44,035 bases of DNA, taken from NCBI GenBank assembly GCA_003577005.1, contig QEUW01000016.1, forward strand, positions 1 through 44,035, given 5' to 3'. Positions 1-44,035 of this stretch are shown in pieces (position 1 is the stretch's first letter; the number at the start of each line of letters is the position of its first letter). Under the pieces are notes generated by a model, which ran no database searches, was not told the DNA's origin, and saw only the letters and a list, made by a program, of their open reading frames with translations. Origin of the DNA: Chloroflexota bacterium. Lineage in GTDB: Bacteria; Chloroflexota; Anaerolineae; Caldilineales; Caldilineaceae. A program made the translations under genes and the position numbers.

Positions 1-420
1 CCTGGTTGGTCGCACCTGCTTGGTGAGGAATCACCCTTTGACCTGGTGGTCTGCTTTGCCGTCCTGCACCATCTGCCGGGTCTGGCTTTGCGCCAACAGT
101 TGTTGAGCGAGCTAGCGTCGCTGCTGGCGCCGGACGGGGTGCTGATCCTGTCGAACTGGCAATTCTTGAGCAGCGAACGCTTTGTCCGCAAGCTCGTGGC
201 CTGGGAGACGGTCGGGCTTTCTGCTGCGGATGTGGAGCCGGGGGATGCGCTCTTGCCGTGGCGACAGGGCGTAGAGGCGGTGCGCTATGTCCACCAGATC
301 GACGAAGTCGAGATGGCCAACCTGGCAACCGCCGCCGGCCTGACCGTGCGAGCCCACTATTATGCTGATGGGAAAGAGGGCAACTTGAATCTCTATTCTG
401 TACTCTCAGGGGCCGCTTAA
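1..420 (+). CDS. Class I SAM-dependent methyltransferase, C-terminal part
   Basis: The reading frame is open from the first base and ends with TAA at 418-420, so the N-terminus lies outside the window. The visible part carries FDLVVCFAVLHHLPG (bases 37-81), the usual post-II/motif IV segment of class I methyltransferases (FDxVxxxxVLHHL). It is followed by the ALRQQLLSELASLLAPDGVLILSNW-type helix and strand pattern in which a product-release strand follows an 'L.PGG.L' turn. The substrate cannot be told; the motif style resembles UbiE/methyltransferase-11 family enzymes and AlkB-partner tRNA methyltransferases. It is co-directional with the galactokinase gene, but an 83-base palindromic element separates them, so a shared transcript is uncertain. 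Confidence 0.8.
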   Translation, partial: PGWSHLLGEESPFDLVVCFAVLHHLPGLALRQQLLSELASLLAPDGVLILSNWQFLSSERFVRKLVAWETVGLSAADVEPGDALLPWRQGVEAVRYVHQIDEVEMANLATAAGLTVRAHYYADGKEGNLNLYSVLSGAA

Positions 421-435
421 AACGCCCGTCAGACT

Positions 436-518
436 GGTGCGTTGCACCTTTTAGGTGCGATGCACCTTAGTGTCAGCCGGAAACGCAGGTGCATCGCACG
501 CTGTGCGTGCAACGCACC
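436..518. repeat. Imperfect palindromic intergenic element, copy 1
   Basis: The left arm has two GGTGCGNTGCACC half-sites (436-448 and 454-466). The right arm, 488-518, is their inverted complement. The 31-base right arm recurs with one mismatch at 35752-35782. Each half-site is itself a near-palindrome, so the RNA could fold as one long hairpin or several short ones. It lies just upstream of the galK ribosome-binding site. Confidence 0.75.
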
Positions 519-541
519 CACGTATGAAAGAAGGAGTCGCT

Positions 542-1720
542 GTGAATCAAGTTGAAGGGCGCAACCCGCCATTGATAGAGACCTTTGTCAAACAATTTGG
601 CGCCGAGCCAACCCATGTCGCAATTGGGCCGGGGCGGGTCAATTTGATCGGCGAGCATACCGATTACAACGATGGCTTTGTCTTGCCGGTGGCGCTCAAG
701 CGTGATGTGCGCCTGGCCCTGCGCCCGCGGGCGGACCGGCAGGTGCGGCTCTTCTCGACCGAGTATGACGAACGCTTCGAATTCAGTCTAGATAACCTGG
801 TCTACAACAAGTCTATGTTGTGGACCAATTACGTGCAAGGGGTGGCCTGGTCGCTGCAAGAAGAGGGGCTCACCCTGGCTGGTCTCGACGGGGTGATCAG
901 CGGCAACGTGCCGCGCGGGAGCGGGCTGAGCAGTTCGGCCGCGCTGGAGATTGCCGCCGCCATGGCCCTGATGACCGCCGCCGGTCAGATGGACCGGCTC
1001 AGCGGCCCACAGGTGGCCCAGGCAGCGCAGCGAGCAGAAAATCAGTTCGTCGGTGTCAATTGCGGGATTATGGACCAGTTTATCAGCCTATTGGGCGCCG
1101 AGAACTATGCGCTGCTCATCGACTGTCGCAGCCTCGACTATGAGCTGGTTCCCTTCCCTGAGAACGCAACGCTGGTCATTGGCAACACCAAGGCCAGCCG
1201 CTCGCTGGCCGGCAGCGCCTACAACCAGCGCCGCCAGGAGTGCGAAAGCGGCGTCGCTGCGCTGCAAACGGTGTCGCCCGGCATCCGCGCGCTACGCGAT
1301 GTGACGAGCGAACAACTCGAAGCACATAAAGCGTTGCTATCATCCACTGTCTATCGACGCTGCCGCCACGTGGTGAGCGAGAATGAGCGAGTATTGCAGA
1401 CGGTCGCAGCTCTCCAACAGGGTGATCTGGCGCAGGTGGGGCAACTGATGAATGCCAGCCACGAGAGTCTACGTACCGATTATGAGGTCAGCAGCCCGGC
1501 GCTGGATGCGATGGTCGAGGCGATGCGCAGCGCTCCCGGCTGCTACGGCGCTCGTCTCACCGGGGCCGGTTTTGGAGGCTGTGCGGTGGCGCTGGTGGCG
1601 TCGGGCAGCGAACAGACAGTAGCTGATACAATCTACGAAAAATATCCCAAAGCGGCCAATGTCTGGCCTGAGGTCTACACAAGCCGGGCGGCCCAAGGGG
1701 CGCGCGTGGAGATGATTTAA
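542..1720 (+). CDS. galK: Galactokinase
   Basis: This GHMP-family kinase phosphorylates alpha-D-galactose to galactose-1-phosphate in the cytoplasm, the first committed step of the Leloir pathway. Visible motifs are the galactokinase signature [19 protein letters not shown] near residue 30, the GHMP ATP loop [11 protein letters not shown] near residue 125, and the C-terminal motif [16 protein letters not shown]. The start is the GTG at 542, because AAGGAG at 531-536 sits 5 bases upstream; this gives 392 residues, the usual size. An in-frame ATG at 524 is a weaker alternative. No galT or galE is next to it. The neighbours are a sugar-type MFS transporter and a carbohydrate esterase, which suggests use of plant or exopolysaccharide sugars. 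Confidence 0.95.
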
Positions 1721-1746
1721 TTTGGGCTGATTGGAGGAGCTTTGAA

Positions 1747-1790
1747 GAGATTTGCGGAGATTGGTCAATCTCCCAATCTCCGCAAATCTC
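1747..1790. repeat. Perfect 18-bp stem hairpin in galK-MFS gap
   Basis: GAGATTTGCGGAGATTGG (1747-1764) is followed by an 8-base loop and its exact inverted complement (1773-1790). The unit 'GAGATT/AATCTC' is the same building block seen in the hairpin inside the distal ileS (30014-30068). It is not followed by a T-run, so a simple intrinsic terminator is unlikely. Confidence 0.75.
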
Positions 1791-1843
1791 CCCAATCTCT
1801 CTACTCTCTAACTCTCAAAACTACTCATCTTTTGGCGCGTCCA

Positions 1844-3028
1844 ATGACCACAACTACAACCGTACTCTCTTCCACCCCGGCGCGCCAGAGCGCAATCACC
1901 GTTGCCTATTATGCCTCGTTTATCGGGCTGGGGATGGTAACCGCCTCGCTGGGGCCAACGCTTACCGGCCTGGCCGCCCACACTGGCTCGCCGCTCAACG
2001 CCGTGAGCGTGCTCTTTACCTTTCGTGCGCTTGGTTACCTGCTTGGCTCGTTTGTGGGTGGCCGGCTCTATGACCGCTATCCCGGCCATCCCATCCTCGC
2101 TGGGATGCTAGCCCTCATGCTGGTGACGATGCTGGCGGTGCCGGTCGTCCCGTGGCTCTGGCTGCTGGCGGCGGTGATCCTCGTGCTGGGTATGGGCGAA
2201 GGGACACTTGACGTGGGCGTCAACACGCTCATCGTCTGGCTGCGCCGGCCCAATGTGGGGCCATACATGAATGCACTACATTTCTTCTTTGGCGTCGGCA
2301 CAGTCATCGCCCCGCTCATCGTCGCCCAGTCCATCGGGTTTACCAGCGACATTACCTGGGCCTACTGGGTGCTGGGGCTGCTGCTGGCGCCGGTCTTGGT
2401 TTGGCTGGCGCGGCTGCCAAGTCCCACACCCGAAGCCGAGCGGGCGGACCCCGAACTGGGCGGCGTCAATTATGTGCTGACGGGGATGGTCGCCTTTTTT
2501 CTTTTTCTCTATGTGGGGATTGAGGGTGGCTTTTCAGGTTGGATCGACAAATATGCGCTGGCTACCGGCCACGCCACCGAATTGACCGCCGCCTACTGGA
2601 CTTCACTCTTCTGGTTTGCCTTTACCTTTGGCCGGCTGGTCTTTATTCCCATCACGGCACGCGTGCGGCCACGTACATTGCTCACGGCCAAACTCATCGG
2701 CGGGATCATTTGTGTGGGGGTTGTGCTGTTGTGGCCTGCCTCGGCAGTTGGCCTTTCCATCGGGGTGGCGGGCGCCGGATTTTGTATGGCCGCTATCTTC
2801 CCAGTGATGCTCACCTGGGCAGGACGGCGGATGACGATCACCGGCTTTGTCACCAGTTGGTTCTTTATCGGCGCCAGCGCCGGGGGCATGTTTTTCCCCT
2901 GGTTTATCGGCCAGTTGTTCGAGTCGAGTGGCCCGCGCATCACCATGCTCACCACCCTCAGCTGCCTGGTACTCAGCCTGGCAATGTTTGGGGTGCTGAT
3001 GATCTATACGGGAAAACATAGAACGTAG
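1844..3028 (+). CDS. MFS transporter, probable sugar permease
   Basis: The product has 394 residues and about 12 hydrophobic segments, the usual layout of the major facilitator superfamily. The pattern GxxVGGRLYDRYPGHP after the second helix matches the loop 2-3 motif (G-x3-D/G-R-x-G/R-R). The segment NALHFFFGVGTVIAPLIVA resembles FucP/MFSD4-like sugar transporters ('NxxFGxGxxxxP'). A charged central loop (PSPTPEAERADPE) separates the two six-helix halves. The ATG at 1844 is chosen because the upstream in-frame codons are a translated palindrome and the hydrophobic start follows TTTTTVLSSTPARQ. Its position after galK supports sugar import, but the substrate is not proven. Confidence 0.82.
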   Translation: MTTTTTVLSSTPARQSAITVAYYASFIGLGMVTASLGPTLTGLAAHTGSPLNAVSVLFTFRALGYLLGSFVGGRLYDRYPGHPILAGMLALMLVTMLAVPVVPWLWLLAAVILVLGMGEGTLDVGVNTLIVWLRRPNVGPYMNALHFFFGVGTVIAPLIVAQSIGFTSDITWAYWVLGLLLAPVLVWLARLPSPTPEAERADPELGGVNYVLTGMVAFFLFLYVGIEGGFSGWIDKYALATGHATELTAAYWTSLFWFAFTFGRLVFIPITARVRPRTLLTAKLIGGIICVGVVLLWPASAVGLSIGVAGAGFCMAAIFPVMLTWAGRRMTITGFVTSWFFIGASAGGMFFPWFIGQLFESSGPRITMLTTLSCLVLSLAMFGVLMIYTGKHRT

Positions 3029-3060
3029 AACATGGAGCGCGCGTTCTGCGTTCTACGTTC
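3021..3060. repeat. Short inverted repeat between MFS and esterase
   Basis: GAACGTAGAAC (3021-3031) and GTTCTACGTTC (3050-3060) form an 11-bp stem around an 18-base loop. It starts 8 bases before the MFS stop codon and ends just before the esterase Shine-Dalgarno sequence. Confidence 0.6.
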
Positions 3061-3076
3061 AAAAAAGGAGGTTACC

Positions 3077-4039
3077 ATGCCCTTATTGTTTGACATGCCT
3101 TTTGAGCGGTTGCAGACCTATGAGGGGCGCAACCCGCGGCCGGCCGATTTTGATGTGTACTGGGACAGGGCGCTGGCGGAGATGCATGCGCTCGACCCGC
3201 AGATCGAGAGCGTACCGGCAGAGTTTCAGACGCCCTTTGCCGAGTGCAGCCACCTCTATTTCACCGGCGTGGGTGGCGCCCGCGTGCATGCCAAGCTGCT
3301 GCGGCCACGAAATGCAACGGAACCGCACCCGGCGGTGCTGCTCTTTCACGGCTATTCAGGCAGCTCGGGTGAGTGGGTGGAGAAGTTGGGCTATGTGGCG
3401 TTGGGTTATACCGTGGCTGCGCTCGACTGTCGCGGTCAGGGTGGTCTTTCGGAAGATAATACCCCGGTGAAGGGCTGGACCTTGCGCGGGCATATCATCC
3501 GCGGGGTCGATGATGCGCCGGAGAGGCTCTACTACCGCCAGGTCTTTCTCGACACGGCGCAACTGGCGCGCATCGTCATGGCTATGCCCGATGTGGACCC
3601 GGAGCGGGTCGGAGCTACCGGCGCCAGCCAGGGCGGCGGCCTGACCCTGGCCTGCGCCGCGCTGGAGCCGCGGGTCAAACGCGTGGCGCCAGTCTACCCT
3701 TTCCTGTGCGATTATCAACGCGTCTGGGAGATCGACCAGGCCAAAGACGCCTACGCCGAGTTGAAGGAGTGGTTCCGCCGTTTCGACCCGCGCCACGAGC
3801 GCGCGGAGGAGGTCTGGACAAAACTGGGCTATATCGACGTGCAATATCTCGCCCCGCGCATCCGCGGTGACGTGCTGCTCTCGATTGGCTTCTCGGATAC
3901 CGTCTGCCCGCCCTCCACCCAGTTTGCGACCTACAACAAGATCAAGGCGCCCAAGTCGATGCTCATCTATCCCGACTACGCCCACGAAGGTCTTCCCGGC
4001 GCGCCGGATGCGATCTTCCAGTTTATGGCCCAGTTGTAG
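3077..4039 (+). CDS. Acetyl xylan esterase / cephalosporin-C deacetylase (CE7)
   Basis: This alpha/beta hydrolase of the AXE1 family has 320 residues, the typical family length. The start at 3077 is supported by AGGAGG at 3066-3071. The N-terminal [21 protein letters not shown] and 'FDVYWDRAL' are characteristic of CE7 enzymes. The nucleophile elbow is GASQGGGL (Ser near residue 184), the acid is in [11 protein letters not shown], and the His is in YPDYAHEG. Such enzymes remove acetyl groups from short xylo-oligosaccharides and other small esters in the cytoplasm. This fits the galK/MFS neighbourhood, where imported acetylated oligosaccharides would be processed. No signal peptide is visible. 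Confidence 0.9.
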
Positions 4040-4130
4040 CAAAAGCCGAAAACGTCAGTCTCCTCTCTAGCGCTACTCCAAGAAGTACAGAGTACGCCCG
4101 TCTCTGTTCGACAGCTTGCCCAACAGGGAG

Positions 4131-4170
4131 GATAAGAACCGCGGATGCACAGAAAGACGCGGTTCTTATC
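4131..4170. repeat. 13-bp stem hairpin downstream of esterase
   Basis: GATAAGAACCGCG (4131-4143) and CGCGGTTCTTATC (4158-4170) are perfect inverted copies around a 14-base loop. It may help end esterase transcription, but only a mixed TCTGTCCCC tail follows, not a T-run. Confidence 0.6.
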
Positions 4171-4195
4171 TGTCCCCGCCTGTGTGGGACGCCCA

Positions 4196-4251
4196 GTCAA
4201 AAATTTTGACCAATTTTCCAAAAACCTATTGACAAATTCAAAAATTTTGGT
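4196..4251 (+). promoter_or_regulatory. Paired AT-rich palindromes, candidate operators
   Basis: GTCAAAAATTTTGAC (4196-4210) is a perfect odd-centred palindrome. A second copy of its core, CAAAAATTTTG (4239-4249), overlaps the promoter spacer of the DUF2089 gene. The centres are 41 bp apart, about four helical turns, so two bound dimers would lie on the same face. Autoregulation by the HTH protein encoded next is inferred. Confidence 0.5.
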
Positions 4252-4256
4252 ATACT
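4229..4256 (+). promoter_or_regulatory. Sigma-A type promoter for DUF2089 operon
   Basis: TTGACA (4229-4234) and TATACT (4251-4256) are separated by 16 bases. Transcription would begin near 4263, about 13 bases before the ATG. The DNA is strikingly AT-rich compared with its surroundings. Confidence 0.75.
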
Positions 4257-4275
4257 CACCAAAAAGGAGAGAGTT

Positions 4276-4665
4276 ATGCGCAAAATTTTAGAGAAATGCC
4301 CCTCATGTGGCGGAGACCTGGAAGTGACGCGGTTGAGCTGCACCAATTGCGAAACGGTCATCACCGGGCGCTACCAACCATGCCGGTTCTGCAAGCTGGC
4401 CCCCGAACACCAGAACTTCCTCGAAGCCTTTGTCAAGAGCCGCGGCAATGTCAAGGAGATGGAGCGCGAGCTCGGCATCTCCTACTGGACCATCCGCACC
4501 CAACTCAACGACCTGATCAAGGCGCTCGGCTTTGAAGTGGATACACCTCAGGAGGAGGAAGACGAGAGTGAGGTCAAGCACCGCCGCAAGGAGATTTTGG
4601 AGCAACTGGACCGCGGCGAGATCGACGCCAGCGAAGCCACCGAACGTCTAGCCCAGTTGCGGTAA
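4276..4665 (+). CDS. DUF2089 zinc-ribbon/HTH regulator with SHOCT-like tail
   Basis: This 129-residue protein has three visible parts. Residues 8-43 hold four CxxC-type knuckles (CPSCGG, CTNCE, CRFC) as a zinc ribbon. Residues 50-88 form a helix-turn-helix in which GNVKEMERELGISYWTIR matches the DUF2089 family ('sRGnikeve+elGiSYpTVR'). Residues 104-129 are a short helical hairpin (EILEQLDRGEIDASEATERL) like SHOCT or the YvlB/LiaX N-terminal module. DUF2089 proteins are taken to be DNA-binding regulators. It has a clear Shine-Dalgarno (AAGGAGAG) and its own promoter with paired palindromes. It heads a run of genes ending in an ABC-2 exporter, and the next two genes start with the same helical hairpin, which points to protein-protein contact between them (inference). 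Confidence 0.88.
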   Translation: MRKILEKCPSCGGDLEVTRLSCTNCETVITGRYQPCRFCKLAPEHQNFLEAFVKSRGNVKEMERELGISYWTIRTQLNDLIKALGFEVDTPQEEEDESEVKHRRKEILEQLDRGEIDASEATERLAQLR

Positions 4666-4667
4666 GG

Positions 4668-4765
4668 ACGGATGATGTCCGCCCTACAAAGAAAAACGAT
4701 CCACAGATTTCGTAGATTTCACAAATTTTATCCGCGCCGATCCGTCCAATCCGCGGTCCATTTCT
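4668..4765. repeat. Intergenic repeat-like stretch
   Basis: This region holds an imperfect inverted pair (AGGACGGATGATGTCCGCCCT) and then an AT-rich run with ATCCACAGATTT..TAGATTTCACAAATT and ATCCGCG/CCGCGGTC units. Similar CCGCGG/ATCCGCG units make the larger palindrome at 21325-21422. No coding sequence is visible. Confidence 0.4.
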
Positions 4766-4787
4766 TTCACCAGAGGAGAACGAGGTC

Positions 4788-5363
4788 ATGAACGAAGAAC
4801 GGATGCAGATTTTGAGGATGCTACAAGAAGGCCGCATCACCGTCGAGGAAGCAGCCCGTCTCATTGCTGCCCTCTCTACAGATGAACCTGCTGTGCCGGT
4901 AAGCCGACACACACCGGTTTCGATTCCCGTGGAGGAGATTCCCCCGCAGGGCAGCCCGAGAGTAGCGCCGCTCTTTAGCTGGGCTTTCCGCTATGGTCTC
5001 TTCTGCAACCTGGAGAATACCCGCTTTGAGGGAGCGCACCTCGATAATGCCAAAATCTGGTTCTCCAATCTCGACAGTGCGGATCTGCGTGATGCCAATC
5101 TGCAAGATGCCTGGGTGGTGGCCGCCAATCTGGACAACGCCAATCTCGTCGGGGCGAACCTCGAAGGCGCCAAAATTGCCGCATCCAATCTGGACCACGC
5201 CGACCTGGCCGGCGCTGACTTACGCGGGGCAGTGATTATCGCCGCCAACCTGGAGCGTTGTGATTTGCGCGGGGCCGACCTGCGTGGCCAGGCGCTGATC
5301 GGCGTCAGCATGGCCCGCTATCGGGCGCAGACGCCTGTGACGACCATTGTAGCCGAGGAGTAG
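4788..5363 (+). CDS. SHOCT-like module plus pentapeptide-repeat protein 1
   Basis: The product has 191 residues. Residues 1-30 (MNEERMQILRMLQEGRITVE, then EAARLIAAL) form the SHOCT-like helical hairpin also found at the end of the DUF2089 protein. A proline-rich linker follows to about residue 65. From about residue 70 to 180 there are pentapeptide repeats of the A(D/N)LxX type (ADLRDANLQDA, ANLVGANLEGA, ADLAGADLRGA), expected to fold as a right-handed quadrilateral beta-helix. No signal peptide or membrane helix is seen, so it is probably cytoplasmic. Pentapeptide proteins can shield gyrase or act as scaffolds; which applies here is unknown. A GAGGAG ribosome-binding site precedes the ATG, and the next gene begins 4 bases after the stop. 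Confidence 0.88.
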   Translation: MNEERMQILRMLQEGRITVEEAARLIAALSTDEPAVPVSRHTPVSIPVEEIPPQGSPRVAPLFSWAFRYGLFCNLENTRFEGAHLDNAKIWFSNLDSADLRDANLQDAWVVAANLDNANLVGANLEGAKIAASNLDHADLAGADLRGAVIIAANLERCDLRGADLRGQALIGVSMARYRAQTPVTTIVAEE

Positions 5364-5367
5364 ACCC

Positions 5368-5946
5368 ATGAACGATGAACGCATGGCGATCCTGCGCATG
5401 TTGCAGGAAGGGAAGATCTCAGTGGATGAGGCAGCCCGGCTGATCGGGTCGCTCGATCAGAGCGAAGGTGAGCCGCGGCCTGATGCGGCCTCAAGACCGC
5501 GCCTGGTGTCGCTGGTAAACGATGAAGATGAAGAAGGCGACGAGCCAAGCGCATCGCCAAAACAGAGCGCCATTTTCGACGGCGCCAGTTTTATGGGCGC
5601 TAATCTTGAGGGCGCCAAATTCGAGGGCGCCAACTTCCGCAACGCCGATTTTACCGGCGCTATGTTGCGGGATGCTGACCTGCGCGGCGCCAATTTTGAG
5701 GGCGCCGACCTGACCGGCGCCATGTTGGCCAGCGCCAATTTTCGCAATAGCAACTTGCGCGGCGCCAGCCTGACCGGCGCCATGCTTGAGGGCGCCAATT
5801 TTCAGGATGCTGTATTGCCCAAAGCAGATTTCACCGGGGCCGTGTTGCAAGGGGCGAATTTCCAGGGCGTCCAGATCAACGGGCTGGACCTCACCGGCGT
5901 CTCGATGCCCGGCATCAAATTCCGCCCTGACGCGGTCATCGTGTGA
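5368..5946 (+). CDS. SHOCT-like module plus pentapeptide-repeat protein 2
   Basis: This paralogue of the preceding gene has 192 residues. The N-terminal hairpin MNDERMAILRMLQEGKISVD is nearly identical to that of protein 1, whereas the linker (residues 33-68, acidic NDEDEEGDE) differs. About 22 pentapeptides follow from residue 69, with phenylalanine or leucine at the central position (GANFRNADFTGAMLRDADL). This gives a longer and more regular beta-helix than protein 1. The Shine-Dalgarno GAGGAG overlaps the end of the upstream gene, so the two are probably co-translated. The stop is followed after one base by the ABC ATPase start, which ties both proteins to the exporter. Gene duplication within the operon is the simplest origin. 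Confidence 0.88.
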   Translation: MNDERMAILRMLQEGKISVDEAARLIGSLDQSEGEPRPDAASRPRLVSLVNDEDEEGDEPSASPKQSAIFDGASFMGANLEGAKFEGANFRNADFTGAMLRDADLRGANFEGADLTGAMLASANFRNSNLRGASLTGAMLEGANFQDAVLPKADFTGAVLQGANFQGVQINGLDLTGVSMPGIKFRPDAVIV

Positions 5947-5947
5947 C

Positions 5948-6976
5948 ATGAACACTCCTATTGTCGAGGTCCACGACCTCACCAAGACCTATCAAAAGAA
6001 GACGATCAAAGAAGGAGCAAGTCTGTGGACCAGAGTATTGCCCTCCGGCACGAAGACTGAGACGCTCACAGCGGTTGACAAGGTCTCATTCACCATCCGC
6101 CGGGGCGAGATCTTTGGGCTGCTGGGCCCGAACGGGGCCGGCAAGACGACAACGATCAAGATGCTCTGCACGCTGCTCGAACCGGCAAGTGGCACAGCCA
6201 CAGTCTGTGGCTATGATATTGTGCGCCAGGCCGACCGCGTGCGGCAAAACCTGGGCGCGGTGATGACCGGCGAGCGCAGCATCTATTGGAAGTTGAGCGG
6301 GCGTGAAAATCTCGCCTATTTTGCGGCCCTCTATCACATCCCACCCCAGGTGGCCCGGCAGCGCATCGCCGAACTGCTTGAGCGGATGGAACTGACCAAA
6401 CGGGCTGACGAACTGGTCGAACGCTACTCTTCCGGCATGAAACAGCGGATTGCCATCGCCAAGGCGCTGCTGGCCAAACCACCGGTGCTGCTGCTCGACG
6501 AGCCCACCATCGGTCTCGACCCACAGTCGGCGCGCAACCTGCGCGAGATCGTCCAGGGGTTGAAGGAGGAGGGGCACACCATCCTCCTGACCACCCACTA
6601 CATGGAAGAGGCCGACCAGCTTTGCGACCGCATCGGCATCATCGACCAGGGCAAGGTCATTGCGCTCGACACACCCACTGTGCTCAAACAGTCGATCAAC
6701 CGGCTCGATGTGATGCAACTCGAAGTCGAGAATTTCGACCCGGCCTCCACCCCGGCGCTGACCGGCCTGCCCAGGGTGGAGAACGTCGCCACACGCCATC
6801 TAGGGACGGATGGAATCTGGTCGGTGGCGCTCCACACCACCGACAGCCGCAACATCCTGCCCGAACTGATCCACGTCATCGGCGCCCGGGACGGGCGTAT
6901 CCGCCATATGCAGATCGTCCAGCCGACGCTGGAGGATGTATTTATTGCCTTGACCGGAAAACAGTTACGCGAATAG
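5948..6976 (+). CDS. ABC-2 type exporter, ATP-binding subunit
   Basis: The 342-residue ATPase belongs to the DrrA/CcmA-like class. It shows Walker A GPNGAGKTTTIKML, a Q-loop region near GAVMTGERS, signature YSSGMKQRIAIAKALL, Walker B VLLLDEPTIGLDP and the H-switch LLTTHYMEEADQ. The insert between the first strand and Walker A (KKTIKEGASLWTRVLPSG) and the C-terminal extension of about 100 residues ending in PTLEDVFIALTGK are typical of polyketide/antibiotic or polysaccharide exporters of the ABC-2 type. It would energise export through the two permeases encoded downstream at 7038 and 8692. The ATG at 5948 lies one base after the preceding stop. Confidence 0.93.
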   Translation: MNTPIVEVHDLTKTYQKKTIKEGASLWTRVLPSGTKTETLTAVDKVSFTIRRGEIFGLLGPNGAGKTTTIKMLCTLLEPASGTATVCGYDIVRQADRVRQNLGAVMTGERSIYWKLSGRENLAYFAALYHIPPQVARQRIAELLERMELTKRADELVERYSSGMKQRIAIAKALLAKPPVLLLDEPTIGLDPQSARNLREIVQGLKEEGHTILLTTHYMEEADQLCDRIGIIDQGKVIALDTPTVLKQSINRLDVMQLEVENFDPASTPALTGLPRVENVATRHLGTDGIWSVALHTTDSRNILPELIHVIGARDGRIRHMQIVQPTLEDVFIALTGKQLRE

Positions 6977-6982
6977 GCGCCG

Positions 6983-7015
6983 AGGTGCAAGGCGCTTGCA
7001 AAGCGCCTTGCACCT
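6983..7015. repeat. Perfect 15-bp stem, 3-base loop hairpin
   Basis: AGGTGCAAGGCGCTT (6983-6997), loop GCA, then the exact inverted complement (7001-7015). It sits between the ATPase and permease genes of one transporter. With no T-run it looks more like a palindromic unit or mRNA processing/stabilising element than a terminator. Confidence 0.75.
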
Positions 7016-7037
7016 GAAGATCGCAGAGAGCCGTATC

Positions 7038-7895
7038 ATGCACGCTACCCTCACCGCCCGTTCATTCTCGTCCGAAGTGCGCATCCTCCTGGTCATGGCG
7101 CGCAAGGAGTGGACGATCTTTTTTCGCTACCCGAGCGCGATCGTGGCTTTTCTCATCTGGCCCATCATCTTTCCCTTTAGCGCCATCTTTACAGCGCGGG
7201 CGCTCAGCGGGCCGGATGGCTCTTCGCTGCCGGCCTTTGCCGCCTACGCCGGCACGGTGGACTACATTGCCTTTATCGTCATCGGCCTGTCGATCTACAT
7301 GTGGATCAACATCACGCTGTGGGACATTGGCTTTCAACTGCGCAACGAACAGATGCGTGGCACGTTGGAGTCCAACTGGCTCTGCCCGGTGTGGCGCTTC
7401 TCGATCCTGGTGGGGCCGAGCCTGAGCAAACTCGCCATATCGCTCTTCTTTTTCACATTGGCGGTGATTGAATATCAACTCTTCTTTGGCATCAACCTGG
7501 TGGGGAGCAACCCAGCGCTCGTGTTGCTGATTGTGCTGTTGACCATCCCGTCGGTCTATGGCATTGGCGTGGCCTTTGGCAGCCTGGTGGTTCGTTTTCA
7601 GGAGGCCAATGCGCTGGTCTTTCTGGTGCGCGGCATCTTTATGATCTTTACCGGTGCCTCCTATCCGCTGGCGGTGCTGCCCGAGTGGATGCAGACGGTG
7701 GCGGCGTGGCTGCCGCTGACCTACACGATCCAGGCTATCCGCGCCGTGGCGCTCAACGACGCCGGCTGGTTCGAGATCCTGCCGGAGTTGCGCATGTTGG
7801 CGCTCTTTGCCTTTACCATCTTGCCGGTGGCATATCTGCTCTTCCGCTTCACCGAACGCCGGGCGCGGCGCACGGGAACGCTGGGGCGGTATTGA
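7038..7895 (+). CDS. ABC-2 type exporter permease, subunit 1
   Basis: This is a 285-residue membrane protein with about six hydrophobic helices. It matches ABC-2 permeases: an N-terminal amphipathic stretch (RILLVMARKEWTIFFRYP), a cytoplasmic loop (NEQMRGTLESNWLCPV), and the helix pair with GASYPLAVLPEWMQTVAAWLPLTYTIQAIR, a hallmark of the family. The ATG at 7038 is preferred to the more upstream GTG/ATG codons because those lie in the hairpin. It probably pairs with the permease at 8692 as a heterodimer, since both have the same loop ('GTLESNW'/'GVLESNW'). A toxin-antitoxin pair now separates the two genes. Confidence 0.9.
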   Translation: MHATLTARSFSSEVRILLVMARKEWTIFFRYPSAIVAFLIWPIIFPFSAIFTARALSGPDGSSLPAFAAYAGTVDYIAFIVIGLSIYMWINITLWDIGFQLRNEQMRGTLESNWLCPVWRFSILVGPSLSKLAISLFFFTLAVIEYQLFFGINLVGSNPALVLLIVLLTIPSVYGIGVAFGSLVVRFQEANALVFLVRGIFMIFTGASYPLAVLPEWMQTVAAWLPLTYTIQAIRAVALNDAGWFEILPELRMLALFAFTILPVAYLLFRFTERRARRTGTLGRY

Positions 7896-7931
7896 GCTTT
7901 AATGACACCGGATCTAAAATATTTTTTGTCG

Positions 7932-7960
7932 TTGACATTGGAAGTGGCATCATATATACT
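7932..7960 (+). promoter_or_regulatory. Consensus promoter of the PIN toxin-antitoxin pair
   Basis: TTGACA (7932-7937), a 17-base spacer and TATACT (7955-7960). The predicted start site falls at about 7967, which is the GTG of the toxin gene, so the message would be leaderless. Confidence 0.75.
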
Positions 7961-7966
7961 ACCAAT

Positions 7967-8395
7967 GTGAAACCTGTACAGATTGTCATCGATACGAGCG
8001 CGTTTATATCTGCCTTGTTTTCACAAAGGGGTGCCGCATACTTGCTACTGATGGAATCTGACAGGGGCTTGTTTGAGATCAACTTGTCGGTCCCGTTAGT
8101 GGCAGAATATGAGGATGTTGCCAAGCGGCTGCTGGCTGAGATGCGACTCAGTGAGCAAGATCTGGAAGACATTTTGGATTATGTCTGCCGGGTGGCGAAT
8201 AGACGGGTAATCTTCTATTTGTGGCGCCCATTCCTACGCGATCCGAAAGATGACATGGTGTTGGAACTGGCGGTAGCTAGCGGGTGCCAGTACATAGTGA
8301 CATTTAACGAGCGACACTTCGTTGGTTGTGAACAATTTGGGGTTGAAGTTGTAACGCCCAAAGTATTTTTGCAGCGGATCGGTAGACTACCATGA
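7967..8395 (+). CDS. PIN-domain toxin (TIGR00305/COG1569 type)
   Basis: The product has 142 residues. PIN-fold acidic residues are visible: VIDTSAFISALF near the N-terminus, VAEYEDVAKRL in the middle, and RDPKDDMVLELAVASG followed by YIVTFNERHF at the end. PIN toxins are Mg-dependent ribonucleases, neutralised by a partner antitoxin. The start is the GTG at 7967, directly downstream of a consensus promoter and in the right place for VKPVQIVIDTS to begin the fold. No Shine-Dalgarno exists because the transcript should be leaderless. The stop overlaps the ATG of the antitoxin by 4 bases (ATGA). Toxin-first order is less common but known in this family. Base composition is lower in GC than the surrounding transporter genes, suggesting transfer. 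Confidence 0.88.
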   Translation: MKPVQIVIDTSAFISALFSQRGAAYLLLMESDRGLFEINLSVPLVAEYEDVAKRLLAEMRLSEQDLEDILDYVCRVANRRVIFYLWRPFLRDPKDDMVLELAVASGCQYIVTFNERHFVGCEQFGVEVVTPKVFLQRIGRLP

Positions 8396-8631
8396 CGACA
8401 ATTAGCCTCAGAATTCCAGATTCTCTGCACCAGGTTGTCAAAAAGCTGGTCAAGCAGGAGGGAATTTCGATCAACCAGTTTATCACATTGGCGCTGGCCG
8501 AAAAAGTGTCGGCGCTGGCCACACAGGAATATTTGGAAGAACGGGCGAAGCGCGGTGACAGAACAAAGTTTGTGGCCGCAATGCGCAAAGTAGCAGACAT
8601 CGAGCCAGCCGATGAACGGGATCGGATCTAG
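8392..8631 (+). CDS. Ribbon-helix-helix antitoxin, partner of PIN toxin
   Basis: The 79-residue protein begins MTTISLRIPDSLHQVVKKLV, the beta strand and first helix of a ribbon-helix-helix (CopG/Arc/HicB-like) fold. The second helix with EGISINQFITLALAEKVSAL follows; 'SINQFI' is the usual start of helix 2. The C-terminal part (ATQEYLEERAKRGDRTKFVAAMRKV) is charged and likely binds and blocks the PIN toxin. Its ATG overlaps the toxin stop codon, giving translational coupling. The antitoxin dimer probably represses the promoter at 7932-7960; no clear operator was identified beyond the AT-rich promoter itself. Confidence 0.88.
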   Translation: MTTISLRIPDSLHQVVKKLVKQEGISINQFITLALAEKVSALATQEYLEERAKRGDRTKFVAAMRKVADIEPADERDRI

Positions 8632-8691
8632 CCCAGTACACCGAGAGCCCTGACAGTTAGGCGTGGAATTCAATCCCTGGCATACCTGGCC

Positions 8692-9543
8692 ATGAATGTA
8701 CACATACTCTCACAAATCACCTGGTCTTCTCAGCTTCGCGCCCTGGTTGCCATTGGCTGGGTCAACTGGCTGCACTTTCTGCGCTACCCGCTCAATGCGG
8801 TTTTTCAGGTGGTGCAGCCCATCATCTGGTTGACGCCGGTCTATTTTCTGGGGCTGAGCTTTCAGACGGGGGAAGGCAACGTCGGCTTTGCCAACTACAC
8901 CGGCACCACGGATTACATGTCCTTTATCCTGGTGGGCGCCATGCTCGCCAGCTACATCGGCGCTGTCTTTTGGGGGATTGGTTACTCGCTCAAAAACCAG
9001 ATGGACAGCGGCGTGTTGGAGAGCAACTGGCTGGCCCCAACGCCGCGCTTTTCGTTTCTGGTCGGCCAGACGATCTCGAATCTAGCCGTGACGACAGTGG
9101 TCAATGCCGGTATCTTGGTGCTGGGTTGGTGGCTCTTTGGCTTTCGCATCAGCGGCAACGTACTCCAGGCCATTGGGGTGGCGCTGCCTATGTTGCTGGC
9201 GCTTTATGGGTTTGGCTTTGGTTTTGCCGCCATTGTGCTGATCCTGCGCGACGCCAATACCTTGATCGATGTCTCCGATTTTCTCATCTCTGGCCTCTCC
9301 GGCAGCCAGTTTCCGGTGCAGGCGTTGCCGGCTTTGCTGCTGCCCATTTCTCTGGCGCTGCCCCTCACCTATGGGTTGGATGCTGTGCGTGGTCTGCTCA
9401 TCGGCACGACGACGCTCCTCCCTATCCCCTATGAAATTGCGATCCTGCTCCTCTTTATGCTAGTTATGGTCCCGCTCGGCTACCTCATCTTCCGGCTGGT
9501 GGAGCGGCGTTGCAAGCAATTGGGAACCATTGGGTTGCACTAA
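8692..9543 (+). CDS. ABC-2 type exporter permease, subunit 2
   Basis: This 283-residue permease is related to the one at 7038. It has about six hydrophobic helices, an N-terminal amphipathic helix (LRALVAIGWVNWLHFLRYP), the loop KNQMDSGVLESNWLAPTPRF, and the late motif SGSQFPVQALPALLLPISLALPLTYGLDAVRGL that matches ABC-2 permeases. It probably forms the second half of a heterodimeric channel with the first permease, driven by the ATPase at 5948. The ATG at 8692 has no strong ribosome-binding site. The 60 bases between the antitoxin stop and this start show no clear promoter, so expression may depend on read-through from the toxin-antitoxin pair or from upstream. Confidence 0.9.
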   Translation: MNVHILSQITWSSQLRALVAIGWVNWLHFLRYPLNAVFQVVQPIIWLTPVYFLGLSFQTGEGNVGFANYTGTTDYMSFILVGAMLASYIGAVFWGIGYSLKNQMDSGVLESNWLAPTPRFSFLVGQTISNLAVTTVVNAGILVLGWWLFGFRISGNVLQAIGVALPMLLALYGFGFGFAAIVLILRDANTLIDVSDFLISGLSGSQFPVQALPALLLPISLALPLTYGLDAVRGLLIGTTTLLPIPYEIAILLLFMLVMVPLGYLIFRLVERRCKQLGTIGLH

Positions 9544-9625
9544 ATGAACGTTTAATTCGCTATCCCCTGCGGATCGGCTATAATAATGCGACCTTTTGTT
9601 GTCGTTTTGCCGGGGATGGTCGCAG

Positions 9626-10987
9626 ATGGCGCCGACGCTCTTCTTCCAAGGTGGCACACTTGTGCTCAGCGATATCGACCAGCATACGCCCGTTCATCCG
9701 GCCTTTCGCTGGGTGAAGGCGCGCTGGCGGTGCGAAGGCTATCGCTATCCGCTGCTGGCCAACTGGCTGCAAGAACACGGCATTCACGACCAGACACCCC
9801 GCTGGCAGCGCCTGAATCTCACCCTGCACGATTCCCGCCAACCGCATGATTACCAACAGGCAGCCCTGGCTGCCTGGGAAGCTGCCGGACGATTGGGCAG
9901 TGTTGTGTTGCCCACCGGCGCTGGGAAAACCTTTGTCGCGTGCCACGCCATCCAGCGGGTGGATCGCTCCACGCTGGTGGTGGCGCCGACCATCGACCTG
10001 TTGCACCAGTGGTATGCCCGGCTTGTCAATGCCTTTGCGGCCGAGGTGGGCGTCTACTACAGCGGTGAAAAGCGTATCCTGCCGCTCACCGTCACCACCT
10101 ATCACTCGGTTGGCGACCTGCTGGCCGCAGCGGGTAATCATTTCAAGCTGGTCATCTTCGACGAGGTGCATCATCTGCCGGCGCCCAGTTGGGGCGAAGC
10201 GGCGCTTATGGCGCCGGCGCCTTTCCGCATGGGGCTGACTGCCACCTATCCCGCGCCACATGAACAGAGCGACGGGCGCTGGCGGCTCGATGAGTTGATT
10301 GGCCCCATCGTCTACGAGAAACGGATCGAAGAGCTGGTGGGCCAACAACTGGCAGAGTATCGCACCGTCCGCATCCGGGTCGATCTGACGCCAGAGGAAC
10401 GCCAGCAGTACGATGAGCAGCACGCGCTCTATGCCGGTTACCTGCGCGCCCACCAGCTCTATCGCTACGGGCCACGGTGGTGGCTGGAACTGCAACGGCG
10501 GAGCGCACTCCATGCCGACGCCCGGCGCGCCCTCCTCGCCCGGCAGCAGATCCAGCGTCTGTTGGCTGTTGCCACAGAGAAATTTGCCACTCTCGACCGG
10601 CTCTTGCGTGAGCATCTTTGCGAACAGGTGCTTATCTTTACCGAGAGCAACGAGATGGTCTATCGCATCTCGGCGACCTATCTGATCCCTGCCTTAACCC
10701 ACGAAACCAAAGCGGCGGAACGCAAGGAAATTTTGGAGGGCTTTCAGACGGGCCGCTACCGCGCCCTCGTCACCTCCAAAGTGCTCAACGAGGGGATCGA
10801 TGTGCCGGAAGCCAAGGTGGCGATTGTGCTGGGCGGCAGCGCCGGTGCGCGCGAGTACATCCAGCGCCTGGGCCGCGTGCTACGCAAGGTTGGCAACCGG
10901 CAGGCGGTGTTATACGAGGTGATCGTCCGCAACACGGTGGATGTGGGCCGGGCGCAACGCCGCCGCCCGCGTGGAATCAGTGTCTAA
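9626..10987 (+). CDS. XPB/Rad25-like DNA helicase (SF2)
   Basis: This is a 453-residue superfamily 2 helicase. Motif I is LPTGAGKTFVA (near residue 95), motif II is DEVH (near 179), motif III is GLTATYP, and the late motifs are TSKVLNEGIDVPEAKVAIVL and SAGAREYIQRLGRVLRK (motif VI). The N-terminal region (about residues 1-70) fits the damage-recognition-like domain of archaeal XPB. A thumb-like insertion lies between the two RecA folds (residues ~240-300). XPB unwinds DNA around lesions. In archaea its gene sits beside Bax1, and the same order is seen here. A TATAAT at 9579-9584 may be its -10 element, though no good -35 is present. The start chosen is the ATG at 9626; one at 9596 is also possible. 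Confidence 0.93.
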   Translation: MAPTLFFQGGTLVLSDIDQHTPVHPAFRWVKARWRCEGYRYPLLANWLQEHGIHDQTPRWQRLNLTLHDSRQPHDYQQAALAAWEAAGRLGSVVLPTGAGKTFVACHAIQRVDRSTLVVAPTIDLLHQWYARLVNAFAAEVGVYYSGEKRILPLTVTTYHSVGDLLAAAGNHFKLVIFDEVHHLPAPSWGEAALMAPAPFRMGLTATYPAPHEQSDGRWRLDELIGPIVYEKRIEELVGQQLAEYRTVRIRVDLTPEERQQYDEQHALYAGYLRAHQLYRYGPRWWLELQRRSALHADARRALLARQQIQRLLAVATEKFATLDRLLREHLCEQVLIFTESNEMVYRISATYLIPALTHETKAAERKEILEGFQTGRYRALVTSKVLNEGIDVPEAKVAIVLGGSAGAREYIQRLGRVLRKVGNRQAVLYEVIVRNTVDVGRAQRRRPRGISV

Positions 10988-11085
10988 ATGAAAATACGAA
11001 TTGGGCAATACAGAGAGAGCAGAGAAGTCACGGAGGACACGGAGGTTGTTCTCTTTGGATGTTTTCTGTGTCTCGGATATCTATT

Positions 11086-12303
11086 ATGTTAACCGGTGAC
11101 TTGGTGCGCGCCCGGCTGCGCACCAGAGGGAAGGACTTGCAGATCCAGTTTTTGGATGGCGCCGATTACATTTGGCAGCAGACCGCAGCAGATTTGATCG
11201 CGCTGCTCCACGCCCACGTGGGCCAGCCGCAGGCAGCGTGGACGCAGGTGCTGGAGAGGTACGAAGGCAGCCGCACCGATTACATGGTCATCCGCGGGCT
11301 GGCCAAGGTGCTGACCGACGGGGCGACCTTTTCTGCCACCGCCACACCAGCACAGCCCAACGAGATGCGTGCCCGCCTCTTTGCGCAGGGCCCGGTGTTC
11401 GACACCGCCGATCTGTTGCGCCCCAAGACCCGCGAACTGGTGCTGCGCGAGACTGCCGTTGAGTATCAGGTTCCGAGCCGGCAGATCGAAGCGGCGCTCT
11501 ATGCCGACCGGCCCGCCGCCCATCTGCTTACCGATCCCGGCCCGACCTGGACGCCCGCTACGCTGATCGCCCGCTACAATCTGGAACTGGCCCGCGCTGC
11601 CCTTTACTGGTCAGACTTTATGTCTGTGCAGATCTACGACAACTTCAAAGACTTTTGGCGCTATCTCAAGCTCTTCAAACTCATGTTTTGGGCGACTCCC
11701 AACGACGGCGGCTATGCCGTTGCGCTCGATGGTCCGATCTCGCCCTTTGTGCAGACGACAACGCGCTATGGGCGCCAGTTTGCCGCTTTTCTGCCGGCGT
11801 TGTTGTTGAGCGACCGTTGGTCGATGACTGCTTCCGTACGTCTGCCGCCCAAACGACGACCGCTACACTACCGGCTGGATCACACGGCAGCGCTTGCCGG
11901 CCACTTCCGGCGCAGCGGCGAGTTCGACAGCCGGTTGGAGGCCGATTTTGCCGCTGAGTTTCAGGCCAAATTTGGCGATGAGCGTAGGGCCTGGCAGTTG
12001 ACGCGCGAAGACGAGGTGCTGCTCCTGGGTGACACCGTCATGGTGCCCGATTTTGCCTTTACCCACAAAAAGGATGGACGCCGCGCCCTGGTGGAAATCG
12101 TCGGCTTCTGGCATCCCGAGTATCTGGCGCGCAAGGTGGCCAAGGTGCGCGCCGCCAACCGGCGCAACCTGATCCTGCTGGTCTATGAAGGGGTCAACCT
12201 GAGCACAGAAAAGCTGCGCGACACACCTAGTGAAGTCCTCACCTTTGCCAACAAGCCGGTGCTGAAGGAGGTCATGGCCGCGGTGGAGCGCGTGGCGGAG
12301 TAG
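11086..12303 (+). CDS. Bax1-like nuclease (DUF790), XPB partner
   Basis: The product has 405 residues. The start LTGDLVRARLRTRGKDLQ and the helical middle part are typical of DUF790/Bax1. The C-terminal third carries a PD-(D/E)xK-type nuclease core: VPDFAF (Asp near residue 322) followed 15 residues later by EIVGFW (Glu near 337), then a helix-strand with KVRAANRRNLILLVYEG. Archaeal Bax1 binds XPB and cuts DNA on the 3' side of a bubble, a proposed stand-in for XPG. Adjacency to the XPB gene, same strand with 98 bases between, supports the same partnership here. An in-frame ATG at 11059 is an alternative start. The short gap has a repeat-like sequence (AGTCACGGAGGACACGGAGG). Confidence 0.9.
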   Translation: MLTGDLVRARLRTRGKDLQIQFLDGADYIWQQTAADLIALLHAHVGQPQAAWTQVLERYEGSRTDYMVIRGLAKVLTDGATFSATATPAQPNEMRARLFAQGPVFDTADLLRPKTRELVLRETAVEYQVPSRQIEAALYADRPAAHLLTDPGPTWTPATLIARYNLELARAALYWSDFMSVQIYDNFKDFWRYLKLFKLMFWATPNDGGYAVALDGPISPFVQTTTRYGRQFAAFLPALLLSDRWSMTASVRLPPKRRPLHYRLDHTAALAGHFRRSGEFDSRLEADFAAEFQAKFGDERRAWQLTREDEVLLLGDTVMVPDFAFTHKKDGRRALVEIVGFWHPEYLARKVAKVRAANRRNLILLVYEGVNLSTEKLRDTPSEVLTFANKPVLKEVMAAVERVAE

Positions 12304-12374
12304 GGAAAGTGGCGCATGCCTACCGATGCGTCGCTGTTCATCACCACGGGCGGGCACCCTAGCAGGGGGCGAGT

Positions 12375-12782
12375 ATGGAAGACATTATCATTTCCGAGAT
12401 TCAGGCGTTACACCAGTTCTTTCAGGATTGGTTCACCGGCAGCATTGCTGAGACCGAGGCAAACTTTGCCCGCGTCACCAGCGTGCTGCATCCACACTTC
12501 TGCCTGGTCGCGCCCGATGGGCAATTGAGTGACCGGGCGACGGTCCTGAGTTGGATATGGAAAGGGTACGGCACACGCCCCGATTTTCAACTGTGGGCCG
12601 AACAGACCGTGCTGCGCCACCGTACGAACCAGCTTGCCCTGGCAACCTATGAAGAGTGGCAACAAACACCCGGTTCGCAAACCGTTCGTTTGAGCAGTGC
12701 GCTCTTCCAGCGACGGCTGGACGCCCCGCACGGCGTGGAATGGCTCCACGTCCACGAAACCTGGCTCCGACCACCCCTATGA
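12375..12782 (+). CDS. NTF2-like (SnoaL/DUF4440-type) protein
   Basis: The 135-residue protein has the size and pattern of a cone-shaped NTF2-like fold: an N-terminal helix (ISEIQALHQFFQDWFTG), then RVTSVLHPHFCLVAPDGQLSDR, a second helix, and four strands ending in VEWLHVHETWL. Several members are scaffolds or unknown enzymes, so no substrate is proposed. The last 6 bases overlap the end of the convergent gene on the other strand, so there is no room for a terminator between them. Confidence 0.65.
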   Translation: MEDIIISEIQALHQFFQDWFTGSIAETEANFARVTSVLHPHFCLVAPDGQLSDRATVLSWIWKGYGTRPDFQLWAEQTVLRHRTNQLALATYEEWQQTPGSQTVRLSSALFQRRLDAPHGVEWLHVHETWLRPPL

Positions 12783-13331
12783 CCCATCAGCCTGGTAGAG
12801 TGGATTGAGAAATCGGGACAGCGCATAGAGTACCGCGATCTCCAACGCGGCCTGGCGTGTGATCAACCCGTTGGTGAGGATGCCCACCGCACCCTGGCGC
12901 TGTTTGGTGTTGGTCTCGCCTGCCAGTTCGTCCATGAGCGGACCCAACTCGCGTCCCTGGCGCACAGCTTGCGCCACCAGGGCTGGCAAGGGTAGACGGC
13001 CGCTTGACCCTAAAGAGACGGTTCCGTCTTGATCCGCCACGACGGCCCAGCCGGTCGTAAACATGCCATAGCCGGTATCGACGGTATTGCCTTCCAGACC
13101 CACCCCCAGATCGCCAGCGCCGGCTGTCCGGGCCAGGCGAGCGCGCTGGGTCGCCCCGGCAATCGCCTCTTCATCACTCAGCGGTTGGAGACTCACGCCC
13201 GAATCTACTGCGACCCCCACCACCACAGCCCCCGGCCAGACTCGCCGCACCACCGCACGCACGGCAGCGATTTTGACCGGGTTGAGCGAACCGACAGCCA
13301 CCTTACGGATGCTGTATCTATCGCTGTTCAT
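12777..13331 (-). CDS. yjjX: DUF84/YjjX family inosine/xanthosine triphosphatase
   Basis: The 184-residue enzyme shows the family starts and ends: KVAVGSLNPVKIAAVRAV (nucleotide-binding loop, usually GTTNPVK), SDEEAIAGATQRARLA, GLEGNTVD (usually GIEGG), and QRQGAVGILTNGLITR. It hydrolyses non-canonical purine triphosphates such as ITP and XTP, keeping them out of nucleic acids. The ATG at 13331 gives the usual start; upstream in-frame sequence lies inside dgkA. It is the last gene of a six-gene minus-strand block, 13 bases after the kinase gene, and it converges on the NTF2-like gene. Confidence 0.88.
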   Translation of the reverse strand: MNSDRYSIRKVAVGSLNPVKIAAVRAVVRRVWPGAVVVGVAVDSGVSLQPLSDEEAIAGATQRARLARTAGAGDLGVGLEGNTVDTGYGMFTTGWAVVADQDGTVSLGSSGRLPLPALVAQAVRQGRELGPLMDELAGETNTKQRQGAVGILTNGLITRQAALEIAVLYALSRFLNPLYQADGS

Positions 13332-13344
13332 CTGTGCCCGACTT

Positions 13345-13788
13345 TCAGAAGAGTGCCCACAGCCGTGGCCCAAAGATCGCAAGTGCAACACAGATGCTGC
13401 CCAACACGACAAAGATCATGGCGCCGGCGGCGGCATCTTTGGCGCGCTTGGCCAGCGGGTGGTATTGGGGCGAGACCAGGTCCACCACTGTTTCGATAGC
13501 GGTGTTGACCGCCTCCAACGCCAGCACGAGAAAGAAGGTCAACGCCAGCACTGCCCACTCGACCGGGCTGATACCAAACCACCAGCCCGCCAGACAGACA
13601 AACAGGGTAGCGACCACCTCAATCCGTGCGTTAGGTTGGGTGCGGAGGGTGTGGGCGGCGCCAGAAAGCGCAGCGCGCAGACTAAAGAGACGGCTGGCCC
13701 AATAGGTGCGGTCGCGGCCGGTCAGCCGACGGTGCGCAGCAGAATCACTGGCCGGCCAGGACGCCGTTGATGTGGAGTGTCGTTTCAT
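13345..13788 (-). CDS. dgkA: Diacylglycerol/undecaprenol kinase (DgkA family)
   Basis: This 147-residue membrane protein has three hydrophobic helices and the DgkA signature [21 protein letters not shown] followed by [12 protein letters not shown]. The first Glu, Asn and the AKD segment belong to the active site. The Gram-positive type phosphorylates undecaprenol for cell-wall lipid recycling. The N-terminal 30 or so residues ([20 protein letters not shown]) are longer than in most members and polar. Its ATG overlaps the ybeY stop by 4 bases. The order pgpH, ybeY, dgkA is conserved in many Gram-positive bacteria. Confidence 0.92.
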
Positions 13789-14291
13789 GGTTCGTAGCTG
13801 CGGTGAGAGAGGCCGTGGTCACCAAACTGGGCAAGAGCCGCTTCCTGTAGCGACCACATGGCGGCCTCCTCTTCTGGGGTAGTATGGTCGTGGCCGAGCA
13901 GATGCAGCGTACCGTGGACCGCCAACAAACGCAGTTCGGCGTTGATGTCATTCTGGTACTGGACAGCCTGGCGTTCGGCGTAGGGGAAAGCGATGACAAT
14001 ATCACCTAGATAGTCAGCAAATTCGTTAGCTAGTTCAGGCGGGAGCGCCAACTTCTCCTCCGCATCTTCCTCCTGGGCAAAACTTAAGACATCGGTGGGC
14101 GCATCGATACCACGATAGTCACGGTTCAACTGCTGTACCGTCTCATCACTTGTGACAGCCACCGTGAGCGACGCCCGCACCACCCCACTCAGACGCAATA
14201 CGTGCTGGATGGCAGCCGTGATGGTTGTCTGGTCAACCTCTGCCTGAAAGCTGTCATCAACGTCGAAGTGGATCACATAGTCGGTGCTCAT
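13785..14291 (-). CDS. ybeY: Endoribonuclease YbeY (16S rRNA maturation)
   Basis: The 168-residue protein carries the zinc motif [11 protein letters not shown] (three His ligands), preceded by [17 protein letters not shown], a YbeY hallmark. YbeY takes part in 16S rRNA 3' end maturation and ribosome quality control. The ATG at 14291 gives the normal length; longer in-frame sequence upstream runs into pgpH and is not conserved-looking. It sits between pgpH and dgkA, the same neighbourhood as in Firmicutes, and overlaps dgkA by 4 bases. Confidence 0.94.
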
Positions 14292-14331
14292 AACAGATGT
14301 GGATCGATCATCTGACCGGGATAGGAAGGGT

Positions 14332-16614
14332 CTAAACGCGGCGGGCGCGTTCGGCTCCTTGTACGACGACAGCAGGGATCGCATCTTCTTCCACTCCGCC
14401 CGGTGGCAGCGGCGCACCCCTTGGTACAATTCTCTCCCCACTCTCGCCCGTGCCGTTCGTCTCAGGCGCCGCAACGCCATCCCCGTTTGGTGGCGCCTCT
14501 TGCTCCGTAACCGGTTCCGGATAGCTGATGCGCGGGTGATGTACGCCTTGGAGCACCTGCAGGAAGACCTCACGAATCGTTTGCAGGTCTTTGAAGGTCA
14601 GGTTGCTCTCATCCAGCTCACCTTCGCTAGTACGTTCGTCGATGAGCTTACGCACCAGCCGCTCCAGATCTTCACGCGTGGCTGGACGTACAGCGCGGAC
14701 GGCGGCTTCACAAGTGTCGGCCAGCAAGAGAATGGCCGTCTCTTTGCTGCGGGGGCGCGGGCCGGGATAGCGAAAATCTTCCTCGTTTACGGCTGAACCG
14801 TTAGTGGCTGTACGCTGCGCCTGGGTATAAAAGTACTGGGTCAAGGTCTTGCCGTGATGTTCGCGGATAAAATCCTGGATGCGCAACGGCAGGCGATATT
14901 TCTGCGCCAGATCTACACCGTCGCTAACATGGCTGATAATGATCTGCGCGCTGGTGAGCGGGTCGAGTTTGTCGTGAGGTGACGGGTTGTCGGCGATGTT
15001 TTCGGTAAAGAAGTAAGGGCGCACTGTCTTGCCAATGTCATGATAGTAGGCCCCTACGCGTGTTAGAAACGCATCCGCCCCAACGGCGGCGGCAGCGCGC
15101 TCAGCAAGGTTGCTGACGACAATCGTATGGTGGTAGGTACCTGGCGCCTTGAGCAGCAATTGGCGCAGCAGCGGGTGCGTGGGCCGACTCAACTCGGTCA
15201 ACTGGAGACTGGTCGTAATATTAAAGAGATTGCCCAACAGGAAATAGCCCACCAGCGCAACACTGGCCGAGACGCCACCGCTCAGAGCCGCCACCAGATA
15301 CCCTTGGAAGAGGGGCAGCGTTACTGTACCCAGTTCAAACTCAAGAAAGAGGGTACGATGCGCCATGTACGAAAGCAGATTGCTCCCGGCCACGGCCAAC
15401 CCAGACCAAAAAAAGGCACTGAGCCGTTCTGCCCGGCCCAACGCCAGCGCGCCGATGATCGAACCAGTACACATATAGGTGACGAGCGTCGGGTTGTTAC
15501 TGCCGAGAAAGTGAACGATAAGTGAAAAGCCAATCGTAAAAATAATCGCCACCCGCAGATCGACCAGCGCCGTGATCAGCATCCCCAGCGCAGCCAGAGG
15601 GTAGAGAAACGGCAGCCAATCGTGGGGGATGATGAGAAATTTGGCGACCAGCAGCCAGAGCACCGTCAGGACGACCAAAACTGCCATCTCCTGATAGTTG
15701 TGCCATGTCTGCGGTCGCAGCCGGTAGATGGCGCCGATGATGACGGCCAACACAAGGATCGTGATCGCAAGCGCCCGTACCAGCGACCACCGGTCCCATT
15801 CCCGTTGTAGTAGACCGATCTGGACGAGCGCTTCCACGTCTTCTGGGCGGACAACATCGCCAGCGCGGAGGATTGTCTCGCCGCGCGCCAGGCTTACGGT
15901 CTGGACAGGCACGGCATTACGCGCCTGCTCGCGCAACTCCTCGGTGCGAGCCTCGTTATAAAAGCTATTAGGGCGGAGCAAGGCGCGTACCAGGTCGGCT
16001 GTCACCACGCTGGCTTCCTCGCTAAGGTCCGCGCTGATCAGCGAAGGGACACGCCGTTTGACAAGCGGCAGCGTTGTATCACGAATTTCTTCGCGCATGG
16101 CGCGGTCCAGGGCCAGCGGCACTTCCACCAGCACATCTTCCCATTCTTCCGGCGAAAGCTGTTCAATATGCAACGCCATCTCAGGCGTAAGATTTAGATC
16201 GCTGATAGCGAGCAGATAATCATTCTGCCGTTCAGGGGTAGCATAGGGATCATTGCGAACGATGGTAACAAACTCCAGGATCTCGCGCGAACGGCTTACC
16301 TGTTGCCGGCGCACTCGCCCTTCAGTAAAATCATATTGGTCGGGGATGCCCTGCGCCGCTCGCTCACGCGCCTGCTCGGTGAGCAAGGAGCTCTCATACG
16401 AGATCTCGCTCGGGGAAACGATGTCGTACGGTGCGACATCACGCGCCTGCAACTGAAGCTGCCCCCCAAAAGGTCGCTGCCAGGTCAAAAGGGCAACTGT
16501 AAGCAGCGCCACTGAACCGATCATAGTCGCCACGATCAGGGGGTTGAGCCACCGGTCTGGCCGCACTTTCGTAGCGGCATTCACAGCTAAATTCTTGCCA
16601 AAATCATTTGCCAT
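14332..16614 (-). CDS. pgpH: PgpH-type 7TM-HD cyclic-di-AMP phosphodiesterase
   Basis: The product has 760 residues. An N-terminal transmembrane helix (about residues 25-45) is followed by an extracellular domain of about 250 residues with AQGIPDQYDF and LARGETILRAGDVV motifs. Then come seven helices and a cytoplasmic HD domain with HHTIVVSNLAERAA and YYHDIGKTVRPYFF. In Firmicutes PgpH hydrolyses c-di-AMP to pApA. The C-terminal tail (GDGVAAPETNGTGESGERIV) is low-complexity. The ATG at 16614 follows AGGGA by 8 bases. Position before ybeY and dgkA agrees with the Firmicutes order, but without phoH. Confidence 0.92.
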   Translation of the reverse strand: MANDFGKNLAVNAATKVRPDRWLNPLIVATMIGSVALLTVALLTWQRPFGGQLQLQARDVAPYDIVSPSEISYESSLLTEQARERAAQGIPDQYDFTEGRVRRQQVSRSREILEFVTIVRNDPYATPERQNDYLLAISDLNLTPEMALHIEQLSPEEWEDVLVEVPLALDRAMREEIRDTTLPLVKRRVPSLISADLSEEASVVTADLVRALLRPNSFYNEARTEELREQARNAVPVQTVSLARGETILRAGDVVRPEDVEALVQIGLLQREWDRWSLVRALAITILVLAVIIGAIYRLRPQTWHNYQEMAVLVVLTVLWLLVAKFLIIPHDWLPFLYPLAALGMLITALVDLRVAIIFTIGFSLIVHFLGSNNPTLVTYMCTGSIIGALALGRAERLSAFFWSGLAVAGSNLLSYMAHRTLFLEFELGTVTLPLFQGYLVAALSGGVSASVALVGYFLLGNLFNITTSLQLTELSRPTHPLLRQLLLKAPGTYHHTIVVSNLAERAAAAVGADAFLTRVGAYYHDIGKTVRPYFFTENIADNPSPHDKLDPLTSAQIIISHVSDGVDLAQKYRLPLRIQDFIREHHGKTLTQYFYTQAQRTATNGSAVNEEDFRYPGPRPRSKETAILLLADTCEAAVRAVRPATREDLERLVRKLIDERTSEGELDESNLTFKDLQTIREVFLQVLQGVHHPRISYPEPVTEQEAPPNGDGVAAPETNGTGESGERIVPRGAPLPPGGVEEDAIPAVVVQGAERARRV

Positions 16615-16681
16615 GAGAGATCCCTGCCCGGTCGTCACACCCGGCTATCAGGGGAAACCAGCAATCTGCGGTCGGCCCTGG

Positions 16682-17146
16682 TCAACCGCCCAACAGCCGG
16701 CGCACCACCTGGCTGACCAACCTGCCATCGGCGCGGCCGGCCACCTGAGCGATAACCGGCCCCATTACGCGGCCCAGCTCGCGCGCCGAGGTAGCGCCTG
16801 TTTCAGCGATGACCTGGCGTGCGATGGTCTCTACTTCGGCCTCGCTCAACGCCTGGGGCAGATAGCGCTCAAAGATGGCGACGTCGGCTAGCTCGGCCTG
16901 GGCGCGATCGTGAGCGCCCAACTTCTCGTACTCGGCGGCTGTGTCGCGGCGGCGCTTGGCCAGCTTCTGCAACACTGTAACCGCCTCAGCGTCGGTGAGC
17001 GGGCGGTTTTCCGTCGCAGTTCGGGCTTCGGTCAGCGCTGTCTTGGCGGCGCGCAGGGCCTGTTTGGCAGTTTCGTCCTTTTGACGCATGGCCTGGGTCA
17101 GGTCGGCATCGATGCGTTCCACCAGGGTCAATGTCTTATCTGTCAT
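16682..17146 (-). CDS. yqeY: GatB/YqeY domain protein
   Basis: This 154-residue all-helical protein is of the YqeY family. Typical segments are LTQAMRQKDETAKQALRAAKTAL, RPLTDAEAVTVLQKLAKRRRD and FERYLPQALSEAEVETIARQVI, ending with MGPVIAQVAGRADGRLVSQVVRRLL. The family resembles the tail domain of GatB, which binds tRNA in the amidotransferase, but the free-standing protein has no settled function. The ATG at 17146 starts MTDKTLTLVERI; a longer in-frame version is unlikely. It sits 36 bases after the VTT gene and is probably co-transcribed. Confidence 0.9.
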   Translation of the reverse strand: MTDKTLTLVERIDADLTQAMRQKDETAKQALRAAKTALTEARTATENRPLTDAEAVTVLQKLAKRRRDTAAEYEKLGAHDRAQAELADVAIFERYLPQALSEAEVETIARQVIAETGATSARELGRVMGPVIAQVAGRADGRLVSQVVRRLLGG

Positions 17147-17182
17147 TAGAAATGCGCTCACTTTATCCAATCCGGTTTTGAT

Positions 17183-17914
17183 CTAGCCGGATAAACGTTG
17201 TTGAACCGCCTGGTCAATCCAGTGCATGAACGGTTCTTGAAACCGCAGAAACAGGGCAAGCAGGGCGGCCAGCAATGCAAAGATCAGGAGTAGTTGCCAC
17301 CATACCAGCCCTACCGCCCCAGCGCCCACAGCTGCTACAACAAAAGTGGCTGGGACGCGAATCGCAAGCGTGAGCAGCACAACTTTGAGATACCTTACCT
17401 GCGCCAGTCCGGCCAGAAAGTAAGGCAGATCACCCGTAGGCGCGGCCAGGAGCACAAACCAGAACCAGGCGCTGTCGCTATGGGTGATGCGCTCCCAACG
17501 CGCCAGCCGCTCTGCGCCCATAAGCTGTTCGACCCAACCACGACCGTAGCGACGGGCCAGCCACATGGCCAGGGTCGCGCCGCTCAACAACCCTACGGCA
17601 CCCCAAACCCCACCCCAGAACGGGCCGTACAGATAACCGGCTGCGGCCTGTACGACATAACCGGGAATCGGCGCCACCACAATTTGGAGCGCATTGAAAA
17701 CCACCAATGCAAGCGGGCCAAACCAGCCCAGACCTACGACAAATTGTTGCAAAGCTTGCTCATCGCGCAACAATGCCCACACCACCGGCCCATAGCGCCA
17801 AAGCACAATGCCGAAACCAAGCAATCCTACGAACCACCACCCTAGGCGCCATGCTTTACTCACGGCTGGAGGCCAGCTACGGCGCCAATCTGACAGCATT
17901 CGGACCAAATCCAT
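17183..17914 (-). CDS. TVP38/DedA-like (VTT domain) membrane protein
   Basis: The 243-residue protein has about six hydrophobic segments and the VTT core: FNALQIVVAPIPGYVVQAAA, then GYLYGPFWGGVWGAVGLLSG and ATLAMWLARRYGR. A second half ends in 'RVPATFVVAAVGAG'. VTT proteins are re-entrant-loop lipid scramblases or transporters, some acting on undecaprenyl phosphate, which would fit the undecaprenol-type kinase in the same block. The ATG at 17914 starts 7 bases after a TATAAT box, so translation would begin at or within one or two bases of the transcript start (leaderless). Confidence 0.85.
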   Translation of the reverse strand: MDLVRMLSDWRRSWPPAVSKAWRLGWWFVGLLGFGIVLWRYGPVVWALLRDEQALQQFVVGLGWFGPLALVVFNALQIVVAPIPGYVVQAAAGYLYGPFWGGVWGAVGLLSGATLAMWLARRYGRGWVEQLMGAERLARWERITHSDSAWFWFVLLAAPTGDLPYFLAGLAQVRYLKVVLLTLAIRVPATFVVAAVGAGAVGLVWWQLLLIFALLAALLALFLRFQEPFMHWIDQAVQQRLSG

Positions 17915-17920
17915 GCGTCA

Positions 17921-17948
17921 ATTATACCCCTGACATCCTCTATGTCAA
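17921..17948 (-). promoter_or_regulatory. Promoter of the VTT-yqeY-pgpH-ybeY-dgkA-yjjX block
   Basis: On the minus strand TTGACA (17943-17948) and TATAAT (17921-17926) are 16 bases apart. Both hexamers are exact consensus. Only 6 bases separate the -10 box from the ATG at 17914, which predicts a leaderless message. Confidence 0.8.
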
Positions 17949-18154
17949 TTGAGCCACATAGTGATAGGGCAAGATGGCATCTTGTCTTATGTTAGCCCCG
18001 CACAAAACTGGTACTTGCCGAGGAAGCAAAAGCAGAGGATAATAGGAGTACCCATACTGCTAGACCGCTGCGCTGTCTGGTTCACCGGCTACATGCACCA
18101 AGCTAGGACAACGACTTGTTGCTTTGCTAACAGCCACAGGATTCGGAGCAAGCA

Positions 18155-18949
18155 ATGACAATACCCACCGCAACACCCTACCAGGACATCCTGGTCGAGA
18201 CGCCTCGGCCCGGCGTCGGCCTGATCCGTTTCAACCGGCCCCAGGCGCTCAACGCGCTGCGCACACAGTTGATGGAGGAGTTGCTCGCCGCACTCCGCGC
18301 CTTTGACAGTGACTCCACCGTTGGCGCTATCGTCATCACTGGCAACGAGCGGGCTTTCTCTGCTGGCGCCGACATCCACGAAATGGCCGACTCCTCGCCA
18401 ACGGCTATGCTCAGACGGGGCTCGGTCGAACGTTGGGCACAACTGCGCGGCGTGCGCAAGCCGATCATCGCCGCCGTTAGCGGTCACTGTCTTGGCGGCG
18501 GTTGTGAGCTGGCAATGACCTGCGATATCATTGTCGCCGCCGAAAATGCCAGCTTTGGCCAGCCGGAAATCAATATCGGCGTGATCCCAGGCGCCGGCGG
18601 CACGCAGCGGCTGGCCCGCGCCGTCGGCAAGTCATTGACCATGGAGATGGTGCTCAACGACCGCCGCCTGACGGCCGCGGAGGCGTTGCAAGCGGGCCTG
18701 GTCAGCCGGGTGGCCCCCGTCGCCAGCTATCTGGACGAGGCGCTGACCCTGGCCTTTCAAATTGCCGAACGCGCCCCGCTCGCCGTCCAATTGGGCAAAG
18801 AGGCGGTCAACAAGGCTTTTGACCTCTCGCTCAGCGACGGGCTGGCCTACGAGCAAAAACTCTTCTTCCTCCTCTTTGCCAGCGAAGACCAGAAAGAGGG
18901 GATGCGCGCTTTTGGTGAAAAACGGAAACCAGTGTGGACAGGGAGGTGA
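18155..18949 (+). CDS. Enoyl-CoA hydratase/isomerase family protein
   Basis: The 264-residue crotonase-fold enzyme has the oxyanion-hole motifs RAFSAGADIHEM and GHCLGGGCELAM, then the two catalytic-type Glu positions in FGQPEINIGVIPGAGGTQRL. This is the classical enoyl-CoA hydratase pattern (trans-2-enoyl-CoA to 3-hydroxyacyl-CoA, beta-oxidation). The length and C-terminal DQKEGMRAFGEKRKP are normal. GGAG 7 bases before ATG supports the start. Its TGA stop lies inside the Shine-Dalgarno of the next gene, a CHAT protein with no known link to fatty acid metabolism, so coupling is by position only. Confidence 0.92.
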   Translation: MTIPTATPYQDILVETPRPGVGLIRFNRPQALNALRTQLMEELLAALRAFDSDSTVGAIVITGNERAFSAGADIHEMADSSPTAMLRRGSVERWAQLRGVRKPIIAAVSGHCLGGGCELAMTCDIIVAAENASFGQPEINIGVIPGAGGTQRLARAVGKSLTMEMVLNDRRLTAAEALQAGLVSRVAPVASYLDEALTLAFQIAERAPLAVQLGKEAVNKAFDLSLSDGLAYEQKLFFLLFASEDQKEGMRAFGEKRKPVWTGR

Positions 18950-18951
18950 GT

Positions 18952-21297
18952 GTGGATGCGCGCGTCTTTGACCAACGCCGTAGCCCGGAGACGCTGGCGG
19001 CGGCGCTCAATCTGTTATTCGACCACTGGCTCAACCTGCCTGTCGAACTGCGCAAGCAGATCGATGAGCGCCGCCGCCAGCTTCGGCTCGAATTGCCGAC
19101 GACGCCCCCCCTCCAGCGCGCCGGGCGCATCATCGCCTTTCTCAACGAGTTGGAAGCCATCCCGCAAGTGGCCGCCATTGCCGGCCCAATCCTGGAGGCT
19201 GGCAAGGGTCCAAGTTACCGGCTCATCGTTCAATTTACTGATGAGCAGTTGCGCGACCTGATAACTACGTTGGCCACACCGGCGCCTGAGCCGGAAGCTG
19301 CCGTTGTCCAGCCAGAGCTGCTGCCGTTTCAACTCCACATGACGACCGCACCGCCCGCCGCAGCCGGCGCGCCGATCCCACTGCTGGTTCATCTGACGCC
19401 AGACACACGCCCTGCCTCCCAACAGGGCGACGCCATCTTGATCCCCTTTGTCGATCTGCGCCAGCCGGTGCGAGTAGAGGTCCTGCTCAAAGCGCCCGGC
19501 TTTAGCGAGGCAACCGGCGACTGGACGAGATTGATCGATCTGTTCTCGCTGGGGCGCTCGCTGCCGGCGATCTTTTTGTTGCAGGGTGATGGAACGACCG
19601 GGGAGCAATCAATCTGGGTGCAGATCAACCAGGTGGCCGGCAGTGCGCTGCGCAAGGTCAATATCGTCTCTCCGTTGGTGGCAAAGTCGGTCATGCCGTC
19701 CAGTCTCGAAGCGGCACCGCTGCGCAGCGCCGCCGCGCCCACCCAGCGGGCGTTCTACACCGATGTACAGTTCCCCAGCCAGGTGTTGGCGCGCACCGTA
19801 CACCCGCTGGTTGTGCGGCTGACGTTGGAACAGTCTGCAAGCAGCCGTGTAGCGAGCCAGGCGAACATCTCGTTTGCCAATCCTCATCAGGCCGAGGCGA
19901 TCGAAGTGGTGGTAGACGCTCCCGGCTTTACCGAGCAGAGCGGCAACTTGCGCCGCATCTTTAGTCTCTACAGCGAGATCGACTCGCAGCCGGCTGTCTT
20001 TCTGTTGCAAGCCGGCGAGACAATCGGGCGTCACCAGGTCACGCTGGATTTTTATCACCGCGGCCGGCTGCTGCTCAACACCTTCTTCGAGGCGGAGATT
20101 GTCGAGCAGCTGGCCGACACACCTCCCCAATTACGCACCCGGCCAGATACGCCACCATTGGAGCCGATCCCTCAACATCCGCCAGAGCCACCCGACCTCG
20201 AACTACGCATTCTCTTTGACCCGCAGACTCGCGTACTGCGTTTCCGGCTTCATGCCGAAAATGCCGAATTGGGCTATCGAGACCGTGAACTGGGCGAAGT
20301 CCGGCTGGCGGCCGACCCGCACCAATTCCTGGAGCAGACCTTTATCCAACTCAGCGAACTGGCTGCGCGGCCGGTTGATACGCTGTCCGAAAGCGACACA
20401 GCCGCCCAGTTCGATGACCTGGTCACCATCGGTCAGGATCTGTTTTACAAGCTCTTCTCTCCCGAGTTGCGACAGGAATACTGGCGGGTCAAACAGCTAC
20501 GCGAAACAGGCAAGGTGCGTTCCCTCCTGCTGATCAGCGACGAGCCGTGGATCCCTTGGGAATTGGTCAAGCCCTATGAGTTCGACCGCACCAGCAATCA
20601 GGCGCGGCAAGATGGCTTCTTGGCCGAATCCTTTCAGGTGGCGCGCTGGCTTACGAAACGCGGCGTTGGCTCGCATATCGATATCACCGCTGCCCGGTTG
20701 GTGGCGCCGGCATCCAACCTCATGTATTCGCAAAAAGAGATCGATTATTTTGCTACATTGGGCCAGCGCGGCGTAGAGGTCGGCAAGCCGCTCGGGGCCC
20801 GGAGCGATGTGCTGGCAACGATGCGCACGGCTCGGGTCAAACTGCTCCACCTGGCCGCACACGGCAACTTCAAGCCCGACAACCCCTATGATTCGCCCCT
20901 CGAACTCGACAGTGGCGAATACTTGCGCCCCTCCGACCTGGCGGGCGCCCGCGCCGAAGCGTTGCGTATGGAGCGCCCCCTGGTCTTTCTCAACGCCTGC
21001 CACGGCGCCCAGATCGCCTTTGCCCTCACCGGTCTGGGTGGCTGGGCCGAGCGGATGGTCGGCGACATCGGCGTCAGCGCCTTCGTCGGTGCGCTGTGGG
21101 AGATCAACGACCTGCTGGCAGCCGAGTTTGCCATCCACTTTTACGATCAACTCATCGAGGGCCGGCCCCTGGCCGGGGCGTTCCACGCCGCCCGGCTTCA
21201 CATCCGCGCCCAGGCCCCTGCCAATCCCACTTGGCTGGCCTATACCCTCTACGCCGACCCCAATGCGCAGGTAAGGTGGAGTGGGCTGCGGCGATGA
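18952..21297 (+). CDS. CHAT-domain protein with two Ig-like repeats
   Basis: The product has about 781 residues. Residues 1-100 are helical with no recognised family. Two similar beta-rich repeats follow (about 115-225 and 265-380), each containing a core like 'EVLLKAPGF' / 'EVVVDAPGF' and then 'PAIFLLQ' / 'PAVFLLQ'. A linker leads to a C-terminal CHAT domain (about 500-780) with catalytic-type His in LLHLAAHGNF (residue ~637) and Cys in FLNACHGAQ (~683). The CHAT fold is a caspase-like peptidase. The start is set at the GTG at 18952 because a full GGAGGTGA Shine-Dalgarno lies at 18942-18949; an in-frame GTG at 18934 would give 6 more residues. The neighbour enoyl-CoA hydratase stop is within this Shine-Dalgarno. 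No signal peptide is seen. Confidence 0.85.
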   Translation: MDARVFDQRRSPETLAAALNLLFDHWLNLPVELRKQIDERRRQLRLELPTTPPLQRAGRIIAFLNELEAIPQVAAIAGPILEAGKGPSYRLIVQFTDEQLRDLITTLATPAPEPEAAVVQPELLPFQLHMTTAPPAAAGAPIPLLVHLTPDTRPASQQGDAILIPFVDLRQPVRVEVLLKAPGFSEATGDWTRLIDLFSLGRSLPAIFLLQGDGTTGEQSIWVQINQVAGSALRKVNIVSPLVAKSVMPSSLEAAPLRSAAAPTQRAFYTDVQFPSQVLARTVHPLVVRLTLEQSASSRVASQANISFANPHQAEAIEVVVDAPGFTEQSGNLRRIFSLYSEIDSQPAVFLLQAGETIGRHQVTLDFYHRGRLLLNTFFEAEIVEQLADTPPQLRTRPDTPPLEPIPQHPPEPPDLELRILFDPQTRVLRFRLHAENAELGYRDRELGEVRLAADPHQFLEQTFIQLSELAARPVDTLSESDTAAQFDDLVTIGQDLFYKLFSPELRQEYWRVKQLRETGKVRSLLLISDEPWIPWELVKPYEFDRTSNQARQDGFLAESFQVARWLTKRGVGSHIDITAARLVAPASNLMYSQKEIDYFATLGQRGVEVGKPLGARSDVLATMRTARVKLLHLAAHGNFKPDNPYDSPLELDSGEYLRPSDLAGARAEALRMERPLVFLNACHGAQIAFALTGLGGWAERMVGDIGVSAFVGALWEINDLLAAEFAIHFYDQLIEGRPLAGAFHAARLHIRAQAPANPTWLAYTLYADPNAQVRWSGLRR

Positions 21298-21324
21298 GAG
21301 GGAGCGATTCTCACTTCGGCGCCA

Positions 21325-21422
21325 ATAGACCGCGGATTGGGCGGGGCCCAGGGGGCGCCCCGCGGATTCATACAAAATCCTATCCGCGAAAATCAGCCGA
21401 ATCCGCCCAGTCCGCGGTCTAT
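21325..21422. repeat. 98-bp inverted-repeat element before rpsF
   Basis: ATAGACCGCGGATTGGGCGG (21325-21344) matches the inverted complement at 21403-21422 in 19 of 20 positions. Inner sequence also folds (CGCGGATT ... AATCC.. CCGCG). It fills most of the 303-base gap between the CHAT gene and rpsF and contains no gene. Confidence 0.7.
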
Positions 21423-21463
21423 AGTGGACAAATTTGAAATTGCAGGCTGCAAGCAGGCAAGAT

Positions 21464-21492
21464 TTGCCTGTTCCTACCTCCTGTGCTAAACT
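21464..21492 (+). promoter_or_regulatory. Probable promoter of rpsF operon
   Basis: TTGCCT (21464-21469), 17-base spacer, TAAACT (21487-21492). Match is moderate. The start site would be near 21499. Confidence 0.5.
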
Positions 21493-21507
21493 AACCGATT
21501 GTCTGTG

Positions 21508-21536
21508 ACGAGGGATCAGACTGGTCGATCCCTCGT
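21508..21536 (+). promoter_or_regulatory. Leader hairpin of the S6-S18 operon
   Basis: ACGAGGGATC (21508-21517) and GATCCCTCGT (21527-21536) form a 10-bp perfect stem, followed by TCTTTCTGTT. It starts about 9 bases after the predicted transcript start. It may be an attenuator or part of the S6:S18 autoregulatory leader; the diagnostic bulged CCG was not clearly found. Confidence 0.5.
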
Positions 21537-21601
21537 TCTTTCTGTTCGCGGGACGGTCCTGCGGGCATCTCCAGAGAAAGACTACAGGAGCATCTATCAA
21601 C

Positions 21602-21910
21602 ATGAGCGGTACAGACCTGCATAGTTATGAGTTGATCTACGTCCTCCAACCGGATGTGGACAACAACACCATCACCGATGTGCAGAACCGGCTGACCCAG
21701 GCGATCGCCGGGCAGCAGGGCGAAGTCAAGGCAACCGAAGTGTGGGGCAAGCGCACGCTCGCCTATCCTATCCAGAAACATGTGACGGGTTACTACGTGT
21801 TGCACCGTTTCGACATGAACCCGAGCGGGACGGAGGAACTGGAGCGATTGCTACGCTTCAATGAGAATGTGATCCGCTACCTGATTGTTCGTGACGAAGA
21901 CGAAGAGTAA
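21602..21910 (+). CDS. rpsF: 30S ribosomal protein S6
   Basis: The 102-residue protein has the S6 pattern: [37 protein letters not shown], then [17 protein letters not shown]. It binds S18 in the platform of the 30S subunit. It starts 23 bases before the gene for S18. The usual single-strand binding protein gene (ssb), often found between the two, is not present here. Confidence 0.96.
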
Positions 21911-21933
21911 AGCTGGATAGAAAGGATAAGACC

Positions 21934-22548
21934 ATGAGCGAAGAGCGCAATCCAACCCCTGAAGAAGAAACAACACCGGTCGAGACGCCGGTAGTGGGTG
22001 CATCTGATGAACCTGCGACCCCAGTCGCATCGGCAGCCGCTGAAGAAGCTGTAGACGACGCCTCCGCCGCAACAGACGAGGCGAATGAAGGCGGTGAACC
22101 CGCCAGCGAAGCAACATTGACCGCCGAAGCCGCGAGTGACGAAGTTGTCGAGGAAACAGTTGAGGAAACAGTTGAGGAAACAGTCGAGGAAACAGTCGAG
22201 GAAACAGAAGTAGCCGAAGAGGTGCAGACAACGCCTCAACCAACCTCTGCCGCAGCCGCGCCGGAACCAACACAGACCGCCGGCCCCAAAGAATATTCGC
22301 CCGAATATGAGGTGGGTGGCCGCTCGCGCCGGATCAACATCGAAGTGCGGCTCGATGAGATCGACTATAAGAATGTCGCTCTGTTGGGCCGTTTTCTTGA
22401 CCCACGCGGGCGGATTCTGTCGCGGCGCAAGACGCGTGTCAGCGCCAAAGTGCAGCGGCGCGTCGTCAATGCCATCAAGCTGGCGCGCCACATTGCCCTG
22501 CTCCCTTACACAGCAGACCAAACGCGAATCGTGCGGAGGCGCAGATAA
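21934..22548 (+). CDS. rpsR: 30S ribosomal protein S18 with long acidic N-terminal extension
   Basis: The C-terminal 65 residues (about 140-204) are a normal S18: [20 protein letters not shown], then [19 protein letters not shown] and [11 protein letters not shown]. The preceding ~135 residues are highly acidic and Ala/Glu/Thr-rich, with five VEET units (residues 72-91) encoded by a 12-base tandem repeat at 22147-22206. S18 is usually near 75-80 residues, so the protein is more than twice normal size. It is 3 bases from the next gene. The start at 21934 follows GAAAGGATAAGACC; the in-frame codons show no later strong Shine-Dalgarno that would give the short form. The extension could be cleaved or could bind RNA-binding partners (inference). 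Confidence 0.9.
22147..22206 (+). repeat. 12-bp tandem repeat, five units, in rpsR
   Basis: GTTGAGGAAACA-type units (third base of the Val codon varies: GTT/GTC) repeat five times in frame and encode VEET. Such units can expand or contract by slippage without breaking the reading frame. Confidence 0.85.
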
Positions 22549-22551
22549 GGC

Positions 22552-24111
22552 ATGGCCAAACGCAAGCGGCAGGTCGCAGAAGAACGTGAATTAACTCGCA
22601 AAGAAGTCCGCCTGCGCGCCCGTGACCGGCAACGCAACCGTCGCCTCTACATTGGCGCGGGGATCGCCATTGGCCTGGCCCTGATTCTGGTTATAATCGG
22701 GGCCACCATCCAGTATGGCGTGCGGCCAAACAGCCCGGTTGCTACCGTGGGCGAGGAGCGGATCATTACGCGCGACTTCTGGCAGCGGATGCGCTTTGAG
22801 CGGTGGCAGCTGCAGAATCAGCTGGCCCAGATGCAACAACTGCAGGCGCAGTTCGGGCAGAATCTCTTCGCCGGGCAGATCACGCAGTTGCAGAGTACGC
22901 TCTCCAGTCCCTTTGCGCTGGGCGTCCAGGTGCTCGACCAGATGATCGATGAGGCGGTGATTCGCCAACAGGCCGCTGCACGCGGCATTACCGTCAGTGA
23001 TGAAGAGGTAGATGCCGCGTTGCGCGAGGAGATCGCCAATAGTCGTGGGGCAATCACCGAGCCACAGGCCACCGAAACAGCCGACGCCTCCGCCGCAGCC
23101 ACGAGCACGGCGGAAAGTTGGACGCCCACGCCCATGGCCACGCTCGACGCCAGTGCTGCGGTCACGGCTACGGCCACCCCCTTGCCCACGCCCGAACCAC
23201 TGCCCACCCGTCCGATCATCTCCGAGACAGGGTATACAGAAGGGCTCAACCTGCTGACAGAAAACCTGACAGCGGCGGGTGGCCTGTCCGTGGATCAATA
23301 CCGCGAAGTCGTACGGATGCGGCTGTTGGCCGAGAAGCTGCAAGAGGTGGTGACAGCGGAGACGGTGCAGGCTACGGAAGAGCAAATTCATGCCCGCCAT
23401 ATTTTGATTGCCATCGAAGAACCGGTCCCGACGCCGTTCTCACTGGATACAATCACCGAAACCGAACCCATCACGGCAGCCGTGCCGTTGACCGACTTAC
23501 GCACCCTCACCACCGATGTTGAGAGCAGCGCCGATGCGGCTATGACGGATACAGCCACGCTGACCGCAACCGCTGGCGTGACCGATGTCGATCTCCTGAC
23601 CACAACCGACGAACTCACTACCAGTGCAGAGGTCACCACTCCTGCCGGCGTGACCGATACAGAGGGCCTGACCGGCACTGCGTCGATCTCGCCGACGGAA
23701 GACCTGACCAGCACTGCCGAGGCCGAAGCGCTGGCGTTGGCCCAGGAGTTGCGCAGCCGGCTGCTGGCCGGTGAGGATTTTTCTGCTCTAGCCCAGGAAT
23801 ACAGCGATGACCCCAGCAATGCCGGCAATGGCGGCGACCTCGGCTGGTTTGGCCGTGGCCAGATGGTGCCGGAATTCGATGAGGTCGCCTTCAGCCTGCC
23901 GCTCAACGAGGTGAGCGAGCCGGTCAAGACCCAGTTTGGCTATCATCTGATTGAGGTGCTGGAGAAGGACGCCAACCGTCCCAAAGACGAATTCCAGCTC
24001 CAGCAGGAACGGCAGCAAGCGTTCCAAACCTGGTTGCAAGAGCAAAAGACCGCCATCAATATCGAGCGACCACAAGATCTCGTTTCGCTCCTTCCATCGG
24101 ATCTGAGATAA
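22552..24111 (+). CDS. Membrane-anchored parvulin-type peptidyl-prolyl isomerase
   Basis: The product has 519 residues. A basic N-terminus (residues 1-30) precedes a transmembrane helix ([20 protein letters not shown], about 33-53), so the bulk faces outside the membrane, as in PrsA/SurA. A SurA-type N-domain follows ([20 protein letters not shown]). The parvulin domain starts at [16 protein letters not shown] and ends with [21 protein letters not shown] and [10 protein letters not shown]. It is interrupted by about 110 Thr/Ala-rich residues (about 295-400) between its first strand and first helix. A second Thr/Pro-rich stretch lies at 165-220. It would assist folding of secreted proteins. 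The start 3 bases after rpsR suggests co-transcription. Confidence 0.9.
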
Positions 24112-24126
24112 GCGGCTCTTCCGATT

Positions 24127-24160
24127 CGCGGAGTTCGCACGAGGGCGTGCGAACTCCGCG
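24127..24160. repeat. 15-bp stem hairpin, family GGAGTTCGCACG, copy 1
   Basis: A perfect 15-base stem (24127-24141 with 24146-24160) surrounds the loop AGGG. The core 12 bases GGAGTTCGCACG recur in the gap between the two ileS genes (32170-32197). It lies downstream of the isomerase gene and before the terminator. Confidence 0.75.
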
Positions 24161-24198
24161 TTCTCCATCGCAAAAGGGCCGATAAACTCCACACACAC

Positions 24199-24230
24199 AA
24201 AAAGGGACCGGTCGCGACCGGCCCCTTTTT
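24199..24230. terminator. Bidirectional intrinsic terminator
   Basis: AAAAAGGGACCGGTCGC and its partner GACCGGCCCCTTTTT form a stable GC stem flanked by an A-run and a T-run. It can end transcription from the S6-S18-isomerase operon on one strand and from mtaB-pheS on the other. Confidence 0.88.
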
Positions 24231-24255
24231 GATTGTAGAGCGTGCGATTTTGCGA

Positions 24256-25293
24256 TTAACCCACTCGTTCCAAGAACCGTGCATCGTTCTCATAGAAATA
24301 GCGAATATCGTCGATGCTCCGCTTGAGCATAGCCTGGCGTTCAATCCCCATGCCCCAGGCAAAGCCACTGAACTCAGCTGGATCGTAGCCTCCGTTCTTG
24401 AGCACTACCGGATGCACCATCCCCGCACCGAGGATCTCCAGCCAGCCGCTGTACTTGCAGACGCGACAGCCCTTGCCGCCACAGAGGATGCAATCCACAT
24501 CGACCTCCACGCTCGGCTCGGTGAAGGGAAAGTACGCCTTGCGGAAGCGAATGCGCCGCCCCTCGCCGTACATCTGGTTGGCAAAGTTGAGCAGCACCCC
24601 TTTGAGGTCGCTAAAGGTGACATTACGCCCGACAACCAAACCCTCTACCTGGTAAAACATCATCTCCGAACGGGCCGTTACATCCTCATTGCGGAAGCAC
24701 TTGCCGGGCAGCACTACGCGAATCGGCTCGGGCGCATACTCGCGCATGACGCGAATCTGGCCGGGGCTGGTGTGTGTGCGCAGGATGACATCAGGGTTGG
24801 TGGTGAAGAACGTATCCTGCATCTCCCGAGCTGGGTGGCCAGGCAGAAAATTGAGCAACCCAAAGTTGTATTCATCGGTTTCGACCTCTGGCGCATCGTA
24901 GACCTGAAAGCCCATCTGCGTGCAGATATCGATGATCTCGCGCATGGTGATCGTGGTCGGGTGCAGCTTACCCACGATCTGTAGGCGGCCAGGGAGTGTC
25001 ACGTCGATGCCCTCGGCACTGAGGGCAGCCGCCATCTCAGCCTGCTTGATCTTCTCCTGCCGGGCGCTGAGGGACTGCTCCAGCGCGTTCTTGACCTGGT
25101 TGGCCCGCTGTCCCGCCACCGGGCGCTCCTCTTTGGACAACTGGCCCAGCCCGCGCAGGAGTGCGGTCAGCTTGCCGTTGCGCCCCAGATATTCGCGATA
25201 CCATGCCTCGCTGGCTTCAGTCGAGTCGATCTGGGCGAGCGTCTGTTCGGCTTCGCGCTCCAAGGCTGCAAGTTGTGCCATCAGTTCATTCAT
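24256..25293 (-). CDS. pheS: Phenylalanyl-tRNA synthetase alpha subunit
   Basis: The class II synthetase subunit has 345 residues: a coiled N-terminal domain (about 1-85, tRNA-binding) and a catalytic core. Motif 1/2 regions include PTTITMREIIDICTQMGFQV, TDEYNFGLLNFLPGHPAREM and FRNEDVTARSEMMFYQVEGL; motif 3 is GFAWGMGIERQAMLK. An unusual CxxC-x4-CxxC loop, CILCGGKGCRVC, sits before SGWLEILGAGMVHP and probably binds zinc. Such a loop is found in some lineages and not in others. pheT is not adjacent. It lies 48 bases after mtaB on the same strand. Confidence 0.95.
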   Translation of the reverse strand: MNELMAQLAALEREAEQTLAQIDSTEASEAWYREYLGRNGKLTALLRGLGQLSKEERPVAGQRANQVKNALEQSLSARQEKIKQAEMAAALSAEGIDVTLPGRLQIVGKLHPTTITMREIIDICTQMGFQVYDAPEVETDEYNFGLLNFLPGHPAREMQDTFFTTNPDVILRTHTSPGQIRVMREYAPEPIRVVLPGKCFRNEDVTARSEMMFYQVEGLVVGRNVTFSDLKGVLLNFANQMYGEGRRIRFRKAYFPFTEPSVEVDVDCILCGGKGCRVCKYSGWLEILGAGMVHPVVLKNGGYDPAEFSGFAWGMGIERQAMLKRSIDDIRYFYENDARFLERVG

Positions 25294-25341
25294 AGAAATT
25301 TGCCTTTAATCTCTGTTCGTTAAGTTTCTCGGCGATGCCCA

Positions 25342-26724
25342 TCATACTTCTCCTCCCCACACGCCAGCCATTCCCGGCACGGCCGTGATCGGACCCCAAA
25401 GTGTTTCGCCCTTGACTTCCTCCACTTGCACCGGTGTGATCATACCGTGCAAGTCAAGATCACCGGGCGCAACGGCCATCACGCGCAGATAGTTATCGGT
25501 AAAACCGCTCCACAGCCGCCCCGGCTGGTCGGCCAGCGGCTGTCCTTCGCCTTCCCATAGCACGGGGCGCTGCTGGCCGAGAAAACGCTGGCGTTCGGTG
25601 CGGCCCGTGCGCTCTATAACCTCGTGTAGGCGGCGTGACCGCTCCTTTTTTATAACAGAGGGGATCTGTCCGGCAAAGCCGGCGGCGGCTGTTCCCGTAC
25701 GCGGGCTAAAGGGAAAGATGTGCGCATGAGCAAATGACATCTCCTCGACAAAGGCGAGCCCGGCGGCAAAGTCCTCGTCGGTTTCGCCGGGAAAGCCAAC
25801 GATCAGATCGGTCGTCACGATCAGGTCCGGGATGGCTGTGCGCGCCTCCTGCACCAGTTGGCGAAAGCTGCTCGTGGTGCAGCGCCGCGCCATGCGCCGC
25901 AGTTGGCGGTCCGTGCCGGCCTGCAACGGCAGGTGCAGATGGGGGCAGAGCCGCCCCGGCCAACGCTGCCAGAGGCCAAAAAAGCCATCGGATAATTCCC
26001 ACGGCTCCAGGCTGCTCAGGCGCAGGCGAGGGATGTCGGTTTCGCTAAGCAGCGCCACCACGAGCGCCTTGAGATCGGTGCGTTCGCCGCCGGCCAGATC
26101 ACGCCCATAGCTCCCCAGGTGGACGCCCGTCAGCACTGCTTCCCTAGCACCCTGTTCAACCAGCCGCTGCATCTCCTGCACAAGGGCGCTGATAGGGCGG
26201 CTGCGGCTCTCGCCACGGGCGACGGTGACAATACAAAAGGTGCACTTGTTGTTGCACCCATCCTGCACCTTGACAAAGGCGCGCGTGCGGGGTTGTGCTT
26301 CCATCCCCACCGCAGGTTGAAACGGGTCGCCGAATGGTGTCCCATCGGGCTGGAGGCGCGCCAGATCAGCGGGGTCATCGAGTTCGGCGCTCCACGGTTC
26401 GAGCAACGTATGGAGCAGATCCTTCTGGTTGTTGGGTGTCACGAGCGCCACGCCGGGTTGTTGGGCGGCGGCCGCGGGTTCGAGCGTCGCCCAGCAACCG
26501 GTGACGGCGATGCGGGCTGCCGGGTTGGCGCTGTGAAAATGGCGCACCTGTTTGCGGCTGGTGCGAACGGCGTCGGCGGTCACCGCACAACTGTTAAAGA
26601 CAATGACCTGGGCCTCCTCAGCCGCAGCCACGATCCGGTGGCCGGCCGCACGCAGGCGCGACGCCAGGGTCTCCATTTCGCTATAGTTGAGGCGACAGCC
26701 AATCTGGCCGAGATAGATACGCAT
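25342..26724 (-). CDS. mtaB: tRNA t6A37 methylthiotransferase (MtaB)
   Basis: The 460-residue radical SAM enzyme has three parts. An N-terminal UPF0004 domain ([36 protein letters not shown]) provides the cysteines of the auxiliary [4Fe-4S] cluster. The radical SAM core has [10 protein letters not shown] (CxxxCxxC), and a C-terminal TRAM domain follows (RPVLWEGEG ... [11 protein letters not shown]). It converts t6A to ms2t6A at tRNA position 37. The start is the ATG at 26724, 43 bases from an extended -10 promoter. The gene order mtaB-pheS suggests a tRNA-related operon. Confidence 0.92.
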
Positions 26725-26766
26725 GGATGAGTCAGCCAATCTGCGTTCGGATAGATTCTTAGAAGC

Positions 26767-26775
26767 AGTATACCA
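26767..26775 (-). promoter_or_regulatory. Extended -10 promoter element for mtaB
   Basis: On the minus strand TGG-TATACT fits an extended -10 (TGnTATAAT). No convincing -35 hexamer lies upstream. Confidence 0.45.
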
Positions 26776-26866
26776 CAGGTCATATCTCAATGTTAGCTTG
26801 GATGCTGCTCAGGGCAGGGTAATTACAAACTCGAATTGAGGACAAAGAGATGTCGAGCGGTCACGA

Positions 26867-26979
26867 TTAGAGGCTGTTTGAAAAGTTCGCCCGTACTCGT
26901 ACTCGAAGGAACAGCCGAGAACGAGTACGAGAACGGCTGGGGTGTGAGGTGAAGTTGACCTTTTCAAACAGCTTCTTAG
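26867..26979. mobile_element. MITE-like nested inverted repeat
   Basis: GCTGTTTGAAAAG (26873-26885) and its exact inverted copy (26960-26972) act as terminal repeats, extended outwards with a few mismatches. Inside, an inverted pair built on CTCGTACTCG/CGAGTACGAG makes a second hairpin. There is no open reading frame, so it would be a non-autonomous element or palindromic unit of about 105 bp. It fills much of the gap between mtaB and the DUF983 gene. Confidence 0.55.
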
Positions 26980-27025
26980 GGTTTTGCAGAAAGGGGCAGA
27001 ACTCGACAGCAGAGACAAATCCAGG

Positions 27026-27370
27026 CTACTGGACCGGCTTGCGCGGGTCCAGCAGTTGGTCGATGTGCAGCCAGAGAATACGCGAATAGCGGAAGATGAG
27101 CGGCCAGAGCACCACGATCTCAAAGATGATGACCGCGCTAAAGAGACCGAGGGTGACATGCTGAAAATAGAGCCAGATGGCCGAGGGGACAAGCAGCAGA
27201 AAGCCAAGCGCATAGGCGGCAAACATGGCGTTGAGAAAGTAGCCCGTCTCGCGCTCGAAATGGACGCCGCACACTGGACAGTCACGGTTCATGTCAAACC
27301 AGGAGGCAAAGACTCGCCCGCGCAGACAGACCGGACAGCGTTGTTTGAAAATCGCCAGAAATCGGTGCAT
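27026..27370 (-). CDS. DUF983 family zinc-ribbon membrane protein
   Basis: This small protein of 114 residues has an N-terminal zinc ribbon (RCPVCLRGRVF ... DCPVCGVHFERETGYF) and two membrane helices (MFAAYALGFLLLVPSAIWLYF and LFSAVIIFEIVVLWPLIF), followed by YSRILWLHIDQLLDP. This is the complete DUF983 pattern. Function is not established; some members sit near cytochrome oxidase genes, but none is here. It starts 2 bases after the stop of the upstream secreted protein, so the two are probably co-expressed. Confidence 0.88.
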   Translation of the reverse strand: MHRFLAIFKQRCPVCLRGRVFASWFDMNRDCPVCGVHFERETGYFLNAMFAAYALGFLLLVPSAIWLYFQHVTLGLFSAVIIFEIVVLWPLIFRYSRILWLHIDQLLDPRKPVQ

Positions 27371-27372
27371 CG

Positions 27373-28854
27373 TTAGGGGGTAAAGATCGCTGGCAAAAAA
27401 AGGGACGATTGCAGAGGCTCACCCTGGTCATTCACTCGCTGACCCACCCCGTACTCATCTACTTGCGTACAGAGCAGGCGAGTGGGGGTAAAGATTTCGG
27501 CGCTACCCTCGAAGCCGGCCGGCAGGTCGACTACGGTGCGTAGATCAAAGGCATGGACGCCATTGGCTTCAATTTCATAGGTCGTTGCAGCTACCGTCAG
27601 ACCCGCCCGATCTCGATAAGTGACAGCAACGGGTGCGACATCCGTGTCCACATTTTGGACGTAGATGATACTGTAGCGCCTCTCCTGCGCAGCCACATAA
27701 GGCAGGCGCAGCCAGTTGGCGCAACTGGCCGGGTCAGCCTGCCCATACCCGGCCACGGCGTAGGGGGAAGATCCTTGATAGTCTGTCTGTTCGACCACGT
27801 AGAGCGGCTGGCTGGCGCGCACGAGCACACTTTGCAAGCGTCCCATCCACACAGGGGGTAGAAAGAACCCGCTTTGTTTGCCGGTGAGTTGATATGGCAG
27901 CATGGAGTCTAACAGCGCACCGGACGCAAAAAATGAGTCGATTGCGAGCGTTGTCGTCGTCGGCGCGGATGCACCGATAAAAAGGAGCGTCGAACGGGTA
28001 CCGCCTCCCAGGTCGGAATAATAGAGAAAACGGGGCACAGGGTAGTGAATGGCCGGCTGGCCGCTCTCTTGCGCAGCCAGCGTGTACGCCGGCTGGCCGG
28101 GGATGAACTCGATCCCATCCCTGGCGCGTCGCTGGACGAGCAGCCCGACCACCGGCCAGTTGCTGCGCAGGGTGACCATGCCGACAAAAATGTCCGGCAA
28201 TTGGGCCGGCAGCGGGATCAGCGCCATGCCTTGCGGTGTTATTTCGACCGTGGTCGTAATCGCCAGACTGCCTGATGGGTAGTAAAACGAGAGGCCCACA
28301 TCTGCTACCTGTGAACCAGGATTTGCCAGCGCCAGTTGTGAAGCAGGATCGTCGCCGTAAAAGGGGCCAAATGCGGCATCGCCACAGCCCTGCGCCATGC
28401 CTTGATAGAGACCCACTCCACCCACGGTCGAACCCGCTCGCACCGGCGTCGCGACTCGCACCAGCGTCGCGATTGGCCCGGTGGCGCTGATGGTGAGTGT
28501 GTGGTCCCCAGCGGGCAAGTTGGGCAGGGCCGCCACGTCGATGGGTAGAAGTTGGGCAGGCGCCAACTCATCGTCAAGTGTCTGTACCTGAGCGCCCGTC
28601 GCGTCGTAGAAGCTGGCGGAGAACTCGACAACTGTCGCGGCCAGATTGAGCACCTCGACGACAGTTTGTTCGCCATCGGCATCGTTGGGGATGTAGGGAT
28701 GATAGAGCACGTTGCCAGCGGTGTTGGCAGGATACGCCGGTAGGCGCTCTGTCTGCGCCCACGCCGGGCGATCCACAAGCAAGAAGAGCCCTACGGCCAG
28801 ACCGACGGCCCACCCGCATCGATACCAAATCCTGGCATACAATAACTGTTTCAT
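27373..28854 (-). CDS. Secreted protein of unknown function
   Basis: The 493-residue product was not recognised. It starts with a clear signal peptide (basic start, hydrophobic GWAVGLAVGLFLLV, then AWAQ as cleavage site near residue 32). The mature part is beta-rich with repeated 'VLNLAATVVEFSASFYD'-type and 'LANPGSQVADVGLSFYYPSG'-type units, which look like consecutive Ig-like or beta-sandwich domains. It ends with SLFLPAIFTP, a C-terminal 'LP' tail of the kind seen on many exported Chloroflexota proteins (inference). The ATG at 28854 lies 26 bases after the ileS stop. Adhesion or surface role is possible but unproven. Confidence 0.75.
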   Translation of the reverse strand: MKQLLYARIWYRCGWAVGLAVGLFLLVDRPAWAQTERLPAYPANTAGNVLYHPYIPNDADGEQTVVEVLNLAATVVEFSASFYDATGAQVQTLDDELAPAQLLPIDVAALPNLPAGDHTLTISATGPIATLVRVATPVRAGSTVGGVGLYQGMAQGCGDAAFGPFYGDDPASQLALANPGSQVADVGLSFYYPSGSLAITTTVEITPQGMALIPLPAQLPDIFVGMVTLRSNWPVVGLLVQRRARDGIEFIPGQPAYTLAAQESGQPAIHYPVPRFLYYSDLGGGTRSTLLFIGASAPTTTTLAIDSFFASGALLDSMLPYQLTGKQSGFFLPPVWMGRLQSVLVRASQPLYVVEQTDYQGSSPYAVAGYGQADPASCANWLRLPYVAAQERRYSIIYVQNVDTDVAPVAVTYRDRAGLTVAATTYEIEANGVHAFDLRTVVDLPAGFEGSAEIFTPTRLLCTQVDEYGVGQRVNDQGEPLQSSLFLPAIFTP

Positions 28855-28880
28855 CGAGAATTCCCAGGCAAGGGATACCG

Positions 28881-32117
<3,237 letters not shown>

Positions 32118-32169
32118 CGGGTCACCTGCTGCAAATGATTCCAGCTCTTCACGATTGAATGGTAATTGT

Positions 32170-32197
32170 GGAGTTCGCACGCCTACGTGCGAACTCC
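32170..32197. repeat. Hairpin, family GGAGTTCGCACG, copy 2
   Basis: GGAGTTCGCACG (32170-32181), loop CCTA, and the exact inverted complement (32186-32197). Same stem as the hairpin at 24127-24160 with a different loop. It lies in the 115-base gap between the two ileS genes, where it could lower or protect expression of the downstream copy. Confidence 0.75.
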
Positions 32198-32232
32198 GCG
32201 GGATCCGATTCCCGCTATAATGGGTCGAGCTA

Positions 32233-35200
32233 TTATGCCTTACGAATCCCAACCGTCACCTCAGCATCGCCCAGGACAAAAGATACTCGAACCAGGCCGG
32301 CCGTGTCAGCGCTATTTTGTACAATCTCCACCGTGAGTGTTTCCGCGCACACGTAGTCCCCAAAGTTCGACAAGGTCTGCTGTAACAATGCCGAGTCGGA
32401 AATATGCAGGACGATGCGGTCACTCACATTCAGATTGACGTCCTTGCGCAACTGTTGGATATGGCGCACCAGTTCGCGGGCGTAACCCTCCTGCTCCAGT
32501 TGCGGCGTCACCGTGGTGTCCACTGCCACCGTAAGCGCTTTGTCGGCAGCGACGGCCAGACCAGCCGCTGGCTGTGATTGGACAAGAATCTCCTCTGGGC
32601 TCAATTCGATAGTCTCCTCGCCCACGGTCACCTGCACCGGTTCATTGGTATTGACCTGATTAGCCACTGCGTTGGGGTCGAGCGCCGCCAGCGCCGCCCG
32701 CACCTGGGGAAAAGCCTGGCCCAGCCGGGGTCCCAATAACTTATTGTTGGGCAGGATACGATAACTGACCAACTGGCCCACATCAGCTACCGATTCAAAC
32801 GCTTTGACGTTCAACTCGTCCATGATCGTAGTGAGCAGGCTTTCATCGAGCGCCAGCGAGCGGTCACTCAAATGCACAAGGACCTTTGCCAGCGGCTGGC
32901 GTACTTTGATCCCGGCATTGCTGCGGGCGCTCAAACCCAGGCTGGCAATGCGCCGGGCGAGATCCATCTGTTCGAGCAAGGTTTTGTCGATCATGGCGCG
33001 GTCGGCCACGGGCCAGCTTGTATGATGCACACTCGCATACGCATCCGCATGGACGGCAGTGACGAGCGACTGGTAGATCGTCTCGGTCACAAAGGGCGTC
33101 AGCGGCGCCAGGGTGCGGGTGAGTTTGACCAATACGTGATAGAGCGTGGCGTAGGCACTCAGCTTGTCGGCATCGTGCTCGCTGCGCCAGAAGCGGCGGC
33201 GGCTGCGGCGCAGATACCAGTTGGCCAGGTCGTCGATAAAGGTTTCCACGGTCAAGGTGGGGCTGAATGCATCATAGTTTTCCAGCGCCACCGTGACGTC
33301 CGCCACCACCTGGTTGAGCCGTGCCAGGATCCACTGATCCAGCAGGTTAACGCTGGATGGCGTCTCCCCTTCGGGCGCTGCGGGGTCAAAGTTTGTGCCG
33401 TCCGGCTCCCATTGGTCAAGGCTGGCGTAGGTCAAAAAGAAGCTGTAGACGTTCCACAAAGGGATCAGAAAGCGACGGCGCACATCATCGGCTCGGTTGT
33501 AACCAAAGGGCAGATTGTTTTCCGGTTTGTGGGCGCAATAGAGCCAGCGCATCACATCGACGCCCATTTTGTCGGCGGCTTCGTTGAATTCGATGGCGTT
33601 GCCCCAGCTTTTGTGCATGGCGCGGCCATCTTCGGCGATCAACGTCGCATAGCCAAAGAGCGTGCGGAAGGGTGGGCGGCCATCCATTACGGTCGCCATC
33701 ACCAGCAGGCTATAGAACCAGTTGCGGAACTGGCCGGGAAAGGACTCGCTGACCCAGTCGGCCGGATACCACTGCTCCCAATAAGCGCGGTCGCTCCGGT
33801 AGCTGAGCGTGCTAAAGGGGACGATGCCGGCGTCCAGCCAGGGGTTGCCGACGTCGGGGATGCGCGTCATGGCCTGGCTGCCACACTGGGGGCAGGCTAG
33901 TTGCACGGCGTCAATATAGGGACGATGGGGCGTGTGGCCCTCGAATTGCTCCCAGCCGGCCACGGCGCGCTCCTTCAGTTCCTTTTCATCGCCGATCACC
34001 TCGAAGTGCCCACAATCATCACAGGTCCAGATTGGCAAGGCTAGGCCCCAGTAGCGCTTCTTGCTGATCATCCAGTCGTGCATATTGCGCAACCAGTCCA
34101 TCTCGCGGGCGTGACCAAATTCGGGGATCCAGCGGATCTGGTCGACAATATTCATGATCTGGTAGCGCAGGCTGCGCGCCTTCTCGGCGGGCGTCACCTC
34201 CTCGCGCGGTTTGTCGTAGCGTTCGCCCATGCTGATAAACCATTCATCCACCAGGCGGAAGACCAGTTCGGTCTTGCAGCGCCAGCAGGTGGGATAGCGG
34301 TGCGTGTAGGGCTCGATACGATAGAGCAGCCCTTTGCGCTCCAGGTCGGCAAAGATCGGCTCCGCCACTTTGGCGACGTGCAGACCGGCCAACGGGCCAA
34401 AGTGCTCGATAAAGAAGCCTTCATCAGTCAGGGGCGCTAGCAGGGGCAGGCTATATTGCTTCGCCAGTTGAAAGTCCTCGGCGCCGCAGCCAGGGGCAAT
34501 ATGGACGATGCCCGTGCCCTCCTCCTCGCCCACCTCGTCCCACAAGATCACCCGGTGGGCCTCACGAGCGCTGTCCGAAACCGTGCGCACCAGTTCGGTG
34601 AGTGGAGTTACGCCACCGGGTTGTTGCGCCGCCGGTAGATCATCAAACGGGCCGTCATACGCCCAGCCTTCCAGTTCGACGCCTTTGTATTCTGCGACAA
34701 CTGTGTAATCGCCTTGTAGCATCGTTAGGGCGCCCTTTGCGAGATAGAAGAACTCGTCGCCCTGTTGCACTTTGACATAGGTCAGTTCTGGGCCAACCGC
34801 TGCCGCCACGTTGCTGGTTAGGGTCCAGGGGGTCGTGGTCCAGACCAGGAGCGATTCGTTGGGGCGCCCGCGCAGGGGCAGACGCAGCGTCACACTCTGG
34901 TGCGTGAGTTCGGCATAGCCGTCGGTGACGATTTCGTGTTGGCTGATCCCGGTCGCACAGCGGGGACACCAGGGCATCACATCGGCGCCGCGGTAGAGCC
35001 AGCCCTTCTCCCAACATTTTTTGAGAAAGGCCCAGATCATGTAGTTGTTTTCGTTCGAGAAGGTAAAGTAGCTCCCGACCAGTTCAGGCAGCCCCAGCCG
35101 CCCTACGATCTGCTCGACCGTATCGGTGACTGGGCCAGCGGACCCGTCAACCGTGATGACCTGTGACGGGTCCTCGCCCAGTTTTTGCGCCAGCCAGCGC

Positions 35201-35652
35201 AATTGGTCCGGGTCGTTCCAGTCCATCCAGTAGCCGAGCCGCATCGACTGGATGGTCTGCACGGCAGCGTAACGCAACACACGCTCCTTGCAGCGCAGCA
35301 CAAAGTTATCGATGCCGTACGCTTCGATATCCTTTTTGGACTTGAAGCCTAACTCCTTTTCGACCTCGACCTCTACCCACAGACCCTGGCAATCGAAGCC
35401 GTTCTGATAGCGCAACTCGCGCCCGCGCATAGTCCAAAAGCGGCAGTAGAGGTCCTTAAAGGTGCGCCCCCAGCCGTGATGGACACCCATGGGGTTGTTG
35501 GCCGTGATGGGGCCGTCGATAAATGACCAGGTGGGCTCTCCCTTGTGGAGCTTGCGCAGGGTGGCAAAGGCCTGGCTCTGCTGCCAAAAATCGAGCACCT
35601 CATGTTCTTGTTTGACAAAGTCAACTTTGCTGGCAACCGGGGTGAATGGCAT
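32233..35652 (-). CDS. Aberrant isoleucyl-tRNA synthetase paralogue, GVHH / AMHKS
   Basis: The product has 1139 residues and is colinear with type 2 IleRS, but it diverges strongly from the neighbour. The HIGH motif is GVHH (residues 56-59, [12 protein letters not shown]) and KMSKS is AMHKS (678-682), so only the second Lys and Ser remain. The editing strand [11 protein letters not shown] and [15 protein letters not shown] are kept. It has an added two-knuckle zinc ribbon (CDDCGHFE ... CPQCGSQ) before the ATP-side region, plus other cysteine pairs. A good Shine-Dalgarno (AGGAGG) precedes the ATG. It follows alaX under an isoleucine T-box. It could be a specialised or antibiotic-resistant IleRS, or have moved to another role; both are open. 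Annotation as class I tRNA ligase is firm, substrate less so. Confidence 0.85.
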
Positions 35653-35700
35653 GGCTCCTCCTGATCTTAGAAACTATTGGCAAACCCCGTATGCCCGATT

Positions 35701-35782
35701 GGTGCGATGCACCCGGAGGGTGCGTTGCACCTTTGGGCAATCTACAATCCCGGTGCATCGCACGCTTTGCGTGCAACGCACC
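35701..35782. repeat. Imperfect palindromic intergenic element, copy 2
   Basis: The left arm carries GGTGCGATGCACC (35701-35713) and GGTGCGTTGCACC (35719-35731). The right arm 35752-35782 is 30/31 identical to the right arm of copy 1 (488-518). The two half-sites of the left arm are in the opposite order from copy 1. It ends exactly against the alaX stop codon. Confidence 0.75.
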
Positions 35783-36517
35783 TCAATCGCCTACCTTGAT
35801 GTAGATCCGCTTGTTGATGGCGCCTTTGCTCTTGTAATCGACCACCTTTATCTGCCCCACTTCGCGCGTATTCGCCACGTGGGTGCCGCCATCAGCCTGC
35901 AAGTCCAGGCCGACGATTTCGACCGTTCGCACCTCCTGGATGCCGGCGGGCAGCAGGTTGATCTTGGTGCGGATCAGGTCGGGGATCTGGAAGGCTTCCT
36001 CCCTGGGCAAAATCTTTGTCCGCACCGCCCGCGCCGCCGCGATTTCGGCGTTGCACTTCGCCTCGATCTCGCTGATCAGGTCACGCGTCAGGCTGGCGAA
36101 CTCAAAATCCATGCGCCCCTCGCCGAGATCCATATTGCCGCCGGTGACGCTGGCCCCATAGTCGCGCCAGACGACGCCGCAGAGGATGTGCATGGCCGTA
36201 TGCGTGCGCATGAGCCGGTAGCGCCGCTCCCAGTCCAGTTCACCGCGCAGGATAGCGCCCACGCCAATCGTTGCCCCATCGCTCTTCTGCCCCACCGTGT
36301 GCCAGATGTGCTCCCCCTCTTTTTTCACCGCCGTCACCGGAGAGCGCTGGTCATCAAGGAGCAACCAGCCAATGTCGTGAGGTTGGCCGCCGCCGCCGGG
36401 GTAGAAGGCCGTGCGGTCGAGCGCCAGCCGCACGCTATCGCCCACCGGTTCGACGGCGAGAACCGTGGCGCTAAACGCTTTCGTATAAGCATCCTGGTAA
36501 TAAAGCAATTCGGTCAT
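35783..36517 (-). CDS. alaX: AlaX-type alanyl-tRNA editing protein
   Basis: The free-standing editing domain has 244 residues. It starts with LYYQDAYTKAFSATVLAVE and LDRTAFYPGGGGQPHDIGWL, the usual AlaX/AlaRS editing N-domain. It then has the metal motif HTAMH (His 106 and 110) and DGGTHV (His 213). The Cys normally found in CxxxH is Asp 209 here. AlaX enzymes hydrolyse Ser- and Gly-tRNA-Ala mistakes. The ending NTREVGQIKVVDYKSKGAIN fits. GGAAAGG precedes the start by 9 bases. Sitting behind a T-box with an isoleucine specifier and before ileS is unusual for an alanine-related enzyme. Confidence 0.9.
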   Translation of the reverse strand: MTELLYYQDAYTKAFSATVLAVEPVGDSVRLALDRTAFYPGGGGQPHDIGWLLLDDQRSPVTAVKKEGEHIWHTVGQKSDGATIGVGAILRGELDWERRYRLMRTHTAMHILCGVVWRDYGASVTGGNMDLGEGRMDFEFASLTRDLISEIEAKCNAEIAAARAVRTKILPREEAFQIPDLIRTKINLLPAGIQEVRTVEIVGLDLQADGGTHVANTREVGQIKVVDYKSKGAINKRIYIKVGD

Positions 36518-36601
36518 GGTGCTCTACCTTTCCGCATACGACGGCCAACGTCGGGACAAAAATCTGCGGATGGCGCTAGCCGCGCCGCTGCGTATCAAAA
36601 C

Positions 36602-36629
36602 AAAAAACCCATCCCCACTCGGGGACGGG
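36602..36629 (-). terminator. T-box terminator hairpin
   Basis: On the minus strand CCCGTCCCC pairs with GGGGATGGG around GAGT-type loop bases and is followed by TTTTTT (36602-36607). Its 5' arm overlaps the 3' half of the antiterminator. Confidence 0.88.
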
Positions 36630-36927
36630 CTGTTAAGTCCGCGGTACCACCCCGGTTCCTGCCTGTAAGTCCATACAGACAAGCACCTTGTCGCAGAGCC
36701 AGTTGATAAGACGACCTGGGTCGCTCCGTTCACTGAATCAGCCGTGATGCTAACGGGTCACGACCCCGGCGGCGTCTACTGTTCAGGGATGGTCATAAAC
36801 CTGAAGTTCGGGCCGCAGCTCTGGAGGGATCTTCAACGCCGTCCGCTGTACCTGGCTTCCACCGGCCCAGGCTCGCTGGACAGGGTTGGGGCGTCTACTC
36901 GTCTCCATCGATGCTATTTGTGTATTA
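36602..36927 (-). promoter_or_regulatory. T-box leader, isoleucine (AUC) specifier
   Basis: On the minus strand the leader shows all main T-box parts. Stem I has AGTA on the 5' side of the specifier loop (36896-36899). The distal loop CCTGGGCCGGTGGAAGCCAGG (36851-36871, key bases GGTG..AAG) resembles that of glyQS. The 3' side has GAAG-ATC-CC with the specifier AUC at 36828-36830. Flanking stems pair (TGGAG/CTCCA and GACGCC/GGCGTT). The T-box core GGTGGTACCGCG follows near 36640-36651, then the terminator. Uncharged tRNA-Ile would bind and prevent termination, raising alaX and the two ileS genes. Confidence 0.9.
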
Positions 36928-36933
36928 GTGGGT

Positions 36934-36962
36934 AGTGTAGCATGGCCGGGAATGGATGTCAA
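36934..36962 (-). promoter_or_regulatory. Promoter of the alaX-ileS-ileS transcript
   Basis: On the minus strand TTGACA (36957-36962), a 17-base spacer and TACACT (36934-36939). Transcription would begin near 36927, at the start of the T-box. Confidence 0.8.
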
Positions 36963-37091
36963 GCACTTGCGAGTCTGGGAATTTTTCAATTTAGCACCAA
37001 TTTTTGCCATTTGACAAAACCTCGCCTGGCTGCACCCAACGCCTCGACGAAATGGAAAAACGGCTGAATCCCAATCTATAGGCCGGTCATA

Positions 37092-37122
37092 CCCCTGGCT
37101 GCCTCCGCCGCTCAGCCAGGGG
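37092..37122. repeat. 10-bp stem hairpin upstream of CHAT operon promoter
   Basis: CCCCTGGCTG (37092-37101) and CAGCCAGGGG (37113-37122). It lies 13 bases before the -35 box and might be an operator or a block to upstream transcription. The rest of 36963-37091 has no visible gene. Confidence 0.5.
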
Positions 37123-37135
37123 CGATCAGGCTCGC

Positions 37136-37164
37136 TTGACAACCGCTCGCGCCACCGCTACAAT
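37136..37164 (+). promoter_or_regulatory. Near-consensus promoter of the CHAT/TPR operon
   Basis: TTGACA (37136-37141), spacer of exactly 17 bases, TACAAT (37159-37164). It gives an untranslated leader of about 105 bases before the ATG at 37277. Confidence 0.82.
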
Positions 37165-37276
37165 CATCATCAGGCTGACCACCCTGCTCCTGCTGCTGGC
37201 TGCACGCCACCAACTATGTACGCTTCGCCGCCAGCAGGCACCGCCACACCGTCTGACCCTAACCGGATGGAGAATC

Positions 37277-39859
37277 ATGTTGACTGTTGACCAGGCGCCT
37301 CAGCGCGTCGGCGGCATTGCTGCTGTATCGTACAATTTCGACCTGCGCATCGAACCGTGGGGAGATGGCTATCGCTGCCGGGCTGCCAGTGCGCTGGCCG
37401 GTGAAGCGGTTGCTCCCTTTGACGCGCCCTTTGCCGAGGGTGCGGTGGCGACGTTTTGGGCCGGGCTGGCCGGCGCCAACGTAGATCAACTCGAAGAGTA
37501 CGGCGCCACACTCTTCGACGCTCTCTTTGTCCAGGAGGTGGGGGCTAGCTTTCAGCGCGCCCTGGCGTTGGCCCAGCAGCAAGGGGCGTCTTTACGCATC
37601 CGCCTCAACTTGACCGACGCACCGGCGCTGGCGCACCTGCCCTGGGAATATCTGTACGACCACAGACAGGGTCGTTTTCTGGCCCAGTCACTTCAGACGC
37701 CAATCGTACGCTATCTGGACCTCAGCGGGCCGGTCAAATCGCTGGCTGTCCGGCCGCCGCTGCGTGTGTTGGTGGTGATCGCCCACCCTCCGGATGCGCC
37801 ACCTCTGGATGTAGTGCGCGAGTGGGCCAATATCCAACAGGCGCTCCAGCCATTGATAGACCAGGGGCAGATCGAGTTGGAACAACTGCCACAGGGAACG
37901 CTCGCTGCGCTCCAGGATCGGCTGCGCAGCAATCCGGTCCATGTTGTCCATTTTATCGGTCACGGCGCTTTCGACGATGTCGCGCAGGATGGGCTGCTGC
38001 TCTTTGAGAACGAGCAGGGGGCCAGCCGTTTTGTCGGCGGTGAGCGGCTGGGGGCGCTTCTGCGCAACCACCTGCCGGTTCGTCTGGTGGTGCTCAATTC
38101 GTGCGCCGGTGCGCGCGCCGCGGTAACCGACGCCTTCGCCGGCGTGGCGCAGACGCTGGTTCGCCAGGGCATTCCGGCGGTGATCGCCATGCAGTATGAG
38201 ATCACCGACCGAGCTTCCCGTCACTTTAGCCAGGAGTTCTACGCCTCTCTCGCTGACGGCTTGGCGGTCGATGCTGCCCTGACCGAGGCGCGCGTGGCCC
38301 TGTTTACGCGTGACCACGAAACCGAGTGGGGCTTGCCGGTGCTCTATCTGCGCGCTGCCGATGGCCGCATCTTTGATATGGGTGCGAGCACCACGCAAGG
38401 GGGAACGATCACCGTCACACCGCAACCGCAATGGCACACGATTGGGAGCCTGTGGCTGGGCGCAGGTGTGGTAGGGTTTGTATTGCTCATTGGGCTGGCC
38501 TACTTTCTGCTCTCGGCCTGGCCAATCGTCCGGGCCACATTGGCTGTCATGGGTACTGCGCTGGCCTTTATCATCGGCTTGCTTGGCCTGCGCGAAGATC
38601 GAACCCTCTTTCCCCATCTGAGCCAGTGGGTGGGCGCCACCCCATGGATGCAGGGTGCGCTGGGAACGCTCCTGGTGCTCGGTGTCGGCTTGTGGGTCGG
38701 CGTGGCTCTACCTCGCATCCAGTGTGGACCCCCTGGCTGCCCACCACCTGGCGTGCGCTATTTTGCCATCGGACCGTGGGAGAATCTGACCCCGGGCACA
38801 TCGCCCTTCGAGGGCGTCTGGACCCAGGGTACCCGGCGTACGCTCTATGAAAAGCTCGAAAGTATTCCTGGCTGGCAAGGGATCGCGCAGGACAGCATAG
38901 AGGTTGCTGGAGGTGTCGGCTGTTATCTTGACCTGTGGATCGAGGGGGGATTTCAGAAGATCGAAACCGTGCAACTGTCGGCCACTGTGGCGGCGCGCGG
39001 TTGTCGCCACCAGCAGACCATCGACGTGCGCGCGGCCATCGATGAAGCCAGACCAGGGGTGGAGTTGCAGATTTTGGAGTTGCAAAATCAACTGACCGAA
39101 GCGATCTTGACCGCATTAGGCGTCAATGTGACGCCGGCTATGCGTGAAACCATCCGTAACACGCCAACCGGCGACGCCCGTGCGCTCTTTCTCAACAACA
39201 TGGCGGCCACCACGCTCGACCAGGGTGGTGACCTGGACACCGCAGAATTGCTGCTACGCCAGGCCATCGAGCAGGACCCGGCCTATGCCAGTCCCCACAA
39301 CAACCTGGCCCGCCTCCACTACCTGCGTAACGACTTCCCTGCTGCCCTGGCAGAACACCAGCAGGCGATCCAACTTTCGCCTGATAACGCCCTCTACCAC
39401 TTCAACCTGGGCCTCACCTATGAACGCATGAATGACCTTGCCGGTGCCGTAGCAGCCTACCGCACTGCCGTGCTGCTCGACCCGGCCTATGCGCGGGCGT
39501 TCAACAACCTTGGCTTCACCTATCTGCTCATAGGTGAACTGAAGCAGGCAACCGAGGCACTCGAACGTGGGCTTGCGCTCGCGCCCGACCTACCCGCCCT
39601 CCACAAGAACCTGGGCCGCGTCGATCTGGCCCAAGGCGACCCCGAGGAAGCAATAGCGGAATTGCAGCGCGCCATCGACCTCTCGCCTGATGGGTTCTAC
39701 CCAGAGGCGCTCTTTTACCTCGCCCAGGCCCAGCACGACGCGGGCCAGATCGAAATGGCCTGCACAACCTTGCGCGACTATCTAGCGCTGGCCGTTGAGG
39801 ACGATCCTGAACGCAGCGACAAGGCGAACGTATGGCAGGATGAATGGGCATGCCCCTGA
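37277..39859 (+). CDS. CHAT domain - transmembrane - TPR protein
   Basis: The 860-residue protein has three regions. An N-terminal CHAT domain covers about residues 1-375, with the caspase-like dyad in HFIGHGAFDD (His 229) and LNSCAGAR (Cys 276) and the flanking VIAMQYEITD segment. Three hydrophobic helices lie at about 387-412, 415-435 and 457-476. After a ~140-residue linker, five or six 34-residue TPRs run from about 620 to 850 (typical NNLGFTYLLIGELKQATEAL). Three helices would place CHAT and TPRs on opposite sides of the membrane, with CHAT inside by the usual rule (inference). The ATG at 37277 follows GGATGGAG by 5 bases. It is first in an operon with a FecR-like lipoprotein and a TPR-CHAT protein. 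Confidence 0.88.
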   Translation: MLTVDQAPQRVGGIAAVSYNFDLRIEPWGDGYRCRAASALAGEAVAPFDAPFAEGAVATFWAGLAGANVDQLEEYGATLFDALFVQEVGASFQRALALAQQQGASLRIRLNLTDAPALAHLPWEYLYDHRQGRFLAQSLQTPIVRYLDLSGPVKSLAVRPPLRVLVVIAHPPDAPPLDVVREWANIQQALQPLIDQGQIELEQLPQGTLAALQDRLRSNPVHVVHFIGHGAFDDVAQDGLLLFENEQGASRFVGGERLGALLRNHLPVRLVVLNSCAGARAAVTDAFAGVAQTLVRQGIPAVIAMQYEITDRASRHFSQEFYASLADGLAVDAALTEARVALFTRDHETEWGLPVLYLRAADGRIFDMGASTTQGGTITVTPQPQWHTIGSLWLGAGVVGFVLLIGLAYFLLSAWPIVRATLAVMGTALAFIIGLLGLREDRTLFPHLSQWVGATPWMQGALGTLLVLGVGLWVGVALPRIQCGPPGCPPPGVRYFAIGPWENLTPGTSPFEGVWTQGTRRTLYEKLESIPGWQGIAQDSIEVAGGVGCYLDLWIEGGFQKIETVQLSATVAARGCRHQQTIDVRAAIDEARPGVELQILELQNQLTEAILTALGVNVTPAMRETIRNTPTGDARALFLNNMAATTLDQGGDLDTAELLLRQAIEQDPAYASPHNNLARLHYLRNDFPAALAEHQQAIQLSPDNALYHFNLGLTYERMNDLAGAVAAYRTAVLLDPAYARAFNNLGFTYLLIGELKQATEALERGLALAPDLPALHKNLGRVDLAQGDPEEAIAELQRAIDLSPDGFYPEALFYLAQAQHDAGQIEMACTTLRDYLALAVEDDPERSDKANVWQDEWACP

Positions 39860-39919
39860 CACGATTATGCGACGGGCAGCCAGGTCCGATCTGTGGTACA
39901 CTCAACCGAGGAGTCCACA

Positions 39920-41206
39920 ATGTTTATCTCGTTCTTGCACACTCCAGTGCGTCGCTGGCAGAGCTGGTTACGGTGTTGCATCTGGGCTGGCGTTGCGCTC
40001 AGCACAGCCGCCTGTGCCTTACCGTCTGCTCCTGTGTCCGCTACTCTTGCCCCGCCCACGCCCGTCATTGACGCAGTACAACCGGCTGCCAACCGCAACG
40101 CCGAACTGATCGGCGTCTTGACCGGCTTCACCGGCGAGGTCACGGTATCTGCGCCGGGCGGTGAGCGTACCAGCGCGGCCCTGTTTCACCCTCTGCTTAT
40201 CGGCGCGACGGTAGAATTGAGTGCCGGAGCCAGCGCCACCATCCACTGTCTGGATGATCGTCTGCTCGTCCTCGCCGGGCCAGACCAGGTGACGGTCGAT
40301 ACAGCTCGCTGCGCCGGTGGTGAACGCCTGCCCGGCAGCAGCGCCCGCCTCGTCCCCGGCGGTGGCCGGTTACGCGTCAACCAGAGCAGTCTGGAACTGG
40401 AAGGCGAGACGCGTGAGGCTGAGGGCGACTACGGCAACCTTCCTGTTATCCTCAGCCCGCGCAACACCAATCTGCTGGAATTGACGCCTGTCGTGCAGTG
40501 GATCGAGGTGCCGGACGCCACCGAATACGTGCTGGAGTTGAGTGGCCCCGCTTCGTTTGCGCCGATCACCCTGAAGGTTGAGGGGCTCTCCTGCATGGAA
40601 GAGGAGCGCACGACGCCCTATCGCCTCTGCACCGGCCATTGGCCGGCGGAGTGGCAGCTGGCCGCCGGCAAACGCTATTTTCTCACCGTGAGCGCCCGCA
40701 CCAGCATCGCCTCTCCACTGCGCCGGTCTCAGCGCAGCAGCGTGCGCCCGCTCGACGCTGATACAGCCACCCAGGTGCGAGAGGAGGTCTCGGCAGTCGA
40801 GGCAATGGGTCTCGATCGGGTGACCACCGATCTGCTGCTGGCAGGTCTGTACGCCGGACAGGAGGTATACGCTCAAGCCATTCCGCTCTTTGAGGGCGTG
40901 CTCGCCGTGCAGCCGGCGCCGGTGCTCTATGTGACGCTGGGCGACGCCTATCGCGCAATTGACCTGCAGCGCTTTGCGGCTCTGGCCTATCGCCAGGCGC
41001 TCGACCGGCTGGACCAGGGCGAAGATAATCCCGCGGTGCGAGCCGCGGCCGAATTTGGCCTCGGCATGGTGGAGTACAGCCGGATGCAGTTTGCCCTGGC
41101 CGAACCGCATTTTGTCATGGCGGTAGAACTCTATCGTCAACTTGGGGCCGAAGAGGAGTTGCGGGCGGCGCAGGCAGCATTGGAAGAGACGCAGAGGCGT
41201 CAATAA
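39920..41206 (+). CDS. FecR-like putative lipoprotein with helical C-terminus
   Basis: This is a 428-residue exported protein. The signal segment (RCCIWAGVALSTAAC) ends in a possible lipobox Cys near residue 33. Residues ~68-140 look like a FecR-type beta domain (GEVTVSAPGG ... IGATVELSAGASATIHCLDD, then GPDQVTV). An Ig/fibronectin-like part follows (TPVVQWIEVPDATEYVLELSG, about 195-270). The C-terminal 130 residues are TPR-like helices (LLLAGLYAGQEVYAQAIPLFE). FecR-type domains often sense envelope signals. The ATG at 39920 has GAGGAG 8 bases upstream. It lies 60 bases after the CHAT-TM-TPR gene and 9 bases before the TPR-CHAT gene. Confidence 0.75.
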   Translation: MFISFLHTPVRRWQSWLRCCIWAGVALSTAACALPSAPVSATLAPPTPVIDAVQPAANRNAELIGVLTGFTGEVTVSAPGGERTSAALFHPLLIGATVELSAGASATIHCLDDRLLVLAGPDQVTVDTARCAGGERLPGSSARLVPGGGRLRVNQSSLELEGETREAEGDYGNLPVILSPRNTNLLELTPVVQWIEVPDATEYVLELSGPASFAPITLKVEGLSCMEEERTTPYRLCTGHWPAEWQLAAGKRYFLTVSARTSIASPLRRSQRSSVRPLDADTATQVREEVSAVEAMGLDRVTTDLLLAGLYAGQEVYAQAIPLFEGVLAVQPAPVLYVTLGDAYRAIDLQRFAALAYRQALDRLDQGEDNPAVRAAAEFGLGMVEYSRMQFALAEPHFVMAVELYRQLGAEEELRAAQAALEETQRRQ

Positions 41207-41215
41207 TCAAACACC

Positions 41216-43858
41216 ATGAGATACAGCCAAGCATTGTACTTTTTCTCAAGCCTGTTGGTCGCATTTACGATTAGCTGGAGTGCCACACTGTCTCCTCGAC
41301 ACGCAAGCGCGGTGCTGTTTTCACAAACTCCGATACCGACTAGTGATTTCGTACTTGCCAGCCAAGCTGAACAATTGTTCAATGATGGCTACCGGTTGCA
41401 TCGCAAGGGAGATTTTCAGAATGCATTAAGCAACTATGAGCAAGCGTTGTCTATCTTTCGCCGGATAGGCGACCTGTCTGGAGAAGGAAAGACGCTCAGT
41501 AATATTGCCTTTGTTTACAGCAACGCGGGGCACTATGATCAGGCGTTAGAGCACTATCACTTGGCTCTATTAACCCTTCGCAAAGCGGCTGATCAGTATA
41601 ACCAAGGCGTTGTCTTGAATAATATAGGGGCTGTCTATTTAACATTAGGACAGTTTGATGAGGCATTGGATTCGTTGGAAGAGGCACTGACGATACGATT
41701 AGAGATACATGATCGATTAGGAGAAGGTGTGACGCTTGGTTTGTTTGGGTATGTATATTACAACCTTGGACAATATGGAGAGGCACTAGATTATTATTTC
41801 CAATCATTAAGCATCAGAAGGGAAGTTTATGACCAGGAGGGTGAAGCCTCAACCTTGAATAAGATCGGGCTAACCTATTGGCGCACTGGACAACACGAGC
41901 GTGCCTTAACAAATTATCAACAGTCTTTAGAATTATATATGACATTAGGATACCCACTTGAACAGGGGGTAGCATATAACAATATTGGAGAGATTTATTA
42001 TGATCTGAAAAGATATGATCAAGCGTTAGCAAATTATCAGCAAGCCCTCGCGATCGCTCGTAGACTTGGCGTTCCAACAATAGAAGGAACAGTACTCAAT
42101 AATATTGGCGAGACCTATCGTGAAGCAAAGCAGTATGACGTGGCGTTACGTTATCTTCAACAAGCCTCAAGCATCTTAAAGAAAAGTAATGTCAGGATAA
42201 TGGAAGCAACGGCGCTAAATAGCATTGGAGAGACCTATAGTCTGTTAGGACGATATTCACAAGCACAAAGCTTTTACCAACAGGCATTGACGATTCGCAA
42301 ACAGGTTGGGGATCGGGCAGGGGAGGCAAAAACGCTCGATAATATCGCATCAGCTTATGCAGAGAGTGGGGATCAAGTGCAGGCCATACTCGTGTACAAG
42401 CAGGCGATTCAACTGCTCGAATCGATCCGCGGCGATATAAATATTGATCAGCTAAAGACCTCTTTCGCAGGCCGACACATGCTGACCTATTCGCGTTTAA
42501 TTGAACTTCTCCAGAATACAGGTAATCCACATGAGGCGTTTGATTACAACGAACGAGCAAGAGCTAGAACGATCCTGGATTTGATAGGGAACACCAAACT
42601 GAACGTTCAGCAAGATGAGATTTCTGTACTTGCTCAACAAGAAAAGGCCTTGGCTCAACTGATCTTTGGATTACAAAATGCGTTAAAGAATGAGCAATTC
42701 AAGCCTTTAAGTCAGCAAGACAGTGGTGCCCTCAATACAATATCAGACGAATTAGGGCGGGCTCGAACCGAGCACGAAGAACTGGTTATGCAACTCCAAA
42801 TAGCTAGCCCAGAGTATGCTACTTTGGTTAGCGTGAATGCGCTAAGTCTGAGCGAAGTGCAGAACCAGGCAATAGATGCCCAGACAACGCTGCTTGAATA
42901 TTTTGTGATGGATGAGCACATGCTGGCTTGGGTGATCGACCAGGATCATTTTGATGTCGTCGACCTGGGGATCACCCGCGCTGAGTTAACGGGACAGGTG
43001 GAATTTTTCCGCAACTTGATCACCGACCGAGACTTTGATGCCGATACTGCCGCTGACCTCTATAACACTCTGTTTGTCCCACTCAAGCCGCACATTCGTC
43101 ACAGCAACCTGGTCGTCGTACCACATGGCGTGCTACACTACCTGCCCTTTGCCGCACTGTGGGATCCGGAAACTAGCCGTTACCTGATCGAAGACTACAC
43201 CCTTACCTACGCCCCCAGCGCCAGCGTGCTCAAGTTCATCCTGGACAAGCGCAATTCGAATGAAGGCCGACTATTGGCGCTGGGTAACCCTGATGACTCG
43301 CTACCCCAAGCGGAAGCTGAGGTGAAGGCGGTGGCGCAACGATACGGCACCAGGCCGCTGTTGCGCAGGCAGGCTACCGAAAGTCAATTCCGTAGCGCAG
43401 CCAGTCAGGCCGACATAATTCATCTGGCCGCCCATGCGGAGTATAACCCCTACAACCCGTTATACACCCGTATCGAATTAGCACCGGATCGCCAGAACGA
43501 TGGCAATCTCGAAGTCCATGAAATCTTTGGCCTGGAATTGACCGGCGCCAACCTCGTCGTACTCTCTGCCTGTGAGACCGCACTGGGCGAACAGAGCAGC
43601 GGTGACGAACTGGTGGGCCTGACACGTGCCTTTCTCTATGCCGGGGCGCCCGCTGTGGTCACCACCCTTTGGTCGATAGAAGACGAAGCGTCCGCAGCGC
43701 TCATGGCCTCGTTTTATGGCCATCTGCGTGCTGGCATGACCAATGCCGAGGCCTTGCGCGCGGCCCAGATCGAAGTGCTAGAGCAGGGGCGGTGGCAACT
43801 GGCCTACTATTGGGCGGCCTTTACGCTGACTGGGGATTGGCGTGGGAGTGAACAGTGA
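41216..43858 (+). CDS. Secreted TPR-CHAT protein
   Basis: The 880-residue protein starts with a signal peptide (ALYFFSSLLVAFTISWSATL). Nine TPRs of about 40 residues each follow from residue ~50 to ~410, of the kinesin-light-chain type (LNNIGEIYYDLKRYDQALANY). A coiled linker spans about 410-560. The C-terminal CHAT domain has HLAAHAEYNP (His 740) and LSACETALGE (Cys 786), both present. CHAT peptidases cut target proteins when a sensor part is engaged; TPRs are the likely sensor. The coding DNA changes character: the TPR part is AT-rich, whereas from about 42,900 on it is GC-rich like the rest of the window, suggesting a fusion. It overlaps the next gene by 4 bases. No clear Shine-Dalgarno precedes the ATG. 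Confidence 0.9.
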   Translation: MRYSQALYFFSSLLVAFTISWSATLSPRHASAVLFSQTPIPTSDFVLASQAEQLFNDGYRLHRKGDFQNALSNYEQALSIFRRIGDLSGEGKTLSNIAFVYSNAGHYDQALEHYHLALLTLRKAADQYNQGVVLNNIGAVYLTLGQFDEALDSLEEALTIRLEIHDRLGEGVTLGLFGYVYYNLGQYGEALDYYFQSLSIRREVYDQEGEASTLNKIGLTYWRTGQHERALTNYQQSLELYMTLGYPLEQGVAYNNIGEIYYDLKRYDQALANYQQALAIARRLGVPTIEGTVLNNIGETYREAKQYDVALRYLQQASSILKKSNVRIMEATALNSIGETYSLLGRYSQAQSFYQQALTIRKQVGDRAGEAKTLDNIASAYAESGDQVQAILVYKQAIQLLESIRGDINIDQLKTSFAGRHMLTYSRLIELLQNTGNPHEAFDYNERARARTILDLIGNTKLNVQQDEISVLAQQEKALAQLIFGLQNALKNEQFKPLSQQDSGALNTISDELGRARTEHEELVMQLQIASPEYATLVSVNALSLSEVQNQAIDAQTTLLEYFVMDEHMLAWVIDQDHFDVVDLGITRAELTGQVEFFRNLITDRDFDADTAADLYNTLFVPLKPHIRHSNLVVVPHGVLHYLPFAALWDPETSRYLIEDYTLTYAPSASVLKFILDKRNSNEGRLLALGNPDDSLPQAEAEVKAVAQRYGTRPLLRRQATESQFRSAASQADIIHLAAHAEYNPYNPLYTRIELAPDRQNDGNLEVHEIFGLELTGANLVVLSACETALGEQSSGDELVGLTRAFLYAGAPAVVTTLWSIEDEASAALMASFYGHLRAGMTNAEALRAAQIEVLEQGRWQLAYYWAAFTLTGDWRGSEQ

Positions 43859-44035
43859 CAGACCAGCAAAGGCTGCACCATCTGACGATCTATCTGTTGT
43901 GGCTGATCGTCTTGATCGCGCTATCAACGGCTGCGATCCCCTCACCCGGTCTGCGCCAGGCTGACCCGCAGGCGCAGGCCGAGGAACTCCTGGCCGCGGG
44001 CCAACGTCTGTTCCAGCAAGACGAGATTGCGCCAG
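43855..44035 (+). CDS. Signal-peptide protein, TPR-like start, cut by window end
   Basis: A GTG at 43855 overlaps the TGA of the TPR-CHAT gene (GTGA) and opens a frame to the last base. It reads TDQQRLHHLTIYLLWLIVL, then IALSTAAIPSPG, a membrane or signal segment, and AEELLAAGQRLFQQDEIAP, which looks like the first TPR helix. It is probably another TPR or TPR-CHAT member of the same operon. The remainder is outside the window. Confidence 0.6.
   Translation, partial: MTDQQRLHHLTIYLLWLIVLIALSTAAIPSPGLRQADPQAQAEELLAAGQRLFQQDEIAP

Follow-up and report, generated by a model that had tools for sequence, protein, structure and literature searches.

Do the genes that close this contig act together across the cell envelope, or do they merely lie side by side? 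The window, i.e. the whole stretch of 44,035 nucleotides analyzed here, ends in a region (37136-44035) with three complete genes on the + strand followed by the start of a fourth. The first-pass annotation, made from the sequence alone, read them as a sensor-and-protease chain. To our knowledge, CHAT proteases are common in bacteria, and what activates them is known for few. The adaptor gene described below recurs next to CHAT genes across a phylum boundary and provides a handle on both ligand and substrate.

Promoter, gene order and domains of the locus

A sigma-70-type promoter (TTGACA-17-TACAAT) is located at 37136..37164 (+). It matches the consensus at 11 of 12 positions, which bears out the strong promoter claimed at first pass; when the 759 bases upstream were shuffled 1000 times by mononucleotide, this value was never reached. 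The TTG at 37136 was discarded as the start of gene 1 because it belongs to the -35 box, and the ATG at 37277 is the likely start. The spacing between genes is tight: 60 bases between genes 1 and 2, 9 bases between genes 2 and 3, and a 4-base overlap between genes 3 and 4. The two + strand terminator-like sites that we found are inside genes 1 and 3, and none is between genes. The first-pass annotation had recognized that separate transcripts for the two CHAT domains would undo its proposal; the tight spacing and the intergenic gaps free of + strand terminator-like sites favour, at the sequence level, a single transcript for genes 1-4. Upstream, on the opposite strand, a T-box leader precedes an AlaX-like gene and two large genes for class-I tRNA synthetases. 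These genes are divergent, and the putative operon therefore has its own start. The T-box leader (36618-36920, -) scores 91.5 bits (E 1.3e-20), just under the gathering score of 93, so that it is missed at the default threshold, and we read its specifier from the alignment as AUC (Ile). The synthetase genes (28881-32252 and 32233-35652, -) are in tandem, with a 20-base overlap. Both match tRNA-synt_1, Anticodon_1 and DUF5915, and in our reading both encode IleS.

Gene 1 (37277..39859, +) encodes 860 aa that comprise, according to Pfam and hydropathy, a CHAT domain, three predicted TM helices, a linker domain and a TPR ectodomain. Its Pfam matches are CHAT (E 1.5e-34) and TPRs, without a kinase. 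The CHAT domain (residues 74-348; 37496..38320, +) carries the dyad H229 and C276, which is kept in 119/119 gene-1 relatives among the matches listed (the best 120 of 752). Three hydrophobic segments follow within residues 387-483 (38435..38725, +), the first two of which overlap in the hydropathy output, and then the linker (38726..39196, +) and the TPRs (residues 635-845; 39179..39811, +). The membrane CHAT protein with TPRs described at first pass is thus recovered by the Pfam CHAT and TPR matches and the three hydrophobic segments, and this arrangement would place the CHAT domain inside and the TPRs outside the membrane. The linker has no Pfam match at E<=1 and no relative in the PDB by profile search (best E 0.39); we presume that it resembles a TolB/CsgG-like domain. 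Judging from the accessions of its relatives, the CHAT domain of gene 1 is of a family whose members are joined to many other domains, Pkinase among them, and we take TIR, WD40, FHA and FGE-sulfatase to be further partners, again by accession.

Gene 2 (39920..41206, +) encodes a predicted lipoprotein of 428 aa. Its lipobox cysteine, C32 (40013..40015, +), is near-invariant in the alignment of relatives. It is followed by an anchoring/FecR-like beta domain (residues 61-136; 40100..40327, +) that matches 5ix9, a "Cell surface anchoring domain", by an FN3/Ig-like domain (residues 169-281; 40424..40762, +) and by TPR helices (residues 282-428; 40763..41203, +). The FecR-like lipoprotein of the first-pass annotation hence stands as a lipoprotein but not as a member of Pfam FecR (PF04773), an assignment that we discarded. 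The beta domains have no Pfam match. PF04773 is absent among the families listed (25 of 32) at E<=1 for 21 aligned gene-2 members, and the window's own protein has none of the families listed at that threshold. Neither did PF04773 match in 9 plasmid records, nor is any entry named FecR among the matches listed in the search that gave 5ix9, on which a literature search returned nothing. A search of the protein collection gave at least 21 relatives of gene 2, including one of 99% identity. Two of the 21 carry an organism name (Caldilinea sp. CFX5 and a Chloroflexota bacterium), which suggests that the family belongs to the Chloroflexota. Two exact-pattern scans of 84,980 species genomes, which could miss distant relatives, returned none for gene 2 and none for the TM/linker region of gene 1, and the viral contigs searched gave none either. 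One protein, P0031, is a natural fusion in which CHAT, TM and TPR parts are followed by a gene-2 part: its residues 861-1224 are 43% identical to gene 2 over 367 aligned positions (E 3e-81). A search designed to find further gene-1/gene-2 fusions returned P0031 alone.

Gene 3 (41216..43858, +; 880 aa) has a signal-like N-terminus, TPRs and a second CHAT domain (residues 611-874; 43046..43837, +), as seen by Pfam and ORF translation. The dyad of this outer CHAT, H740 and C786, aligns with the His/Cys of solved Csx29 chains. This agrees with the exported-looking TPR-CHAT protein with intact His/Cys reported at first pass, and both CHAT domains of the locus thus retain, in sequence alignments, the putative catalytic dyad on which that proposal depended. 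The TPR half of gene 3 (41216..42904, +) stands out by its composition. GC is 0.44 over 41216-42599, GC3 changes from 0.43 to 0.66 at codon 563 (equalled in 0 of 500 shuffles), and of all kilobase intervals of the contig, taken at a step of 100, the 14 with the lowest GC have their starts between 41001 and 42301, within this half or shortly ahead of it. Its composition suggests that the outer TPR part may be a later exchange than the protease part. The contig ends 177 bases after gene 3 and 181 bases into gene 4 (43855..44035, +), the first 60 codons of which look exported (hydrophobic residues 6-33), in line with the further exported, 4-base-overlapping gene noted before. Elsewhere in the window, a further CHAT gene (18934-21297, +; CHAT at residues 501-762, E 1.2e-17) overlaps an enoyl-CoA hydratase gene by 16 bases.

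Gene-2 relatives on cyanobacterial plasmids

Among plasmids, one distant match to gene 2, in a Fischerella plasmid, led to a family present on 44 plasmid records. A single profile-profile comparison of 21 window-side with 20 cyanobacterial gene-2 sequences gave a probability of 99.6 (E 3.5e-24) and aligned 318 columns that include all three domains in the same order. Judged by these profiles, most of gene 2 shares homology with the proteins from cyanobacterial plasmids. We analyzed 21 of the 44 records, picked for their spread of genus and identity and not at random, and call their loci type I; 20 of them are annotated, and L015 was read by ORF and Pfam. A kinase gene is found in front of the gene-2 homologue, on the same strand, in 21/21 loci, and adjoins it in 20 (three genes lie between them in L001). 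Directly behind comes a convergent CHAT gene, again in 21/21. The two convergent genes overlap by 15-40 bases at their 3' ends in 16/20 annotated loci (e.g. L004:7879-7918), the overlap being absent in L001, L005, L013 and L014.

All 21 kinase proteins have Pfam Pkinase and TPR matches. In the annotated loci, they carry an N-terminal four-cysteine motif (20/20), HRD (20/20) and DFG (19/20), and a hydrophobic segment reaching 1.6 separates kinase and TPRs in 16/20. The CHAT dyad is kept in 20/20 annotated loci, and 15/20 CHAT proteins have an N-terminal hydrophobic segment of at least 1.6. A Pfam scan of five of these CHAT genes revealed TPRs as well in three (none at E<=1e-6 in L023), and the CHAT ORF of L015 has only 352 aa. 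These proteins are not close to gene 3 (24-32% identity), and many other TPR-CHATs match gene 3 as well or better, so that orthology of gene 3 with the type-I CHATs is unsupported.

A ShlB-type transporter and/or a TPS/haemagglutinin-like gene follows the CHAT gene in 18/21 loci (20 of them, all but L015, were examined for it; L014 and L020 have no annotated one). Such neighbours would fit a system devoted to surface proteins, where the exported TPR-CHAT protease brings an exoprotein to maturity or checks it, gene 2 holds the complex at the surface, gene 1 reports the state of the surface, and signalling is secondary. The match of the first domain of gene 2 to a cell surface anchoring domain points the same way. 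However, the window, which stops early in gene 4, shows no gene for such an exoprotein, and neither the inner CHAT nor the kinases would be needed for such a task; we regard this role as unlikely to be the main one.

A STAND-type NTPase gene, identified by annotation or Pfam, is present in either orientation beside 20/21 loci. The call in L022 is based on weak sub-cut-off Pfam matches and the annotation "ATP-binding protein", and L019, which has none, is cut by the start of the record. The replication gene CyRepA1 is found in 11/20 annotated regions (L004-L007, L012-L014, L017, L020, L024 and L025), and the cassette lies near it as if it were part of the plasmid backbone. This link to plasmids may partly reflect sampling, since the cyanobacterial loci were all drawn from a collection of plasmids. 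In two Herpetosiphon plasmid loci, CHAT-matching genes have no cassette around them, by annotation alone. The STAND and CyRepA1 genes would suit a role in conflict or self-recognition, in which a phage, plasmid or neighbour sensed outside triggers the inner CHAT, or the kinase and the STAND NTPase, to harm or stop the cell. The many fusions of the gene-1 CHAT family are consistent with this role, and putative conflict systems are described with TIR, repeats and caspase-fold peptidases (PMC7159879, partial text) and with CHAT and TIR (PMC10907252, partial text). Yet the PADLOC matches (SAVED_CHAT at 44.5 bits, a TPR model at 118.7 bits, others below 30 bits) fall on common CHAT and TPR domains and not on a whole system, and no known defence gene was found among 10 other ORFs of the window that were scanned. 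We consider conflict about as improbable a main function as surface processing. With CyRepA1 nearby, a role in conflict between plasmids or at the cell surface could be tested in strains that can be cultured.

The best plasmid match to the CHAT domain of gene 3 (48.5% identity) led elsewhere, to pANSO36D of Nostoc cf. commune, the single locus of type II. It encodes, on one strand, a 403-aa protein, a 372-aa protein, a TPR protein and a CHAT protein, in the same order and direction as in the window. The 403-aa protein has three hydrophobic segments (threshold 1.4) and TPRs; it has no recognized inner enzyme, and its frame stops five codons upstream. The 372-aa protein is the gene-2 homologue (probability 99.4, E 1.1e-21 in a single comparison, 321 columns). 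A search with it gave 20 records, i.e. itself and 19 weaker matches, all cyanobacterial. The TPR and CHAT proteins look like the products of a single TPR-CHAT gene broken into two frames; they match gene 3 with identities of 32-36% and 41%.

The first-pass annotation had named the lack of a conserved neighbourhood as fatal to its proposal. The neighbours of gene 2 are kept in 21/21 type-I loci and in the type-II locus, all of them cyanobacterial. TPR and CHAT genes are common, and the window has another CHAT gene at 18934-21297, so one could imagine ordinary genes brought together by chance. However, gene-2 relatives have such neighbours in 22/22 cyanobacterial loci, and P0031 joins parts of genes 1 and 2 in one protein. 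The neighbourhood result already disfavours chance, to which we give very little credence.

Gene 1 and the kinase receptors

The window and the type-I cassette have in common a gene-2 homologue, a receptor gene of like position and architecture ahead of it, and a CHAT gene directly behind it, which is convergent in type I and on the same strand in the window. They differ in the inner enzyme, a kinase in type I and a CHAT in gene 1. The STAND NTPase gene of type I is absent next to gene 1, where the AlaX-like and the two tRNA synthetase genes are found instead, and no ShlB/TPS genes were seen in the window, which ends in gene 4.

Are the two receptors the same protein with different enzymes? 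The profiles of gene-1 and kinase ectodomains align with a score of 170, which we discarded as proof of orthology because generic TPR arrays reach like scores. More precisely, three such arrays, drawn from the stronger tblastn matches to the TPR part of gene 1, score 123, 89 and 74 against the kinase profile, versus 97.5-125 for four gene-1 proteins. Against the gene-1 profile the same arrays score 149, 141 and 101, versus 58-104 for 20 kinases. When the comparison with the kinase profile is restricted to the C-terminal part, scores are 41-63 for six gene-1 proteins and 18-42 for 20 controls, but one of these gene-1 proteins is below the best control and two are aligned out of register; in the reverse comparison controls reach 73, and the nine of 20 kinases that were tried score 36-67. 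A motif, LHKNLG[RW] (with variants), is present in 7/7 gene-1 proteins tried, in the type-II 403-aa protein and in 13/20 kinases, 74-93 residues ahead of the C-terminus (86 for LHKNLGR in gene 1; the distance in the fused P0031 is not comparable). It is absent from 110 other gene-1 hits, many of which lack TPRs, and from three TPR controls. P0027-P0029, which have no complete TPR end, were left out. It is suggestive that the motif is shared and stands similarly far from the end, although it was chosen after the alignment had been seen.

Against the TPR profile of the kinases, the 403-aa protein of type II reaches a score of 162. It is likely related to the type-I kinases in its TPR part, since this score exceeds those of the three generic arrays (74-123). 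Its TM region compared with that of gene 1 scores 17.8, for 11.5-15.6 in four controls, which is not convincing. Hence, for the window, the idea of one receptor with another inner enzyme draws on where the gene lies, on its architecture and on the fusion in P0031, and not on ectodomains proven to be homologous.

Proposed signalling across the envelope and known systems

The gene order, the domains, the integrity of the dyads, the presence of the gene-2 family in both groups and the recurrence of its neighbours in cyanobacteria are established. From them we infer the topology, co-transcription, contact between parts, proteolysis, an outside-to-inside direction and the purpose. Outside the membrane, the gene 2 lipoprotein and the exported TPR-CHAT protease would form the constant part: gene 2, held at the surface, would sense or process a protein signal together with the protease. 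Gene 1 would be the receptor, whose TPR ectodomain docks with these partners or is cut by them. The change would pass via the three TM helices and switch on the cytosolic CHAT protease, which might then cut a cytosolic target. In cyanobacteria a kinase receptor takes the place of gene 1, and the inner enzyme may thus be exchangeable. If so, the kinase and CHAT versions would separate the sensing from the acting parts.

We rate signalling as the most likely function because of the switching of Csx29 by its partner and the fusions of the inner CHAT family, some in putative conflict systems; surface processing and conflict are close rivals, and the three are not mutually exclusive. We give even chances to genes 1-4 being a trans-envelope signalling operon, an assessment that covers one locus of the Chloroflexota type. 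Counting against it are the generic TPR likeness of the gene-1 ectodomain, the distance of gene 3 from the type-I CHATs, a type II represented by one locus, the three intervening genes of L001 and the pattern scans that found no relative. More tentatively, and somewhat short of even, the loci might represent a receptor class of two phyla, in which a fixed outside adaptor and an exported TPR-CHAT serve interchangeable inside enzymes (a plasmid-borne Ser/Thr kinase in cyanobacteria, a CHAT in Chloroflexota) and an outer caspase-like protease controls the inner one. The sensor-protease operon proposed at first pass is partly supported, in that it keeps its neighbourhood, dyads and spacing. However, co-transcription is not universal, as the TPR-CHAT gene is convergent in type-I loci, and the inner CHAT is not a constant part, as the inner enzyme is a kinase there.

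Among known proteins, HetF gives gene 1 its highest NCBIfam score (99 bits); HetF of Anabaena is a membrane protein that likewise combines CHAT, TM and TPR parts (PMC8406250, partial text). Gene 1 could accordingly be imagined as a regulator of division or development that acts with the divisome, its neighbours being accessory. We find this very improbable: the score is far from the cut-off of 1200, HetF has one predicted TM segment whereas gene 1 has three by hydropathy as well as a linker domain and an operon with genes 2 and 3, and the partial text of that source names no gene-2 or gene-3 partner for HetF.

The signalling reading finds an analogy in Csx29, which in the Cas7-11 complex cuts Csx30 upon target RNA and needs H615 and C658 (PMC10028731, partial text). 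By this analogy, a TPR-CHAT protease can be switched by a partner. Gene 3 shares the TPR-CHAT architecture and the aligned His/Cys with Csx29/Craspase but looks exported and scores 63 bits for a cut-off of 300, and no CRISPR gene is among the window ORFs scanned, a subset of all ORFs. The two-gene EACC1-caspase conflict system has an N-terminal caspase-fold protease, often with TM helices, and a variable C-terminus (PMC7159879, partial text). Gene 1 likewise has an N-terminal caspase-fold protease with TM helices, but instead of EACC1 the divergent T-box/AlaX/synthetase operon lies upstream, and a search for EACC1 5' of gene 1 gave no Pfam match in 7 of the 16 ORFs of at least 30 aa listed at 36400-37300. 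FecR anti-sigma regulators, like gene 2, have a small beta domain outside the membrane, but PF04773 is unmatched in 21/21 aligned members and genes 1-3 include no sigma factor.

A non-exhaustive literature search found no description of the cassette, no name for its cyanobacterial version and no paper joining a CHAT domain with FecR, two-partner secretion or cyanobacterial filamentous hemagglutinin. The parts belong to known families, and the cassette is one for which the literature searched offers no published description. Set beside the known systems, the gene groups with a CHAT inside (in the window) and with a kinase inside (in cyanobacteria) hint at an undescribed form of signalling across the envelope.
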